Virus record (IMG/VR): IMGVR_UViG_3300032223_001420
Coordinates: 22,491 to 86,490 of that record
DNA: 64,000 bases
Direction: 5' to 3' (one strand)
From: a virus
Both the position numbers and the translations under genes were made by a program. The notes below the pieces were generated by a model. The model did not search any database, had not been told where the DNA came from, and worked only from the letters and a program-made list of their open reading frames with translations. Below, in pieces: positions 1 through 64,000 of the stretch (position 1 is its first letter; each line of letters opens with the position of its first letter).

Positions 1-1155
1 ACCTTCTTTTTCGTCTTTTTCTTTTCTCTTTTCTGCTGTAGGTTTTTTCTCTGGTGGTTCTGGTATAGGTGCTTTCGTACCATCTGATGCGGGTACTTGT
101 CTTACATCTACTTTAGGTTTTACTTCTTCTTTTTTAGGTACAGGAGTTGGTGCCTCTTCTTTCTTTGGCTCCTCTTTTACTTCTTCTTTTTTACCAAATA
201 CTCTACTAAGAAAAGGTTTTTTCTTTTCTTTTTCAGCCGCTTCTGCAACTTTCTTTTTTCTTTCTGCTTCTTTTTTGTCTTCTTCGGCTTTCAATAACTT
301 AGATTTTTCTTCGAAAAGTTTATTTCTTTTATCCGACAGGTCTTTGTCTTGTTTATCTAAGTCATCATATTGCTTTTTTAATTCTTCGGAACGTTTAACT
401 AACTGCTCATTTACACTGCGTCTTTCAATAAGTTTATCAACATCAACACCAAGAATATCTTTTGCAACATATCTTCCAATAACTTGCAACTTAGGCGCCA
501 ACCATTCTACAGCACTTTTAATAAAGCCGCCAATACCTTTTACAATTTCTTTATAAACCGAACCTACTTGTCCAAGCGCACTATCAACTTGCTTTTCACT
601 AATCAAACCAAAACTGATGAAGTTTAAATATTTTTTGAATGCTGTTTTGAATAAATCTAACCAATCCACATCTTTGAAAAAGGTGGTTACACCGTCGGCT
701 ATGTAAGAAATTCCTTCAGATATTATGTTGGTAATTTTCTCAATATAAGGCGAAATGATTTCCGTAATTTTATAAATTACATATCCAACAGAAAGCAACG
801 TGGTAATGAATAGACCTTGTAATACTTTTACAAAGAAATCTAGTATGCCAGCCAGAAAAGTTCGTTTCTTTTCTTTTCCATATTTTTTAACTTTGATGGT
901 TGCTACTTTTATTTCTTTAGATTCTGATAGAGATTTCGTAATATCCGAAATCTGACTTCCAGTTGCCGGTTCAATATTGTGTAATTTTACATAGTTACCA
1001 AATGCATTGTTTAATGCTTTAAGTTCTTTAGCGATTGTTGGAAACAGTAAAGTATTCTTGGCGATGATACGCAACGAAGACACTGCATCTTTTGTGTCTC
1101 TGTCTTTTTGTACCTTACTATCAGGATTTTTTTTGTTAAATAATTTTTCTAACAT
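1..1155 (-). CDS. Tail-core (tape-measure-region) protein, third paralogue, partial at left edge
   Basis: The reading frame is open from its ATG at 1155 to base 1, giving 385 codons with no stop, so the C-terminus lies outside the window. Its ATG overlaps the stop of the upstream lysozyme-bearing gene as TAATG. Residues 26-58 carry a motif (IIAKNTLLFPTIAKEL) also found in the next two upstream genes. A hydrophobic helical stretch covers about 100-130, a second shared motif (FISFGLISEKQV) lies near 179-190, and a charged coiled coil with Lys/Glu/Pro-rich tail runs from about 240. The function is not recognised. Its place in the operon after the chaperone-like and lysozyme-bearing genes suggests a tail-lumen or baseplate-hub protein; this is inference. 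Confidence 0.7.
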   Translation of the reverse strand, partial: MLEKLFNKKNPDSKVQKDRDTKDAVSSLRIIAKNTLLFPTIAKELKALNNAFGNYVKLHNIEPATGSQISDITKSLSESKEIKVATIKVKKYGKEKKRTFLAGILDFFVKVLQGLFITTLLSVGYVIYKITEIISPYIEKITNIISEGISYIADGVTTFFKDVDWLDLFKTAFKKYLNFISFGLISEKQVDSALGQVGSVYKEIVKGIGGFIKSAVEWLAPKLQVIGRYVAKDILGVDVDKLIERRSVNEQLVKRSEELKKQYDDLDKQDKDLSDKRNKLFEEKSKLLKAEEDKKEAERKKKVAEAAEKEKKKPFLSRVFGKKEEVKEEPKKEEAPTPVPKKEEVKPKVDVRQVPASDGTKAPIPEPPEKKPTAEKRKEKDEKEG

Positions 1156-3245
1156 TATGCCGTTACTCTATTTGCCATCGCTGTTCCTGGATCAGTTTTT
1201 GGTTTTTCCAATGAAGCAGTTTGAGTGTCTACTTTTTTATTGTTATTAACCCTAGCTACATTCACTACATTAGCATCTTTAGGCTTCAATTGTTCTCTTT
1301 GTGCTTGAGCAACTTGCGTAGATTCATCTTGTAAAAATTTACCGGCGGCAGCAACTTTAGTTGAGCCTGTTACTGAAGCAAGTGCTGCCGAACCTTCTTT
1401 GTCACTAGCAGCACCAGCACGAATCAAACTTAATGTTATTGGACCACGACTCTTGACTTGTTTATACCAAGCACTATTTCTAAATTCATCTGCGGCACCT
1501 TTAAAGTTTCCTTCACCTAATAGTGCTGCCGCCTTTTTAAATTTCGTATACCAATAGCCACCCATGTTATATGTCAAATCAACCAATCCAGCTTTACCAG
1601 CTTCATTAGCCTTGTCCCAACCAGGTGCTTTTTCTGCTAGTTTCAAATGTTCGGCAAAATCTTTTTCAAACAATATACGAATTTCTTGATTACTGAATTC
1701 TCTGTCATATTCTTTAGGTAATTTTTTACCATCACCAATCAAATGCCCAACACCAACAGTCCATAATCCACGAGAATCTTTGTATGGTTTATTTTTCCAT
1801 CCCTCATTTGCAATAACCATTTGTTTGATGTTTTCATACTTACCACTTGTTGGAGATGGAGTTGCCGCTACCGGTGCAACCGCAGGCGCTGGTGTTACTG
1901 CTGGTGCGGTTGCGGGTTTAGTTATTTTCGGTTCAGCTTTTGGTGGTGTGGTTTTCTGCTCAACGGGAATACTTCCACCTTCTCTTGTTCGTTTTGTTTC
2001 CGCTTCAAGTTCAGTCTTTTCTTTTTCCTGTTTTGCCTTTTCGACTTTTGCTGCCTCTAAATTAGCTTTTTCGGGACCCTCAGCCATTGACTTAATATCA
2101 TATTCGAGTGTGGCTATTTCTATTTCAAGTTGACGAATATGAATTTTTTTCTGTTCGATTTTTTCGTCCATTTGTTGAAAATACTCAGCATATTTCTCAC
2201 GTTGTTTTGCTTCTTCTTCCATTCTTTTGGCATTCATTTGCTCGAATGAAGATTTAAAATCTGATGGAGTAGATTCGTTAGTAAATAAAGAGGTAACTTT
2301 TTTGTATATAAAGATGGCAAATTTACTAATTTTTTCTTCAATAAATTGGATTGATTTGTCTATTACATTCAAAGAAAACTTAAAGAAATTATTATACCAT
2401 TTACCAAAAAAATCATAGATATCAGACGAATTTTCTTTACCCAATATACCAAAGCTGAATTCATCCATCAGACCAACAATAAAAGTTTTAAAAAAATCTC
2501 CACCTTTTTGATACTCCGCCCATGCGTCTTTTAGTGGGTCCCAGACCATTAATACGACTGTTACTGCGGCCGCAATCAATGCTGCAAATGGACCAGAAAA
2601 CGCTACGGAAGCGGCAAACGCAGTGCCAAATCTAACGGCCAATTTTTGTAAACCTTTTGTGAAAAATCGTTTTAATGCATTCGAAAATACTTTAACTACA
2701 GGTTTTATAATTTTACTGGCGTTTTTTCTAAACCAATCCATGAACATCTTTTTGACGTTCAGTTTACCCATTATACTTTTTAGACTTGATAATAGTTTTC
2801 TTTTGAATTTCATAAACTTACGAATCCACGTAAGTTTTTTCAACTTCTTCAATGCTGCTGCGGCAAGTTTTCGTTCTAACGGTCTTTCTACTCTATAATT
2901 GATATATTTTTCCATCAACGATTTTACCCAACCTTTATTACTATGGGTTCCATCTTGTGATGCTTTGGATATTTTTGAACCTAGATATTTTTCACGAAGA
3001 ACATTGAATTTTTTAGAACGCTCGTCATCTTTCAAAAAGTGTGCATCTGGAGTACCTTTAACTTTGATACCCTCTATGGCCAACCAACGTGAAAAATTTA
3101 AACGAATGAGTTTGAGGTCGTTTGCCATTTTACCAATGGCAAGATAATTAATCGCTGTCTTTTTTAGGGTGCTGACTACAGGAGATGGTGATGATTTATT
3201 AAGATCACCCTTGTCTATTGTAAGACCAAGAAGATCAGATAGCAT
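1155..3245 (-). CDS. Tail-core protein with T4-type lysozyme (muramidase) domain
   Basis: The protein has 696 residues. Residues 25-58 share a motif with the two flanking genes, 203-235 are strongly hydrophobic, about 330-422 form a charged coiled coil, and 423-468 are a Pro/Ala/Thr linker. Residues 470-612 are a glycoside hydrolase family 24 domain. Its triad Glu481, Asp490 and Thr496 has exactly the spacing of T4 lysozyme Glu11/Asp20/Thr26, followed by VGVGH. The likely role is local cleavage of peptidoglycan during DNA entry. In T4 this activity is part of gp5, but the gp5 homologue here (10869-11738) has no lysozyme domain, so the function appears to have moved. The start lies 2 bases after the stop of the preceding gene. 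It is unlikely to be an endolysin, because it is long, multidomain and sits in a tail operon. Confidence 0.85.
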   Translation of the reverse strand: MLSDLLGLTIDKGDLNKSSPSPVVSTLKKTAINYLAIGKMANDLKLIRLNFSRWLAIEGIKVKGTPDAHFLKDDERSKKFNVLREKYLGSKISKASQDGTHSNKGWVKSLMEKYINYRVERPLERKLAAAALKKLKKLTWIRKFMKFKRKLLSSLKSIMGKLNVKKMFMDWFRKNASKIIKPVVKVFSNALKRFFTKGLQKLAVRFGTAFAASVAFSGPFAALIAAAVTVVLMVWDPLKDAWAEYQKGGDFFKTFIVGLMDEFSFGILGKENSSDIYDFFGKWYNNFFKFSLNVIDKSIQFIEEKISKFAIFIYKKVTSLFTNESTPSDFKSSFEQMNAKRMEEEAKQREKYAEYFQQMDEKIEQKKIHIRQLEIEIATLEYDIKSMAEGPEKANLEAAKVEKAKQEKEKTELEAETKRTREGGSIPVEQKTTPPKAEPKITKPATAPAVTPAPAVAPVAATPSPTSGKYENIKQMVIANEGWKNKPYKDSRGLWTVGVGHLIGDGKKLPKEYDREFSNQEIRILFEKDFAEHLKLAEKAPGWDKANEAGKAGLVDLTYNMGGYWYTKFKKAAALLGEGNFKGAADEFRNSAWYKQVKSRGPITLSLIRAGAASDKEGSAALASVTGSTKVAAAGKFLQDESTQVAQAQREQLKPKDANVVNVARVNNNKKVDTQTASLEKPKTDPGTAMANRVTA

Positions 3246-3247
3246 AG

Positions 3248-4933
3248 TTAAGCAGCAGCCGTTCTATTTGAATAATAACTATCAATAAAACTAGTATTAA
3301 ATGCATCGGCTGTTTGTTTTGATTTGTTACTGGTCGTACCCATATTATTATTGACGGTACCAGCATCAACAACAATACCAGCATCAGCAGCCGCATCCAT
3401 TCTCTGTCCTTCAGCAACATCAGATGATGCTTGTGATAGTGATGCTCCAGAAGTTTTTGGTGTTGCTGCTGTTTCTGCTGAAGGTGAAGCGGCTGCACTT
3501 ATTGAAGATGCCGGTGGTGTTCCACCTCCAGCAGTTGCCGCAGGAGGTGTTGCTGTTTGTGTAGTTGGAGCAACTGCTGTAGGTGTTGCTGCTGCTTTCA
3601 GTGCTGCTAGAATTTTATCAGGATTGCCCCCTTCGTCCGCAATATCTTGCCGAACGGCTTCTACTGAAACTGGATAATTTGTTTTTACTCTTGAAAAACC
3701 CGTTGGCGATTTTGGGTCAACTTGTACACCAACTTTTTTTCTTAAAAATTCTACAGCAGATTCTTTACTTGTTTCCGCTTTGGTTGCTAAAGATTCTTTT
3801 GATGCGGAACCTTTTGCTCCTTTATCGGGAGTTGGGCTTGTTGCCATACCACCAGACACAACAACACCTTGCTGATCGGTGACAATTTCTCCTTGTGCAG
3901 TTTTTGCTTTACCTAAATCTTCTTTAGGTGGAGCAATTGGTGTCGCACCACCAGTTGGTGCTGGAGCAACTTCATCCGCAGTTTTCTTAAATGGTCTAAA
4001 TCCAGGTACCTGAACATCAGAAAACCCCCAACCAATTTTCTTTAATAAGTCACCGACAATAGGAAGATCATTAATCTTAGATAATGGAATCGTAAATGGG
4101 TCCCACCCAATATTATCTTTTAACCATCCTACAATTTTTTGAAATGTTTCACCAATAACATCAATCATTGGAGAAATATATTCTGATAAATCATCTAATG
4201 ATTTGCGTAGTTCTTTTTCACCAAATAATCCAGCAGTAATAAAATCTAAAAATTTACCAACACCTTTAATCAGCGTCTCTTTAACGATATCCGTTTCGGT
4301 AATTGCTTTCCAGCCTTCTTCAATAGATTTGAATAGGTCTTCAATTAATGGCAATGGATTTAATTTCTCTGCAATACCACTTATAATCTTACCCAAATCA
4401 AATGCGGAAGAAAATGCTAAGGCCAAACCTAAAAAGAGAGTTGCTAATACCTTTTTCAATAAATCCCAAAGATAACCAACAACACCTTCTTCACCACCAG
4501 TGTCTTCTTTTTCTTTTTTAGGTTTACCTTCTTTGTCTACCTGCTTTGGAGCAGTTTCTTTCTTACGGGCTTCTTCAAGTTCTGCTTCTCGTTTGTCTTC
4601 GGTTTTAAAAAACTTATCCGCTTTGGTAATCGCTTCGGCGTTTTTAAACTTGACTAGCTTGACAATATTTTGACGCAACACATTCATATCTCTTGCCATA
4701 CCAGGCAGAGCAAGAGAGTTTTTCGCAATGATGTTTAGAAAAGGTATAACATCTGCGCTGATTGAACCTTCAGTCTCACCGCCAGCTTTAGTTGGAGACT
4801 TCTCATCCTTTTTTTTCTGAAATAACGAACCAAATGAAAAACTAGCCCCTTTGTTACCAAGAGACTCTTTCATCATACGAAAATTTTCGTACCCTAACTT
4901 CTTAGCCAGTTCTTCTAAATTTTTATCTGCCAT
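3248..4933 (-). CDS. Tail-core (tape-measure-region) protein, first paralogue
   Basis: This 561-residue protein follows the tail-chaperone-like gene and overlaps its -1 extension as TAATG. Residues 60-98 contain the motif shared with the next two genes (IIAKNSLALPGMARDMNVLR). Residues 150-178 form a hydrophobic segment, and 226-245 hold the second shared motif (FLDFITAGLFGEKELRKSL). The C-terminal third is low-complexity Ala/Pro/Thr/Ser. The tape measure gene usually lies right after the frameshifted chaperone pair in tailed phages, so this is the best positional candidate for a tape measure or gp29-like hub component. No sequence signature proves that, and it is shorter than expected if one protein spans the whole tube. 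Confidence 0.6.
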   Translation of the reverse strand: MADKNLEELAKKLGYENFRMMKESLGNKGASFSFGSLFQKKKDEKSPTKAGGETEGSISADVIPFLNIIAKNSLALPGMARDMNVLRQNIVKLVKFKNAEAITKADKFFKTEDKREAELEEARKKETAPKQVDKEGKPKKEKEDTGGEEGVVGYLWDLLKKVLATLFLGLALAFSSAFDLGKIISGIAEKLNPLPLIEDLFKSIEEGWKAITETDIVKETLIKGVGKFLDFITAGLFGEKELRKSLDDLSEYISPMIDVIGETFQKIVGWLKDNIGWDPFTIPLSKINDLPIVGDLLKKIGWGFSDVQVPGFRPFKKTADEVAPAPTGGATPIAPPKEDLGKAKTAQGEIVTDQQGVVVSGGMATSPTPDKGAKGSASKESLATKAETSKESAVEFLRKKVGVQVDPKSPTGFSRVKTNYPVSVEAVRQDIADEGGNPDKILAALKAAATPTAVAPTTQTATPPAATAGGGTPPASSISAAASPSAETAATPKTSGASLSQASSDVAEGQRMDAAADAGIVVDAGTVNNNMGTTSNKSKQTADAFNTSFIDSYYSNRTAAA

Positions 4934-5130
4934 TACTTCCTAGCCTGTTTTTGTGCATTAATACGTTCTTTTTCTTCTTCCAGATACTTAATCAAAAGAC
5001 TAATGTATATGTTTCTTTCCCAAGGTATCATATCTTCAAGTTCAGTCAAACTATATTTGTGATGCTGCATCATTGCAAAGTTTGTCTGATAGTAATTACC
5101 TAGTGTATCATGACGAAATATTAAGCGAAA
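4933..5130 (-). CDS. -1 frame extension of the gp26-type gene (chaperone GT-like tail)
   Basis: This frame is open from the slippery site to a TAA that overlaps the next ATG (TAATG) and encodes 65 residues. It contains MIPWERNIYISLLIKYLEEE, of a type often seen in small tail-assembly proteins. The only in-frame ATGs begin partway through (MMQHHKYS) and would drop a well-formed stretch, RHDTLGNYYQTNFA. The frame reads on smoothly from the gp26-type gene if ribosomes slip -1 on AAATTTTTTC. The expected fusion is about 306 residues. The alternative is separate translation from the internal ATG pair. Confidence 0.7.
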   Translation of the reverse strand, partial: FRLIFRHDTLGNYYQTNFAMMQHHKYSLTELEDMIPWERNIYISLLIKYLEEEKERINAQKQARK

Positions 5131-5852
5131 AAATTTTGTAAGCCTTTGATGACCATTTCTTCCTCATAGCCACATTTAGGGCAATGAAAGTGAACATCTT
5201 TTTTAATCTCAGGCATTGTGTCAAAAAACACACGAATTTTTTCTAAATCTTTTTGCTGCATAGAATCCACGAAGTCTTCAAGTTCTTTACGTGAGGTATC
5301 TTTGGCATAATAAATTTGTTCATCATCATATAAGAAATCGATACAGTCAATAAGAATATTGACCATGATATCATTTTCATCCATCTGTTCATACTTCTGA
5401 ACCATCTCAAACGTTGGATATTTTAGACTGATGCCGATTTTATCATTCAACATAAACTTAGATTCATGCTCGGTGTGTTTTGTTGGTTCTATTTGTAATA
5501 GGTTTACATCAAACTCAACGGAGCCGTTACAAACGGTATCTTCACCCTTATCGTTTTTTATTGAATTGTTGCATTTATATTTTAGGTTAACGACTTCTTC
5601 TACCGATCTTGCACGAAGATTCATAAACAGATATTCAAGATCAAATGTTGGCAAACTATCAACATCTATCTCATCCAAGATACAGTTTTTTAAAACTTGC
5701 TTAATTGTTGTGATCGTTTCTTTTGAATCTTCTGATTCGGCTGCCATTAAAAACAACTTTTGTTCTTTGACTAAGAATGGACGAATTCTAACATCCTGTC
5801 CTGTTGAAATCAATTTAACATTGTAAATAGGCACATCAAGTTTTGGTAACAT
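5121..5852 (-). CDS. gp26: gp26-type baseplate hub / tail assembly chaperone (T4_baseplate family)
   Basis: This 243-residue protein resembles the T4 baseplate hub family that includes gp26, with an N-terminal pattern LPxxxxPxYxVxLISTGxxVxxRPFLVKE and an acidic middle. Four cysteines (94, 108, 224, 227, the last two as CPKC) could bind zinc. A gaGAGGA-like ribosome site precedes the ATG. The gene ends on a slippery heptamer, and a 65-codon -1 frame continues into the conserved PWER motif. This is the same design as the lambda G/GT tail chaperones that sit just before the tape measure gene. The family match is strong; the chaperone role is inferred from position and the frameshift. Confidence 0.75.
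   Translation of the reverse strand: MLPKLDVPIYNVKLISTGQDVRIRPFLVKEQKLFLMAAESEDSKETITTIKQVLKNCILDEIDVDSLPTFDLEYLFMNLRARSVEEVVNLKYKCNNSIKNDKGEDTVCNGSVEFDVNLLQIEPTKHTEHESKFMLNDKIGISLKYPTFEMVQKYEQMDENDIMVNILIDCIDFLYDDEQIYYAKDTSRKELEDFVDSMQQKDLEKIRVFFDTMPEIKKDVHFHCPKCGYEEEMVIKGLQNFFA
5127..5136 (-). promoter_or_regulatory. Candidate programmed -1 ribosomal frameshift site
   Basis: On the minus strand the zero-frame codons CAA AAT TTT TTC GCT TAA end the gp26-type gene. They contain two overlapping X-XXY-YYZ heptamers, A-AAT-TTT and T-TTT-TTC, two to three codons before the stop. The -1 frame then stays open for 65 codons. No strong downstream hairpin was verified by folding. Confidence 0.65.
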
Positions 5853-5869
5853 AGTTTCCTCTCAAGTAA

Positions 5870-6610
5870 TTAAAATATACTTCTTCCAAGCACACCTAAT
5901 CCAGTTGCTCCAAGCGTTGTTAGTGTTTGACCAACATCCCAATTACCTTCATAAATTGGTCGATAACGTTGATAAGCAAACTGTATTGACAAACGATGAA
6001 ACCCATCATCTTGCCAGCTTAGTGTTTGTGGAGAAATTCCAATTGGAAAAGCATCAACTAAATCTACCGCAAATATCTGACGAACCACATCATCATATTG
6101 TATAATACGAATATTTGTCATGTATCTTGATGCTTCGCTTTTTGGAAAACGAGCGTTGTTTGTATCAGACGGTATAATTGCTTCCATCCAACGATCAAAC
6201 AATTTGCGCTCGTAAAAATCATTTGTACAGATAAACGTCAGTGTTGTATCTGTGTATTGCATACGATATGGAATCTTATAACTTGGTCCATATATTCTTG
6301 CATCGGCTGTTTCTAATGTACGACCTGGCAATTCTGCTGCTTCACATTGTAACGCTAAGTATCGTGATATCGATGGGTTAGCCGACTTCATTGGTCCATC
6401 TTGATCTTGTGTTCCTAATGCAGAATTAATAGCATCCGAAACATCTGAAAAAATAGAATTAGGAAAATTCAATATTTTCTCGATAACTGAGTTACCTACC
6501 GCTTGTCCAATATAAGGTGGTATGGGTAATATCACTTCAAATCGTGATGGTTTGGCTGGACCGCCTTTACCGTTTATATTTGATAGAAATAGATTAGGTG
6601 AAAACGACAT
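5870..6610 (-). CDS. gp54: Tail-tube-fold baseplate protein, gp54-like tube initiator
   Basis: This 246-residue protein has the layout of gp19-type tube proteins: a short N-terminus, a strand with PSRFEVILPIP, a Cys/Leu-Pro-Gly loop (CEAAELPG), a YxxTLTFICTNDFYERxxFDRWM core, and a final aromatic beta hairpin. T4 gp54 and gp48 are tube-like proteins that cap the baseplate and start tube polymerisation. gp48 is encoded divergently at 7687, which makes this one the likely gp54. Its ATG overlaps the last base of the preceding gene. The choice of gp54 over another tube-fold protein is not certain. Confidence 0.65.
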   Translation of the reverse strand: MSFSPNLFLSNINGKGGPAKPSRFEVILPIPPYIGQAVGNSVIEKILNFPNSIFSDVSDAINSALGTQDQDGPMKSANPSISRYLALQCEAAELPGRTLETADARIYGPSYKIPYRMQYTDTTLTFICTNDFYERKLFDRWMEAIIPSDTNNARFPKSEASRYMTNIRIIQYDDVVRQIFAVDLVDAFPIGISPQTLSWQDDGFHRLSIQFAYQRYRPIYEGNWDVGQTLTTLGATGLGVLGRSIF

Positions 6611-7194
6611 TAAAATTTATCCTCTGATTCTGACCATACTTTGTTTTTACTTGCTTTAGCAAACGACTCTACAGGCAACATGACGGCGATGTCCCATTCA
6701 TCTGCTGTAATCTCTAAAAACCTAGACTGCACATGACTAAACAAGTATCGTTTGATACAAGGTTTAGCCTGATATATTTTCGATGCTTTTGCTAGGTAAT
6801 CATAACTTATTCTGAGTCTAGTTTTCTCATCGTAGTTATGGTCAGTTAATAAGGTACTCAATTTATCTAAAAGAAGTACACGTTGCTTTGGGCTAATGTA
6901 ATGTAAATTGAGCCCTAAAAAGCCGTCTGGGTATTGTTCTATTGGAATCACCAATGGGAACTTATCGTAGTATGGCAACGTATCCTTCGTTTTTGGATCA
7001 TAAAAATAAAAGTACATTCTACCAATAATGGACTTTTCTCTGAGTCTTTGCTTGTCACGCATCAAATCACCTTTGGTAGGTTTCAATGCAGAGATTTTAG
7101 CTTTTAACCAAGTACGTGAGTCACGTGTACGAGGTTCTAATCCTTTTTTAGCAAGAGATTCTTTGATTCTGTCTATGAGTGTTTTGGTAGCCAT
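6610..7194 (-). CDS. gp2: Probable DNA end protector gp2-like protein
   Basis: This 194-residue protein has a basic N-terminus and a conserved-looking core (PYYDKFPLVIPIE, then DGFLGLNLHYISPKQR). The C-terminal part has EWDIAVMLPVESF and VWSES. I associate this pattern with a protein of T4-like aquatic phages annotated as gp2, which binds DNA ends in the packaged head and blocks host exonuclease. The T4 gene order 2-4-53-5 supports the assignment, since gp4 lies directly upstream and 53 and 5 lie just across the divergence. It is shorter than T4 gp2 (274 residues). No ribosome binding site is visible; ATAAATA ends 4 bases before the ATG. Confidence 0.45.
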   Translation of the reverse strand: MATKTLIDRIKESLAKKGLEPRTRDSRTWLKAKISALKPTKGDLMRDKQRLREKSIIGRMYFYFYDPKTKDTLPYYDKFPLVIPIEQYPDGFLGLNLHYISPKQRVLLLDKLSTLLTDHNYDEKTRLRISYDYLAKASKIYQAKPCIKRYLFSHVQSRFLEITADEWDIAVMLPVESFAKASKNKVWSESEDKF

Positions 7195-7198
7195 CTAG

Positions 7199-7206
7199 TA
7201 TTTATC
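7199..7206 (-). promoter_or_regulatory. Late-promoter-like motif GATAAATA immediately before a start codon
   Basis: The minus strand reads GATAAATACTAG and then ATG. This matches the T4 late consensus TATAAATACTATT except at the ends. A transcript starting 5-7 bases downstream would begin at or next to the ATG, i.e. be leaderless. In AT-rich DNA a chance match is possible. Confidence 0.35.
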
Positions 7207-7653
7207 TCAAATGCCTAGATGTTTTTCCGTGATGACTTGAAATTCCCAGCCGTGGTCTTTGCAGAATTCTGTTGCTGCTTTCCACTTTGATTGGTTGATG
7301 ATGTACGTAGCCGACTCTTGCAGGTATCGTTTAGTCTTGCGTTTTTGAGTTGGTGGTTTAGTTTGAGCATCTGGCTTAACTTCAATGATATAAGTTTTTA
7401 TTGTACCGTCTCTGCGGCGTATTTTGGCTACAAAGTCGGGAAAGTACCGATGTTTCTTATTATCGATTGGATTCCAGTAAGGTATGACCAGTTCTTCCGA
7501 ACCCCACCATATAACGTCAGGATGCTCATCTAAATATTTCATCACCTTTAACTCCCAGGACGAACGATAGATGATGTTTGTCGCATCCCCTTTATATTTT
7601 TGTGGGTTTTTCGAAACGAAGATTCCTTTGTAAGTTTTTCCTGAATATGACAT
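7207..7653 (-). CDS. gp4: Head completion protein gp4 (gp50/gp65), nuclease fold
   Basis: This 148-residue protein aligns well by eye with T4 gp4, which is about 150 residues and acts late in head completion before tail joining. Shared landmarks are MSYSGK, the YKGD near residue 20, IIYRSSWE, the WGSEELVIPY block and the RYFPDF...IEVKP pair. The Asp of RYFPDF and the Glu/Lys of EVK form a PD-(D/E)XK nuclease-like signature. It is the first gene of the minus-strand operon and is divergent from gp48, separated by only 33 bases. Confidence 0.9.
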   Translation of the reverse strand: MSYSGKTYKGIFVSKNPQKYKGDATNIIYRSSWELKVMKYLDEHPDVIWWGSEELVIPYWNPIDNKKHRYFPDFVAKIRRRDGTIKTYIIEVKPDAQTKPPTQKRKTKRYLQESATYIINQSKWKAATEFCKDHGWEFQVITEKHLGI

Positions 7654-7663
7654 AAATACTATC
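7651..7663 (+). promoter_or_regulatory. T4-type late promoter for the baseplate operon
   Basis: CATAAATACTATC differs from the extended T4 late consensus TATAAATACTATT at only two positions. It lies 29 bases before the gp48 ATG, with an AGGA ribosome site at 7678-7681 between. It overlaps the start codon of the divergent gp4 gene. Confidence 0.65.
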
Positions 7664-7686
7664 TAGTCAATCATTTTAGGACAAAT

Positions 7687-8868
7687 ATGGCACTTTTCGG
7701 TCTTTCAGATATTACCATTTCCCAAGAAAAGAAAACAAGGGGTCCTCTTGCTCCACTTTTTACTGATGAATATGGCACATCAAATACGTTCAGATACCCA
7801 CTTGATATTGGTAACTATGACAAAGCGCACTACATGGTTATTCATATTTTTCAACAAAATAAATCAGTTATTAAAGGTATAGAAAGAAACAATAATCTAC
7901 CTACTGGTATTGATATTCAAACCAAGATGAATAACCTGGCAGCTACAACCGCTCAGAATTTCAAACAACAATTTTCAAGCGTCATCAATAATAAAATTGA
8001 CGGTGCATTTAATTCAATTAATAATGCAGTTGGAGGGCGATTAAACTTTTTTAAAGCGTCTGGACCATCATTCGATTCAGCAGCAAAGGCACAATCTACG
8101 AGTAACAAATCTTATATTGACAGTGTGGCAAATATTCAAAATGAATCACTTTTCAAAAATCAAACAACACGGACCAAAGATTCGATTGTTTTGTATATGC
8201 CAGACACAGTACAATTTTCAAGTACGCAAGGATATGAAAATTTAGACTTAGGTGGATTGGCTGGACAAGCAGGAAAAATTGGTGCGAGTATATTAAAAGG
8301 TGAAGAAGTAAATGTTGGTGGTGCAGTTGTAGCCGCTGCGGTAAACGCTGGTATAAAAAAATTAGGTGAACTTTCTAATTCGGGAGATGCAGCAAAGGCT
8401 GCCGCTTTTTTGGCTACAGGTGGTATTGTTAACCCACAATTAGAACTTCTCTATACTGCTCCGAATTTTCGCTCATTCAATTATGAATTTATGTTCTACC
8501 CAAGAAGTGAACAAGAAGCATTAGAGGTGCAGAACATTATCGAACGATTGCGTTTTCATCAAGCTCCAGAATTGGATAAAAGTACAGCAAATGTTTTATT
8601 GATTCCACCATCAGAATTTGAAATTATGTTTTTCTATAATGGTAGAAAAAACCCGAATATTCCAAATATGACACGTTGTGTTTTGGAGTCGATTGATGTC
8701 AACTATGCGCCAAACGGATGGTCTGCTTATGAGATGCCAGGCGAAAGTAGCCCAGCAATAGGTAGAACTGGTATGCCCACAGCAATTCAATTGACACTGG
8801 GATTTAAAGAAACCCAATTCTTAACAAAACGTGATTTCAGAACTTTTGCTTCGGACAATAAGAAATAA
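7687..8868 (+). CDS. gp48: Baseplate tail tube cap gp48
   Basis: This 393-residue protein opens the plus-strand baseplate operon. The N-terminus has a short YPLDIG segment followed by an Ala/Gly-rich stretch that is likely helical. From about residue 245 the C-terminal part has a tube-fold pattern (LELLYTAPNFRSFNYEFMFYPRS and later LESIDVNYAPNGWSAYE), which matches the gp48 family. gp48 sits on the gp27-gp5 hub and, with gp54, seeds tube assembly. It precedes gene 53, as in related T4-like phages. Confidence 0.8.
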   Translation: MALFGLSDITISQEKKTRGPLAPLFTDEYGTSNTFRYPLDIGNYDKAHYMVIHIFQQNKSVIKGIERNNNLPTGIDIQTKMNNLAATTAQNFKQQFSSVINNKIDGAFNSINNAVGGRLNFFKASGPSFDSAAKAQSTSNKSYIDSVANIQNESLFKNQTTRTKDSIVLYMPDTVQFSSTQGYENLDLGGLAGQAGKIGASILKGEEVNVGGAVVAAAVNAGIKKLGELSNSGDAAKAAAFLATGGIVNPQLELLYTAPNFRSFNYEFMFYPRSEQEALEVQNIIERLRFHQAPELDKSTANVLLIPPSEFEIMFFYNGRKNPNIPNMTRCVLESIDVNYAPNGWSAYEMPGESSPAIGRTGMPTAIQLTLGFKETQFLTKRDFRTFASDNKK

Positions 8869-8870
8869 AA

Positions 8871-9542
8871 ATGGCAAATTATTTTAACTTTTTTCCAACA
8901 ACATATTATACCAGTTCGAATACAACTTCCGATTTAGATACTGTTACGAATATTATTGCACGATTTGCTTTTGAGAATTCGACTAAAAATAATAGCAATA
9001 TTTTTTATCCTTATGAAATACAAGATGGCGATACACCAGAAATTATAGCATCTAAGTATTATGGCTCACCAGAGAGACATTGGATTGTTTTGTTGTACAA
9101 TGATATTATCGATCCACAATATGATTGGCCATTAGACCAAAGAACAATTATTAAATACATCGATAAGAAATATTCCGCACCCGAATATGCAGATACGGCA
9201 AATACAAATGTATCTGGTTTAAGTTGGTCTATGAACGTAAATAATGTATACGCATACACTAAAACAATATCTAGAGTTGGTACAACTGATGCTTCACCAG
9301 TCACTATTACTGAAACAATTCGAGTTGATGCGAGTACGTATGCAAATGTGATTACTTCAACAAATAATTATACTTTGAAAAGTGGTACAAAAGTTGCCGA
9401 AACAACCACAAAACAAAAACAAACCTATTATGATTATGAAATTCAGACCAACGATACAAAACGAAAAATCAAATTACTAAGACCAGAATATGTAACCGAA
9501 AAGGGTTTAATTGGCGAATTTAAGAAAGTAATTAGTTCATGA
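8871..9542 (+). CDS. gp53: Baseplate wedge gp53
   Basis: This 223-residue protein has a LysM-like segment at residues 47-82 (DGDTPEIIASKYYGSPERHW) followed by LLYNDIIDPQYDWPL. That combination is characteristic of gp53, which joins wedges around the hub. The N-terminus begins YFNFFPTTYY, common in this family. Residues 115-190 are a Thr/Asn/Lys-rich beta region. Its TGA overlaps the next ATG (ATGA). Confidence 0.88.
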   Translation: MANYFNFFPTTYYTSSNTTSDLDTVTNIIARFAFENSTKNNSNIFYPYEIQDGDTPEIIASKYYGSPERHWIVLLYNDIIDPQYDWPLDQRTIIKYIDKKYSAPEYADTANTNVSGLSWSMNVNNVYAYTKTISRVGTTDASPVTITETIRVDASTYANVITSTNNYTLKSGTKVAETTTKQKQTYYDYEIQTNDTKRKIKLLRPEYVTEKGLIGEFKKVISS

Positions 9543-10882
9543 GTTTAGAGATTACCAATTCATCGAAGTTTGAAGTTAATGAACTTACGGTTATTACAAA
9601 GGGTGGTAAGGTTGACATTTCTCGTATATACGAAGAGATAAATCTTTTTGATTCTTTGTTTGTGCCGGTCATGAATGGTATTATTGTTATTAATGATGCC
9701 ATTGGCTTATCCAACAAATTATTATTTGATGGTTCCGAATCTTTATTGATCAATATTACCAAAACATCAAGTTCGAGTGTTTTGAATTTTAAAAAAGCAT
9801 TTAGAATTTTTAAACAAAGTGACCGTAAAAATACCAACCAAAACAGCGAAACATATTCTTTACATTTTGTTTCTGATGAGTTGATGTTTTCGGATCAACA
9901 ATTAGTATCGCAATCCTATAAAGGAACATATACCGATATTGTAAAGAAGATTTTAGTTGGCTATTTAAAAGTTCCAAATAATAAATTTAATGGTGTGATA
10001 GAAAACACAACTGGATTGCGTGATATTGTTATACCAAATTTAAGACCTTTAGATGCTATTGAGTGGTGCGCTAAAAGATCGATTGATGAAAAACGTTCAC
10101 CAAATTATGTTTTCTTTGAAAATAGTTTGGGATATAACTTTGTTTCGCTTTCGACTTTGTTGTCACAAAAAGAATTGTTTGAGATTAGATTCCGAGCAAA
10201 AAATTTAGAAGAAACGAATGTGGTTGATGATTTGTTTAGCCCTAAACACTATGAAATGATCAATCAAGTAGACAAAATTAAAGCTACCCGTGATGGTATA
10301 AATGCTGGTACATTTATTGGTTTCGATCCAATGACTCGTAAAATTGCATCACGAAAAATTACTTATGAAGATCATTATTCGGCTATGAAACACGGTAACG
10401 ATAGCCCAAATTATTCGGCTTCCGTTAATCGTGCAGGTGATGATTCATCTCAAGCATACGATTCAAAGAAAACATTAAGTTCATTTGGAACATTTCGTAA
10501 AGATAGTGCATATATTAAAAAATATGATCCTTCGTCATTATCAAAGTTAGAAGCGCAAGAAGATTTTATTTTTCAGCGTAAAGCCATCTTTTCTAATTTG
10601 ATGAATAAACGCATGAAGTTAGTTATGCCAGGAAACTTTCAATTGACTTCTGGTTTTAATTTGAATGTTCGTGTACCAAATTTTGCTCTGAGAGATAGTA
10701 AAGAAGAAAATGATGACCGTTCTTTAAGTGGTCGTTATTTGATTATTGCTACAAGACATATTATTGGCTTTCAAAAACATGAAACAGTTTTAGAATTGGC
10801 GACAACATCTAATGAATTACCATTTATAACATCTGCCACAAACCAGCAGTCAAAAGAAATAGAGAATTATGGAACAATCTGA
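9539..10882 (+). CDS. gp27: Baseplate hub gp27-like protein
   Basis: This 447-residue protein lies directly before gp5 and overlaps it by 14 bases. The pattern of a beta-barrel N-terminus with NLFDSLFVPVMNGIIVI, a central PNLRPLDAIEWCAKR segment, and a late strand LSGRYLIIATRHII fits the hub fold of T4 gp27 and Mu/P2 gpD. The hub trimer adapts the needle to the six-fold tube. A segment at about 240-340 is polar and probably a loop insertion. The call rests on layout and neighbours more than on close identity to T4. Confidence 0.72.
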   Translation: MSLEITNSSKFEVNELTVITKGGKVDISRIYEEINLFDSLFVPVMNGIIVINDAIGLSNKLLFDGSESLLINITKTSSSSVLNFKKAFRIFKQSDRKNTNQNSETYSLHFVSDELMFSDQQLVSQSYKGTYTDIVKKILVGYLKVPNNKFNGVIENTTGLRDIVIPNLRPLDAIEWCAKRSIDEKRSPNYVFFENSLGYNFVSLSTLLSQKELFEIRFRAKNLEETNVVDDLFSPKHYEMINQVDKIKATRDGINAGTFIGFDPMTRKIASRKITYEDHYSAMKHGNDSPNYSASVNRAGDDSSQAYDSKKTLSSFGTFRKDSAYIKKYDPSSLSKLEAQEDFIFQRKAIFSNLMNKRMKLVMPGNFQLTSGFNLNVRVPNFALRDSKEENDDRSLSGRYLIIATRHIIGFQKHETVLELATTSNELPFITSATNQQSKEIENYGTI

Positions 10883-11738
10883 AGATAATAAAAATTTTGC
10901 TGGTAAGAACGGGTTTACTTGGTGGGTTGGTGTTGTTGAAAAAATCAATGATCCACTCAAACTAGGTCGTTGCCGTGTTCGTTGCGCTGGCTGGCATACA
11001 GATAATAAATCAATATTGCCCTCAGATTCGTTGCCATGGGCACAGCCGGCTATGCCAACAAATAATACAAGTACCTATCCACCACGTGAAGGAGATATGG
11101 TATTTGGATTTTTCACCGATGGAGATAATGCACAAGACCCAATAATTCTTGGTGTACTTCCTGGCATACCCCTCACCGCTGGAAATTATCAACAAGGATT
11201 TAATGATGCACGAACAAGTGCAGAACTTGCTGCTGCACCAGTTAAACCCGAAGATTCTGCTACAAATTATCCACGCAAGTTGGATGAGCCGACAACATCA
11301 CGTTTAGCAAGAAATGATACTGATTATCCATCAGCAATTAATGTAGCAAAGAAAGCGAAAAAAGCAAGTAAGGTAGAACCAGATTCGTATTATGCAGCCA
11401 AGTATCCTTACAACAATGTTTATGAATCTGAATCAGGACATGCATTTGAATTTGATGACACCAAAGATGCCGAACGAATTCATTTATATCATCGTTCAGG
11501 TTCTTATGTTGAATATGGTCCATTAGGTGATCGGTCAGAAAGAATACAAAGAAACAAGTTTGAGGTCGTTGTCGGTAGCGAACAAGTGTATGTTAAGGGT
11601 GATGTTACCATTTATGTTGATGGTAATGTAAAGATGACTGTTGGTGGTAACTATCAAGCAGATATTGGTGGTACATGTAAGATAACATCAGGTGGTAATA
11701 TGACACTCAAAGCACCACGTATAGATTTGAATCCATAA
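10869..11738 (+). CDS. gp5: Baseplate spike gp5-like protein, without lysozyme domain
   Basis: This 289-residue protein has an N-terminal OB-fold region (residues 15-110, beginning WWVGVVEKINDPLKLGRCRVR), a polar linker, and a C-terminal series of short Val/Gly repeats (about 215-289, such as VKGDVTIYVDGNVKMTVGGN). These are the signature of the gp5/VgrG triple beta-helix needle. T4 gp5 has 575 residues with a lysozyme domain between these parts; here that domain is absent. A family 24 lysozyme domain is instead present in the gene at 1155-3245. Confidence 0.88.
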   Translation: MEQSEDNKNFAGKNGFTWWVGVVEKINDPLKLGRCRVRCAGWHTDNKSILPSDSLPWAQPAMPTNNTSTYPPREGDMVFGFFTDGDNAQDPIILGVLPGIPLTAGNYQQGFNDARTSAELAAAPVKPEDSATNYPRKLDEPTTSRLARNDTDYPSAINVAKKAKKASKVEPDSYYAAKYPYNNVYESESGHAFEFDDTKDAERIHLYHRSGSYVEYGPLGDRSERIQRNKFEVVVGSEQVYVKGDVTIYVDGNVKMTVGGNYQADIGGTCKITSGGNMTLKAPRIDLNP

Positions 11739-12043
11739 TGCCAGCAGTTTCTAGAAAAGATGGAACCGATACAATAACAACAGGTCATGGTTGTGATGCT
11801 ACAACTGTGACCGATCAAGGTTCATCTACAGTTTTTGTCAATAGTATTGGTGCAGTTCGTGCTGGAGATTTATGTAAAGTGCATTTAATTCTTGTGGGTG
11901 ATTCTTGTGTACCACATACGGTGCCATTAACTTCATATTCTGGTAGTGTTTTTGTAAATGGAAAAGGTGTTGGAAGAAAAGGTGATTCTTATTCCGGAGA
12001 AGTTTTAACATCCGGTTCAGGTAATGTTTTCGCTGGAGGCTGA
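11738..12043 (+). CDS. PAAR-type spike tip protein (gp5.4 equivalent)
   Basis: This 101-residue protein has repeated Gly-rich beta turns and a His/Cys set (GHGCD, CKVHL, DSCVPH) typical of PAAR proteins, which sharpen the spike tip and bind a metal. It is of the same size as T4 gp5.4 and starts one base inside the gp5 stop, so it is probably translated together with its binding partner. The assignment is firm as a family; the metal ligands were not mapped individually. Confidence 0.87.
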   Translation: MPAVSRKDGTDTITTGHGCDATTVTDQGSSTVFVNSIGAVRAGDLCKVHLILVGDSCVPHTVPLTSYSGSVFVNGKGVGRKGDSYSGEVLTSGSGNVFAGG

Positions 12044-12050
12044 ATAAATA
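12044..12050 (+). promoter_or_regulatory. ATAAATA motif 4 bases before the gp25 ATG
   Basis: The sequence reads ATAAATA, then AACG, then ATG. The longer string TAAATAAACG recurs before the gene at 61178 and at 39953. A late transcript starting here would have almost no leader. A GGAGG lies 15 bases upstream of the ATG, which is too far to be ideal. Confidence 0.35.
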
Positions 12051-12054
12051 AACG

Positions 12055-12477
12055 ATGTCAACAAAAATAACATCAACCGACCCATCTATAGCTTCCGAGA
12101 GAAGTTATATAGATTTAGATTTGAACTTTACAGCACATCCTGTAAAGAAAGATATTAATGTGCATTATAATGAAAAAGCGGTCATCAATTCTGTAAAGAA
12201 TTTAGTATCGACAAATTTTTATGAACGACCATTTCAGCCAGAATTGGGTTCGAATATTCGTCGTTTGCTTTTTGAACCGATTGATTCTATTGTTGCCGCT
12301 TCTTTGGAAAGACAACTTCAAGAAACGATTGAAAACTTTGAGCCGAGAGTTTCAATAGATTCGATTACTGCATATGCTGCACCGGATGAAAATGGATATA
12401 GTGTTAGTTTAACTTTTTTTATTCAGAACTCACCTAATCCAATAACAATTAACTTCTTTTTAGAGCGTATAAGATAA
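12055..12477 (+). CDS. gp25: Baseplate wedge gp25
   Basis: This 140-residue protein belongs to the gp25/GPW family. Landmarks are a conserved DLNFTAHP opening strand, the NLVSTNFYERPFQPELGSNIRRLLFEP block, and a final beta hairpin. gp25 forms part of the wedge core and contacts the first sheath ring. It is close in length to T4 gp25 (132) and is directly followed by gene 6, as in most contractile systems. Confidence 0.93.
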   Translation: MSTKITSTDPSIASERSYIDLDLNFTAHPVKKDINVHYNEKAVINSVKNLVSTNFYERPFQPELGSNIRRLLFEPIDSIVAASLERQLQETIENFEPRVSIDSITAYAAPDENGYSVSLTFFIQNSPNPITINFFLERIR

Positions 12478-12478
12478 A

Positions 12479-14539
12479 ATGACAGAACGTCTAAGAGTAA
12501 CCGAACTTGATTTTGATACAATCAAGCAGAATTTAAAAACATATTTACAAGCACAAAACAAGTTTACCGACTATGATTTCGATGGTTCTGGTCTGTCTAT
12601 TTTGCTTGATATTCTGGCATACAATACTCACTATAATGCGTATTACCTGAATATGGTTGCAAACGAATCATTTTTAGATACTGCTCTTTTACGTGATTCG
12701 GTTATTTCTCATGCTAAAGTTTTGGGCTACGTTCCATATTCGACTAAAGCGCCGATTGCTAATATTAACTTTACTGTACAAACCACTTCAAATTCAGCAG
12801 CAACAATTACTGTCCCTAAAGGATTTCGTTTTTTATCAAATGAGATTGATGGTGTAAGTTATGGTTTTGTCACACTACAAGAGAATAAAGTTACCAAAGC
12901 AAACACCGACTTTGTTTTTGAAAACCTAGAATTGTATGAGGGACAGTTAGTAACATATTCATATACGTATGATACGACATCCAATCCCAAACAAATATTT
13001 ACAATTCCTGATGAAAACGTTGACACAACAACGATTACGGTAGTCGTTCAGCCTTCTACATCTTGTACCGCTTCTGAAGTATATACATTCGCTCCAGATG
13101 CATCGGAAACGAATACAAACTCTTCTGTGTTTTATCTACAAGAAAATAAGAGCAAAAAATACGACATTTATTTTGGTAACGATGTTATCGGTAAAAGTTT
13201 AACTAATGGTTCGATTGTTTCAATTTCATACTTGATTACAAATGGAAGTGCTGCAAATAAAGCAGCTAATTTTGTAGCCGCAGGTGGGGGATTAACTGAT
13301 TCGTTAGGTAATAATCAAACAAACTTTATAATCGATTTGGTCAACGAAGCATCTGGTGGTGCTGAACGAGAGTCGGTCGATGAAATTAAATTTTCTGCTC
13401 CTTTACAATTTACCACGCAGAATCGATTAGTGACAATCAAAGACTATGAGTCTTTCATTATTAAAAATTATCCTTCGGTAGATTCGGTATCGGTATGGGG
13501 TGGTGAAGATGAAGCTCCTCCTGTTTTTGGAACAGTATTTCTTTCTCTAAAACCTCGTCAAAACTATTATCTGTCAAACGTTGAAAAGCAAAGAATTATC
13601 GATGAGATTATAAAACCAAAAGCAGTTGTTGCTGTTCAAACGATCATACGTGATCCAGAATATTTGTATTTGTTAATTTCACCAAACGTAACGTATGATC
13701 CCAAGAAAACAATTTTAACGCCAGAACAATTGAAGACATCAATTAGAACGGCTGTTGTAAACTATAAAAATACTTACTTGGATAAGTTTAATTCGAGATT
13801 TATTCTGTCTAAACTTCAACAAGATATTGCTTCAGTTGATTTGAACTCAATCATTGGTTCAAAAGTGGTGGTTCGTCTGCAAAAAAGATTTGAGCCAACA
13901 CTAGGTATTGGTCAATCATATACTCTCTATTTTAATGCTGCGTTATATCGTGGTACGATTTCTGATAAATTGACATCTACATATTTTAAAACATATGATA
14001 GTTTGGGTATTGAAAGAGAAGTTCAGTTTGAAGAAATTCCACAATCATACTCAGGTATTTCATCTATTTCGATTATCAATCCTGGTTCAGGATATACTTC
14101 TGCACCGAATGTAACTATTTCTGGTGACGGAACTGGAGCGACTGCTGTGGCTACCGTGGTCAATGGAGTAATCTCAAACATAACTGTTGTTAATAGAGGC
14201 ATCGATTATACACGTGCAGTTATTACTATTGATGGTGGTAACGGTTATGGTGCATCAGCCGCAGCCGAAGTTGATGCTAAGATCGGTACAATACGAACTG
14301 TATATTATGATACTCTATCACAAAAACAAGTTGTTGATGAATCCGCTGGTACAATCAATTATGATACCGGTGAAGTTGTGATTAACAATATTCTCATTAA
14401 CTCAGTCACTTCGGCCGATGGTTATATTAGACTTTCAATTGAGGCTGATAAAGGTATAATAGATACAGTAAAAAATACAATTATAACTATTGATGAACAA
14501 GACCCAATTTCGATTAGCACAACACTAGAAACTGTATAA
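12479..14539 (+). CDS. gp6: Baseplate wedge gp6 with an inserted GSGY module
   Basis: This 686-residue protein is the baseplate J / gp6 type. Landmarks are LTELDF-like opening residues, a helix with DYDFDGSGLSILLDILAYNTHYNAYYLNMVANESFLDTA split over 52-90, and KDYESFIIKNYPSV near 320. gp6 dimers form the wedge ring. Residues about 521-600 hold a Gly/Ser-rich module (PGSGYTSAPNVTISG and NGVISNITVVNRG) that also occurs in the downstream gp7-like, gp8 and DUF4815 proteins. T4 gp6 has no such repeat that I recall. The next gene starts on its stop codon. Confidence 0.9.
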   Translation: MTERLRVTELDFDTIKQNLKTYLQAQNKFTDYDFDGSGLSILLDILAYNTHYNAYYLNMVANESFLDTALLRDSVISHAKVLGYVPYSTKAPIANINFTVQTTSNSAATITVPKGFRFLSNEIDGVSYGFVTLQENKVTKANTDFVFENLELYEGQLVTYSYTYDTTSNPKQIFTIPDENVDTTTITVVVQPSTSCTASEVYTFAPDASETNTNSSVFYLQENKSKKYDIYFGNDVIGKSLTNGSIVSISYLITNGSAANKAANFVAAGGGLTDSLGNNQTNFIIDLVNEASGGAERESVDEIKFSAPLQFTTQNRLVTIKDYESFIIKNYPSVDSVSVWGGEDEAPPVFGTVFLSLKPRQNYYLSNVEKQRIIDEIIKPKAVVAVQTIIRDPEYLYLLISPNVTYDPKKTILTPEQLKTSIRTAVVNYKNTYLDKFNSRFILSKLQQDIASVDLNSIIGSKVVVRLQKRFEPTLGIGQSYTLYFNAALYRGTISDKLTSTYFKTYDSLGIEREVQFEEIPQSYSGISSISIINPGSGYTSAPNVTISGDGTGATAVATVVNGVISNITVVNRGIDYTRAVITIDGGNGYGASAAAEVDAKIGTIRTVYYDTLSQKQVVDESAGTINYDTGEVVINNILINSVTSADGYIRLSIEADKGIIDTVKNTIITIDEQDPISISTTLETV

Positions 14540-17500
14540 TGTCAGCAAATACCGATCTAAAAACTTCCGTTCTTGTTAGCCAAGAAGTCCCTGAATTTAT
14601 TCGGGATGAGTATCCCACGTTTATTGCTTTCTTAGAAGCGTATTATCAATTCTTAGAAGAAAAACAAGGAACCGAGAATAATGATTTAATTACTCAGTCT
14701 AAAAAATTAAGAACGATTCGTGATGTTGATGAGTCAATAGATGAGTTTGAAACAAATTTTTATAATACTTACGCTACACTTTTACCTTTAGAAGTTCAGT
14801 CTGATAAAGCACTTCTGTTTAAACAATTAGTACCTTTGTATAAAACAAAGGGTAGCGATGCATCATTTAAACTGTTGTTTAGATTAGTATTCGGCGAAGA
14901 TATCGATGTTATTCTTCCTAAAAATAATGTTCTAAAGTCTTCATCGAGTAAATGGCAGATTGATAATAAACTTCGTGTCAACTCACAGATATCATCACGT
15001 TATGTAGCTGATGGCTCAACCAAAACTTTTGTTCTTGCACAGATTTCTGGTAAAGAAGATATTAAAGTTTATTTGGGCGACACTTTACAAACTACAGGCT
15101 ATAGTGTTCGCAAAGAATATCGTAAATTAATTTTTGACGTTGCACCAGCAAATAATACAGTCGTTACTGTTACCTACACATCTTTTAATACCGATCTGTT
15201 AAAGAACCGACAGGTTACTGGATTAACATCGGGTGCTACCGCAATCATCGAGTCAGCAACTCGAAGAATTATTACAGACTCATTGAATGTTGGTTTGCCA
15301 ATTGAATTGTTAATTGATTCCGCAAATTTAACAGGTACGTTTTTAAATGGTGAGAATGTATCTATACCGATTGTTGATGTAAATGGAATATTGATTGACA
15401 TTCGTGCTTCAACATTCTCTGTTGTTAAAGCAATCAATTTAACCAGTTTGGGTGCAAATTATAATGTTGGTGACCCAGTTTATGTTACTGGTGGTAATGC
15501 AACATCGAATGCTATTGGTACAATCGAATCAATTTATCAAGGTATCGTTCAACAAATTTTAGTATCACATGGCGGTGCTATTTTTGGTCAAGATTCTCCA
15601 ATTACCGTTCTTGGCAACACAAGTGCATATGGTTTGGAAGTGGTTGTCGATCAAATTGATTTGAGTGGAACGAATTCTGCGAATAGTCTTGTAGTATCCG
15701 ATACACTGGTTGGACCGTATCAAAATGTTTACATTAACAATGCAAACTATGCTTGTACAACCGGCATTTCGACTACTGGTATTTTAAGTCCAAATTTAAC
15801 AACTAGAATCGCTGATGTTTTAACTTATACATCAATACAAGCTGGACCGATTGCAAACGTCAAAGTTTTGCAGACATCAATGCCTTTAACTGTCAATCCA
15901 GTTTTTGATTCGTTTGGTGTTGCGTATGGCACAGATGCATCTATAATTACTAGCGTTACAGCAAACGCCGGTTCTGTAGGTGTAAACAGTTATGTTATTT
16001 TTAGTGGAGGCGCAACTTCTAACAGCGCAGCGAATGCAAGAATATATGTCAATTCCGCTGGTTATGTTGTCAACGTAAATCTTAATTATGGTGGTTTTTA
16101 TGTTGGAAACGTTTCTACTGCAACTGCTAATCAAGGTAACATAGCACTTTCTGTTTCATCAGTTAGACTTTCGCAAAGAACTCCAAAAAGTTTAAGATCG
16201 ATTGGAAGATTTAAAATTAATGATGGTGGTTCCAATTATAGACCATTTGATGAGATTGTATTTGGTGGAAACCCATTAGGAACTTATGGTAACTATGCCG
16301 AAGCTGTAGTCAGTGAAGTATACGCTGCAAATGGTGCGATTAGAAAAATTGCTCTTGCTAATACTTCGATTCCTGGAACGGTAACAATTTTTTCTGGTGG
16401 CACAATTATAAACGGTACCGGTACTAATTTTAACCGTGATTTAGTTGTTGGTGACTTGATTGATGTTAATGGTGAATCAAGAATCGTTGCTACAATTTCA
16501 CCAGGTGGTCTTCAAGCATCTGTACAAAGCGGAACGCCTTTCACGAATTCTGCTACAGGTAAAAAAATTCGAGTTGCAAATCGTTATCCATTAGGTGGCT
16601 TTGGTTATACACAGAATAATTTTCCAACAGTAACAGTTTCATCTGCAACGGGTGCTGGCGCAAATATTGCAATCGATTCTCTTGTTTCAGATGGCGATAG
16701 ATTCATAGCTACTGGAACTGGAACGCAAGGTTCAATTCTTTCTCTTAAAATTCTTGATCCGGGTGCAGGATATCAATATATTCCTTCGGTTGAAATTAGA
16801 AGCGCAACCGGTACTGGTGCAGTAGCAAATGCAACTATTGAGCGTTCTTACGTAACAGCACCTGGTCGTTGGACAACTTCAGATTCTATTCTTTCTACTA
16901 CTGAACGTAAACTTGCTGGTCGAGATTATTACGTTGATTACTCATATATCATCTCTTCTAGAGTTGAATTTTACAAATATAAAACATTATTAAAAGAATT
17001 ATTGCATCCAGTTGGTTTTGTAAAATATGCTGAATACAAAGCTGAGTCGGTTATTGACCTGTATGACATTGGTGTAGTTGTACCGAATCCTTTTGGTGAT
17101 GAGCAATTCTTAACGATTTCTGGTCGTGTAAATGTTGGTAATGGAAGTATCGTTGTCAGTGGTTCACACGATCAAACAAAGTTTAATATCGCAAATAGTA
17201 GAGCATCAGGTATTTTATCATTAGGTATAAATGATGCATCTTATATTTCAGTTAATGGTGAAATTCGCAGAGTCAATTCTATTATTAGTAATACTACTCT
17301 TTTGACTTCCGCCAAAATAAATGATATCAAAATTGCAAACGTTGGATCAGGCTATTCTAATGGATATGTTGTATTCACTGGCGGTGGTGGTCGATTAACT
17401 GGAACAACTTTAACTTATCCAGGCTCAGGATATTCTAACGGCACATTGTTATTTACTGGTGCCGATGAAGCTATTCCTGCTTATGCTACTGTTGAAGTTT

Positions 17501-20070
17501 ATGCATCTAATGGTTCAATTCGTAATGTTAATTTTTTAAGCGGTGGTTTATATTCACAGCAACCAATAGCATCTTTTGATTCGACTAATGATCCACATCG
17601 AGTTCTTTATGCAAACACAATAACGGTTACTAATCCTGGTGCTGGTTATACAAATGGCTTCTTTGATTTTTCTGATGCGGGCACGACAGGCAGAACTGCT
17701 AACATAGAATACACGGTATATACTTCAAATGGTGGTATTAACGTTCAGTCTATTAAAGTTAATGACTCTGGTTTATACGAAGGTTTTGTTACTGTTACAC
17801 CAAATTCAAAACCAAACACCACGGTTACGTATGTGAATATTGCAAATGCTGGTATCGCACATGCAAATGGTACACTTTTGTTTAATGACAAAGGCGTTAT
17901 AAGCGTAACTGCAAATGCTGGTTCAGTAGTTCAATCTGGTAGTGGTCCTGGCGCAACACCAGTAAACACATTTATTACATTCTCTGGTGGTGGGTTAAGT
18001 AACACTATAGCAAATGCTAGAATTTATGTTAATAGTGCTGGTTATATTGTAAACGTAACAATGTGGGGAACAAGTGATTCGACTGGTGCTTTAGTACCAC
18101 AAACTGGTAATGGAATATATTTTAGCACACCAACGGCGACAGTTAATTCTGTAATCGATGGATTGTCTTATTCGAACGCAGTCTTTACTGTAACATCATC
18201 AACACTTTATACGAATAGACCCGCTTCTGGAACTGCTGAAGTTTATTCGAGTAATGGATCGCTTCGTAGTGTTACAGTTACCGATAGTGGTTTGTATTCA
18301 GCGAATTCTTATTCAGTTAGTTCGCTTGGATGGCCATCAACGCCAACCAGTGCTGTAAATTTAAGTTATGTTATATTCACTGGCGGAACTGCACCAAATA
18401 CAAGAAACATTGCAGCGAATGCACAAATTTATGTAAACCTTGCTGGTTATATTGTAAATGTAAAAGTCACTTCTACTGGTTTATATACAAATAATACAAT
18501 TACCGCTTTAACATCTACTGGTGATGTGCTTACCGTAAATCCAGTTCAGTTTCCACAAGCAATATTAAATACCGCACCACTTTCCATCAATTCGATTTCG
18601 GCAAATGCTATAACATATTATGGTAGAGCGCATCAGAATGGTTATATTAGATTTACTGGTGGCGATCCAATTGTTAATGCCAATGTGACGTATACGGTAG
18701 ATGCGAATGGTGCAATAAATGCTGCGTCATTTACGATTGTTAATTCTGGATTGTATCGTTCAGCACCAACTGTTTCGGTTGATAATAATGCTGTTTCAAT
18801 TACTGAAGCATATCCAACTTCTATTGGTTCTGGTTATTCAGATGGATATTTAATTGTGATGGGTGGTGCACCATTAGTCAATTCTTCATCTATAACAATA
18901 GATACACGACCAATTACCAATGCGAATATTCGTTTAGTTACCGATTCAACTACGGGTGCTATTGTCAGAAGTATCATAAATAATATCGGATTGTATGCTA
19001 ATTCTGGTAATATTACAGTTGATACTGCTGTTCAAAATGTTTATCCAAACGTAGTTACTGTCGCAAGTATAACTGCAAATGCTGGCGCAGTTGGTACGAA
19101 TAGTTATGTTGTATTCTATGGCGGTGGTTGGGGTAATACTGCGGCGAATGCTAGAGTGTTTGTTAATACTGCTGGTTACATTCAAAACGTTGTTATTAAT
19201 TATCCAGGTTCATATTGGGGTCTTCCAGTAGCGAATGCAAATACTACGGTGTTTGGTGGATCAGCATATAGCAATGCTAACTTTACAGTATCAATGAACG
19301 CCAACCCATCAGTTGCCGTGAATAGTTGGGTAACGTTTATTGGTGGTGGTCCTTTAGCTTTAGCGAATACTGCAAATGCTAGAATTTATGTTGATAGCAG
19401 AGGATATATTGAAAATGTAGTTGTATCGAATGCCGGCATTTATATGGCTGCTCCGATTGCAACAACAAATTCTGTGATTGATTTGTTGTCTTACAGTAAC
19501 GCAACATTTACGATTCAGATGGGTCCGACCATCATTTATGCAGCAAATGGTTATACACAGAATGGTTCTGGTGCTAAGTTTAGATTATCGTACAATTCAA
19601 ATACGTCAAATATTGCGAATCTGATTGTAACGACAAATGCGAATACTTTATATACTGCAATTCTGAATGTAGCATCGTATAGTAACTCAACGACAAATGC
19701 ATCATTTACTGTTGCGGCAGTTTCCAACTCTCAGACAAACGCTGTAATATCAGTTTCTTTTGTTGGACAAAACACTGCTGCAAATGCTAATGTTGAAGTA
19801 TATTCTGATACTGGTGCAATTCGCAGAATTACAATTAATAATTCTGGAGAATATTATTATGCTCCAACGATAACACCAAACAGTTCAGGCATAGGTGGAG
19901 TATTAACTTTATCAAGTAATAGTATAGGTAATTTTACGCAAACAGCAAACTTGCAGACGATGATCATTTATCAATCGCCTTCAATTATTCTTGGTGAGAA
20001 TTATTATCAACTTACGACAGATGATGATTTGCAGACATTATCAATCGATAGTGAAGAAGAAATACATTGA
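14539..20070 (+). CDS. Giant baseplate wedge / fibre protein, gp7-like N-terminus
   Basis: This 1843-residue protein has a globular alpha-helical start (residues 1-125, with YPTFIAFLEAYYQFLEEK and PLYKTKGSDASFKLLFRLVFG) of a type found after gp6 in T4-like aquatic phages. The rest is beta-rich and repetitive. A GAGY...GTGA module lies near residues 736-770. From about 930 to 1790 many units read GSGYSNGYVVFTGG or INNIGLYANSG, interleaved with ANARIYVNSAGYIVNV. Position corresponds to T4 gene 7 (1032 residues). The likely role is a wedge protein with an extended outer arm or fibre. Membership of gp7 proper is not established. Confidence 0.7.
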   Translation: MSANTDLKTSVLVSQEVPEFIRDEYPTFIAFLEAYYQFLEEKQGTENNDLITQSKKLRTIRDVDESIDEFETNFYNTYATLLPLEVQSDKALLFKQLVPLYKTKGSDASFKLLFRLVFGEDIDVILPKNNVLKSSSSKWQIDNKLRVNSQISSRYVADGSTKTFVLAQISGKEDIKVYLGDTLQTTGYSVRKEYRKLIFDVAPANNTVVTVTYTSFNTDLLKNRQVTGLTSGATAIIESATRRIITDSLNVGLPIELLIDSANLTGTFLNGENVSIPIVDVNGILIDIRASTFSVVKAINLTSLGANYNVGDPVYVTGGNATSNAIGTIESIYQGIVQQILVSHGGAIFGQDSPITVLGNTSAYGLEVVVDQIDLSGTNSANSLVVSDTLVGPYQNVYINNANYACTTGISTTGILSPNLTTRIADVLTYTSIQAGPIANVKVLQTSMPLTVNPVFDSFGVAYGTDASIITSVTANAGSVGVNSYVIFSGGATSNSAANARIYVNSAGYVVNVNLNYGGFYVGNVSTATANQGNIALSVSSVRLSQRTPKSLRSIGRFKINDGGSNYRPFDEIVFGGNPLGTYGNYAEAVVSEVYAANGAIRKIALANTSIPGTVTIFSGGTIINGTGTNFNRDLVVGDLIDVNGESRIVATISPGGLQASVQSGTPFTNSATGKKIRVANRYPLGGFGYTQNNFPTVTVSSATGAGANIAIDSLVSDGDRFIATGTGTQGSILSLKILDPGAGYQYIPSVEIRSATGTGAVANATIERSYVTAPGRWTTSDSILSTTERKLAGRDYYVDYSYIISSRVEFYKYKTLLKELLHPVGFVKYAEYKAESVIDLYDIGVVVPNPFGDEQFLTISGRVNVGNGSIVVSGSHDQTKFNIANSRASGILSLGINDASYISVNGEIRRVNSIISNTTLLTSAKINDIKIANVGSGYSNGYVVFTGGGGRLTGTTLTYPGSGYSNGTLLFTGADEAIPAYATVEVYASNGSIRNVNFLSGGLYSQQPIASFDSTNDPHRVLYANTITVTNPGAGYTNGFFDFSDAGTTGRTANIEYTVYTSNGGINVQSIKVNDSGLYEGFVTVTPNSKPNTTVTYVNIANAGIAHANGTLLFNDKGVISVTANAGSVVQSGSGPGATPVNTFITFSGGGLSNTIANARIYVNSAGYIVNVTMWGTSDSTGALVPQTGNGIYFSTPTATVNSVIDGLSYSNAVFTVTSSTLYTNRPASGTAEVYSSNGSLRSVTVTDSGLYSANSYSVSSLGWPSTPTSAVNLSYVIFTGGTAPNTRNIAANAQIYVNLAGYIVNVKVTSTGLYTNNTITALTSTGDVLTVNPVQFPQAILNTAPLSINSISANAITYYGRAHQNGYIRFTGGDPIVNANVTYTVDANGAINAASFTIVNSGLYRSAPTVSVDNNAVSITEAYPTSIGSGYSDGYLIVMGGAPLVNSSSITIDTRPITNANIRLVTDSTTGAIVRSIINNIGLYANSGNITVDTAVQNVYPNVVTVASITANAGAVGTNSYVVFYGGGWGNTAANARVFVNTAGYIQNVVINYPGSYWGLPVANANTTVFGGSAYSNANFTVSMNANPSVAVNSWVTFIGGGPLALANTANARIYVDSRGYIENVVVSNAGIYMAAPIATTNSVIDLLSYSNATFTIQMGPTIIYAANGYTQNGSGAKFRLSYNSNTSNIANLIVTTNANTLYTAILNVASYSNSTTNASFTVAAVSNSQTNAVISVSFVGQNTAANANVEVYSDTGAIRRITINNSGEYYYAPTITPNSSGIGGVLTLSSNSIGNFTQTANLQTMIIYQSPSIILGENYYQLTTDDDLQTLSIDSEEEIH

Positions 20071-20097
20071 TTTTAGTATAAAAATTTAGGACAAAAA

Positions 20098-20781
20098 ATG
20101 GCACGAATTAAAATATCGGATTTACCATCACTTACAGATTCAGGAGTAGACCAAACGCAAGTGTATTTGGTTGCTAGTGATTTTACTGGAACAACTCCAG
20201 TAACTAAAAAAATGTCACTTAGTACCATCGATGCATCTGTCAGCAAAAGTGATGCCAATGCAAATTCTGCTGGTGCTTATGCCAATGGCGCATTTGCTAC
20301 TGCTAATGTGGCGGGTACTTATGCAAATGGCGCTTTTATTCAAGCAAACGCTGCATTCTTGGTAGCAAACAATACACCGTTTGCATATAATCATGCTAAT
20401 GCTGCATTCGTTCAAGCCAATTCGGCATATAATAATGGTGTTCAAGGAATCAGTGATGCTGCGGTAGCTTCAAGTTTAGCCATATCAGCTTTTGCAAAAG
20501 CGAATTCTGGTGCGATTGCTGCAAATACTCCTAGCCTTACAGCAAATATAGCATATTCAACTTCAATTGGCGCATATGCAAATGCCAATTCCTCTTTCAC
20601 ACAAGCCAATGGAGCATTCATTCGAGCAAATGCTGCATCAATTACAGCAAATAATGCTAATGTATTTTCAGCGATTGTTGTGTCAGATTGGAATATATCA
20701 CCTCCCATAACGGTAAATGATGCTATTAATCGTCTTGCAAATTTAGTTTTTGCATTGAACAGTAATCTTCCAATACCATAA
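20098..20781 (+). CDS. Small fibre protein with Ala/Asn heptad repeats
   Basis: This 227-residue protein has a short head (residues 1-48, ISDLPSLTDSGVDQTQVYLV, common at the N-terminus of phage fibre proteins). It is followed by YANGAF and AFVQANS type repeats with seven-residue spacing. A small C-terminal domain covers residues 195-227. The repeat resembles that of the 1066-residue protein at 40549. The placement between the gp7-like and gp8 genes suggests a baseplate-attached trimeric fibre; this is inference. An AGGA ribosome site precedes the ATG. Confidence 0.65.
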   Translation: MARIKISDLPSLTDSGVDQTQVYLVASDFTGTTPVTKKMSLSTIDASVSKSDANANSAGAYANGAFATANVAGTYANGAFIQANAAFLVANNTPFAYNHANAAFVQANSAYNNGVQGISDAAVASSLAISAFAKANSGAIAANTPSLTANIAYSTSIGAYANANSSFTQANGAFIRANAASITANNANVFSAIVVSDWNISPPITVNDAINRLANLVFALNSNLPIP

Positions 20782-20787
20782 TAAATA
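20781..20787 (+). promoter_or_regulatory. ATAAATA motif 6 bases before the gp8 ATG
   Basis: ATAAATA followed by TACATT and then ATG. No Shine-Dalgarno-like purine run is visible upstream of this start, so a leaderless late transcript is possible. Confidence 0.35.
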
Positions 20788-20793
20788 TACATT

Positions 20794-22377
20794 ATGTCAT
20801 CACAAACATCAAAACAAATATCTTACGTTGTTGCACAACAATTTAAAGAAGGCTTCTATGAGCCTTCCCCAACTCTTGGTTATGTATTTGTAGGTAATCA
20901 CACTGCGTATCCTGACGAGACTACTCCAACAACAACTGGCGATACTATTTCCGATGAAAAGGCGACTTGGAATAACATGTATGCCGCTAAACGAGTTACG
21001 GGAAATGACGTTGAACTTGTTATACCGAAAGTTATTTGGACATCAAATACAAAATATAAGCAATATGATGATAAAGTTGCAGTCAGGGATTTAATAGAAC
21101 CTGATATTACTGGAAACGTAAAGCCATTTTATGTTTATACGTCACAGCGAAATGTTTATAAGTGCTTATCAAATAATGCTTCAGCTAATTCTACAGTAGA
21201 ACCATTTGGTGATTATACGTCATCCAATGGTAACATCGCAACTTCTGATGGTTATCTTTGGAAATACATGTATAGTGTCAAACCATCAAACAGATTCATA
21301 TCAGATACATGGATTCCAGTACCAGATTCGACAGCATTATTGGATTATTCTGTTAGCCCAATTGGTGTCGTTGATGGTGAATTGGCATCAATTACAGTTA
21401 CAAACAAAGGTTCTGGATATTATGAAAATAAAATACGAGTTCTTCCAACATTTGCTGCTGGCTGTACAACATTAGTTTTAGCCAACACAACAAACGTAGC
21501 AGCGAACATGTATGTTTCAGGAACTGGACTTGCCCCACAGACATATATTTTACAGAAACAAACTTATGTTGGAAATGGCGTTAGTGCAATCGACCTTTCC
21601 ACCGCAGCAATTTCATCAGGTGGCGGCAACACAGAAGCAACTCAATTAACATTAACCACAAGAGTTTATGTTGATGGAGATGGGACAAGCGTAATTGCTA
21701 TTCCAACTGTTAGTTCTGGTGATCCAGCTAATGCGAACATTTCAAAAGTAACTGTTTCAACTATTGGTACGGGCTATTCACGTGCAAATGCATACGTTTA
21801 TGGAACAGGAACCGGAGCATCCTTACGTGTAGTTTTAGACCCAAAATATGGTCATGCACATAATCCAGCTTTAGAATTGGGTTCTAATAGTGTTATGATC
21901 ACAGTTAGAATGGGTGAAATCGAAACAACCGAAGGTGGAGTCATTCCAGCAAACACAACATTTAGGCAATATGGTTTGTTTGTGGACCCTCATAAATACG
22001 GAGACTCGAATGTAGTTTCACCGGCAAATGCGGCTTCGGTGGTTACACAAGCAACTCTATTAAACTTAGTTACTGGTCCGGCTTATTATCAAGACGAATT
22101 TGTTTATCAAGGTGTATCTCCAAGCACTGCAACCGCATATGGTTATGCATTGGATCAACCATCAGCAACTAAAATTCGATTAACAAATGTTGTTGGTAAT
22201 TTTATTGTTGGTGCACCTTTGATTGGCGCAAATTCTGGCTCAAGTAGATTGGTAATTAATACCACTCCGCCAGATTTTCAGCCATACAGTGGAACAATAT
22301 TGCATACAGAAAACGTTACCAAAGTGACCAGATCAGATGGTCAAGCAGAAAATATCAAACTTATTGTAAGATTATAA
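20794..22377 (+). CDS. gp8: Baseplate wedge gp8, enlarged
   Basis: This 527-residue protein has the gp8 landmarks YVYTSQRNVYKCLSNN, a Val-Glu-Pro (TVEPFG) turn and TSDGYLWKYMYSV in residues 110-165. T4 gp8 is 334 residues. The extra length comes from beta modules: GSGY-type segments near 200-215 and 320-345, and a segment at about 428-490 (YYQDEFVYQG, then ATAYG). The latter resembles segments in the gp14 and gp15 genes of this window. gp8 is a dimer in each wedge that contacts gp6, gp7 and gp10. Confidence 0.85.
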   Translation: MSSQTSKQISYVVAQQFKEGFYEPSPTLGYVFVGNHTAYPDETTPTTTGDTISDEKATWNNMYAAKRVTGNDVELVIPKVIWTSNTKYKQYDDKVAVRDLIEPDITGNVKPFYVYTSQRNVYKCLSNNASANSTVEPFGDYTSSNGNIATSDGYLWKYMYSVKPSNRFISDTWIPVPDSTALLDYSVSPIGVVDGELASITVTNKGSGYYENKIRVLPTFAAGCTTLVLANTTNVAANMYVSGTGLAPQTYILQKQTYVGNGVSAIDLSTAAISSGGGNTEATQLTLTTRVYVDGDGTSVIAIPTVSSGDPANANISKVTVSTIGTGYSRANAYVYGTGTGASLRVVLDPKYGHAHNPALELGSNSVMITVRMGEIETTEGGVIPANTTFRQYGLFVDPHKYGDSNVVSPANAASVVTQATLLNLVTGPAYYQDEFVYQGVSPSTATAYGYALDQPSATKIRLTNVVGNFIVGAPLIGANSGSSRLVINTTPPDFQPYSGTILHTENVTKVTRSDGQAENIKLIVRL

Positions 22378-22388
22378 AAGGTTAATAA

Positions 22389-25300
22389 ATGGCAATAACT
22401 ACAAATTTTAATGTTGATCCATACTATGATGATTTTGATGAAGATAAGAACTATCACCGTATTTTATTTAAACCAGGATACGCTGTTCAATCACGTGAAT
22501 TAACCCAAGCACAATCAATATTACAAGACCAAATCAAGAAGTTTGGTAATCATATGTTTAAGACTGGTTCAGTTGTTACTGACGGTCAAGTTACTATTCA
22601 GAATACTGCATATTTGAATATCGCATCAACTTATTCAAACAATTCTATTTTGTATTCAAACTATGCGAATCAAGTAATTTTTAATTCAGCAAATACAAAA
22701 CGTGCGTATGTTTTGGCTTCGTATGATGCCAGCCAAACAAATAAAGAGCCAATTACTTTTGTCATCAACCAACTATATGGTGATGCTTTTGTTCCAGGCG
22801 AAACTATATTTACTTCTAATACTACATCTAATTCAGTTACCTATTATGCAAATGTAGCAGACACATACGTAAATACAGCATCGTATACAGTAAGTCCAGT
22901 AGGCAACAATCAAACGTTTTCTATTAATGAAGGTGTATTTTATTACGAAGGTTACTTTGTAAAATCTAACGCACAATCTATAGCGATTGATAAGTATAGC
23001 CGCATAGGTAACGCAATTATTGGTTTTGAAGTTTCTGAATCTATCGTGAATTATACTTCAGATACTACATTACTTGATCCTGCACAAAGTTCATCCAACT
23101 ATCAAGCACCTGGTGCTGACAGATTTAAAATTAGTTTAGCTCTTGCTAATCGCCCAATTACCAGTACCGACTTAACACGTTTTATTGAATTAGCTCAAGT
23201 TGCTGGTGGTGTACCACAAAAAGTAGTTCAGACTCCAATTTATGCTGCGATTGGTGATGAGATGGCTCGTCGCACGTTTGACGAATCTGGTGATTACATA
23301 GTTAAAGATTTTGAATTATCTATTACTGATAGTAGCGCAAATTCTGCATATGCAAACGTTGCTCTTGCTCCAGGTAAAGCATACATTAAAGGTTATGAAT
23401 TTGGAACGATTGCTCCAACTATTTTAACTATTCCAAAACCAAGAACAACTGCAACGATTTCTCAACAACATATTAATTCTGATTTTGGTTACTACATTTA
23501 CGCTAATAGTCTCTTTGGTAACTTTGGTACTAACCAATATGCTAACGTAAACATTCTAAATGTAGACGCACAAACAGCTTCTGGACTTGTTATTTCTGGA
23601 ACATCAACTGCAAACGTATCGAATCTCTCAAATACACTTATTGCAAATGCTAAAGTTAAATTGATGTCATTCTATTCTGTTGGTAACTCCAGCGGTTCGG
23701 TTGTCGATAGTAATACTTACATTTACAAAGTATTTTTAACTGACGTAAATACCAAAACAATTTTTAATACAACAACTGGTGCTGGCTATAATGTTAATAC
23801 TGGTAGTACCGTAGCACCATACTCGAATATTGGTTTGCCGAGTGGTTTCCCACAAAACACAAACATCTATGTTGGTGCTACAGTTAGAATGACTGCGGGT
23901 GGTCGTGTTCTCGATGGTAATCGTATCGTTGTTGGCTACGATGCTGCAACAAGAAACATTACTGTTGATCGCCCATATACTGGACCAGTTACAACCAGTT
24001 CACAGTTTATGCTTGATGCTGATTATAGATTGGGTGAATCTTTAGTTGTATTGAACACTGCTGGATTTGTAATTGCTTCGGCAAACGTTCATCCATCATC
24101 AAAAGATTTGACGAATAAACTTCCTGGTGTTACACCAGATAACTATTGGCAACCAGTCGTTATTCAAGAGGCTGTGAGTGAACCTTTGTTGTTAAAAGTT
24201 GGACAGAATTTTGTAGCCGATAATACTATTTCTAATTTCTCGTATAGTTATAAACGTCTCTATCAAGGTATTTCGTTTACGTCTGGTGTATCTTCGCCTT
24301 TATCAATTGCTACTGGTGAAAGTTTACAAGGCGCAACAACAAACGCATCTAGACAACAATATTATACAATTATTCCAACAACCACAACTGGTGGATTTAC
24401 AACTGGTTATTCATTGAATTCTGCTGCGTTTACTGTAGATACTCAATCACGTACTTTAACAGTTTCGAGTGCATATGGAACACCATCATTCTCTGCAAAC
24501 GTATATGCTACAATCAACTCAGTAAACCCAACATCAAAAACTAAAACATATATCAAGGCAAATACAACATTAGTTGCTGCTGCTGGTGGTTCTGCTAATG
24601 ATATTTTTGCAAATGCTACAGTTTTCGTTTCATCGTTAGATGGTCAAACACAAATTGCAAGTAGTTTGATTACCAAAACACCTGGTATACCACAATATCT
24701 TTATGTGACCGATGTTGATTCGATTGCCTCGATTTATGATTTTAATGGTACAGCAATTACACTGACATCATATAATGCACTTGATAAATCAGAAACTTCA
24801 TCTGCTAACGTAACTTCACGTTATACATTATACACCGGTCAAAGAGATTCTTACTATGATTGGAGTGCGATTGTATTGAAGCCTGGACAATTGCCTCCAG
24901 TTGGACCTTTGTTAGTTCGTTATAATCGTTTCAAATCTACTGGCGCAGGTTTCTTCAACGTAGATTCATATACACGTTTAGGTTCACAAACCAATGGTGG
25001 TAGTGGTGTCGATTATGGACAAATTCCTATTTTCAGATCAGAAGATGGTTTCTTATACAAGTTATCAGACTACCTAGACTTTAGACCAGTTCGTAAAGAT
25101 GCAACTGGTCCCGCAACAGCAAATGCATTTGTTTTGGATAACGAAGAAGGTGGAGTTGGTTCGAAAATTAGTGAACCAGGAATGGATATTGTAACAAACT
25201 ATTCTTACTACCTAAATCGTATTGACCGAATTGTTCTTTACAAAGATCGTTCGTTCAAAGTTCTTCAAGGCACACCAGCAGTTAATGCGGTCGTACCAGA

Positions 25301-28300
25301 TGAGCCAGATGGCGCTATGACTTTGTATATTCTTGCATATACACCGTATCTGACTTATCCAAGTTCAACACAGATTCAGCGTTTTGGTAACAAACGTTAC
25401 ACAATGAAAGACATTGGTAACCTAGAACGCCGAATTCAAAACTTGGAATACTATACAGCATTAACTCTTGCTGAACTTGCTACGCTTCAGAAAAATGATA
25501 GCACCATTTTGGATGATAAAGGTCTTTCACGTCCAAAGAATGGTGTTTTAGTTGAATCATTTATTGATAGAAATAGTGCCGATATTACTGCTGTTGATTT
25601 TAGTGCAGCGATTGATATTGCTAGAAAACGTATGTTGAATACATCCAATACTTATTATTGGGATTTGTTCTCTAACAACAGTACATCAAATTACAACATT
25701 CAAGTTAATGGACCAGTTCTAACTTTAGGTTCTACTAATGTAGCATGTATTGTTCAGAATAAAGCATCAAGAACTTTAAATATTAATCCGTTTAATATTG
25801 TTAATTACATCGGTACAATTCGTTTAGACCCAGCATCAGATATTTGGCAATCAACAAACAGAATGGAATCACAAATTGTTGACTTGACTGGTGGTCAAGC
25901 AGCACGTGATGCATATGCTTCGATGACAAATACTGTTTGGGGACCTGAAGAATATTCAACTGGTGTTTCGGATCAAGTTCTTTCTGAATCAACTAAACAA
26001 ACAATAACGAATAAGAAAAATACGAGTACCAAATCAGGAATTAATAAAAGTGGTCAAAAATTAGATGTTATTGGTGATGTCAATACAATTAAAACCCAAC
26101 AGGTTTTAGAAACAACAACCGTAACAGCAACTAAAAATGGTGTGTTGAATCAAATTGTTCCTGTTGAATTGACTAAATCATTAGGTGATCGTGTGGTTAA
26201 CGTTACCATGGTTACTTACATGAGACAGTTAAATGTTCTTGTTGTTGGTACTAAATTTAGACCAATGCAAACTTTGTATTCGTTCTTCGATAATGTAAAC
26301 GTATCCGATAAAGTTGCAAGAACAAATCGCTTCACATTTGTGAATAACAATTTAAAATATCAAACTGCCATTGGTAACGCTGAAGCGGTTGACATTAAAG
26401 ATGCAACAACTGGCGCCACAATGGGTATTGGTGGTATTGTTTTAACTTCAAATAACAAAGGTTATATTGTAAGTATAACACCAACTCCAGCATATGGCAC
26501 ATGGGCAAATGCAACAGGTGGCATCAATATTGTTGGTCGTAAGAGTGGTCAAACAAATAAAGTTACTTCTTGGAATCATTATTCTGGTACCGCAAGTAGC
26601 GCAACAGCTTCGACAATCGTTCTCAGTTATCATGCAGGTGGTTCAGCTGGAACGACTGATTATGCTGGTCAAACAATTTATATCATGGGCGGTACTGGCA
26701 AGGGACAATCAGCAATTATTTCTGCATATGATCCAACGACACGTACTGCAACAATCAACGGAACTTGGACAGTAACTCCAGACACAACATCAGCTTATAG
26801 TATTGGTCGTTTGGGAACTGATGAATCGGGAGGTACTTCGGGTGTATTCTTTATTCCTGATGCTACATTTAGAACTGGTGAAAAGTTATTCCGTTTAATC
26901 GATAATGAGTTTGGCAACATCGAACAATCGAAAACAAACGGTGACGCAAGTTTCTATGCACAAGGTCAAGTTAATACTGTTCAAGAAACGTCAATTTCTG
27001 TTCTTGTACCGAACGTTGTCAAACAAAGTGTTACAGATAGTCACGTTGTATCATCAAAATCTTCGGTTAAGAGTGTTCAATCTATTGATACACAGAAAAA
27101 CGTTGTTGTTGGTTACTACGACCCACTTGCACAAACATTTTTGATTAATCCAAATCAATATCCACAAGGTATTGTAATTGATAGCATTCGTGTTTGTTTC
27201 AAAACAAAAGATATCAACGTACCTGTAACTTTACAACTTCGACCAGTTACAAATGGTTATCCGTCTTCTTCTGTGATATACCCGTATGCTGAAAAGACAT
27301 TAACACCAGATCAGGTAACTACATGTGAAATACCTGATGTTACAGATGCTACAAAATACACCGAATTTAAATTTGATGTTCCTGTACTACTGTTACCCGG
27401 TGAACATTCGTTTGTTCTTATTTCAAATAGTACAGGATATGAAGCATTTGTTGGTGAACATAATGCTACTGATTTACGAACAAGCGTTAAGATTGCTGAT
27501 CAGCCATATAGTGGTGTTCTATTCTTATCACAAAATGGTTCGACATGGGACCCAGATGATGAAAAAGATTTGATGTTCAGTATTCAACGAAGAGTATTCT
27601 CAACCGATCCAGGTTATGCATATTTTGAAACTGATATGACATCAAGCGCAGCATCAGCCGCAAATACTGTTTTTGATGCTATGCAACTCACATCAACTGA
27701 TGCAGTTATTGCAAATACAAATATTAACTACGAATTCAGTACGAGAATGGTATCTGGTGGGCAACATGCTTACTTACCAGTTGTTCCAAACTATAACTAT
27801 ATGATGACTGATGGATATGATAGACGAGTTTTAGATTGGACAACAGGAAATACAACATTTACAGTTCGTACAACATTACAAACATCGAATCCTGATGTTA
27901 CACCAATGTTAGATATTACTCGTCTAAATCTGATTACGATTGAAAACAAGATTAATAATCTACCATTAAGAAACAATGACTTTGCAATTACCAGTTCTGG
28001 TTCTGGCTATACTGTTACATCTGGTTCGGGTGTTCCAGCATACTTAGTTATTACTGGAGGTGGTGGTAGTGGTGCTAACGCATATGCAAACGTCACCGGT
28101 TCAGGCACAATCGATAGAATCGTTGTTGTAAATGGTGGTACAGGTTACTATTCATCACCAACAATTACTTTAACTGGTAATGGTACTGTTACATATAACG
28201 GCGAAGATAAATCGGCGGGTGGCAATTCATTGGTTCGTTACATGACCAAAAAGGTTCAATTGTCAACAGGTTTCAATGCTGGCGATCTTCGTGTTTATAT

Positions 28301-28655
28301 GGATGCATATAAACCATCTGGTGCGGGCATTCTTGTTTACTACAAATTGTTATCGTTATCTGACCCAGAACCATTTGAGGTAAATACATGGCAGTTGATG
28401 ACACAATTAGGTAATCTGAGTTTTGTTTCTGATGCTTTAGATACATTTACTGAATTAACATTCGCACCAGGAACATTTGGTAGTGGTTTGGCTGCAAATA
28501 AAACATCATATACTAAGAATGGAACTTCCTATAATGACTTTATGACATTTGCAATCAAGATTGTTATGTATGGTTCAAGTACCGTAGATATTCCTAAGGT
28601 TAGAAATCTGCGTGTAATTGCGTTGCCACCAACAGCAATACCACAGTCTTCATAA
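22389..28655 (+). CDS. Very large virion structural protein, DUF4815-type N-terminus
   Basis: This 2088-residue protein is the largest in the window. Its N-terminus (FNVDPYYDDFDEDKNYHRIL, then PGYAVQSRELTQAQSILQDQI and FGNHMFKTGSVV) matches the DUF4815 family of large T4-like virion proteins. The middle has repeated beta domains. Around residues 1865-1937 is a GSGY/GGGGSGANAYANV module like that in gp6. The C-terminus is a compact beta domain. It follows gp8, where T4 carries genes 9-12, so a wedge-to-fibre connector or long fibre is plausible. AAAGG precedes the ATG. Confidence 0.75.
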   Translation: MAITTNFNVDPYYDDFDEDKNYHRILFKPGYAVQSRELTQAQSILQDQIKKFGNHMFKTGSVVTDGQVTIQNTAYLNIASTYSNNSILYSNYANQVIFNSANTKRAYVLASYDASQTNKEPITFVINQLYGDAFVPGETIFTSNTTSNSVTYYANVADTYVNTASYTVSPVGNNQTFSINEGVFYYEGYFVKSNAQSIAIDKYSRIGNAIIGFEVSESIVNYTSDTTLLDPAQSSSNYQAPGADRFKISLALANRPITSTDLTRFIELAQVAGGVPQKVVQTPIYAAIGDEMARRTFDESGDYIVKDFELSITDSSANSAYANVALAPGKAYIKGYEFGTIAPTILTIPKPRTTATISQQHINSDFGYYIYANSLFGNFGTNQYANVNILNVDAQTASGLVISGTSTANVSNLSNTLIANAKVKLMSFYSVGNSSGSVVDSNTYIYKVFLTDVNTKTIFNTTTGAGYNVNTGSTVAPYSNIGLPSGFPQNTNIYVGATVRMTAGGRVLDGNRIVVGYDAATRNITVDRPYTGPVTTSSQFMLDADYRLGESLVVLNTAGFVIASANVHPSSKDLTNKLPGVTPDNYWQPVVIQEAVSEPLLLKVGQNFVADNTISNFSYSYKRLYQGISFTSGVSSPLSIATGESLQGATTNASRQQYYTIIPTTTTGGFTTGYSLNSAAFTVDTQSRTLTVSSAYGTPSFSANVYATINSVNPTSKTKTYIKANTTLVAAAGGSANDIFANATVFVSSLDGQTQIASSLITKTPGIPQYLYVTDVDSIASIYDFNGTAITLTSYNALDKSETSSANVTSRYTLYTGQRDSYYDWSAIVLKPGQLPPVGPLLVRYNRFKSTGAGFFNVDSYTRLGSQTNGGSGVDYGQIPIFRSEDGFLYKLSDYLDFRPVRKDATGPATANAFVLDNEEGGVGSKISEPGMDIVTNYSYYLNRIDRIVLYKDRSFKVLQGTPAVNAVVPDEPDGAMTLYILAYTPYLTYPSSTQIQRFGNKRYTMKDIGNLERRIQNLEYYTALTLAELATLQKNDSTILDDKGLSRPKNGVLVESFIDRNSADITAVDFSAAIDIARKRMLNTSNTYYWDLFSNNSTSNYNIQVNGPVLTLGSTNVACIVQNKASRTLNINPFNIVNYIGTIRLDPASDIWQSTNRMESQIVDLTGGQAARDAYASMTNTVWGPEEYSTGVSDQVLSESTKQTITNKKNTSTKSGINKSGQKLDVIGDVNTIKTQQVLETTTVTATKNGVLNQIVPVELTKSLGDRVVNVTMVTYMRQLNVLVVGTKFRPMQTLYSFFDNVNVSDKVARTNRFTFVNNNLKYQTAIGNAEAVDIKDATTGATMGIGGIVLTSNNKGYIVSITPTPAYGTWANATGGINIVGRKSGQTNKVTSWNHYSGTASSATASTIVLSYHAGGSAGTTDYAGQTIYIMGGTGKGQSAIISAYDPTTRTATINGTWTVTPDTTSAYSIGRLGTDESGGTSGVFFIPDATFRTGEKLFRLIDNEFGNIEQSKTNGDASFYAQGQVNTVQETSISVLVPNVVKQSVTDSHVVSSKSSVKSVQSIDTQKNVVVGYYDPLAQTFLINPNQYPQGIVIDSIRVCFKTKDINVPVTLQLRPVTNGYPSSSVIYPYAEKTLTPDQVTTCEIPDVTDATKYTEFKFDVPVLLLPGEHSFVLISNSTGYEAFVGEHNATDLRTSVKIADQPYSGVLFLSQNGSTWDPDDEKDLMFSIQRRVFSTDPGYAYFETDMTSSAASAANTVFDAMQLTSTDAVIANTNINYEFSTRMVSGGQHAYLPVVPNYNYMMTDGYDRRVLDWTTGNTTFTVRTTLQTSNPDVTPMLDITRLNLITIENKINNLPLRNNDFAITSSGSGYTVTSGSGVPAYLVITGGGGSGANAYANVTGSGTIDRIVVVNGGTGYYSSPTITLTGNGTVTYNGEDKSAGGNSLVRYMTKKVQLSTGFNAGDLRVYMDAYKPSGAGILVYYKLLSLSDPEPFEVNTWQLMTQLGNLSFVSDALDTFTELTFAPGTFGSGLAANKTSYTKNGTSYNDFMTFAIKIVMYGSSTVDIPKVRNLRVIALPPTAIPQSS

Positions 28656-28663
28656 GGATAATT

Positions 28664-28900
28664 ATGTTTGTTCAAATTAAAGATAAAGAGTATCTCATTC
28701 GTGACTTGAACAGTGGTGCGATATTAAATACTGATGAAGAAGAGTTGAAGGCATATTATGCACGTAGAGAACTTGCTCTAAAAGAGCATGAAGAAAAAGA
28801 AGTATTAACAAATAAAGTAAATAAACTAGAAGAGGATATCACGGACATCAAAGGGATGCTCCGTGAACTCGTACAGATGAGAATTCCAAATGGCAATTAA
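28664..28900 (+). CDS. Small acidic coiled-coil protein
   Basis: This 78-residue protein has a short beta start (MFVQIKDKEYLIRDLNSGAI) and then a heptad-like charged helix from about residue 24 to 72. The start is preceded by AAGGAT. It overlaps the next gene by 11 bases. Small proteins of this layout occur among structural genes of T4-like phages, but I cannot assign a function. Confidence 0.7.
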   Translation: MFVQIKDKEYLIRDLNSGAILNTDEEELKAYYARRELALKEHEEKEVLTNKVNKLEEDITDIKGMLRELVQMRIPNGN

Positions 28901-29468
28901 TCAATTATCTACAGCAAACTCGTTTTCGGAATGGTTAACCACAACTGGTTATTTGGTTAATGCTACGAATGCACTTACCGATAACGTAGGCGGTTCTGGA
29001 TTTCTTGCCAATACGTCACTGTTTATTCAAGGTACCGATGCATCGTTGAATGTAAGAACTCTTGCAAACATCAATACATTACAAGCAAATACAGGTAATA
29101 TTGCTAATGTATTTTTTGCAGGCAGCAACATTTACGTTCCTAAAAATATAACTGTAAATGGAAACATCACAAGAGCCAACATTACAAGTAATTTGTCGGT
29201 TGGTGGTGATGCATTCATTTCTGGTAATCTTGTAGTTTCTGGTAATCTAACTTTAGATACTATTGGGTTTCAAGACTTACTTGTTTCCGGTTCTGCGAAT
29301 GTAGTTAATACGCTTTTTGTTTCAAGTAATTCAACATTTGTAAATGCGGTTTCCGCACAACATATATCACTAACAGGATCGTTTACTGGTCCACCAAATA
29401 CGGCTATTTACCAAGCGATTGCTACAGTAGATGCAGGCGCAATTGCATATGCTATTGCTTTAGGTTAA
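28890..29468 (+). CDS. Putative fibre protein with Gly-Asn-Leu beta repeats
   Basis: This 192-residue protein has residues 75-160 composed of short units such as GNITRANITSNLSVGGDAFISGN and GNLVVSGNLTLD, a beta-helix-like pattern common in fibre shafts. A similar pattern (VSGNLYVMGN) occurs within the long fibre at 40549. The N-terminus (LSTANSFSEWLTTT) resembles attachment segments of other phage fibres. It overlaps the upstream coiled-coil gene. Exact role unknown. Confidence 0.6.
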   Translation: MAINQLSTANSFSEWLTTTGYLVNATNALTDNVGGSGFLANTSLFIQGTDASLNVRTLANINTLQANTGNIANVFFAGSNIYVPKNITVNGNITRANITSNLSVGGDAFISGNLVVSGNLTLDTIGFQDLLVSGSANVVNTLFVSSNSTFVNAVSAQHISLTGSFTGPPNTAIYQAIATVDAGAIAYAIALG

Positions 29469-29475
29469 ATAAATA
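29465..29475 (+). promoter_or_regulatory. Late-promoter-like TTAAATAAATA
   Basis: The motif lies 24 bases before the ATG at 29499, with an AGAGGA ribosome site at 29488-29493 between. The spacing fits a late promoter for the small fibre-region genes. Confidence 0.5.
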
Positions 29476-29498
29476 CATCATAAAATTAGAGGATTTTA

Positions 29499-29825
29499 AT
29501 GGCTAACTCGTTTAAAAATAGTTTTGTAAATGCAGTGGGTGGAACAAAAACTGCTGTATATACTGCTGGCGCTGGCATACAAGCTACAGTTATCGGCATG
29601 AGTATATCAAATTTAATCAGCACTCCAATCTCAGTAAACGTTATTGTTACGTCTTCGGGAACAGATTATTACATGATTAAGAATGCTACGATATCTCCAG
29701 GTGGTGCATTAGTTCCAATTGGCGGTGACCAAAAATTAGTAATCAAAGCAACCGACTCAATTTCCGTAAATAGTTCAGTAGCATCTTCTGCTGACGTTAT
29801 TCTTTCAATTTTGGAGATTAGTTAA
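29499..29825 (+). CDS. Small beta-rich virion-associated protein
   Basis: This 108-residue protein has alternating hydrophobic strands (ATVIGMSISNL, SVNVIVTSS, YYMIKNATISPGGALVPIGG) and no Cys. It resembles the products at 30300 and 34105, which have an ISNL or IANL strand followed by a late (L/I)xLxxxDxIxVxS strand. The ATG of the next gene overlaps its stop. Function unknown; it is probably a small accessory or decoration protein of the fibre or baseplate. Confidence 0.65.
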   Translation: MANSFKNSFVNAVGGTKTAVYTAGAGIQATVIGMSISNLISTPISVNVIVTSSGTDYYMIKNATISPGGALVPIGGDQKLVIKATDSISVNSSVASSADVILSILEIS

Positions 29826-30283
29826 TGGCTTATATTGGTAACGCACCAGAATTAACCACTTATGTAATTTCCACTGACAAGTTCAATGGAACAGGTGCTT
29901 GTACACAATTCACATTAGCAAGAAATATCAGTGACGCAAATGCTTTAAGTGTTATTGTTAATGGTATTCAACAAACACCAATTCAATCATATACAGTTAC
30001 TAATGGTGTGCTAACTTTTGACGAAGCACCTTCATCAGGTACGACAAATATCACAGTCAACTATCTTGCATCAAGTGTAATCACATATGCAAATCTTGGA
30101 CCAGGACAAATTTCTGCTGGTGCAGTAACATCAACATCATTAGCAACCAATTCAGTTACTACTGATAAAATTGTTGCTCTTGCGGTTACTGGAGATAAAC
30201 TTGCTAATAATTCGGTTTCTGGAAATAACATAGTATCACCAGCAGACATCTTTGATGATGCTTTCTTATTCGGCGGAATGTAA
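29825..30283 (+). CDS. Small fibre-associated protein, YIGN type (copy 1)
   Basis: This 152-residue protein begins MAYIGN and contains VIVNGIQQTPIQSYTV, then FDEAPSSGTTNITV. The second half has SxxTDKI and TGDKLANNS units common in phage fibre N-terminal regions. A paralogue of 130 residues at 33707 has the same order (YIGN, VGGVYQRPTLDYTL, APTSGTNNIVI) and a similar FGG end. In both places the gene is followed by a small beta protein and then a glycine-rich protein. Role unknown; an adaptor or fibre-associated piece is likely. Confidence 0.65.
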   Translation: MAYIGNAPELTTYVISTDKFNGTGACTQFTLARNISDANALSVIVNGIQQTPIQSYTVTNGVLTFDEAPSSGTTNITVNYLASSVITYANLGPGQISAGAVTSTSLATNSVTTDKIVALAVTGDKLANNSVSGNNIVSPADIFDDAFLFGGM

Positions 30284-30299
30284 AAAGGAAAAATAACAA

Positions 30300-30638
30300 A
30301 TGGCAAGAGCATATAAAATACTTGGTCAGAAGAATCCATCAGCAAATGTCTTAACGACATTATATACTGTACCGTCAAGTAACTCTGCAATCATATCTTC
30401 ATTAGTAATTGCAAATCTAAACGAAACTGATGGTACAGGAAACGCATTCACTATAGCAGTAAATGTTGGTGGTGTTGCAATATCAAATACAAATTACTTA
30501 GCGTATAAAGTTAATTGCCCAACAAAAGATACAATTACTTTAACTTTAGGTATTACTTTAAATGCAGGTTCAATCGTTTCTGTTAATGCAAATGGTTCAC
30601 TTATAGCATTCTCCGCATTCGGCACTGAAATTTATTAA
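30300..30638 (+). CDS. Small beta-rich virion-associated protein (cassette copy 1)
   Basis: This 112-residue protein contains SAIISSLVIANLNETDGTGN followed by several strands and ITLNAGSIVSVNANGSL. The product at 34105 has an equivalent order (FKINTIYISNVDGTNSGN, then LYLEEGDVITVKGDSN), which supports homology. It lies between a YIGN-type gene and a glycine-rich gene. AAAAAGG precedes its start. No function recognised. Confidence 0.62.
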   Translation: MARAYKILGQKNPSANVLTTLYTVPSSNSAIISSLVIANLNETDGTGNAFTIAVNVGGVAISNTNYLAYKVNCPTKDTITLTLGITLNAGSIVSVNANGSLIAFSAFGTEIY

Positions 30639-30648
30639 TGGAGTTTAA

Positions 30649-33243
30649 ATGAGTCTTCGTAGACTTGCTGTAAATCCTCTTTCGTCACAGAGACTTACTG
30701 CTGCTAGAATTATCAATAACCTTTTATCTTTACAAAGATTATCGGTACCGGTACCATCGAGCATTGGTAGCATTTTTCAAGTAATTCAAATTTTTAATGG
30801 GACATCTACATGGTCTGTTCCATCTGGAACAACTTTAGTTGACTATCTAATTGTTGCAGGTGGTGGTTCTGGTGGTTATCAAACTGGCGGTGGAGGTGGT
30901 GCTGGTGGATTATTAACCGGAACAAATTTATCTGTAACTCCTGGACAAACTTTTACACTTGCGGTAGGTGGCGGTGGTGCCGAAACAACATCACCTTTAA
31001 GTAGAGGATCAAACGGATCGAATTCTGGAATTTATAGTTCATCACCATCACCATTTCCTGCTTTATGGTCTATTGGTGGTGGCGGTGGTGGTTATATAGC
31101 TAATGCTTATGGTGGAGGTTCCGGTGGTGGCGGCGGTGGAGACGGTCCAGGACCAACAAATGCAGGAGCACCGGGTACACCGGGACAAGGTTTTGGTGGA
31201 GGTGCTGGAGCATTTTTATCAGCATCTCCAGGCATTCCAGGTAATCCAGGTTATCGTTTTGCTGGCGGTGGCGGTGGTGGCGCAGGTACTGCGGGTTTTG
31301 ATGGATCAGTACCTGCTCCAGCACCATTAGTAGTTACTGGGGGTAATGGTGGTATAGGAATTTTTTCAACCATCTCTGGTTCAAATACAGGTTATGCTGG
31401 TGGTGGCGGTGGAGCTGCTATGCTTACGTTACCGGGCAATCAACAAACAGCAGGATATGGAGCGATCACTACTGGTGGTGCTAACGGTTCCATTTATGGT
31501 GCAAATGCAAATGCAGGAATTTCTGGAACAGGTGGCGGTGGAGGTGGTGCCTCAAATCCTGGTGCTGGCCCAGGATATGTTGGAGGTGGTAATAGCGGTG
31601 GATCGGGTGTCATCATTCTTCGTTATAGTGCATATCAAGCTGGCGCTTATATATTTTCGAATACGGGACAGCTTGTAATTCCTCAAGGTGTAACAGCAAT
31701 CGATTATCTTGTTGTTGCTGGCGGTGGCGGTGGTGCATCTTCTGGAATTGGCGCTGGTGGAGGTGCTGGTGGATTATTAACTGGTTCTGGTTATCCAGTA
31801 ATACCAGGACAACTTTATACAATTCAAGTTGGTTCTGGAGGAAATGCTGGATATCCAATAGGTAGCCAAGGATCAAATTCTGGCATATGGAATACATCAT
31901 CGGGAACCAATATATGGACTAATGGTGGTGGTTATGGTGCAGCGGCAAATCCAAGTCCAGGAACTGGAAATGGTGGGGGATCAGGTGGTTCTGGTGGTGG
32001 TGCCGCTGGTGGTGCTGTACCTGTTGCTATTTATCCGGGCGGCGCAGGTACTCCGGGTCAGGGAAATAATGGTGGTAACGCAGGATTTCTTGCTGCTGGG
32101 GGCGGCGGCGGAGCAGGCAGTGTTGGTGTTGTTGGTTCTTCTGGCACAACTGGCAATGGAGGTCTTGGTATTTTCTCCAGTATAAGTGGAGCCAATACAG
32201 CATACGCTGGCGGTGGTGGCTCAATAGGCGGTCCAGGTCCATCTATCAGTTATGGTGGAGGAGGCAACTCTAGAGGACCTGGTTATTATGGTTCAACAAG
32301 TTCTTTAATAGCACCTTATGGTGCATTTATAGGTACGCCTTTTGGTGCGGGTAGTGGCAACACTGGTGAAAGTGGAGTTTCAGGAACGGGCAGTGGTGGT
32401 GGAGGTGCAACTCCTCTGGCTGGTTCAGGTGGTTCGGGTATAGTAATCATTAAACCTTCTTCAATTCAAACTGGATATGCGACATGGACTTCTTCGAGCA
32501 TATGGACACCACCTGCCGGTGTTAGTTTGATTTCATATCTAATTGTTGCAGGTGGAGGTGGTGGGGGTCTAGCATCACCAAATGCTGGCGCTGGCGGCGG
32601 AGGTGGTGCTGGTGGCCTCAGAGCCGGATCAGGATTCCCTGTAACACCTACAGTGCCAATCACCGTAACAGTTGGTGCTGGCGGTGCTAGTCAAACAAAC
32701 GGTTCAAATTCTGGAATTTATGGAACATCTCCATTTCCTGCTATTTGGTCTACTGGTGGTGGACGAGGTGGCAACGATGATGGTGCCACATTTGCTGGTG
32801 GTCCAGGTGGTTCTGGTGGTGGAGCAGCATGTTCTGGGTTTGGCACTCCAACAAGTAGAATTGGTGGGCAAGGTAATTTAGGAGCATATACTCCAGCCGA
32901 AGGAACAGGTGGTGGTTCTGGAACAAGTAATCCAGGTGCTGCTGGTGGTGGTGGAGGTGCTTCTGCGAACGGTATAAGTGGAACACCTTCTGCTGGCGGT
33001 AATGGGGGAGTTGGAATTTTCTCAACCATATCTGGCTCAAATACTGGATATTCTGGTGGAGGTGGTGGTGGTACAAATGCACCAATAACTATAGGCTATG
33101 GTGCATTTACAAGTGGCGGTGCGAATGGAGTAACTTCGGGTACTGGTTCAAGTGCAGTATCTTATCAAGGCGGTGGTGGCGGTGGAGGTGCTACTGGTGG
33201 TGGTTCTGGTGGTTCCGGAGTTGTTGTTTTGAGATGGGTATAA
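30649..33243 (+). CDS. Glycine-rich tail fibre / adhesin protein A, three modules
   Basis: This 864-residue protein starts with a basic head (MSLRRLAVNPLSSQRL) and then has three modules of about 260-280 residues beginning near residues 45, 330 and 605. Each module starts with an aromatic/Thr strand and (I/V)DYLIVAGGGGG-type residues, runs through Gly-rich loops with SGSNTGYAGGGGG, and ends in GGSG(V/I)(I/V)I(L/I). Polyglycine sandwiches of this type occur in phage receptor-binding proteins such as the T2 gp38 class. Two paralogues follow at 34502 and 37019. Host binding is inference. Confidence 0.75.
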   Translation: MSLRRLAVNPLSSQRLTAARIINNLLSLQRLSVPVPSSIGSIFQVIQIFNGTSTWSVPSGTTLVDYLIVAGGGSGGYQTGGGGGAGGLLTGTNLSVTPGQTFTLAVGGGGAETTSPLSRGSNGSNSGIYSSSPSPFPALWSIGGGGGGYIANAYGGGSGGGGGGDGPGPTNAGAPGTPGQGFGGGAGAFLSASPGIPGNPGYRFAGGGGGGAGTAGFDGSVPAPAPLVVTGGNGGIGIFSTISGSNTGYAGGGGGAAMLTLPGNQQTAGYGAITTGGANGSIYGANANAGISGTGGGGGGASNPGAGPGYVGGGNSGGSGVIILRYSAYQAGAYIFSNTGQLVIPQGVTAIDYLVVAGGGGGASSGIGAGGGAGGLLTGSGYPVIPGQLYTIQVGSGGNAGYPIGSQGSNSGIWNTSSGTNIWTNGGGYGAAANPSPGTGNGGGSGGSGGGAAGGAVPVAIYPGGAGTPGQGNNGGNAGFLAAGGGGGAGSVGVVGSSGTTGNGGLGIFSSISGANTAYAGGGGSIGGPGPSISYGGGGNSRGPGYYGSTSSLIAPYGAFIGTPFGAGSGNTGESGVSGTGSGGGGATPLAGSGGSGIVIIKPSSIQTGYATWTSSSIWTPPAGVSLISYLIVAGGGGGGLASPNAGAGGGGGAGGLRAGSGFPVTPTVPITVTVGAGGASQTNGSNSGIYGTSPFPAIWSTGGGRGGNDDGATFAGGPGGSGGGAACSGFGTPTSRIGGQGNLGAYTPAEGTGGGSGTSNPGAAGGGGGASANGISGTPSAGGNGGVGIFSTISGSNTGYSGGGGGGTNAPITIGYGAFTSGGANGVTSGTGSSAVSYQGGGGGGGATGGGSGGSGVVVLRWV

Positions 33244-33246
33244 ATA
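33239..33246 (+). promoter_or_regulatory. Perfect T4 late promoter TATAAATA
   Basis: The eight-base consensus TATAAATA overlaps the end of the glycine-rich gene and lies 34 bases before the ATG at 33281, with TAGGAG as ribosome site between. Confidence 0.65.
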
Positions 33247-33280
33247 ATGATTAGCAATTTTACTTTATAGGAGTGATTGA

Positions 33281-33694
33281 ATGAATAACAAAGAAATTGA
33301 ATATGCACATTACTTAATTGGTAACGATAATAAATTAGTTTGTGGTATCGACACAGCAATTAAAGCACTACGCCCAACCGCACGTTATGATATGGCAGCA
33401 TCAGGTGGGCATTTTACTTTTACTCGTTGGGAAGATGAAGCTGATACAAAAGCACCAACTAAAGCGGAGATTATGGCAGAGTTGGAATATCAGAATAAGT
33501 TTATTGAACACAATCAGTATTTTTTAGATCGTGCTGCAAACTATCCCGATATTACTGTTCTAGTAAATTTACTTTGGGAAGCAATGGATAATAGTGAGAT
33601 ACCAGGCAAAGGAACAAAGTTTTATAATGCAATCAAAGAAGTGAATGAGAAGTTTCCTAAACCAGAAGGTGATGCTCCAGTAAGACCAACATAA
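33281..33694 (+). CDS. Globular protein between fibre genes, possible fibre assembly factor
   Basis: This 137-residue protein is mixed alpha/beta and charged, unlike the low-complexity fibre proteins around it. The order AIKALRPTARYDM, FTFTRWEDE and KAPTKAEIMAELE resembles small proteins encoded beside phage fibres (XkdW-like layout: an Ala-Ile-x-x-Leu-Arg-Pro helix, a Trp strand, a Pro-Thr turn and a helix). The rest is helical. It has its own perfect late promoter and strong ribosome site, suggesting it is needed in quantity. A chaperone or accessory role in fibre assembly is inferred only. Confidence 0.6.
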   Translation: MNNKEIEYAHYLIGNDNKLVCGIDTAIKALRPTARYDMAASGGHFTFTRWEDEADTKAPTKAEIMAELEYQNKFIEHNQYFLDRAANYPDITVLVNLLWEAMDNSEIPGKGTKFYNAIKEVNEKFPKPEGDAPVRPT

Positions 33695-33706
33695 CGAAAG
33701 AGTTAA

Positions 33707-34099
33707 ATGAGTTACATAGGAAACCAAGTCAAGTCAGTACCATACATCACTGATGTTTTTAGTGGAGCAGGTGGCACATCGTTTGGACCACTTACGATTG
33801 TACCAGCCAGCCCCGCTTCAGTTATGATATTTGTTGGTGGTGTATATCAACGACCAACATTAGATTATACACTGAGTGTTGACTATGTAAACTTTGTATC
33901 CGCACCAACATCAGGAACAAACAATATTGTCATTCATCATATTGGATATGGTTACATGTCAACCCAAGTTCCTGCTGATGGAACAGTAACCGCACCAAAA
34001 TTAGGTGTACAGTCGATCTATTCAAACAATTTTTCAACACAAGCAAATTCAACAATCACAGGAAAATCAGTAGCGATGGCTATTGTATTCGGAGGATAA
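33707..34099 (+). CDS. Small fibre-associated protein, YIGN type (copy 2)
   Basis: This 130-residue protein is a paralogue of the 152-residue product at 29825: MSYIGN, VGGVYQRPTLDYTL, APTSGTNNIVI and a terminal FGG. It lacks the second half of the longer copy with its TDKI/GDKLA units. Followed by a small beta-rich gene and a glycine-rich gene, as is copy 1. GAAAGAG precedes the ATG. Function unknown. Confidence 0.62.
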   Translation: MSYIGNQVKSVPYITDVFSGAGGTSFGPLTIVPASPASVMIFVGGVYQRPTLDYTLSVDYVNFVSAPTSGTNNIVIHHIGYGYMSTQVPADGTVTAPKLGVQSIYSNNFSTQANSTITGKSVAMAIVFGG

Positions 34100-34104
34100 A
34101 ATAA

Positions 34105-34500
34105 ATGGCAGCACCAAATATCGTCGCAGTTTCAACCATTAATGGTAAATCAAATGTTGCCAACGTAACCACAGTTACTTCGAACGTTGTTGTGAATGCA
34201 ATAGGATCAGGTAAAGTATTTAAGATTAATACGATCTATATTTCTAATGTTGATGGTACAAATTCTGGTAATATTACTGTTGGTCTTTATAAAGCAGGTA
34301 ACACTGGTTCACAAAGGTCTGCTGACGGCACACTTTCAAATACAGTATTTTCACTTGCTAACGTAGTTACTGTTCCTGCTAAATCAACACTTGATCTTCT
34401 AAGTAAAACTCTTTATTTGGAAGAAGGAGATGTAATTACTGTCAAAGGCGATTCAAATAATCGTATGCATATGATTACATCATTCGAGGAACTAAGCTAA
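34105..34500 (+). CDS. Small beta-rich virion-associated protein (cassette copy 2)
   Basis: This 131-residue protein shares strand order with the product at 30300 (ISNVDGTNSGNITVGL, later LYLEEGDVITVKG). It has a GGAGG ribosome site within the end of the preceding gene. Sequence is typical of small beta-sandwich virion proteins that recur in T4-like aquatic phages, for which no function is known to me. Confidence 0.62.
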   Translation: MAAPNIVAVSTINGKSNVANVTTVTSNVVVNAIGSGKVFKINTIYISNVDGTNSGNITVGLYKAGNTGSQRSADGTLSNTVFSLANVVTVPAKSTLDLLSKTLYLEEGDVITVKGDSNNRMHMITSFEELS

Positions 34501-34501
34501 G

Positions 34502-37018
34502 ATGCCACTTGGTTTAAATGGTGGTATAATTGGTGTATTAAATTCATCCACAAAAGCTGGCGGGGCATCTGGTCTTTGGTCGCACAGTGAAGTTGGTATC
34601 AATAGATTACAAGGATTGTGGCCAGACCCAACCAGTGTAGTTCGCACATTTACATCATCGACTACGTGGACCGCTCCAGGTGCAGTAACGATTGATTATT
34701 TCGTTGTTGCTGGTGGTGGCGGTGGAGCATCTGGCGCAGCAGGACCAGGTAATGCTGGCGGTGGTGGAGGTGGCGGTGCTGGTGGTTATCTCTCGGGCAC
34801 TGGGTTACCAATATCATCCGGACAAACATATACGATTGCAGTTGGTTCGGGTGGTGCAGGAGGAACAGCACCACCCGCCAATTTTAGTAACTATGGAAGT
34901 AACGGAACAAACTCTGGTATATTTGTTACATCATCTGGTGCAAATTTAATTCCTTCTTGGGCATATGGTGGTGGCGGTGGTGCTGGTGGAGATGCAACAC
35001 CCACAAGCATTGGTTATTCTGGTGGTTCAGGTGGTGGTGGAAATTCTAACGGTCCAGCCGCAGGTAAAGGAATTTATCCTGGCTCGGCTTTCATAGATGC
35101 TCCTAGACAAGGTTATGATGGAGGTACTGGTAGTACCGCAGGAGGCGCAGGTGGTGGTGCGGGTGCAGCCGCACTTTCTCCAGGTGGCGGAAATTTTACA
35201 ACTATTCCTGGTGGTTTGGGAGTATATAACTCACTCGTTGGTTCAAACACGTATTATGCTGTTGGTGGTGACGGTGGTCGAAATGATTTCCCTTCACCCA
35301 CTTTAACAGGTGCGACCGCTGCCAGTTCGACTGGTTCTGGTGGAGGTGGAGGAGGACAAGGAGGTGGCGGTGCATATTTAGGTGGTGCTGGTGGTTCGGG
35401 TATTATCGTACTCAAATATTCTTTGAACCCCACACTAAATTCCACTCCAATGGTTTTTTCAAATACAAGTCAACTTGTTATTCCAGATGGCGTAACATCT
35501 ATAGATTATTTAATTGTTGCTGGTGGTGGAGGCGCTGATTCTGGTGGCGGTGGTGGCGGTGGTTTAATAACAGGAACAGGTTTTCCTGTAACCCCAAATC
35601 AATCATATACTGTCGTTGTAGGTGCCGGAGGAGCAGGCGGTCGTAATGGTGGTGGATCAGGACCTTTATCCACTGCTGGTGGTAATTCAAGTTTTTCATC
35701 ACTGTGGACACATGGTGGAGGTAGAGGAGGTTCTAGTAATTCACCAAACTATCTAGGCGGTGTTGGTGGTTCTGGTGGTGGTTCGGGTCAAGCACTTTCT
35801 CCACCATCTGGTGGTGGAACATTTAATGGTGGAGCAGCGAATTCTGTAGTAGTCCAAGGCTATGCTGGTGGTCAAGGTGGAACTGATAACGGTTCATATC
35901 GTTATTCTGGTGGAGGTGGCGGGGCGGGTGCTGTTGGTGGCAATGGCACATCAACTGGTGGTGGAGTTGGTGGAAATGGTGGAGCAGGATTATTATCATC
36001 TTTATCTGGTACACCAACGTATTATGCTGGCGGAGGTGGTGGAAAAGGTGATTCTCCAACTGGTCAATCAACAGGCGGCACAGGTGGCGGTGGTGCTGGT
36101 GCATTAGGACCTACTGGAAATGGAAGTAGTGGTACTGCTTCAACCGGTGGCGGTGCGGGCGGTCAAAATTCAGGCAGTGCATATGGTGGTAATGGTGGTT
36201 CTGGTGTTGTTGTTATTAGATTTTCTGGCACGAAGCCTAATGTTTTTTCTGTATTTACTAGCACATCTTCGTGGACTGTACCAACAGGAATTACAGGAAT
36301 AAGTTATATGATTGTTGGTGGTGGCGGTGGTGGAGGTGCAGGATTTTCTGGAGGTGGTGGCGGTGGCGGTGGATTCCGTACAGGAACATTTTTAGTAACT
36401 CCAGGTTCAACATATACAGTTACAGTTGGCGCTGGTGGTGCAATTAATTCAGGTAATGGTTCCAATTCAGGAATCAGTGGTACTACAGGGTCCGTTTGGG
36501 CTGCTGGTGGGGGCGGTGGAGGTGGAACCGGTTCTGGTGCTCCTTCATTAGGATATGGTCAATCTGGTGGCTCTGGTGGCGGTAACGGAAGTAAAAATCC
36601 AGATGGTACTACAGTCGGGCAAGGAAACTCACCATATACAACACCGGTACAAGGATACAATGGTAACACAGGTGGAACTCCAGGTGGTGTTGATTGGGGT
36701 GGTGGCGGTGGTGGTGCAGGTGGAGCCGGTGGCGGTGGCGGATACAACGGTGTCGGTCAAGGCGGTTTAAGTGTATTTTCTTCATTCTCTGGATCAAATA
36801 CTTCATACGGTGGCGGTGGTGGTGCAGGAACAGCAAACGTTCCAGGTGGTTATGGAAATGGTGGCGGTGGTTCACAAGCTGCACCAATAGGAGATTTATC
36901 TGGTGGTAGTACAGGTTCTCCAGGAATAACAAATTCTGGTGGTGGCGGTGGCGGGCAACCTCAAGCACCCAATATTGGTGCTGGTGGTTCTGGAATCGTT
37001 ATCATCAAAGGATTATAA
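34502..37018 (+). CDS. Glycine-rich tail fibre / adhesin protein B, three modules
   Basis: This 838-residue protein has a short head (LGLNGGIIGVLNSSTKAGG) resembling that of protein C (FNGGLIGTPNLTT), then three Gly-rich modules starting near residues 47, 317 and 578. The second module starts with VFSNTSQLVIPDGVTSIDYL, which matches the second modules of proteins A and C better than its own first and third. Each module ends in GGSGI(I/V)V(I/L)+. The stop is directly followed by the next ATG. Likely a fibre-tip or adhesin protein; receptor binding is inference. Confidence 0.75.
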   Translation: MPLGLNGGIIGVLNSSTKAGGASGLWSHSEVGINRLQGLWPDPTSVVRTFTSSTTWTAPGAVTIDYFVVAGGGGGASGAAGPGNAGGGGGGGAGGYLSGTGLPISSGQTYTIAVGSGGAGGTAPPANFSNYGSNGTNSGIFVTSSGANLIPSWAYGGGGGAGGDATPTSIGYSGGSGGGGNSNGPAAGKGIYPGSAFIDAPRQGYDGGTGSTAGGAGGGAGAAALSPGGGNFTTIPGGLGVYNSLVGSNTYYAVGGDGGRNDFPSPTLTGATAASSTGSGGGGGGQGGGGAYLGGAGGSGIIVLKYSLNPTLNSTPMVFSNTSQLVIPDGVTSIDYLIVAGGGGADSGGGGGGGLITGTGFPVTPNQSYTVVVGAGGAGGRNGGGSGPLSTAGGNSSFSSLWTHGGGRGGSSNSPNYLGGVGGSGGGSGQALSPPSGGGTFNGGAANSVVVQGYAGGQGGTDNGSYRYSGGGGGAGAVGGNGTSTGGGVGGNGGAGLLSSLSGTPTYYAGGGGGKGDSPTGQSTGGTGGGGAGALGPTGNGSSGTASTGGGAGGQNSGSAYGGNGGSGVVVIRFSGTKPNVFSVFTSTSSWTVPTGITGISYMIVGGGGGGGAGFSGGGGGGGGFRTGTFLVTPGSTYTVTVGAGGAINSGNGSNSGISGTTGSVWAAGGGGGGGTGSGAPSLGYGQSGGSGGGNGSKNPDGTTVGQGNSPYTTPVQGYNGNTGGTPGGVDWGGGGGGAGGAGGGGGYNGVGQGGLSVFSSFSGSNTSYGGGGGAGTANVPGGYGNGGGGSQAAPIGDLSGGSTGSPGITNSGGGGGGQPQAPNIGAGGSGIVIIKGL

Positions 37019-39454
37019 ATGGCTAAAAGATTCAATGGTGGTTTAATTGGCACACCAAACTTAACAACAATCACTAGAGCTACTGGTATTTGGTCACTTG
37101 GTGATGTACGAAATAGTATTTTAACGAATTCATGGCCACAAGCAACTCCAGTCGTATATACATTTTTATCATCAACTACATTTCAGATACCTGCGGATGT
37201 AGGTGCTATAGACTATTTTATAGTTGCAGGTGGTGGTGCGGGTGGTGGGCAAGGTAATGGTATTGGTGGTGGCGGTGGTGGAGGTGGAGGTTATCTAACA
37301 GGTTTAGCTGTACCAGTTATTTCTGGTGCAACATATACTATCGCTGTCGGTTCTGGTGGTACAGGAACAAGCGCCCAAACACAAGGTGCCAATGGAGGTA
37401 ACTCTGGCATATTTAATACAAGTTCTGGTACAACAGTAACACCGTGGGCAATTGGCGGTGGTGGAGGCGGTGGTGGTAATGGTGCCGCATCAAGTAATGG
37501 TTATGCTGGTGGTTCTGGTGGTGCTGCAAGTAATGGTAATGCTGGCGCAGGAACACCAGGTCAAGGTAATAACGGAGGTTCAGGAAATAATAGTGGAGCA
37601 CCAAACTATCGACTATCTGGTGGTGGCGGTGCAGGAGCTATTGGGCAAGATGGTAATTTTGGTGGTGCTGGCGGCGCAGGAATTTATTCATCGTTCTCTG
37701 GTGCTAACGTAGCATACGCTGGAGGTGGTGGCGGTGGAGGTAATGGGGGTTCTGCTGCTGCTATCGCAATTGGTGGCGGTGGTATAGGTGGCGGTGGAAG
37801 TGCAAATACAAACACCGGTGGTGGTGGCGGTGGCGCACAAAATGGCGGTACCAGTGGCAATGGTGGTTCGGGTATCGTTATGATTAGATGCTATCAATAT
37901 ACCACTGATGCTCTTATATTTAATAACACAACTCAATTTACAATACCTTCTGGCATAACAGCAATCGATTATCTTGTTGTTGCTGGCGGTGGCGGTGGTG
38001 GTGCACAATATGGAGGCGGTGGTGGCGGTGGAGGTGGTTATGTAGTTGGAAGCGCATTTCCGGTTTCTGGTACATTAAACATTGTTGTTGGTGCTGGCGG
38101 CACTGGAGGTGGAGCTGAACCAAATAGCGCACAAGGAACAAGAGGAGGTAACTCTTCAATAGCTGCAATTTCTTCGAATACCGCAATACTTGCTGTTGGT
38201 GGTGGATATGGGGGTCAAGGTGGCGCATATATTGCAGCCGGTGGCTCAGGTGGTTCTGGTGGAGGTGGAGGTGGTTTTGCTGGTGGTACAACAGCGATAG
38301 GTGGTATTGGATTTTTAGGTCAAGGAAATAATGGTGGTAGTGGTTATGGAACTGCAAATTATGGCTCCGGTGGAGGTGGGGGTGCCGGTCAAGTAGGAAC
38401 ATCTGCAGTAACAAATGCCCCAACATATAGTTCAGGAAAAGGTGGCGATGGACTATCATCATCATTATCTGGAACACCCACATATTATTCTGGAGGTGGT
38501 GGCGGTGGAGGTAATGGTGGTTCGGCAGCAGGTGGCTTAGGTGGTGGTGGAACTGGAGGTTCTTCTAGTAATCCCACAACACCCGCTCCTGGTTATTTTG
38601 GAACAACTGGTACACCAAATACTGGTGGCGGTGCTGGTGGTTCTGGAGGCAATTTGGGTGGTGTGAATGGTGGTTCGGGAATCGTAATCATTCGACCTTC
38701 ATATTATCAGTCACAATATAAAACTGCTGTATTTACTACAACCACATCATGGGTTGCAACAACTTCATTAGTTGATTATCTTGTCGTTGCAGGCGGTGGT
38801 GGTGGCAATGAAGGCGGCGGCGGTGCAGGAGGTTTCTTAACTGGCACTGGAATGTCATTAACGCCAGGTCAATCGTACTCAGTTATAGTTGGTGCTGGTG
38901 GTAGTGGTGGATCAGGAAGTTCGGTACTAGCAACAAACGGAGCAAACTCTTCATTTAATGGTATCAATTCTATTGGTGGTGGTTATGGTGGCGGTGGTAC
39001 CAATGGTGGAGCTAATAATGGTGGTTCAGGTGGCGGTGCATCAGCATCAACACAAGGTGGTCCATATGCTGGAGGAATTGGAATACTAGGTCAAGGTCTT
39101 GGTGGTGGCGGTGGTATAAGTGTTTCTGGTGTAGGTAACTTTACTGGTGGTGGAGGTGGTGCTGGTGCTAACGGAGAACCAGGTATTGGTAGCACTAGAT
39201 CAGGTAATGGTGGTATAGGTTTATCATCTTCTATATCTGGTATGCCAACTTATTACGCCGGCGGTGGTGGTGCTTGGGGTTCTCCTGGTACATTAACAAC
39301 ATCAGGAGGTATAGGTGGTGGCGGCAGCGGCACTACCGTAAGAGGAGATTATACTAACGCAGGAACGCCAGGAACTGGTAGTGGTGGTGGCGGTAATCCA
39401 AATCCTGTTGGCGGCAATGGTGGTTCGGGTATAGTAATTCTCAGATGGACATAA
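37019..39454 (+). CDS. Glycine-rich tail fibre / adhesin protein C, three modules
   Basis: This 811-residue protein has a head similar to protein B (NGGLIG...ATGIWS) and three Gly-rich modules beginning near residues 44, 298 and 567. The second starts LIFNNTTQFTIPSGITAIDYL, like the second modules of A and B. Modules contain long GGGGG runs separated by SNG, TPG and SGTPTYY turns, and finish with GGSGIVI+R. It is the last of three paralogues and starts on the first base after the previous stop. Confidence 0.75.
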   Translation: MAKRFNGGLIGTPNLTTITRATGIWSLGDVRNSILTNSWPQATPVVYTFLSSTTFQIPADVGAIDYFIVAGGGAGGGQGNGIGGGGGGGGGYLTGLAVPVISGATYTIAVGSGGTGTSAQTQGANGGNSGIFNTSSGTTVTPWAIGGGGGGGGNGAASSNGYAGGSGGAASNGNAGAGTPGQGNNGGSGNNSGAPNYRLSGGGGAGAIGQDGNFGGAGGAGIYSSFSGANVAYAGGGGGGGNGGSAAAIAIGGGGIGGGGSANTNTGGGGGGAQNGGTSGNGGSGIVMIRCYQYTTDALIFNNTTQFTIPSGITAIDYLVVAGGGGGGAQYGGGGGGGGGYVVGSAFPVSGTLNIVVGAGGTGGGAEPNSAQGTRGGNSSIAAISSNTAILAVGGGYGGQGGAYIAAGGSGGSGGGGGGFAGGTTAIGGIGFLGQGNNGGSGYGTANYGSGGGGGAGQVGTSAVTNAPTYSSGKGGDGLSSSLSGTPTYYSGGGGGGGNGGSAAGGLGGGGTGGSSSNPTTPAPGYFGTTGTPNTGGGAGGSGGNLGGVNGGSGIVIIRPSYYQSQYKTAVFTTTTSWVATTSLVDYLVVAGGGGGNEGGGGAGGFLTGTGMSLTPGQSYSVIVGAGGSGGSGSSVLATNGANSSFNGINSIGGGYGGGGTNGGANNGGSGGGASASTQGGPYAGGIGILGQGLGGGGGISVSGVGNFTGGGGGAGANGEPGIGSTRSGNGGIGLSSSISGMPTYYAGGGGAWGSPGTLTTSGGIGGGGSGTTVRGDYTNAGTPGTGSGGGGNPNPVGGNGGSGIVILRWT

Positions 39455-39462
39455 ATAAATAA

Positions 39463-39469
39463 CTAAATA
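39463..39469 (+). promoter_or_regulatory. Late-promoter-like CTAAATA (with upstream ATAAATAAATA)
   Basis: CTAAATA lies 35 bases before the ATG at 39505, and a second set ATAAATAAATA lies just upstream at 39451-39461. AAGGGAG forms the ribosome site. Confidence 0.5.
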
Positions 39470-39504
39470 GATTGAAATAGTTTTTAACAAAGGGAGTTTT
39501 TTAG

Positions 39505-39888
39505 ATGGCACATTTTGCACAACTTGATGATAATAATATTGTTACTCAGGTCATTGTTGTAGGTAACAATGAATTACTTGACGCCAATGGTCAAGAACGT
39601 GAAGAGCTTGGAGTGGCTTTTTGTCAACGACTATTTGGTGGTAATTGGAAACAAACATCATACAATCATAATTTGCGTTTTAGATATGCTGGTATTGGCT
39701 ATCATTACAACGCTGATCTTGATGCGTTTGTTCCACCAAAACCATTCCCATCATGGGTACTCGATAATACGACAGCGAATTGGAAAGCGCCAGTAGACTT
39801 GCCTTCTGATGCTGGTACAGGTGAACCACCTAAAACTTATCATTGGGATGAAGCAACAACTTCATGGGTTGCAGATACAACAACATAA
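39505..39888 (+). CDS. Conserved small protein of fibre region, function unknown
   Basis: This 127-residue protein begins MAHFAQLDDNNIVTQVIVVGN and contains FGGNWKQTSYNHN, then YHYNADLDAFVPPKPFPSW and YHWDEATTSWV. I know this type from many aquatic T4-like phages as a protein of unknown function encoded near tail fibres. It is soluble, with many Trp and Asn. It is followed closely by a strong terminator, so it ends a transcription unit. Confidence 0.7.
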   Translation: MAHFAQLDDNNIVTQVIVVGNNELLDANGQEREELGVAFCQRLFGGNWKQTSYNHNLRFRYAGIGYHYNADLDAFVPPKPFPSWVLDNTTANWKAPVDLPSDAGTGEPPKTYHWDEATTSWVADTTT

Positions 39889-39907
39889 GTTATTATCATT
39901 CAAAATA

Positions 39908-39931
39908 AACCCTGCTTCGGCAGGGTTTTTT
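39908..39931 (+). terminator. Rho-independent terminator
   Basis: An 8-bp stem AACCCTGC/GCAGGGTT with a TTCG tetraloop is followed by a T run. It ends the glycine-rich fibre unit 20 bases after the stop at 39888. Confidence 0.9.
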
Positions 39932-39951
39932 ATTAGGCAATTCTGGAATGA

Positions 39952-39958
39952 CTAAATA
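39952..39958 (+). promoter_or_regulatory. Late-promoter-like CTAAATA after the terminator
   Basis: CTAAATA followed by AACG, 21 bases before the TTG start at 39980. It restarts transcription right after the terminator at 39908-39931. Confidence 0.55.
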
Positions 39959-39979
39959 AACGATTAGAAGGAGAATACA

Positions 39980-40315
39980 TTGGCTGCTTTTGTTGAGCTT
40001 ACAATCGAACAAGGTGCAAACTTAACATCATATGTCACAGTAAGTGATGATTATGGTGTAGGAATAAATTTGCAGACCTATTCAGCCACATCGATGCTTC
40101 GTAAATCTTATTATTCTACAACAGCCGTGCCAATAACTGCAACTGTTACTGGTATTGCTAATGGTGAAATAACACTTTCCATGACCGCAGCAAACACGGC
40201 TAATCTTACTCCAGGACGCTATGTGTATGATTTATTGGTTACTGATTCGACAGACAATAAAGTCACAAGAGTAATAGAAGGAACAGCAGTGATTCTTCCA
40301 TCGGCTACGAGGTAA
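39980..40315 (+). CDS. Small beta-rich virion protein, TTG start
   Basis: This 111-residue protein starts at TTG. An unusually good ribosome site, AGAAGGAG, lies 7 bases upstream, and no in-frame ATG exists near it. Sequence runs AAFVELTIEQGANLTSYVTV, then repeated strands and ANLTPGRYVYDLLVTDSTDN. The pattern of a Gly-x-Thr strand and YDLLVTD is typical of small Ig-like baseplate or fibre accessory domains. No precise function recognised. Confidence 0.68.
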   Translation: MAAFVELTIEQGANLTSYVTVSDDYGVGINLQTYSATSMLRKSYYSTTAVPITATVTGIANGEITLSMTAANTANLTPGRYVYDLLVTDSTDNKVTRVIEGTAVILPSATR

Positions 40316-40318
40316 GAT

Positions 40319-40540
40319 ATGGGCACAATTACAATTTTTCAACCAAATAGAACCACAATAACATCACCCAATTTTAAACCAACACCTAATGTTGCGTTTG
40401 CGGGTTTGAATGATGTTAATACAATTGGTTTACAGAATGGATATACACTCATTTATAGTGCAGCAAACAGCAAGTATGAAATGAAAGCTGCACAAGAACT
40501 CACATCGTCGATTACATCAATCGATGGTGGAACTTTCTAA
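40319..40540 (+). CDS. Very small virion-associated protein
   Basis: This 73-residue protein (MGTITIFQPN start) contains VNTIGLQNGYTLIYSAANSKYEM, resembling the phrase DGYVLVYNSSTGKYE seen in fibre-associated proteins of aquatic T4-like phages. It sits 3 bases after one gene and 8 bases before the next in a tight cluster. Function unknown; a fibre connector is possible. Confidence 0.6.
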   Translation: MGTITIFQPNRTTITSPNFKPTPNVAFAGLNDVNTIGLQNGYTLIYSAANSKYEMKAAQELTSSITSIDGGTF

Positions 40541-40548
40541 GAATCTAA

Positions 40549-43500
40549 ATGTCTAATACAGCTATTCAAATAAAACGCTCGACGGTTACCAGTGCGCCAA
40601 CTAAGCTGAATATTGGTGAGCTTGGCTATTCTTATACGAGTAATACTCTTTTTATTGGTAGTCGAGATGGTCAAGGATCATTAGCCGTTGGTGGTAATGC
40701 ATTTATTGGCATGTATCAAACGATGTATGATCGTTCGAACACTGCTTACACCACAGCGATTCAAGCATCAATTGATGTTGGCGCAGGATTTAGTCAAGCG
40801 AATGGTGCTTACAATCAAGCCAATGCTGCTTATATTTCACAAAACACTACTGGTGTTGTTGCGAACTCTGCTGGCATTTATGCCAATGGTGCATTTGGAG
40901 CAGCCAATGCTGCTGGTTCTTATGCCAATGGTGCATTTATTAAAGCCAATTCTGCTTATCTGTCACAGAATGTAACTGGCTCATATGCAAACTCTGCTTA
41001 TGCGAATGCTAATGCGGCATTCTCTCAAGCTAACTCAGCGTTTGCAAATGCGAATGCTTCTTTTGCACAAGCGAATGCTTCGTTCATTCAAGCTAACGGT
41101 GCATTCATACAAGCGAACGCTGCTTATATTTCACAAAATACAACCGGCGCTGTTGCAAATTCTGCTGCAATATATGCTAATGGCGCATTCGTTACCGCTA
41201 ATGCTGCTGGCGTTTATGCCAATGGCGCATTTGCTGCCGCTAACGTAGCTGGTACATATGCTAACGGTGCTTATGGTTTTGCGAATTCAGCTTCGTCGTA
41301 TGCCAATGGTGCTTTTATTACAGCTAATGCAGCATCTTATTACGCAAACATCCCATCGTATGGTGCGAACTCAGCTTCGGCATATGCTAATGGTGCATTT
41401 GCAGCCGCTAACGTATCGGGCATTTATGCGAATGGTGCTTATGGATTTGCAAACTCTGCTTCAGCATACGCCAATGGTGCTTTCGCTGCTGCAAACGTTG
41501 CTGGCATATACGCTAATGGTGCATATGGATTTGCCAACTCTGCTTCAGCGTATGCTAACGGAGCATTTGCTGCTGCAAACTCCTCACTAGGGACTAACCT
41601 AGTTCAGAATACAAACATCACATCGGCTGCATCTTATGCCAATGGTGCGTTTATACAAGCTAATGCAGCCTATATCAGTCAAAATACAACTGGTATAATT
41701 GCCAATGGTGCATTCACACGTGCTAACAATTCACTGGATGCAAACAATGGTGGCATCGTAACTGGTAATGTGACGTTTACGAAAAACGTAGTTATCGGTG
41801 GAGATACTACTGTTTCTGGTAATCTATATGTTATGGGTAATACATTCAGCGTTAATGCTGGTGCTATTATCGCAAATGATTCTTTAATCATTCTTGGTTT
41901 AGGTAACTATACATCTGACGTAGTAGATATTGGATTTGCAGGTCACTATAATGCTGGCGTAAATGCACATTCAGGTTTGTTCCGTGATGCTACTCTCAAA
42001 GAATGGTATCTGTTTAAAGGTTATACACCAGATGTAAATGCAGTAAACAATATTGATACTACTGATCCATCATTTAAAGTTGATACATTAAATGCAAATC
42101 TGAAGTCTACTTTTGTTCAAGTTAAAAATATTGATTTGTTACCATATATTAATGCTGCGTTTGATTCTGCTAACGTCAGCACCGGTGTAGATTTAACACA
42201 AAATAATAGTATCACTGCTGTATTCACTTTAGCTAATGGTACAGCGATTGCTGCAAACACACCAAGTTACACTGCAAACTCTGCTGCAATCTATGCGAAT
42301 GGTGCATTTAACGCAGCAAATGTTTCTGGTATATACGCCAACGGTGCGTTTGGTACTGCAAATGCTGCGGGTTCTTATGCCAATGGTGCATTCATCACCG
42401 CTAATGCTGCATCATATTATGCAAACATACCGTCATACGGAGCAAACTCTGCTTCATCGTATGCTAACGGTGCTTTCATCAAAGCTAATGCAGCATACAT
42501 CAGTCAAAACACTACAGGTATCGTTGCTAACAATGCTCTTGATCGTTCTATCTCTGGAGCATCATATGCCAATGGCGCATTCGTTCAAGCTAATGCAGCA
42601 TATCAATCACAAAACGTAACTGGTTCATACGCAAATACAGCATATGCTCAAGCTAATGCTGCATACATCAGCCAGAACACTACAGGTATTATAGCGAATG
42701 GTGCATACAATCAAGCCAACGCTGCATACATCAGTCAAAATACAACTGGTATAATTGCTAATGGTGCTTACAATCAAGCCAATGCTGCTTATCTGTCGCA
42801 AAACGTTAGTGGTGCTTATGCAAACTCTGCTTATGCAAATGCCAATGCTGCGTTTGCCCAAGCTAATGCTGCGTTCATTCGTGCGAATAATTCATTAGAC
42901 GCAAACAATGGTGGTGTAGTTACGGGTAACGTAACATTTACACAAAACGTAGTTGTTGGTGGTGATGCAACTGTCACAGGTAACCTATCAGTTCTTGGTG
43001 CTTTAACTTATGTAAACACAACACAACTGTTAGTTAAAGACAATGTTATCACGTTGAATGCTGCGATCAATCAAACATCAGCTCCAATCTTCAATGCTGG
43101 TTTTGAAATTGCACGTGGTTCTTCTGCTAATGTTTATTTGATTTGGAATGAAACAACTCAGAACTGGACACTTACAAGAAACGGTACAGCATATTATAAC
43201 ATAGCATCCGATGCTGCGGAGTCATATGCTAACGCTGCATTTGCTCAAGCCAATGGTGCTTTTAATCAAGCGAATGCTGCTTATCTGTCACAGAACGTAA
43301 GCGGTTCTTATGCTAATAGTGCATACGCAAATGCTAATGCTGCTTTTGCACAAGCCAATGCTGCTTATGCTTATGCTAATGCATCGATTGCGACAATCGC
43401 TTCCGTTGGTTGGGACTTGGATGATGTATCTAGATTAACTGATGGATTCTTAACTGTATTCCCATTACAATATAGTTTGCAAAATGTTTCGGTATCTGGA

Positions 43501-43749
43501 CCAAATAGTCTTTGGGTTTCGGTTAGTGGAAATACTCAAAGATCGTTTGCAAATACATATGACACAACATTTATGAGTCATTTATTATCAGCAAATAAAG
43601 GATACAAATTAACATCCGATGGTCGCATTCAATTCGTAATACCACCAAGAAATGCTTCGGATGTTCTGATTAGGGTAGTCACAGGTTCGGCAAATACAAC
43701 TGCTAGAGTATACCCATTCAAACCCACTGATATTCTCATGGGTTACTAA
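40549..43749 (+). CDS. Long tail fibre with Ala/Asn heptad repeats
   Basis: This 1066-residue protein has a head (residues 1-60: AIQIKRSTVTSAPTKLNIGE, LGYSYTSNTLFIGSRDG) of a type common at the start of T4-like fibres. A long repeat zone follows. Its clearest part is near residues 155-190, where AF-x-Q-A-N-(A/S/G) recurs every seven residues, the spacing of a parallel trimeric coiled coil. Two beta inserts (about 400-560 and 785-885, with GNVTFTKNVVIGGD and LPY/VLGALTY segments) interrupt it. A globular C-terminus (about 950-1066, WDLDDVSRLTDGF) may be the tip. Adhesive function is inferred. Confidence 0.75.
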   Translation: MSNTAIQIKRSTVTSAPTKLNIGELGYSYTSNTLFIGSRDGQGSLAVGGNAFIGMYQTMYDRSNTAYTTAIQASIDVGAGFSQANGAYNQANAAYISQNTTGVVANSAGIYANGAFGAANAAGSYANGAFIKANSAYLSQNVTGSYANSAYANANAAFSQANSAFANANASFAQANASFIQANGAFIQANAAYISQNTTGAVANSAAIYANGAFVTANAAGVYANGAFAAANVAGTYANGAYGFANSASSYANGAFITANAASYYANIPSYGANSASAYANGAFAAANVSGIYANGAYGFANSASAYANGAFAAANVAGIYANGAYGFANSASAYANGAFAAANSSLGTNLVQNTNITSAASYANGAFIQANAAYISQNTTGIIANGAFTRANNSLDANNGGIVTGNVTFTKNVVIGGDTTVSGNLYVMGNTFSVNAGAIIANDSLIILGLGNYTSDVVDIGFAGHYNAGVNAHSGLFRDATLKEWYLFKGYTPDVNAVNNIDTTDPSFKVDTLNANLKSTFVQVKNIDLLPYINAAFDSANVSTGVDLTQNNSITAVFTLANGTAIAANTPSYTANSAAIYANGAFNAANVSGIYANGAFGTANAAGSYANGAFITANAASYYANIPSYGANSASSYANGAFIKANAAYISQNTTGIVANNALDRSISGASYANGAFVQANAAYQSQNVTGSYANTAYAQANAAYISQNTTGIIANGAYNQANAAYISQNTTGIIANGAYNQANAAYLSQNVSGAYANSAYANANAAFAQANAAFIRANNSLDANNGGVVTGNVTFTQNVVVGGDATVTGNLSVLGALTYVNTTQLLVKDNVITLNAAINQTSAPIFNAGFEIARGSSANVYLIWNETTQNWTLTRNGTAYYNIASDAAESYANAAFAQANGAFNQANAAYLSQNVSGSYANSAYANANAAFAQANAAYAYANASIATIASVGWDLDDVSRLTDGFLTVFPLQYSLQNVSVSGPNSLWVSVSGNTQRSFANTYDTTFMSHLLSANKGYKLTSDGRIQFVIPPRNASDVLIRVVTGSANTTARVYPFKPTDILMGY
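40785..43395 (+). repeat. 21-bp periodic repeat encoding AFxQANA heptads
   Basis: Within the fibre gene the phrases TATGCCAATGGTGCATT and TTTGC(A/C)CAAGC(T/C)AATGC recur many times, encoding YANGAF and FAQANA. A 69-base unit (ISQNTTGIIANGAYNQANAAY) is present nearly twice in tandem at about 42655-42790. Codon third positions vary, so selection is on the protein. Confidence 0.8.
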
Positions 43750-43752
43750 ATA
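43746..43752 (+). promoter_or_regulatory. Late-promoter-like CTAAATA
   Basis: Overlaps the fibre stop codon, 47 bases before the ATG at 43800. TTGGAG precedes that ATG as the ribosome site. Confidence 0.5.
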
Positions 43753-43799
43753 GTATAGAATTTTAAAAACAAACACTTACTCAATTTATTGGAGTTAAA

Positions 43800-46700
43800 A
43801 TGGCTAGAAAAGTCTTGCAAGATGCATACTACACGTTTGCAAATACTGCACAACAAATTATATTTAATCAGGGCATTCCACGTGAAAAATTTGTCCTGAT
43901 TACAAACGTCAGTACCAATCAGGTATTGTACAACTTTTCCGACCCATTATTGGGTATGACTGCACACAGCATATCGACTAATGGAGTATCTGGTCAAGTA
44001 TCTACTACAGTCACATTGGCATATAATACTGGTGCTATGCCAAACACCAGCAAGATTCAAGTTGTCATCGATGAGTATGAAGAGAAATTTACTCCATCCG
44101 AAGTTAATCTTGATCCGGTCAATAAATTCCGCACATCAACACCACAAGCGTTGATCGATACTGACTTTGAATACGGTTCACAATCAACCAAGTGGGAAAC
44201 AGTTGGTTTGGTTAATAATAAACCCACAGCATACGCCAACACTGGTGCTAACAACAGCAATACAAATGCTGGTTGGGGACCAATGATCATCTCTGATATT
44301 ATTGCTGTTGCGAACTCACCAACAATTAACGTTGTTACTTTAACTCCCCCTCCAGTAAACTCAGTTGTTGTTATTACAGATACAAACTGGGCACCTGCTG
44401 AAGGTACATTTATCGTTGAATCGGTTGCCACTGGTGCAATCTCACGTTTCACTTATACAGCAAAACAACGTTATTCAAGTAATACTAATGCTGCTAACGT
44501 TTCAATTTTCGTTCCAAACGTAACACAAATTGCAAATGGTAACTTCTATAACAATAATAAAATAGCGATTGCAAATGCGGTTAATTTCACAGGTGGTGCG
44601 TTAGGGCAAGGCAATAATTACATCACAACATTCCAACCACACGGCTTTACAATTGGTAATCAAATTATCATCCAAGGTGTAGGTTCATCGAATGCTGTAG
44701 CAGTAGTTAATGGTACATTCTTAGTCACTCAAGTTATTTCTAACACAGTATTCCGTATCGATTCTAACGTTGCTCATGGCTCGTCAACTGGTTTGGCTGT
44801 ATTCCCTAACCAATCGTATGTGTATCCAGCCACACGTGCAACTGTTTTACATCGTGCATATGATGGTGGTGTTGAATTCTCAACATCTGCTGAAAGTCAT
44901 AACAACCAAATCATTCGTCAAACTCGTCGTTACTTCCGTTACCAATCTGGTAAAGGTATTCAAGTATCAACTGGTACGTTGTTGAAGCCAAGTTTCCGTG
45001 TTGACGGCTTGACCAGTTCAGGCACTTTAGTTACCGTTAAAACTAAAGAACCACATTTCGTTTCACCTAACGTAGCTATCACACTTAGTGGTGAAGTTGG
45101 TACAGGATACAATGGTAACTTCCTTGTAAATCAAGTTGTTGATCCTTATACTTTCACTTATATTGCTAACTCTGTTCCAACAAATGCTGTTGCACTTGGT
45201 AACTATCGTTTATCAGCAAATACTTGGTATGGCGCAGCAAGTCGTATGGGATTGTTTGATGACCAAAATGGTATGTTCTTTGAGTTTGATGGGCAAGTAT
45301 TCTCTGCGGTAAGACGCAATTCTGTTTATCAAATTGCTGGTTACTCTTCAGCAAATAACAATAACACAACAATCAGTGGCGTTGTTGTTAATGGTATTAC
45401 TACATCATATAGCAAACAACTTACCGTTGGTGATAACATCGTTATCAAAGGTATGACTTATCGTGTTGAACATATTCGTAATGATCAAACAATGGATGTT
45501 CAACCAGCATATCGTGGTGAAGCAAATACATTACAAACTGTAGTTAGTAAGACAATCGATTTCAAAGTTCCACAGTCACAATGGAATATTGATCGTTGCG
45601 ATGGCACAGGTCCATCAGGATTCAACTTAGACCTAACTAAGATGCAAATGTTCTATATCGACTATTCTTGGTATGGTGCAGGTTTTGTTCGTTGGGGCGT
45701 TCGTGGTCCAGATGGTAATGTTATCTACATTCACAAAATGATCAATAACAACGTGAACTATGAAGCTCATATGCGTTCTGGCAACTTACCAGCACGTTAT
45801 GAAACGAATACATTCTCGAAGAAAACTAAACTCGGTTCAACACTCGGTGCTACCGATGCGACTATGAACGTTTCGGATGCTTCAGCATTCCCAACAACTG
45901 GTACAGTTTGGGTTAATGGTGGCGGTCTGTCAGAATATATTAACTACAATGGTATTTCAAATAACTTCCCAACAGGTTACACATTAAACAATCTGGTTCG
46001 TGGTCAGTTTGGTAATACAATTAACGTTACAATGACCACATCAAATTCAACACTGAATCTTGTAACTGGTTCATCGACAATCAATATTCAGCCTGGTATG
46101 TACGTTCAAAGTGCAAACATTCCACAAGCTGCTGTTATTACTAAAATTAATCCAAACGTATCGATTGAGATTAGCCAATCACCAACAATCGCTGGTGTTG
46201 GTCCTGTAACGTTTATCCCAATGGGTAACTTAGCACAAACATTCCCAGTGACTACAACAAATGCAATCGCTGTTGACTTACATGCGCCTGGTTATTCACC
46301 ACGTATCTCTCATTGGGGCACATCCGTAATTATGGATGGTCGTTACGATGACGATAAATCGTTGGTGTTTACACAAGGTATGACAGTACAAGCAAACGTT
46401 AATCCTGGACAAGCTCTTGCGTTACAAAGTTTCCGTATCGCTCCTTCTGTAAGTAATGGTACTTCTGGTGCAACATTAGGTGTGAGAGAAATTACTAATC
46501 GTATGCAGATGGTTTTGCGTACTCTTGATATGCTCTCTGGTGGTACATTCCTCGTGAAAATTGTTCTAAACTCTGCATTAAGTAACAATACTCCAATATG
46601 GTCATCTGTTGGTGGTTCGAGTTTAGCACAGTATATTAACCACACAGTTACTCCTGTTCCACAAGTAGCAAATGGAACTTTTGCATTTGGTGGTGAAACA

Positions 46701-46934
46701 TTGTTCTCTGGATTTACTAACGCATCTGGTGGTGGTTCTAACTTCACAACAACGACATTAGATTTGCCACTTGTTCGTGATATTGGCAACTCTATTATTG
46801 GTGGTGGTCAGTTGAGTCCACAAATTGGTTTCTTCCCAGATGGACCAGATATGGTTACGATTGTTGCTCAGAACATTGGTGTTTCTGCTGCTAACATCTT
46901 TACTCGTTTATCTTGGACAGAAGCACAAGCATAA
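43800..46934 (+). CDS. Large conserved virion structural protein before neck genes
   Basis: This 1044-residue protein has landmarks that I associate with a large structural protein of aquatic T4-like phages: KVLQDAYYTFANTAQQIIF at the start, TPQALIDTDFEYGSQSTKWE near 115-135, and RQTRRYFRYQSGKGIQVSTG near 378-398. Also present is FNLDLTKMQMFYIDYSWYG near 605. It is beta-rich and not repetitive. In T4 this place, before gene 13, is held by genes 10-12 and wac, so a baseplate-peripheral, fibre or whisker-like protein is possible; the sequence does not decide. Confidence 0.72.
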   Translation: MARKVLQDAYYTFANTAQQIIFNQGIPREKFVLITNVSTNQVLYNFSDPLLGMTAHSISTNGVSGQVSTTVTLAYNTGAMPNTSKIQVVIDEYEEKFTPSEVNLDPVNKFRTSTPQALIDTDFEYGSQSTKWETVGLVNNKPTAYANTGANNSNTNAGWGPMIISDIIAVANSPTINVVTLTPPPVNSVVVITDTNWAPAEGTFIVESVATGAISRFTYTAKQRYSSNTNAANVSIFVPNVTQIANGNFYNNNKIAIANAVNFTGGALGQGNNYITTFQPHGFTIGNQIIIQGVGSSNAVAVVNGTFLVTQVISNTVFRIDSNVAHGSSTGLAVFPNQSYVYPATRATVLHRAYDGGVEFSTSAESHNNQIIRQTRRYFRYQSGKGIQVSTGTLLKPSFRVDGLTSSGTLVTVKTKEPHFVSPNVAITLSGEVGTGYNGNFLVNQVVDPYTFTYIANSVPTNAVALGNYRLSANTWYGAASRMGLFDDQNGMFFEFDGQVFSAVRRNSVYQIAGYSSANNNNTTISGVVVNGITTSYSKQLTVGDNIVIKGMTYRVEHIRNDQTMDVQPAYRGEANTLQTVVSKTIDFKVPQSQWNIDRCDGTGPSGFNLDLTKMQMFYIDYSWYGAGFVRWGVRGPDGNVIYIHKMINNNVNYEAHMRSGNLPARYETNTFSKKTKLGSTLGATDATMNVSDASAFPTTGTVWVNGGGLSEYINYNGISNNFPTGYTLNNLVRGQFGNTINVTMTTSNSTLNLVTGSSTINIQPGMYVQSANIPQAAVITKINPNVSIEISQSPTIAGVGPVTFIPMGNLAQTFPVTTTNAIAVDLHAPGYSPRISHWGTSVIMDGRYDDDKSLVFTQGMTVQANVNPGQALALQSFRIAPSVSNGTSGATLGVREITNRMQMVLRTLDMLSGGTFLVKIVLNSALSNNTPIWSSVGGSSLAQYINHTVTPVPQVANGTFAFGGETLFSGFTNASGGGSNFTTTTLDLPLVRDIGNSIIGGGQLSPQIGFFPDGPDMVTIVAQNIGVSAANIFTRLSWTEAQA

Positions 46935-46937
46935 CAA

Positions 46938-47891
46938 ATGGCACATCCTACTACAAGAGCCCAGTTTAAAACTTACTGTTTACGTAAGCTGGGCTTTCCC
47001 GTTATCGAAATTAATGTAGACGATGACCAGGTAGAAGACCGTATTGATGAAGCACTTTCATTTTGGGGTGACTATCATTATGACGGTACAGAGAAAATTT
47101 TTATGAAACACTGTATCACAGCCGAGGACATAAATCGACAATGGATTTATTGTCCCGATGCTGTGCAGTTTGTTACCGGTATTATGCCATTTGATCAGTC
47201 GAATGCATCAATCAATATGTTCGACTTGCGTTATCAGTTGCGTTTGCATGATTTGTATGACTTTACATCTGTATCGTATGTGTCATATGAAATCACTATG
47301 CAACATTTACGCACATTGAATTTATTGTTTTCTGGCACTCCACAGTTTAGATTTAATCGTCATCAAAACAAAGTGTTCTTAGACATCGATTGGACACGTG
47401 ATGTTCAACCAGGTGACTATGTTATTGTCGAATGTTATCGTACTTTACAACCCGACACGGTTACTTTAACTGGTACTGCATCTTGCGCTCCAGGATCAAA
47501 TACCGTTACAGGTGTAGGTACAGTATTTGATCAGGAAGTTTTGCCATTCGATTTTATTAATATTGGTGGTGAAACAAAACAAATAGGTAATGTTAATTCA
47601 CCTACTAGTTTAACTTTGATAGGACCACCAACACAAACACACACGAATGCAACTGTTACTGTTGATGGTGTCTCTGGTGTTTGGAACGATAGGTTCTTGA
47701 AAAAGTATGGTACCGCATTAATTAAACGTCAATGGGGTGCTAATCTTAAAAAGTTTGCTGGTATTCAAATGCCAGGTGGTGTCACATTAAATGGTCAACA
47801 AATTTACGATGAAGCGATACAAGAAATAAAAGATATGGAAGATGAAATGTATCAAATGGGTTCATTGCCTTCTGAGATATTCGTGGGCTAA
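46938..47891 (+). CDS. gp13: Neck protein gp13
   Basis: This 317-residue protein matches the gp13 family: RAQFKTYCLRKLGFPVIEIN, then DQVEDRIDEALSFWGDYHYDG, and a later RFNRHQNKVFLDIDW strand. The C-terminus has FLKKYGTALIKRQWGANLKKF. Length is near T4 gp13 (309). With gp14 it closes the filled head and provides the tail docking platform. A beta segment at about 175-235 (NTVTGVGTVFDQEVLPFDFI) looks like an inserted small domain. Confidence 0.93.
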   Translation: MAHPTTRAQFKTYCLRKLGFPVIEINVDDDQVEDRIDEALSFWGDYHYDGTEKIFMKHCITAEDINRQWIYCPDAVQFVTGIMPFDQSNASINMFDLRYQLRLHDLYDFTSVSYVSYEITMQHLRTLNLLFSGTPQFRFNRHQNKVFLDIDWTRDVQPGDYVIVECYRTLQPDTVTLTGTASCAPGSNTVTGVGTVFDQEVLPFDFINIGGETKQIGNVNSPTSLTLIGPPTQTHTNATVTVDGVSGVWNDRFLKKYGTALIKRQWGANLKKFAGIQMPGGVTLNGQQIYDEAIQEIKDMEDEMYQMGSLPSEIFVG

Positions 47892-47893
47892 AT

Positions 47894-48784
47894 GTGGCAA
47901 CTAATTTTTACTTTCAGAATTTTCCTGCGAACCAGATAACCTCCGAGCAACTGCTCGTAGAGGACCTGGTAATTGAAGCATTAAAAATTTATGGCATGGA
48001 TGTTTATTACTTGCCAAGAACTACACGTGATCAAGTAGATTATCTTTTTGGTGAAGACCCACTCAAAGAATATCGTACTGCTCATCCGATTGAAATGTAT
48101 CTTGAAAACGTTACAGGTATGGATGGTGAGCAAGACTTCATTTCCAAGTTTGGTTTAGAGATTCGAGATGAAGCCACTTTCTTAGTTTCACGTTTACGTT
48201 TCCAATATACCGTTGATGGATATGTTCGCCCACGTGAAGGTGATTTAGTTTTTGTTCCTCTGCTCAATAACTTCTTCGAGATTACATTCGTAGAACACGA
48301 AAACCAACAGACCATGTTTTATACATTAGGTCGTGGTCGTGGTGGTAATGTCTACGTGTATGCTCTTAAAATGAAACAGTATGTATTCTCTAACGAGATT
48401 ATTGAAACTGGCGTTCCTATGATTGATGACCAGATTATTGATTACTATCCAAAAACAAGAGTTTATCTTAATAATGGCAGTGGCAACTACAATCAAGATG
48501 AAGTTGTATATCAAGGTTCAAGTTTAACTACCGCAACAGCACAAGCACTTGTTCATGGTAGTGTAACCGGTCAATATGTTGATGTCTATCGTGTTCAAGG
48601 TGATTTATCTACATCAGCCAATTTAGTTGGTGCAACAACTGGAACACAATGGAGAATTAACCTCGTTTCAGATTCGGTAATAGCGAATAATATATTTGAA
48701 GATATTAATGATAACGCACGAATTCAAGCTAGTTCGGATGGAATCATTGACTTTACGGAACAGAATCCGTTTGGAGAACCGTAA
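47894..48784 (+). CDS. gp14: Neck protein gp14, GTG start
   Basis: This 296-residue protein has gp14 landmarks: LLVEDLVIEALKIYGMDVYYLPR, PIEMYLENVTGMDGE and FEITFVEHENQ. The in-frame start is GTG at 47894; the ATG two bases earlier is out of frame. It lies 2 bases after the gp13 stop, so translation is probably coupled. Residues about 192-257 carry a segment (YNQDEVVYQG, TATAQALVHG) that resembles segments in gp8 and gp15. T4 gp14 is 256 residues. Confidence 0.92.
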   Translation: MATNFYFQNFPANQITSEQLLVEDLVIEALKIYGMDVYYLPRTTRDQVDYLFGEDPLKEYRTAHPIEMYLENVTGMDGEQDFISKFGLEIRDEATFLVSRLRFQYTVDGYVRPREGDLVFVPLLNNFFEITFVEHENQQTMFYTLGRGRGGNVYVYALKMKQYVFSNEIIETGVPMIDDQIIDYYPKTRVYLNNGSGNYNQDEVVYQGSSLTTATAQALVHGSVTGQYVDVYRVQGDLSTSANLVGATTGTQWRINLVSDSVIANNIFEDINDNARIQASSDGIIDFTEQNPFGEP

Positions 48785-49785
48785 TGTTAGGTAATGCTCA
48801 GTTTTATCATCGCACCATTCGTAAGATGGTCGTTATATTTGGAACACTCTTTAATGATTTAGAGATTGTTCGCTACACTCAAGCTGGTGTACCAAAAGAA
48901 AAATGGAAAATTCCATTGTCTTTTGCACCCAAAGAAAGATTTTTAACAGCAATCACATCTGATCCGAATCTTATTAAGTCGGTTAATTCTGTAGTTCCAC
49001 GCATGTCATTTAATCTTGACAGTTTGGATTATGATGTTAATCGTAAACAAGTATCAACACTTCGCAACTTTTCTCAAAAAGATGCCAGTTCTGTAAACGC
49101 ACAGTTTGTTCCTATACCTTACAACTATCAGTTTTCGTTGTCGATCTATGTTCGCAACATGGAAGACGGAACACAAATACTAGAACAGATTTTACCATTC
49201 TTCACACCAGACTTTAATGTTACGGTAGATTTTATTCCTGAAATGGACCAAAAATATAATGTACCTATTATATTGAATTCGGTTTCATCAACAGTCGAAT
49301 TTGAAGGTGCTGAGAATGAAGGTTCGACACGATTGATAATGTGGGATTTATCATTTACAGCTAAAGGCTTTATATGGCCACCTGTCAAATCTGGTAAACT
49401 TATTAAGTCGGCTAATACAAATATATTAAATGATCAAACTGTACAAGCATTACAAAAAGTTTATGTTGACTTTCCAAATGGTTTTGGTGTTTACAATCAA
49501 GGTGAAATCGTTCGAGTAAATGGAAGTGACTTATCAGGTACAGTTGATTATTTCAGCAATACATCGAGCGGCGTATTAGTTATTACCAATGCCAACAAGA
49601 CCATAAAAGTTGGTGATAATATTGTAGGAGATTACTCTGGTGCATCATACAATGTACTTGTTACTGATGTGAATTCGTTGAATGTCGTACAAGTTGTAAC
49701 ACAGACTAATCCAACATCTGCTTCACCTGTTGACTTATATGGTTTCACTGAAACAATTTTAGAATATCCTAATACTTTACCATGA
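48784..49785 (+). CDS. gp15: Tail sheath stabiliser / completion protein gp15
   Basis: This 333-residue protein opens with LGNAQFYHRTIRKMVVIFGTLFND, then PKERFLTAITSDPNL and a core PYNYQFSLSIYVRNMEDGTQILEQILPFFTP. These are typical of gp15, which caps the finished sheath and joins the neck. T4 gp15 is 272 residues; the extra residues about 231-330 form a beta extension with YNQGEIVRVNG. Stop and next start overlap as ATGA. Confidence 0.92.
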   Translation: MLGNAQFYHRTIRKMVVIFGTLFNDLEIVRYTQAGVPKEKWKIPLSFAPKERFLTAITSDPNLIKSVNSVVPRMSFNLDSLDYDVNRKQVSTLRNFSQKDASSVNAQFVPIPYNYQFSLSIYVRNMEDGTQILEQILPFFTPDFNVTVDFIPEMDQKYNVPIILNSVSSTVEFEGAENEGSTRLIMWDLSFTAKGFIWPPVKSGKLIKSANTNILNDQTVQALQKVYVDFPNGFGVYNQGEIVRVNGSDLSGTVDYFSNTSSGVLVITNANKTIKVGDNIVGDYSGASYNVLVTDVNSLNVVQVVTQTNPTSASPVDLYGFTETILEYPNTLP

Positions 49786-50189
49786 AAAAATTAAATGAAA
49801 ATTTCTCGGATATCTTTGATATAGAACCGATTGAAGTAGAAAAGAAAATAGAAAAACAACCATTGGCGGTTGTTGAGACTGGTGATGCTGTAATTAATGA
49901 TACCGAATTTGCTCGTAACAATATTAAACAATTGATTGATACCGGCAATAAGTCATTAGAGCAATTAGCTCTTATAGCAGATCAATCTGAACATCCACGT
50001 GCATTTGAAGTTTTAGCTGGTCTGATGAAGAACTTAGCTGATATGAATAAAGATTTATTAGAACTTCAAAAGCGCAAACGAGACTTGGCACCAAAAGAAA
50101 CAGCACCAGCAAATGGAGTGAGCATAGATAAAGCAGTGTTTGTTGGTAATACCGCCGAATTGGTAAAAATGCTTAAATCAAATAAATAG
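49782..50189 (+). CDS. gp16: Terminase small subunit gp16
   Basis: This 135-residue protein is acidic at its N-terminus, has a central coiled coil (ARNNIKQLIDTGNKSLEQL and HPRAFEVLAGLMKNLADMN), then a Lys-rich region and a short C-terminus, as in T4 gp16 (164). It recognises concatemeric DNA and stimulates gp17. Translation is coupled to gp15. It is separated from gp17 by a Dps-like gene. Confidence 0.9.
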   Translation: MKKLNENFSDIFDIEPIEVEKKIEKQPLAVVETGDAVINDTEFARNNIKQLIDTGNKSLEQLALIADQSEHPRAFEVLAGLMKNLADMNKDLLELQKRKRDLAPKETAPANGVSIDKAVFVGNTAELVKMLKSNK

Positions 50190-50196
50190 GAACACT

Positions 50197-50631
50197 ATGG
50201 AAAAACTTATCTCTCAACTCAAAACAATTCTTGGTACAAACTTTGCTTTGTATATTAAAATACATGGTTACCATTGGAACATCGAAGGTTCTAATTTTCC
50301 ACAGTATCATGAATTCTTAAATGATTTCTATGAGCAAGTGTGGGCACAGACTGATGACATCGCAGAAAAACTTCGTGCATTAGGTTCATACGCTCCAGGT
50401 TCACTTGCTCGTATGTTAGAACTAGCAGACATTCAAGAAGCATCTTCTATACCAGATGCAATGGCTATGATGCGTGATTTAGAAACCGACAATGAACGTT
50501 ACATCATTCATCTTCGTGCTGGTATCATTGCCGCTGATGCTGCTGGTGAACCTGCTGTTGGTAATTTTTTACAAGATTTGTTAGGCGCACATCAGAAAAA
50601 AGGTTGGATGTTAAAAAGCATCATAAAATAA
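50197..50631 (+). CDS. Dps-like ferritin-family protein
   Basis: This 144-residue protein has the Dps/ferritin pattern. His26 (in YHWNIEG), His38, Asp53 and Glu57 match the positions and spacing of four of five ferroxidase ligands in E. coli Dps (His51, His63, Asp78, Glu82). The fifth place (Asp67) is Asn42, with Asp43 next to it. Dps proteins oxidise and store iron and protect DNA in 12-subunit shells. No Lys-rich DNA-binding tail is present. The gene sits between the terminase subunits, 7 bases after gp16 and 3 before gp17, so it is expressed late. Its role may be protection of packaging DNA from oxidative damage; this is inference. Confidence 0.88.
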   Translation: MEKLISQLKTILGTNFALYIKIHGYHWNIEGSNFPQYHEFLNDFYEQVWAQTDDIAEKLRALGSYAPGSLARMLELADIQEASSIPDAMAMMRDLETDNERYIIHLRAGIIAADAAGEPAVGNFLQDLLGAHQKKGWMLKSIIK

Positions 50632-50634
50632 ATT

Positions 50635-52266
50635 ATGGATGACGGATATTTAGGAAATTCTAGGCTCAAAAGAACTGGAACTGAACTATCCTACACGCAA
50701 GAACAAGTAGAAGAAATATTAAAGTGTACTGAAGACCCAGTATACTTTATTAAAAACTACGTCAAGATTGTCAACGTTGACCGTGGTCTTATCCCATTTG
50801 ACATGTGGGATTTTCAAGAAGACATGGTTCGTACCTTTCATGAAAATCGATTTACGATTGCAAAGATGCCCCGACAGGTTGGTAAAACAACTACCACTGT
50901 CGGGTATATGCTTTGGGCAGCAATCTTCAATGAAGAATACATGATTGGTATCCTTGCTAACAAAGGGCAGTTAGCACGTGATATTCTAAGTCGTATTCAA
51001 AAAGCATACGAATATCTACCACAATGGTTGCAACAAGGTATCATGACTTGGAACAAAGGCTCTCTTGAATTGGAGAATGGTTCTAAGATATTTGCTTACG
51101 CAACATCAGCAGCAGGTGTTCGTGGTGGTACATATAACTTGATCTTCTTGGACGAATTTGCGTTCGTTCCACACAACATGGCAGTTGAGTTCTTCACATC
51201 AACATATCCTGTTATCTCTTCTGGTCAAACATCTAAAGTAATTATCGTTTCAACTCCTAATGGATTGAATCTATTCTATAAGATGTGGACCGATGCAATC
51301 GAAGGGCGTTCGACATATAAGACTGTAGAGATTCATTGGTCACAAGTTCCTGGTCGTGATGCAAAGTGGAAAGAAGAAACGATACGGAACACATCTGAAG
51401 AACAGTTCCGACAAGAATTTGAAACTGAGTTTATTGGTTCTTCAGCCACGCTCATTTCTGGTGCAAAACTTCGTTCACTTGCATTCCATGATCCGATTGC
51501 GATGGAAGAAAACTTTAACGTTTATGAGCAACCGATGCCTAGACGATTATATATTGCTACAGTAGATTGCTCAGAAGGTGTAAATCTAGACTATTCTACT
51601 ATCAATGTAATCGATGCTACACAAGCACCATATCGGCAAGTTGCACGATACCGAAATAACAAGTTACCTTTATTGTTCTTTCCAACAGTCATCTATTCGA
51701 TTGCTAAACGTTATAACGAAGCATTCGTATTGGTAGAAACGAATAACGTAGGGCAGCAAGTAGTAGATATTCTACACTATGACCTAGAATATGAAAACAT
51801 TTATAAGACTGAGCAGCATCATATCAAAGGGCAGTCCATCTCATCAGGATTTAAAAGATCAACTTCGTTTGGTATTAAGACAACCAAGTCCGTCAAAAAG
51901 ATTGGTTGTGCCAACTTAAAGACTCTGGTGGAGAATGACAAGTTAATTATCAACGATTTTGACACAATTAACGAGATGAATACCTTTGTTCGAGTTCGGG
52001 ATTCATACGCAGCAGAAGAAGGCAGCAACGACGATATCGTTATGGGATTGGTTTTATTTGCTTGGTTGACAGCACAGACGTTCTTTAAAGACTCCACGAA
52101 CATCGATATTCGCAAAATGATGCTGGAAGAACAGAATATGTTGATTGACGAATCTATGACACCGTTTGGCTTCATAGAAGACGGATTAAGAGAAGAAGTT
52201 GAGGATGATGGCGATGACCGTTGGCATTTTGCTGAAAAGCGTGGGTTCCCAATGTCAAGATTGTAA
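50635..52266 (+). CDS. gp17: Terminase large subunit gp17 (ATPase and nuclease)
   Basis: This 543-residue protein has a Walker A at 79-86 (PRQVGKTT, Lys84), Walker B LIFLDE at 169-174, and a coupling motif STP at 206-208. The C-terminal RNase H-like nuclease has Asp311 (VDCSEG), Glu368 (VETNN) and Asp467 (NDD), matching the T4 triad order. It pumps DNA into the prohead at the portal and cuts the concatemer. T4 gp17 is 610 residues; the difference is at the termini. Confidence 0.97.
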   Translation: MDDGYLGNSRLKRTGTELSYTQEQVEEILKCTEDPVYFIKNYVKIVNVDRGLIPFDMWDFQEDMVRTFHENRFTIAKMPRQVGKTTTTVGYMLWAAIFNEEYMIGILANKGQLARDILSRIQKAYEYLPQWLQQGIMTWNKGSLELENGSKIFAYATSAAGVRGGTYNLIFLDEFAFVPHNMAVEFFTSTYPVISSGQTSKVIIVSTPNGLNLFYKMWTDAIEGRSTYKTVEIHWSQVPGRDAKWKEETIRNTSEEQFRQEFETEFIGSSATLISGAKLRSLAFHDPIAMEENFNVYEQPMPRRLYIATVDCSEGVNLDYSTINVIDATQAPYRQVARYRNNKLPLLFFPTVIYSIAKRYNEAFVLVETNNVGQQVVDILHYDLEYENIYKTEQHHIKGQSISSGFKRSTSFGIKTTKSVKKIGCANLKTLVENDKLIINDFDTINEMNTFVRVRDSYAAEEGSNDDIVMGLVLFAWLTAQTFFKDSTNIDIRKMMLEEQNMLIDESMTPFGFIEDGLREEVEDDGDDRWHFAEKRGFPMSRL

Positions 52267-52270
52267 AAAA

Positions 52271-52277
52271 CTAAATA
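52271..52277 (+). promoter_or_regulatory. Late-promoter-like CTAAATA for the sheath gene
   Basis: CTAAATACAG lies 43 bases before the gp18 ATG, with AAAGGAG as ribosome site at 52308-52314. A separate promoter fits the high need for sheath protein. Confidence 0.55.
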
Positions 52278-52320
52278 CAGTATCAAAGACAATTGACCCA
52301 ACAATTAAAGGAGAAATCCA

Positions 52321-54018
52321 ATGGCATTTCAATTATCAGCTGGAGTAAATGTATCAGAAATCGATCTGACTACAGTTATTCCTTCCGTGGCCACATCTAT
52401 TGGCGCTTTCGTAGGACCTTTTGCTTGGGGACCAGCTAGTGAAATCACAACTATTTCCGATGAAGTTCGTTTAGTAGACGCATTCGGTAAACCAGACTCA
52501 ACAAATTATGAATATTGGTTCTCAGCAGCAAACTTTCTTGCATACGGAAACAACTTAAAAGTAGTTCGTGCAATCAATACTTCAACATCCAAAAACGCTA
52601 CAGCAAATGGACAAGGCGCATTAATCAAGAATACCGATGACTGGAATTCAAACTGGTCATCTTTATCCGATGGTTCTTACAACGGTTTTGCTGCTCGTTA
52701 TCCTGGTGCATTAGGAAACTCTATCATCGTTTCTATGGCAGACTCGTTGGGATGGAGTAGCTGGGCATACAAATCACAATTTACTGCACAACCAAATACA
52801 TCTTCTTATGTGTTCAACAGAAGCGGTTTGACTTCTAACGATGAAGTTCACGTTGTTGTTGTTGACGCTAACGGTTCATTCTCTGGTACTGCTGGTACAG
52901 TTCTTGAGAAATATGCATTCGTATCTAAAGCATCCGATGCAAAAGACGATTCAGGAAATGCAAATTACTACAAAAACGTTATTGCTTCAAAATCAAAATA
53001 CGTTCATTGGGTAGCACATCCACCTACTGGTAGTTTGAGTGCTGGTACCGCATGGGGTACAGCAGCAAATGCTTCAGTCTATAAATCTCTTACATCAGCT
53101 ACAACTTATCAGTTTTCTGGTGGTGTTGATGGCTCAATCAGCACATCACAAATTACTACTGGTTGGGATAAGTTCAACAATGCAGAAGCAGTTGATGTGT
53201 CGTTGCTAGTAACAGGTTCTGGTGATGCTACTGTCGCTGGTTATGTTATCAGCAATATCGCAGAATCACGTAAAGATTGCGTAGCATTTATTTCGCCAAC
53301 CGCAGCAAGTGTCGTAAACAATCCAGGTAATGAAGCATCATCAGCAGTTACTTTCCGTAACGGTTTGACTTCATCTTCATATGCTGTAATCGATTCTGGT
53401 TACAAATACCAGTATGACAAATATGCAGACTTGTATCGTTGGATTCCTCTGAATGGTGACATTGCAGGTCTGTGCGTTCGTACCGACAATGAGCGTGATC
53501 CTTGGTTCTCACCTGGCGGTTTGAATCGTGGTGTAATTAAAAACGTAGTTAAACTTGCATGGAACCCAAACAAAACTGATCGTGATACTCTGTATGTTGC
53601 AGGTATTAATCCAGTCGTTTCATTCCCTGGTCAAGGAACAGTTCTATTTGGCGACAAAACAATGTTAGCTAAACCAAGCGCATTTGATCGCATTAATGTT
53701 CGTCGTTTGTTTATTGTACTTGAAAAAGCAATTAGCCGTGCAGCACGTTTTTCATTGTTTGAATTTAATGATCAATTCACACGTGCCCAGTTTGTTTCAA
53801 TTGTAGAGCCATTCCTGCGTGATGTTCAAGGTCGTCGTGGTATCACTGACTTCCGTGTAGTCTGCGATGATACAAACAATACAAGTCAAGTAATTGATTC
53901 GAATCAGTTTGTTGGTGACATTTATATTAAACCCGCACGTTCAATCAACTTCATCCAGTTGAACTTTGTCGCTGTTCGTTCAGGCGTATCGTTCAATGAA
54001 GTTGTAGGATCGTTCTAA
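52321..54018 (+). CDS. gp18: Tail sheath protein gp18
   Basis: This 565-residue protein begins with the sheath signature (GVNVSEIDLTTVIPSVATSIGAFVG split over 8-33) and ends with the handshake region: RSINFIQLNFVAVRSGVSFNE. The conserved core near 470-545 has RINVRRLFIVLEKAISRAARF and FEFNDQFTR. T4 gp18 has 659 residues; the outer variable domains are smaller here. It polymerises around the tube and contracts on infection. Confidence 0.97.
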   Translation: MAFQLSAGVNVSEIDLTTVIPSVATSIGAFVGPFAWGPASEITTISDEVRLVDAFGKPDSTNYEYWFSAANFLAYGNNLKVVRAINTSTSKNATANGQGALIKNTDDWNSNWSSLSDGSYNGFAARYPGALGNSIIVSMADSLGWSSWAYKSQFTAQPNTSSYVFNRSGLTSNDEVHVVVVDANGSFSGTAGTVLEKYAFVSKASDAKDDSGNANYYKNVIASKSKYVHWVAHPPTGSLSAGTAWGTAANASVYKSLTSATTYQFSGGVDGSISTSQITTGWDKFNNAEAVDVSLLVTGSGDATVAGYVISNIAESRKDCVAFISPTAASVVNNPGNEASSAVTFRNGLTSSSYAVIDSGYKYQYDKYADLYRWIPLNGDIAGLCVRTDNERDPWFSPGGLNRGVIKNVVKLAWNPNKTDRDTLYVAGINPVVSFPGQGTVLFGDKTMLAKPSAFDRINVRRLFIVLEKAISRAARFSLFEFNDQFTRAQFVSIVEPFLRDVQGRRGITDFRVVCDDTNNTSQVIDSNQFVGDIYIKPARSINFIQLNFVAVRSGVSFNEVVGSF

Positions 54019-54021
54019 ATA
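54015..54021 (+). promoter_or_regulatory. Late-promoter-like CTAAATA for the tube gene
   Basis: Overlaps the gp18 stop and lies 21 bases before the gp19 ATG, with ACAGGAG as ribosome site. Confidence 0.55.
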
Positions 54022-54042
54022 AAGAGAAACAGGAGAAAATAA

Positions 54043-54588
54043 ATGGCATTTAATGTAAATCAGTTCCGTTCACAGTTACAAGGTGACGGTGCCCGCCCAA
54101 ATCTATTTGAGGTAAGTATGCCGTTTCCTGCGTTCTCATTACCAGGAAACGCACAAACTAAATTAACGTTTATGTGTAAGACTGCTCAACTGCCAGGCTC
54201 AACAGTTAATGTTGTGCCTATGCAGTATTTTGGACGTGAATTAAAGTTTGCGGGTAATCGTACTTTTGCTGACTGGACAATTACAGTTATCAATGATGAA
54301 GACTTTGTAATTCGTAATGCATTTGAACGTTGGTTAAGTGGCATCAATAGTCACAATCTAAACCTTCGTAATCCAATTGCTGCAACACCATCAAGTTATA
54401 CTGTAGATGGACAAGTTACACAATTTGGTAAAGCAGGCAACACATTGAAGCAATATAAGTTTGTTGGTTTGTTCCCAACAGATGTAACTCCAATCGACGT
54501 TGATTGGGGTTCAAATGACGCAATTGAAGAATTTTCTGTTACGTTCTCCTACCAGTGGTGGGAAGCAGCCGCAACAGGCGTGATCTAA
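54043..54588 (+). CDS. gp19: Tail tube protein gp19
   Basis: This 181-residue protein has gp19 landmarks: NLFEVSMPFPAF, CKTAQLPGSTVNVVPMQYFG, RTFADWTITVINDEDFVIRNAFERW and a C-terminal FSVTFSYQWWE. Its length is close to T4 gp19 (163). Hexamer rings of this protein form the inner tube. Own promoter upstream and terminator downstream make it a monocistronic unit in addition to any read-through. Confidence 0.96.
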   Translation: MAFNVNQFRSQLQGDGARPNLFEVSMPFPAFSLPGNAQTKLTFMCKTAQLPGSTVNVVPMQYFGRELKFAGNRTFADWTITVINDEDFVIRNAFERWLSGINSHNLNLRNPIAATPSSYTVDGQVTQFGKAGNTLKQYKFVGLFPTDVTPIDVDWGSNDAIEEFSVTFSYQWWEAAATGVI

Positions 54589-54590
54589 GG

Positions 54591-54614
54591 GTTGGGGATT
54601 TTCCCCAACTTTTA
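54591..54614 (+). terminator. Terminator between tube and portal genes
   Basis: An 8-bp stem GTTGGGGA/TCCCCAAC with a TTT loop is followed by TTTTATCTTT. It starts 3 bases after the gp19 stop. Confidence 0.85.
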
Positions 54615-54633
54615 TCTTTAGGATGAAAGATTA

Positions 54634-56304
54634 ATGGCAATAAAACTATTCGGCTTTACCCTAGGCTCAAAGGATGTCGTTCAGAAAGAAAATCCTGAAC
54701 AATCATCCTTTGCTTTGCCTACGGCTGCAATCGATGACGGTGCAGTTACCGTCACACAAAATGCTTATTATGGAACCTACGTTGACTTAGAAGGTTCAGT
54801 GCGTAATGAGATAGAACTAATCACTCGTTATCGTGAAATGTCTAATCACCCAGAATTAGATATGGCAATCGATGAGATTGTCAACGAAGCGATCTCTCAC
54901 GATGAAGCAGGTAAAGTTTGTGATATCGTAATGGATAATCTCAACCAACCCGAATCAATCAAAAAGAAAATAAACGAAGAGTTTCAAACTGTCTTAAAGA
55001 TGTTGAACTTTTCAAATCTTGCGGATGACTTATTCAAACGTTGGTACATTGATGGACGATTATTCTATCATGTTATAGTCAACGATAAGAATCCAAAAGA
55101 AGGTATTCAAGAACTAAGATACATTGATCCACGTAAGATTCGTAAAGTCCGTGAGATCAAAAAAGATCGTGATCCAAAAACAGGCGCACAGATTATTGTA
55201 TCTACCGCAGAGTATTATGTCTACAATGATAAAGGGCAGACTACTCAAACATTCACATCAAATGTAGGTCAAGGCATTCGTATTGCACCAGATTCAATTA
55301 TCAACGTAAACTCTGGTTTGATGGATGCAAAGAATACGTTTGTTATTTCATATCTACACAAGGCAATCAAACCACTCAACCAACTTAGAATGATTGAGGA
55401 TGCGATTGTTATCTATCGTATTAGTCGTGCACCAGAACGCCGTATATTCTACATCGACGTTGGTAACTTACCACGTGGTAAAGCAGAACAATACTTGCGT
55501 GATGTTATGGTCAAGTATCGTAACAAAATGGTCTACGATGCTAACACTGGTGAACTTCGTGATGAACGTAAGCACATGTCGATGCTGGAAGATTTTTGGT
55601 TGCCCCGCCGTGAAGGTGGTAAAGGTACAGAGATTACGACACTACCAGCAGGCCAGAACTTAGGTGAATTAGAAGATGTTAAATACTTCCAAAAGAAACT
55701 ATTACAGTGCTTGAATGTACCCTATTCAAGACTTGAAGAAAATGGTGGTGGCTTTGCTGGTATGGGTCGTTCACAAGAAGTTACCCGTGACGAACTAAAG
55801 TTTGCAAAGTTTGTTTCTAGACTTCGTAATAAATTTACACAGTTATTTGATCATGCTTTAAAAACACAATTAGTCCTTAAAGGTATTTGTACATCGGACG
55901 AGTGGGAAGATTTCAAAGAAGATATTTACTATGACTTCCAAAAAGACAATAACTTTACTGAACTTCGTGCCGCAGAGTTGTTGCAGAATCGTTTGCAGAT
56001 GTTGCAATTAGTTGATCCATATATTGGTCGTTACTTCTCTAATCATTACATCAAGAACAAGATTCTGATGATGACTGATGAAGAGATTGAAAAGATGGAT
56101 GAACAGATCGCAGAAGAAAAAGAAACATTACCTGATGATATGCAGGGACCAATAGTGAATGCACCACAAGGCGGTGCTGATGCAAATGAGTACCCACCAG
56201 AAGATAATACTGCCGAAAATAGTGATCAAGAAGAATCGCAAACGCCAGCTCTTGATGATGAGGTAAACAAAACTGTTGCTAACATAAATACTAAACGCAA
56301 ATAG
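54634..56304 (+). CDS. gp20: Portal vertex protein gp20
   Basis: This 556-residue protein has gp20 signatures: RYREMSNHPELDMAIDEIVN near 67, RYIDPRKIRKVREIKKD near 165, RISRAPERRIFYIDVGNLP near 265, and MSMLEDFWLPRREGGKGTEI near 314. T4 gp20 has 524 residues. The dodecamer starts prohead assembly and is the DNA channel. The C-terminal 60 residues are acidic and low complexity. AGGAT precedes the start. No late promoter was found after the terminator; read-through or an unseen promoter must supply it. Confidence 0.97.
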   Translation: MAIKLFGFTLGSKDVVQKENPEQSSFALPTAAIDDGAVTVTQNAYYGTYVDLEGSVRNEIELITRYREMSNHPELDMAIDEIVNEAISHDEAGKVCDIVMDNLNQPESIKKKINEEFQTVLKMLNFSNLADDLFKRWYIDGRLFYHVIVNDKNPKEGIQELRYIDPRKIRKVREIKKDRDPKTGAQIIVSTAEYYVYNDKGQTTQTFTSNVGQGIRIAPDSIINVNSGLMDAKNTFVISYLHKAIKPLNQLRMIEDAIVIYRISRAPERRIFYIDVGNLPRGKAEQYLRDVMVKYRNKMVYDANTGELRDERKHMSMLEDFWLPRREGGKGTEITTLPAGQNLGELEDVKYFQKKLLQCLNVPYSRLEENGGGFAGMGRSQEVTRDELKFAKFVSRLRNKFTQLFDHALKTQLVLKGICTSDEWEDFKEDIYYDFQKDNNFTELRAAELLQNRLQMLQLVDPYIGRYFSNHYIKNKILMMTDEEIEKMDEQIAEEKETLPDDMQGPIVNAPQGGADANEYPPEDNTAENSDQEESQTPALDDEVNKTVANINTKRK

Positions 56305-56312
56305 GAGTCGTT

Positions 56313-56522
56313 ATGGATATTCAAGATATAATTAACAGTATCGCAGCAGGTGAAAACGCTGCTGCAAAACAAGGACTAGAAGATGTCTTATCAGCGAAAG
56401 CGTTCGATGCGCTCCAAGGTCGCAAACAAGAAATCGCTTCTACTTTATATGCTGGGCAAGAAGAGCAACCAGAAGAAGTTACAAGCGACGAAGAAGCTGA
56501 AGAAGAAATAGCAGAAGAATGA
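56313..56522 (+). CDS. gp67: Prohead core protein gp67-like
   Basis: This 69-residue protein has a short helical part (IINSIAAGENAAAKQGLEDVLSAKAF split over 6-32, then ALQGRKQEIASTLY) and an acidic tail of Glu and Asp. It lies directly after the portal gene, as T4 gene 67 does (80 residues, core protein later cut by gp21). GGAG precedes its ATG, and its stop overlaps the next start as ATGA. Confidence 0.82.
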   Translation: MDIQDIINSIAAGENAAAKQGLEDVLSAKAFDALQGRKQEIASTLYAGQEEQPEEVTSDEEAEEEIAEE

Positions 56523-57196
56523 AATCGTTACTAGACTTTAAAACTATCACTGAAGAAGAGAAGAAAGACTATTCAAAGTTTGATGCTCTTGTTCGTGCAG
56601 GTTTAGCAAACAAAGCACAGGTACAGCGTATTCATAAAATACTGGATAAGATGGGTGAAGAAAAACCCAATTTTAATCCCGCTGACCGTGCCATAATGCA
56701 GAACTTGTTTAATCGTATGGTAGATTTAATTTCTAATAATAAACAGATTAATACCAAAGCAAAACAAGTTGTTCGTGAAGATTTAAATGAATCAACAAGT
56801 TCACCATTAGTACCAGTACCACCAATCATTTTAGTAATCAAACGCAAAGCGGTAAGATTATATCCAGATGGTACTCGCATTGCTTTGTATTACAGCGATA
56901 AAATGAATAGGTACTTCAGTGTGCCATTTGGAACACCAGTCGCAGATATATCTGGTGTACAAGCAGAAAGTTTTATTAACGAATTAAAATCGACAAGTAA
57001 ACTTACTGAAGATACTACTTTAGAACTACGTGATGGTAGCCAAGTAGAAATGGACGCCGTAATGGCTGAACACATCATTTATGCTTATGATGAATTACAA
57101 GAAGAGAACAAAGAAAAGTTTATAGACCTATTAACAAGTTCAGCAGAGAATTTTGACAAAGCATATGAGTTTTGTAGATCACATTATTCAGTCTAG
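56519..57196 (+). CDS. Unknown protein in prohead core gene cluster
   Basis: This 225-residue protein sits between the gp67-like and gp68-like genes, where T4 has none. The N-terminal 90 residues are helical and charged (DYSKFDALVRAGLANKAQVQRI). Residues 105-165 are a beta-type segment (IILVIKRKAVRLYPDGTRIALYYS), and the C-terminus is again acidic and helical. I do not recognise the family. It is translationally coupled to gp67 and overlaps gp68, so it may be a head core or capsid-associated protein. T4-like aquatic phages carry similar unassigned genes here as far as I recall. Confidence 0.7.
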   Translation: MKSLLDFKTITEEEKKDYSKFDALVRAGLANKAQVQRIHKILDKMGEEKPNFNPADRAIMQNLFNRMVDLISNNKQINTKAKQVVREDLNESTSSPLVPVPPIILVIKRKAVRLYPDGTRIALYYSDKMNRYFSVPFGTPVADISGVQAESFINELKSTSKLTEDTTLELRDGSQVEMDAVMAEHIIYAYDELQEENKEKFIDLLTSSAENFDKAYEFCRSHYSV

Positions 57197-57614
57197 ACTG
57201 GAAGAAGCCCGTGAGGCTTTGTTTGCACGTTTAGATGAAATAGTTTCTGAGAAATTAGAAGCAGCAAAAGCATTTGTGGTTGATGCAATGTTTGAAGAAG
57301 TTGAATGGGAAGATTTGGATGAAGCAACAAATAATCCAAACGTTGTTAAGATGGGTCGTGTATTAAAAGTTCGTAAACGTATTCGTCGCAACACCAAAGG
57401 TAGAATCATAGTACAACGTAATGTTCGCAAATCGGGCATTAAAGGTTACAAGCTGTCAGGTAATACAGTTCGTAAAATACCTGCGACAGTAAGAATATCA
57501 AAAGCACGAAAACTAAAACGTTCGTGGAAAACAACAAGAAGAGCAAAACTCAAACGTACATTGATAAAAAGAAAGATGTCGATGAAACGAAGAGTATCTA
57601 TAGGACTAAAGTAA
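57165..57614 (+). CDS. gp68: Prohead core protein gp68-like
   Basis: The start is taken as the ATG at 57165 (MSFVDHIIQS, 149 residues). An in-frame TTG at 57153 would add four residues. It overlaps the preceding gene by 32 bases. An acidic helical N-terminal half (RLEEAREALFARLDEIVSEK) is followed by a very basic C-terminal half with many Arg/Lys (RRNTKGRIIVQRNVRKSGIK). T4 gp68 (141 residues) has this place between 67 and 21. The basic half may bind DNA or the acidic core, which is inference. Confidence 0.75.
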   Translation: MSFVDHIIQSRLEEAREALFARLDEIVSEKLEAAKAFVVDAMFEEVEWEDLDEATNNPNVVKMGRVLKVRKRIRRNTKGRIIVQRNVRKSGIKGYKLSGNTVRKIPATVRISKARKLKRSWKTTRRAKLKRTLIKRKMSMKRRVSIGLK

Positions 57615-57615
57615 A

Positions 57616-57969
57616 ATGCCAATAGCAATTAACAATACGGTTAGAAACACATCTATTATTAGGGTTGTTGATCCTGGTACATACTACGTTAATGTTTCTG
57701 ATTTAAGTGCAAACTCAAGCCTTGAGACTGTAAACTCTTTTGATATCAAGAGAGTTTATTGGTCAACAAATGGAAATATTAACCTTGTTCGCAACGGTAA
57801 TATTATTTTCTCAGTTCATAATGCAGGTGAATTCCGCCTAGATGATTTGGGTTACACATTTGCAAATAACAATACTCAAAATGCAGTTATAACTATTGTT
57901 ACTGGCGGCACTCTTATTATGGAATTGAGTAAAGAAGCAGTATATTCATCTGATCCATACGCAAGGTAA
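57616..57969 (+). CDS. Small beta-rich head-cluster protein
   Basis: This 117-residue protein begins IAINNTVRNTSIIRVVDPGTYY and continues as alternating strands with FDIKRVYWSTNGNINLVRNGN and LIMELSKEAVYS. It lies between gp68 and the protease gene. Similar genes occur here in T4-like aquatic phages, without known function as far as I know. The fold suggests a capsid decoration or head-tail accessory protein; this is speculation. Confidence 0.65.
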   Translation: MPIAINNTVRNTSIIRVVDPGTYYVNVSDLSANSSLETVNSFDIKRVYWSTNGNINLVRNGNIIFSVHNAGEFRLDDLGYTFANNNTQNAVITIVTGGTLIMELSKEAVYSSDPYAR

Positions 57970-57972
57970 ACC

Positions 57973-58623
57973 ATGAAACTAATTAAAGAACATATAGAAG
58001 AGGTTAGATACCTCACAGAAACCACTGAGAGTGGTAAAAAGAACATGTACATCGAAGGTCGTTTTCTGGTTGGCGATGAAGTCAATCGTAATAACCGTAT
58101 GTACAAAATGGATACGCTTCGTCAAGAAGTTGCACGTTACACTAAAGAGTATATCGATTATAATCGTGCCCTTGGTGAACTAGGACATCCAGATACTCCA
58201 TCGCTGAATCTAGAGCGTGTGTCACACAAGATTGTAAGTCTAGTAGAAGATGGTAATACATTCCGTGGTAAAGCACTTGTATTGGATACACCATATGGAC
58301 AGATCGTCAAGAATTTTATTGATTCAGATATTAACCTTGGTGTATCTAGTCGTGCTATGGGTTCTGTTGTAATGACCAAAGAAGGTTACAATCTGGTACA
58401 AGATGATTTGCGTCTTGCTACAGCAGCCGACATCGTTGCTGACCCATCTGCTCCTGGTGCTTTCGTTCAGGGTATTATGGAAAATAAAGAATGGTTGTTT
58501 GTCGAAGGACGTTTTGTTGAGGTGGATTACGACAACGCTAAGAGACAAATTCGTGCTGCATCGTCCCGTCAGATAGAGGACGTTGCGCTCAAACTGTTTG
58601 AAAATTACCTATCTAAACTTTAA
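57973..58623 (+). CDS. gp21: Prohead maturation protease gp21
   Basis: This 216-residue protein is close to T4 gp21 (212). The catalytic His is probably His72 in GELGHPD and the Ser is 125 or 126 in GVSSRAMGS. The His-Ser spacing of about 53 fits the herpesvirus-protease-like fold of the family. It cleaves core proteins and the capsid N-terminus after (I/L)-x-Glu. It has an N-terminal KHIEEVRYLTE-like segment that is probably removed during activation. Confidence 0.95.
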   Translation: MKLIKEHIEEVRYLTETTESGKKNMYIEGRFLVGDEVNRNNRMYKMDTLRQEVARYTKEYIDYNRALGELGHPDTPSLNLERVSHKIVSLVEDGNTFRGKALVLDTPYGQIVKNFIDSDINLGVSSRAMGSVVMTKEGYNLVQDDLRLATAADIVADPSAPGAFVQGIMENKEWLFVEGRFVEVDYDNAKRQIRAASSRQIEDVALKLFENYLSKL

Positions 58624-58627
58624 AATT

Positions 58628-58635
58628 TATAAATA
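58628..58635 (+). promoter_or_regulatory. Perfect T4 late promoter TATAAATA for scaffold and capsid genes
   Basis: TATAAATA lies 22 bases before the gp22 ATG at 58658, with AAGGAG as ribosome site at 58644-58649. It precedes the two most abundant head proteins. Confidence 0.75.
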
Positions 58636-58657
58636 AGAAATCATAAGGAGATATCCA

Positions 58658-59743
58658 ATGGCAACAACTAAACTACTGGAAGCCGCTGCGGAAATTCTTG
58701 CTGGAAGCAAGAAGTCTGCTCCTGGTATGCCAATGCAAAAACCTGAAGGCGCTAAGATTCACGATGCTGGTGGACCTACACCTCAGAATTACAAGTACGA
58801 TGATGATTCTGCTAAAGTCAATCCATCTGATGGTTCACCAGGCAATGCAGCAGCCCCAACAAATAAACCTTCAGCCGCAACTTCCGATACTCAATTGGGT
58901 AATGGTAAGCTGAAACTAGGTACTGGTAAAGCTACTATGGAACAGACCGAAGAAGATGAAGATGTTATGGCTGAAGAACAAGTCGAAGAGGCTTGGAAAT
59001 CAATGAAGAAAAAGATGAAAGAAGATGTCGATGCTTTGTTTGCAGAAGATGCTAATATCTCTGAAGACTTTAAAACAAAAGCAGCGACCATTTTTGAAGC
59101 ACGTGTTTTAGACCGTGTTACACAAATTCAAGAAGAACTTGAAAGTGAATACGCTTCGGTTCTTGAAGAAGCTGTTGAACAAATCAAATCCGATTTAACA
59201 GAGAAGGTAGATGACTACCTGAACTACGTAGTAGAACAGTGGATGGACGAAAACCAAATCGCTATTGAGAGTGGTCTGCGTTCTGAAATCACAGAAGATT
59301 TTATCGCTGGTTTGCGTAATCTGTTTGCAGAAAATTATATCAATGTTCCAGAAGACAAAGTTGACCTAGTTGAAGAGTTGGCTTCTAAAGTAGAAGAACT
59401 CGAAATTAAGTTGAACGAAGAAATCGAAACAAATATTGAATATAAAAAGGCTTTAACAGAAGCAATTAAAGAACAACTGACCGTAGAAGTATGTGAAGGT
59501 TTGACCGCAACTCAAGTTGAAAAGATTAAATCACTCGCAGAGAGTGTTGACTTCTCCACAGAGGAAGAGTTCAAAGAGAAACTTGAAACGTTGCGTGAAA
59601 ACTATTTCCCATCTGGCGTAAAGAAAGCCAATGTTGCACAACTTCACGAACACGTTGAAGATACCGACGGACAAAAGAAGCCAGTAAGTGCTGATCCTTT
59701 TATTGCCGCAGTATCACAAGCGATTTCGAAAACAAGAATTTAA
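58658..59743 (+). CDS. gp22: Prohead scaffold protein gp22
   Basis: This 361-residue protein is very acidic and largely helical, with a Pro/Gly/Asp-rich segment at 25-80 and long coiled coils after 100. It lies between gp21 and gp23 as in T4 (gp22, 269 residues). The many Leu/Ile-x-Glu tripeptides offer gp21 cleavage sites, consistent with removal of the core during maturation. The C-terminus ends in FIAAVSQAISKTRI, a likely capsid-binding helix, as in related scaffolds. Confidence 0.92.
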   Translation: MATTKLLEAAAEILAGSKKSAPGMPMQKPEGAKIHDAGGPTPQNYKYDDDSAKVNPSDGSPGNAAAPTNKPSAATSDTQLGNGKLKLGTGKATMEQTEEDEDVMAEEQVEEAWKSMKKKMKEDVDALFAEDANISEDFKTKAATIFEARVLDRVTQIQEELESEYASVLEEAVEQIKSDLTEKVDDYLNYVVEQWMDENQIAIESGLRSEITEDFIAGLRNLFAENYINVPEDKVDLVEELASKVEELEIKLNEEIETNIEYKKALTEAIKEQLTVEVCEGLTATQVEKIKSLAESVDFSTEEEFKEKLETLRENYFPSGVKKANVAQLHEHVEDTDGQKKPVSADPFIAAVSQAISKTRI

Positions 59744-59761
59744 TAAAACAAGGAGATACAA

Positions 59762-61105
59762 ATGTATTTGTCTGAACAAAATCAAGAAAAATGGGGTGCA
59801 GTTCTAGATCATCCTGATCTGCCAGCCATTAAAGACCCATATCGTCGTGCTGTTACAACCGTCATTCTAGAGAATCAATTGAATGAAATGCGTAAAGAAG
59901 CAGGCATTCTGCACGAAGCAGGTTCGCCAACTAACTTTGCTGGTACAGGTGGTTTCGGTGGCGGTGCTGCTGCTGCTGGTCCTGTAGCCGGTTTCGACCC
60001 AATTCTTATCAGCTTGGTTCGTCGTTCGTTGCCTAACCTGATCGCTTATGACGTTTGCGGCGTTCAACCAATGACTGGTCCTACTGGTCTGATTTTCGCA
60101 ATGCGTACTAAGTACGACACACAAGGTGGTACTGAAGCATTCTACAACGAAGCTAACACAGCATTCTCTGGTGCTAACGGTGCTATCGTTGCATCAAGCA
60201 TGACTATCGCTGGTAACACAACCGACTATCTGTTTACAGGTAACGCTGCTCCAACTCAAGCAATGACTACTGGTTCTGCTGAAGCCTTGGGCGATGGCGC
60301 TGCTGGTAACACCTTCCAACAGATGGCATTCTCGATTGAGAAAGTTACTGTTACAGCACGTACACGTGCATTGAAAGCAGAATACTCGATGGAATTGGCA
60401 CAAGACTTGAAAGCAGTTCATGGTCTTGACGCTGAAACTGAATTGGCAAACATCTTGTCTGCTGAGATTCTTGCTGAAATCAACCGTGAAGTTATTCGTA
60501 CAATCTACAAAGTAGCTAAGCCTGGCGCACAAGCTGGTACAACTACTGCTGGTACTTTCAACCTTGATACTGACTCGAATGGTCGTTGGATGGTTGAAAA
60601 GATCAAAGGTCTTGCATTCCAAATCGAGCGTGAAGCTAACCAAATCGCTAAATTGACTCGTCGTGGTAAAGGTAATATCATGCTTTGCTCTTCAGATGTT
60701 GCATCTGCATTGGCAATGGCTGGTATCCTTGACTATCAATCAGCCCTGCAAGGTCAAGTTAATCTGACAGTTGATGACACTGGCAATACATTTGCTGGTA
60801 CAATCTTCGGTCGTATCAAAGTTTACATCGATCCATACTTCCCAACTGGCTCAACTTCTGAGTTCGCTGTTGTTGGTTACAAAGGTACAAATGCATATGA
60901 CGCAGGTATTTTCTACTGCCCATACGTTCCTCTGCAAATGGTTCGTGCTGTTGATACTGGTACTTTCCAACCTAAGATCGGCTTCAAGACACGTTTCGGT
61001 CTAGTTGGTAACCCATTCGCAAACGGCACTACTGCTGATCTTGGCTCACTGAATACACAAGCTAATAACTACTATCGTGGATTCCGTATCGCTAACATCA
61101 TGTAA
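59762..61105 (+). CDS. gp23: Major capsid protein gp23
   Basis: This 447-residue protein matches gp23: PIAIDPYRR-like opening (LPAIKDPYRRAVTTVILENQ), GFDPILISLVRRSLPNLIAYDVCGVQPM near 77-104, and RRGKGNIMLCSSDVASAL near 300. The C-terminus is NYYRGFRIANIM, near-invariant in the family. A gp21 site Leu-His-Glu at 50-52 would release residues 1-52 and leave a 395-residue capsid protein. GC-rich codons are more frequent here than in the fibre genes, as in highly expressed genes. AAGGAG precedes the ATG. Confidence 0.97.
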   Translation: MYLSEQNQEKWGAVLDHPDLPAIKDPYRRAVTTVILENQLNEMRKEAGILHEAGSPTNFAGTGGFGGGAAAAGPVAGFDPILISLVRRSLPNLIAYDVCGVQPMTGPTGLIFAMRTKYDTQGGTEAFYNEANTAFSGANGAIVASSMTIAGNTTDYLFTGNAAPTQAMTTGSAEALGDGAAGNTFQQMAFSIEKVTVTARTRALKAEYSMELAQDLKAVHGLDAETELANILSAEILAEINREVIRTIYKVAKPGAQAGTTTAGTFNLDTDSNGRWMVEKIKGLAFQIEREANQIAKLTRRGKGNIMLCSSDVASALAMAGILDYQSALQGQVNLTVDDTGNTFAGTIFGRIKVYIDPYFPTGSTSEFAVVGYKGTNAYDAGIFYCPYVPLQMVRAVDTGTFQPKIGFKTRFGLVGNPFANGTTADLGSLNTQANNYYRGFRIANIM

Positions 61106-61131
61106 TTAAAACCACCACTAAGAGTGGGTTT

Positions 61132-61161
61132 AAAGAGAGTCCTTCGGGGCTCTCTTTTTTT
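61132..61161 (+). terminator. Strong terminator after the capsid gene
   Basis: An 11-bp stem (AAAGAGAGTCC/GGGCTCTCTTT with one G-T pair) closed by TTCG overlaps a run of T. A small hairpin ACCACT/AGTGGGT lies just upstream at 61114-61128. Confidence 0.92.
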
Positions 61162-61165
61162 ATGC

Positions 61166-61172
61166 ATAAATA
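61166..61172 (+). promoter_or_regulatory. ATAAATA motif 5 bases before a start codon
   Basis: Reads CATAAATAAACGT and then ATG at 61178. No Shine-Dalgarno sequence fits between the terminator hairpin and the ATG. A transcript from this motif would start at or next to the ATG. Confidence 0.45.
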
Positions 61173-61177
61173 AACGT

Positions 61178-61717
61178 ATGACAATTCTCAACAGAAATCC
61201 ATCCAATCCAAACATGTTGCAACCGAATAAGTTCACGCTGAACTTGTCGAGGGCACCTAATCTGCAATACTTTTGTCAGACAGTAACACTGCCAGGTCTT
61301 TCTACATCCGAGATACCGATCAACAACCCATTCGTTGAACTATATGCTCCAGGTGAGAAAGCAATCTATGACACACTGAATGTCACATTCTTAGTTGATC
61401 AAGAGATGAAAGGTTGGTTAGAAATACATGATTGGCTTCGTGGTATGACATTCCCAACATCGTTTGAAGAGTATGTCAAACTTGGGCAACAAAACAGATT
61501 TACTTCAGCCGCAGCATCGAAGACACCGCAGTATTCTGATGGTTCAGTGACGATTCTTTCTGCTTCAAACAAACCTTATTTTAAAATAAACTTCGTAAAC
61601 TTATTCCCGATTGCTTTGGGTGGGTTTATGATGTCTGCTACAGATACACCAGAGACTATTATTACCTCTGATGCTACATTTAGATTTACCTATTTTAATG
61701 TTGAAAAATTGATATAA
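61178..61717 (+). CDS. Tube-fold virion protein after capsid gene (possible gp3 of related phages)
   Basis: The ATG at 61178 is preferred (MTILNRNPSNPNML, 179 residues); an upstream in-frame GTG would read through the terminator hairpin. The sequence has a tube-type layout: NKFTLNLSRAPNLQYFCQTV, LPGLSTSEIPINNPF, YDTLNVTFLVDQEMKGWLEI and FKINFVNLFPIALGG. Related phages have a gene here that I recall annotated as gp3 (tail completion), but the fold pattern is closer to gp19. The exact role is therefore uncertain. No ribosome site is visible. Confidence 0.7.
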   Translation: MTILNRNPSNPNMLQPNKFTLNLSRAPNLQYFCQTVTLPGLSTSEIPINNPFVELYAPGEKAIYDTLNVTFLVDQEMKGWLEIHDWLRGMTFPTSFEEYVKLGQQNRFTSAAASKTPQYSDGSVTILSASNKPYFKINFVNLFPIALGGFMMSATDTPETIITSDATFRFTYFNVEKLI

Positions 61718-61747
61718 ATGTGATATACTCCTAACAGGAGGTAAATT

Positions 61748-62182
61748 ATGAGTAAACTTGATGATGTATTAAAGATGTGGGCAGACGATTCAAACATAGA
61801 TCGTACAGAGCCAGGTAAAGCACTAATAGATATTCCCAAACTTCACAGTAAGTATCTTAACATTCTATCACAACATAGACTGTTGGTGAAAGATGCTGAG
61901 TTCAAATATAACCGTATGAAGAAACTCAAGTGGGAATATTACACAGGTAAGTTAGATGATGATGACTTGAAGAAACATGGTTGGGAACCATTTCCATTTA
62001 CACTCAAATCCGACATTACTACATACTTAGATGCAGACGAAGATATCAATAAGTATCTTGCATCTAAAATGCTGCATGAAGAAGTTGTTGAAGTGTGTAA
62101 TGCTATATTAAAAGAACTTAACAATCGTACATGGGAGTTAAGGTCTTTCATCGATTGGGAAAAATTTATTCAAGGTGTATAA
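61748..62182 (+). CDS. uvsY: Recombination mediator UvsY
   Basis: This 144-residue protein matches UvsY (T4, 137 residues) in layout: an N-terminal helix, HSKYLNILSQHRLLVKDAEF, then YYTGKLDDDDL and a helical C-terminus. UvsY loads the UvsX recombinase onto ssDNA coated with gp32. A clear AACAGGAGG ribosome site lies at 61733-61741. Upstream TGATATACT may be a sigma-70-type -10 for middle or early expression. The stop overlaps the next ATG (TAATG). Confidence 0.9.
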   Translation: MSKLDDVLKMWADDSNIDRTEPGKALIDIPKLHSKYLNILSQHRLLVKDAEFKYNRMKKLKWEYYTGKLDDDDLKKHGWEPFPFTLKSDITTYLDADEDINKYLASKMLHEEVVEVCNAILKELNNRTWELRSFIDWEKFIQGV

Positions 62183-62610
62183 TGCGAATTGATCCGAGTA
62201 AAGACTTAATACAACATCACAGTAAAGAATACCCAATGGAAGTTGGTGCTCCAGTCTTTGCTCCGGTTGCGGTAAAAGAAGAGAAAGATAAAAGTTTGAA
62301 TGTAGCAAAACTACATGCCAAACAAGAGTATGAACGCATCATGGAACAAGTTGACGTTCTACGCAAACAAGCTGAATCGTTGATGCGTAGATTAGATGTC
62401 ACTCACATTGTTCATGAATCTGATTGCAGTTTCAATCCAGGTTTCAATCAAACATATTACATTTATTTCAGTAACATACGAAATAAGAATGTGGTTATGT
62501 GTACTCATCCAGATCAATGGTGCATAGGTGGTATCCCAGAACATTTAAATTTTATTGTTGCTATTCGAAAGAAAGGTGATAGCACATGGGAAGAAGTTTT
62601 GGATGAATGA
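62182..62610 (+). CDS. DUF2452-family protein
   Basis: This 142-residue protein starts at the ATG overlapping the uvsY stop. It has a helical region with AKQEYERIMEQVDVLRKQAE, then FNPGFNQTYYIYF and MCTHPDQWCIGG and a D-S-T-W near the end. That order fits DUF2452, a family of unknown function found in T4-like phages and bacteria. It is in the uvsY-uvsW operon, so a role in recombination or replication is possible but unproven. It overlaps the uvsW start by 8 bases. Confidence 0.75.
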   Translation: MRIDPSKDLIQHHSKEYPMEVGAPVFAPVAVKEEKDKSLNVAKLHAKQEYERIMEQVDVLRKQAESLMRRLDVTHIVHESDCSFNPGFNQTYYIYFSNIRNKNVVMCTHPDQWCIGGIPEHLNFIVAIRKKGDSTWEEVLDE

Positions 62611-64000
62611 TTTAGTTCTCTATAAACAGAATGAAGCATTTATTCGTTTTGCATGTGAGAAAAGTGTTGCTCAAGAGTTAGCAGATTATTTTACGTTTTA
62701 TGTTCCTGGCTATCAATTTATGCCAGCATACAAGAATCGGTTATGGGATGGTAAGATACGATTAGCTGATTTACGTTCGTTCACAATATATCATGGTCTT
62801 GTTCCATACATAGAAAAATTTTGTACCGAAAGAAATTACAAGTTAGAGATTGACACAGTAATCAATTCTACTACAGATTTCTCTCTTATAGAGGCAAAAG
62901 AATTCGTTGATACGTTAAAACTGCCTCATGAAGTTCGTGACTATCAATTAAAAGCATTTGTTCAAGCAATACGAACTAAGCGAATGCTTTTACTATCACC
63001 GACAGCATCAGGTAAATCGTTAATTCAATATCTGATTCTACGATACATTCAAAAACAAAAACACAAAAAAGGTTTGCTGATTGTTCCTACCACATCATTG
63101 GTAGAACAGATGTATAAAGACTTTGCAGATTATGGTTATGATTCAGAGAAATACTGTCATCGTCAATACTCAGGTAAAGACAAAGTAACCGATAAGTTAT
63201 TGACGATTACAACTTGGCAGTCTATCTACAAGAATCCACCAGAATACTTTGAACAGTTTGATTTTGTTCTTGGTGATGAAGCACATCAATTCAAAGCAAA
63301 GTCATTGACAACTATCATGACTGGTCTGACTAAAGCAAAATACAGAATTGGTTGTACAGGTACAATTGATGGTACGAATACACATCGATTAGTATTAGAA
63401 GGTTTGTTTGGACCGCTTTATCAATCTACCACAACTGCTGAACTGATTGAGAAGAAACAATTAGCAGACTTTAAAATTAAAGCGTTGATACTAAAGTATC
63501 CAGAAGACGTTTGTAAGTTAGCACGTGGCTGGGACTATCAAAATGAGATAGAATATATAGTAAAGAACGGCTACCGCAACGACTTTATTCGTAATCTTGT
63601 TTTGTCTTTAGAAGGCAACTCACTTGTATTATTTAACTTGGTAGAAAAACATGGTAAAATACTTCATAAACTTATTGAAGAGGAAGCTGGTAATCGCCAC
63701 GTTTTCTTTGTGTATGGTGGAACTGACGTTGAAGTCCGTGAGCAAGTCCGTGAGATCACAGAAAAACAAAATGATGCAATCATCGTTGCTTCCTATGGTA
63801 CTTTTTCCACTGGTATTAATATACGTAATCTTCATAATGTTGTTTTTGCCTCCCCTTCTAAGTCAAGAGTACGCAATTTACAATCGATAGGTAGAGGATT
63901 AAGAATAGGCGAAAATAAAACTGAAGCTGTTTTATATGACATTGTAGACGATTTTCGTATCGGTAAATTTGCCAATTTCACCTTGAAACATTTTGCCGAA
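62603..64000 (+). CDS. uvsW: SF2 helicase UvsW, partial at right edge
   Basis: The frame is open from the ATG at 62603 to the window end (466 codons). T4 UvsW has 503 residues, so about 40 are missing. Motifs are VRDYQLKAF (111-119), Walker A SPTASGKS (132-139), DEAH (225-228), TGT (252-254) and QSIGRGLR near 425-432. The N-terminal 100 residues are the UvsW DNA-binding domain (PAYKNRLWDGKIRL). UvsW unwinds branched DNA and R-loops and aids the switch to recombination-dependent replication. Confidence 0.95.
   Translation, partial: MNDLVLYKQNEAFIRFACEKSVAQELADYFTFYVPGYQFMPAYKNRLWDGKIRLADLRSFTIYHGLVPYIEKFCTERNYKLEIDTVINSTTDFSLIEAKEFVDTLKLPHEVRDYQLKAFVQAIRTKRMLLLSPTASGKSLIQYLILRYIQKQKHKKGLLIVPTTSLVEQMYKDFADYGYDSEKYCHRQYSGKDKVTDKLLTITTWQSIYKNPPEYFEQFDFVLGDEAHQFKAKSLTTIMTGLTKAKYRIGCTGTIDGTNTHRLVLEGLFGPLYQSTTTAELIEKKQLADFKIKALILKYPEDVCKLARGWDYQNEIEYIVKNGYRNDFIRNLVLSLEGNSLVLFNLVEKHGKILHKLIEEEAGNRHVFFVYGGTDVEVREQVREITEKQNDAIIVASYGTFSTGINIRNLHNVVFASPSKSRVRNLQSIGRGLRIGENKTEAVLYDIVDDFRIGKFANFTLKHFAE

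Follow-up and report, generated by a model that had tools for sequence, protein, structure and literature searches.

A frameshift relates the tail-assembly chaperones gpG and gpGT of phage lambda to each other (Xu, Hendrix and Duda, 2004; reviewed in PMC5009743). A review of 2016 calls this kind of frameshift conserved in long-tailed phages, 'except T4' (PMC5009743). Chaperone genes of T4-like phages were identified by Vladimirov et al. (2022), whose work is considered here as it is cited in two later papers (PMC10885494, PMC12846349). The PRFect paper (PMC10885494) refers to it for the occurrence, in some T4-like phages, of a short gene together with a longer, fused one; in the Adele paper (PMC12846349), it is the source given for poly-T slippery sequences in T4-like TAC-N genes. 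To the extent of these citations, the equivalence of gp26/gp51 to the chaperone pair has been published, the protein families are the same as those treated below, and gp51 is described as the short gene fused to its downstream part. In Vandenendeviridae and Andersonviridae, a frameshift at a GTTTTT motif has been described (PMC12846349). It shares with the locus presented here a −1 extension conserved throughout the genomes, a T-rich motif in the 3'-terminal part of the TAC-N gene and the misannotation of the downstream ORF as a gene of its own. By contrast, the motif differs and a protein-family relation to gp26 was not detected.

The window, i.e. the whole stretch of 64,000 nucleotides that was analysed (positions 22,491 to 86,490 of IMG/VR virus record IMGVR_UViG_3300032223_001420), contains a gp26-type gene that, judged from comparative sequence analysis, very probably yields a short and a long chaperone form by programmed −1 frameshifting at its slip site. 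This is supported because site and frame are conserved, the −1 peptide is under selection, hairpins follow in many relatives and T4 gp51 is homologous to the predicted fusion. Frameshifted tail-assembly chaperones are a known class, of which the gp26 case is a well-supported further example. Added here are a quantified breadth, an analysis of start codons and lineage-specific hairpins; the hairpins and the breadth of the gp26 frameshift may be previously undescribed. The locus resembles lambda G/GT in its short gene, the −1 slip site at the 3' end of this gene, the longer fusion and the location at the tube and tape measure genes, and by design the short form is the main product. It differs in that gp26 belongs to family PF12322 and lambda G to another one, and in that many gp26 relatives have a downstream hairpin. 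In addition, the lambda slip site is presumably a G/A-type heptamer, whereas T_TTT_TTC is found at gp26.

The gp26-type gene and its −1 frame

The gp26-type gene (243 aa, positions 5121..5852; like all features below on the (−) strand) matches Pfam family T4_baseplate, PF12322, with E=3.8e-61 (207 bits at a cut-off of 24.5) and PHROG 150, baseplate hub, with E=3.9e-69. Its product would be the short form of the chaperone (TAC-N, compare lambda gpG). The 3' end of the ORF reads CAA AAT TTT TTC GCT TAA and holds, just as the earlier note on this DNA had described, two overlapping heptamers of the canonical type X_XXY_YYZ: A_AAT_TTT (5130..5136, read 5136-5130) and T_TTT_TTC (5127..5133, read 5133-5127). 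Both are in zero-frame register and lie inside the overlap with the −1 ORF. One codon 3' of the slip site, the gene terminates with TAA (5121..5123). The −1 frame is indeed open up to a TAATG on the next gene: the extension (4936..5127) comprises 64 codons after the shift, RLIFRHDTLGNYYQTNFAMMQHHKYSLTELEDMIPWERNIYISLLIKYLEEEKERINAQKQARK, so that the predicted fusion has 306 residues, and its stop codon TAA (4933..4935) overlaps the next gene's ATG (4933-4931). The extension is found in all relatives and corresponds to 'gp51' in cyanophage annotations. It matches PHROG 634, 'baseplate hub assembly catalyst', with E=5e-28 and positions 234-279 of PHROG 150 with E=6e-7, aligns to the C-terminus of T4 gp51, and would constitute the C-terminal part of the long form (TAC-NC, compare the T part of lambda gpGT). 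Its earliest in-frame ATG, GTG or TTG is located 50 nt from the gp26 stop (ATG ATG, 5073-5068) and 3' of RHDTLGNYYQTNFA. This means, the conserved segment of the extension precedes any in-frame start codon in the window locus, as had been claimed.

According to the proposed mechanism, most ribosomes would terminate at the gp26 stop and release the 243-aa short form, and a minority would slip back one base at T_TTT_TTC and read 64 more codons to yield the 306-aa long form. Both forms would serve as tail-assembly (tape-measure) chaperones. Their common gp26 domain would form a coat around the tape measure protein; the extension, carried by a few copies only, would link this complex with the tail tube or hub, in the manner of lambda gpG and gpGT. 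In T4 and its near relatives, the two forms are encoded by distinct genes, the short one by gp26 and the long one by gp51. The slippage itself, its frequency and the chaperone roles are inferred.

The neighbouring genes are consistent with such roles. Upstream lies the gene for a 246-aa tail tube-like protein of the gp19 family (5870..6610), which matches PHROG 45, tail tube, with E=1.6e-35, and Pfam Phage_T4_gp19 below the cut-off with E=1.6e-4. The next gene downstream (3248..4933) encodes 561 aa and is a candidate for the tape measure protein by its position; it matches no Pfam or PHROG family. In relatives, the order is tube, gp26, extension, tape measure, with the annotated tape measure gene one to two genes after the extension, e.g. 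in HTVC008M, phiM12 and Cr30. A placement of the lambda G/GT type between tube and tape measure genes thus fits, the window tape measure being assigned by position. The 561-aa gene is followed by a gene for a 696-aa protein (1155-3245), whose C-terminal region matches a phage lysozyme domain (PF00959, E=2.4e-11). Either of these two gene products may be the tape measure or a hub lysozyme.

The structure of the window gp26, predicted with good confidence (pLDDT 86), weakly resembles the HK97 tail-assembly chaperone. Among the 50 matches listed in a Foldseek search against the PDB, a probability above 0.2 was obtained only for 2ob9, 3fgx and 3klu: 0.77 for 2ob9_B (E=0.62), 0.57 for 3fgx and 0.51 for 3klu, all of them weak with E >0.5. 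2ob9 is the HK97 tail-assembly chaperone, and 3fgx and 3klu are related tail-assembly chaperone folds. In the T4 gp51 model (pLDDT 84.5), the extension adds C-terminal helices; no chaperone was among the PDB matches listed for this model, and a gp26 profile search of the sequences of solved structures yielded no match. The model-based evidence is supportive, not decisive.

Conservation of slip site and −1 frame

As near relatives, 80 IMG/VR loci with gp26 proteins 70-93% identical were collected, which represent 54 distinct junctions. All 54 have T_TTT_TTC at the same place and an open −1 frame. Their first in-frame ATG is found at +50, +53 or +92, within or past the conserved segment; the sole exception is locus L048, where an in-frame ATG lies upstream of the slip site. 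The distant set comprises cyanophages, pelagiphage HTVC008M, Vibrio phage KVP40, Aeromonas phage CC2 and phages of Sinorhizobium, Rhizobium, Caulobacter and Stenotrophomonas. The selection of loci was based on similarity of the gp26 protein and disregarded the slip site. The resulting 187 gp26 junctions form 31 clusters at 70% and 18 clusters at 50% gp26 protein identity. A −1 extension of at least 40 codons is present in 31 of 31 and in all 18 clusters, respectively, and T_TTT_TT followed by C, T or G in 29 of 31 and 16 of 18. Slip site and −1 frame are both kept even between phages with gp26 protein identities below 50%, which is the conservation that the earlier note had proposed to look for. 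Its description of two overlapping heptamers applies to the window lineage; across relatives, T_TTT_TTC is the invariant one, whereas A_AAT_TTT is accessory and lineage-specific, lost in a minority of near relatives and most cyanophages and often replaced (AGT, TCT, GAT, CAG AAT). Locus L183, which is pelagiphage-like, was left out of the junction set due to an early stop in gp26; it is probably an indel or a defective copy.

The two clusters of the 31 that lack T_TTT_TTN are of the Ackermannviridae type (Serratia phiMAM1 and Vibrio D533). Three more Ackermannviridae have kept the −1 extension, which begins near an ATT TTC ATT end, and a canonical heptamer is absent in these three. In five loci of Ackermannviridae and Vibrio D533 (L094, L099, L206, L207, L208), the mostly unannotated −1 extension has a conserved MPWH motif; the gene ends of this set read ATT TTC ATT TAA, GTT TTC ATC TGA or CTT TTC AAG TAA, with no canonical heptamer.

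T_TTT_TTC is conserved beyond amino-acid need and chance. In all 28 clusters that have Phe-Phe at the slip site, the codon preceding Phe-Phe ends in T (17.6 expected from local codon use) and the first Phe codon is TTT (17.5 expected). If the clusters count as independent, the joint P for both synonymous positions is ~4e-13. The −1 peptide is not expected to account for this constraint, since these bases are not read in the −1 frame before the shift. Between slip site and first ATG, the entropy in 35 distinct near relatives amounts to 0.28 bits at the first, 0.12 bits at the second and 0.71 bits at the third −1 codon position. Therefore, this stretch is selected as a protein although it has no start codon. 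Protein-level selection upstream of any start codon supports the earlier suggestion that the segment is translated by slippage.

Start codons, RNA structures and other explanations

The extension could also be a separate small gene, the 57-70 aa 'gp51' of current annotations, with a start codon of its own or with ribosomes that terminate at the gp26 stop and reinitiate there. In S-PM2, P-SSM2, KVP40, Cr30 and others, the annotated gp51 CDS does start 2-8 nt past the gp26 stop. Between slip site and conserved segment, 13 of 29 clusters have an in-frame ATG near the gp26 stop, but four have GTG or TTG only and 12, the window among them, no start codon at all. In most of the 13, the T-run occupies the position of the ribosome-binding site. 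Moreover, the upstream ATG codes for a residue that is exchanged with Leu among near relatives: close relatives within the S-PM2 group show TTG or another codon where the ATG stands. Because of this variation, the ATG reads as a Met/Leu residue and not as a kept start. Relatives with a clear ATG and ribosome site, against which the earlier note had weighed its proposal, were hence not found as a rule: the ATG is usually preceded by the T-run and is not conserved among near relatives. A separate gene would also leave the synonymous invariance of T_TTT_TTC and the full-length gp51 of T4 unexplained. Reinitiation or an independent start is rejected as a general mechanism, as 12 of 29 clusters are startless and the other ATGs lack a ribosome site and conservation, and we regard a separate gene as quite improbable. 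Reinitiation could contribute in some lineages, chiefly those with TAATG or TGATG. In S-CAM1, ACG-2014b and CC2 (L091, L098, L194), no CDS is annotated over the extension, and a gap of ~170-185 nt separates gp26 from the next gene.

Frameshifting at −1 often involves a stimulatory RNA element, a downstream structure or an upstream Shine-Dalgarno-like sequence, which is common but not obligatory. Compared with sequences recoded synonymously for the same −1 peptide, the 48 nt after the gp26 stop fold more stably (mean z −2.08 over 29 clusters; Wilcoxon p=1.6e-5), and 16 of the 29 are individually below 0.05. Two control stretches further 3' yielded mean z of −0.35 and −0.31, not significant. The hairpins vary by lineage, e.g. 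AAGTATGTCTCA...TGAGACATACTT in S-SSM7 and TGTTCTATAATA...TATTATAGAACA in the S-PM2 group, and RNAalifold found no single consensus hairpin in the ungapped family alignment. Loci L101-L121 and L133-L177 have strong lineage-specific hairpins of ~11-16 bp that start right past the gp26 stop, and in several of them the annotated gp51 ATG sits in the 5' arm. In the window lineage, no clear hairpin adjoins the slip site (z −1.7 for the window, +1.2 for L003). A weaker structure was noted 40-75 nt downstream in the window clade, where the 75-nt stretch exceeds its synonymous recodings in stability (mean z −1.97). At window positions 5040-5100, 35-75 nt past the gp26 stop, the near-palindromic GATGCAGCATC is found within CAAACT...AGTTTG.

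Upstream of the slip site, a weak Shine-Dalgarno-like AAAGG (5143..5147) is a possible stimulator. Across the family, a GAGGG-like element ~10 nt upstream gave a Wilcoxon p=6e-4 and a combined Fisher p=0.06. A role of this element as stimulator is only suggestive. Its placement is reminiscent of dnaX.

The same fusion would arise without ribosomal slippage if RNA polymerase stuttered on TTTTTT and a fraction of the mRNAs were shifted. With its six T, and seven in some relatives, the slip site invites this explanation, but six T are short for efficient RNA polymerase slippage. Both the codon register X_XXY_YYZ of the run, which is followed by a fixed C in most relatives, and the downstream hairpin in many of them are better accommodated by tandem tRNA slippage, so that we consider polymerase stuttering slightly less probable even than a separate gene. 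A T-rich gene end beside an unrelated open frame by mere coincidence, or a sequencing error in which the homopolymer masks an indel in this single assembly, is refuted by the comparative data and has a negligible probability: the arrangement recurs in 187 loci including finished isolate genomes, and among 56 window ORFs of at least 100 aa, the gp26-type gene alone combines a canonical heptamer in its last 45 nt with a −1 extension of at least 40 codons.

Relation to T4 gp26 and gp51

T4 gp51 was described in 2010 as essential but of unknown function (PMC3004832). Ribosomal frameshifting at the gp26-type gene offers a molecular reading for it, as the long form of the gp26 chaperone. PF12322 matches T4 gp26 with E=8.8e-64 and T4 gp51 with E=7.7e-55, in the latter covering residues 1-201 of 249. 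PHROG 150 covers the entire T4 gp51, and the extension alone matches the last 46 positions of this family. When virtual fusions were aligned with gp51 of six phages using MAFFT, the alignment crossed the junction without a large gap (GLQNFF|RLIFRHDTLGNYYQTNFA versus DIVDVF|KLLVNPDEIFTFYQINHT), and T4 gp26 ended a few residues past the Phe pair. By alignment, the predicted fusion has its end-to-end homologue in T4 gp51, and the short form has its own in T4 gp26. A short and a long protein with a common N-terminal domain are therefore found in both cases, as predicted frameshift products here and as gp26 and gp51, both PF12322 proteins, in T4.

The window phage and its freshwater and marine relatives would make the long form by the predicted frameshift, whereas T4, Aes508, SW69-9, SFHK24, Meroveus and leB have two separate genes. 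In T4, gp26 and gp51 are paralogous, divergent genes on opposite strands, which is why they cannot be joined by a frameshift. The earlier suggestion that gp26/gp51 is the tail chaperone pair can be maintained as an equivalence, but does not extend to a frameshift in T4, where gp51 is a full-length long form encoded by a separate paralogue. The protein tree separates two groups, gp51 (100/99) and the frameshift type (97/97); KVP40 and CC2, themselves Straboviridae, belong to the frameshift-type group. Frameshift and gene duplication, both providing few long copies among many short ones, offer a natural comparison.

The 57-70 aa 'gp51' genes in cyanophage annotations would be C-terminal parts of the fusion. 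It is conceivable, though in our estimate somewhat less probable than the contrary, that a hairpin-assisted frameshift at T_TTT_TTC is general for the gp51-type chaperone across the T4 superfamily, that the T4 pair was derived by duplication and that stand-alone gp51 entries are misannotated. This generalization would comprise cyanophages, pelagiphages, KVP40-like vibriophages and rhizobial, Caulobacter and Stenotrophomonas phages, with T4-like enterophages excluded. If true, hundreds of database entries 'gp51 baseplate hub assembly catalyst' would be misannotated fragments. In Cronobacter phage leB (L192:2501-3794), the gp51- and gp26-type genes follow each other on one strand and overlap slightly, whereas the T4 pair is divergent. 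This tandem could be a transitional state in the replacement of the frameshift by gene duplication.
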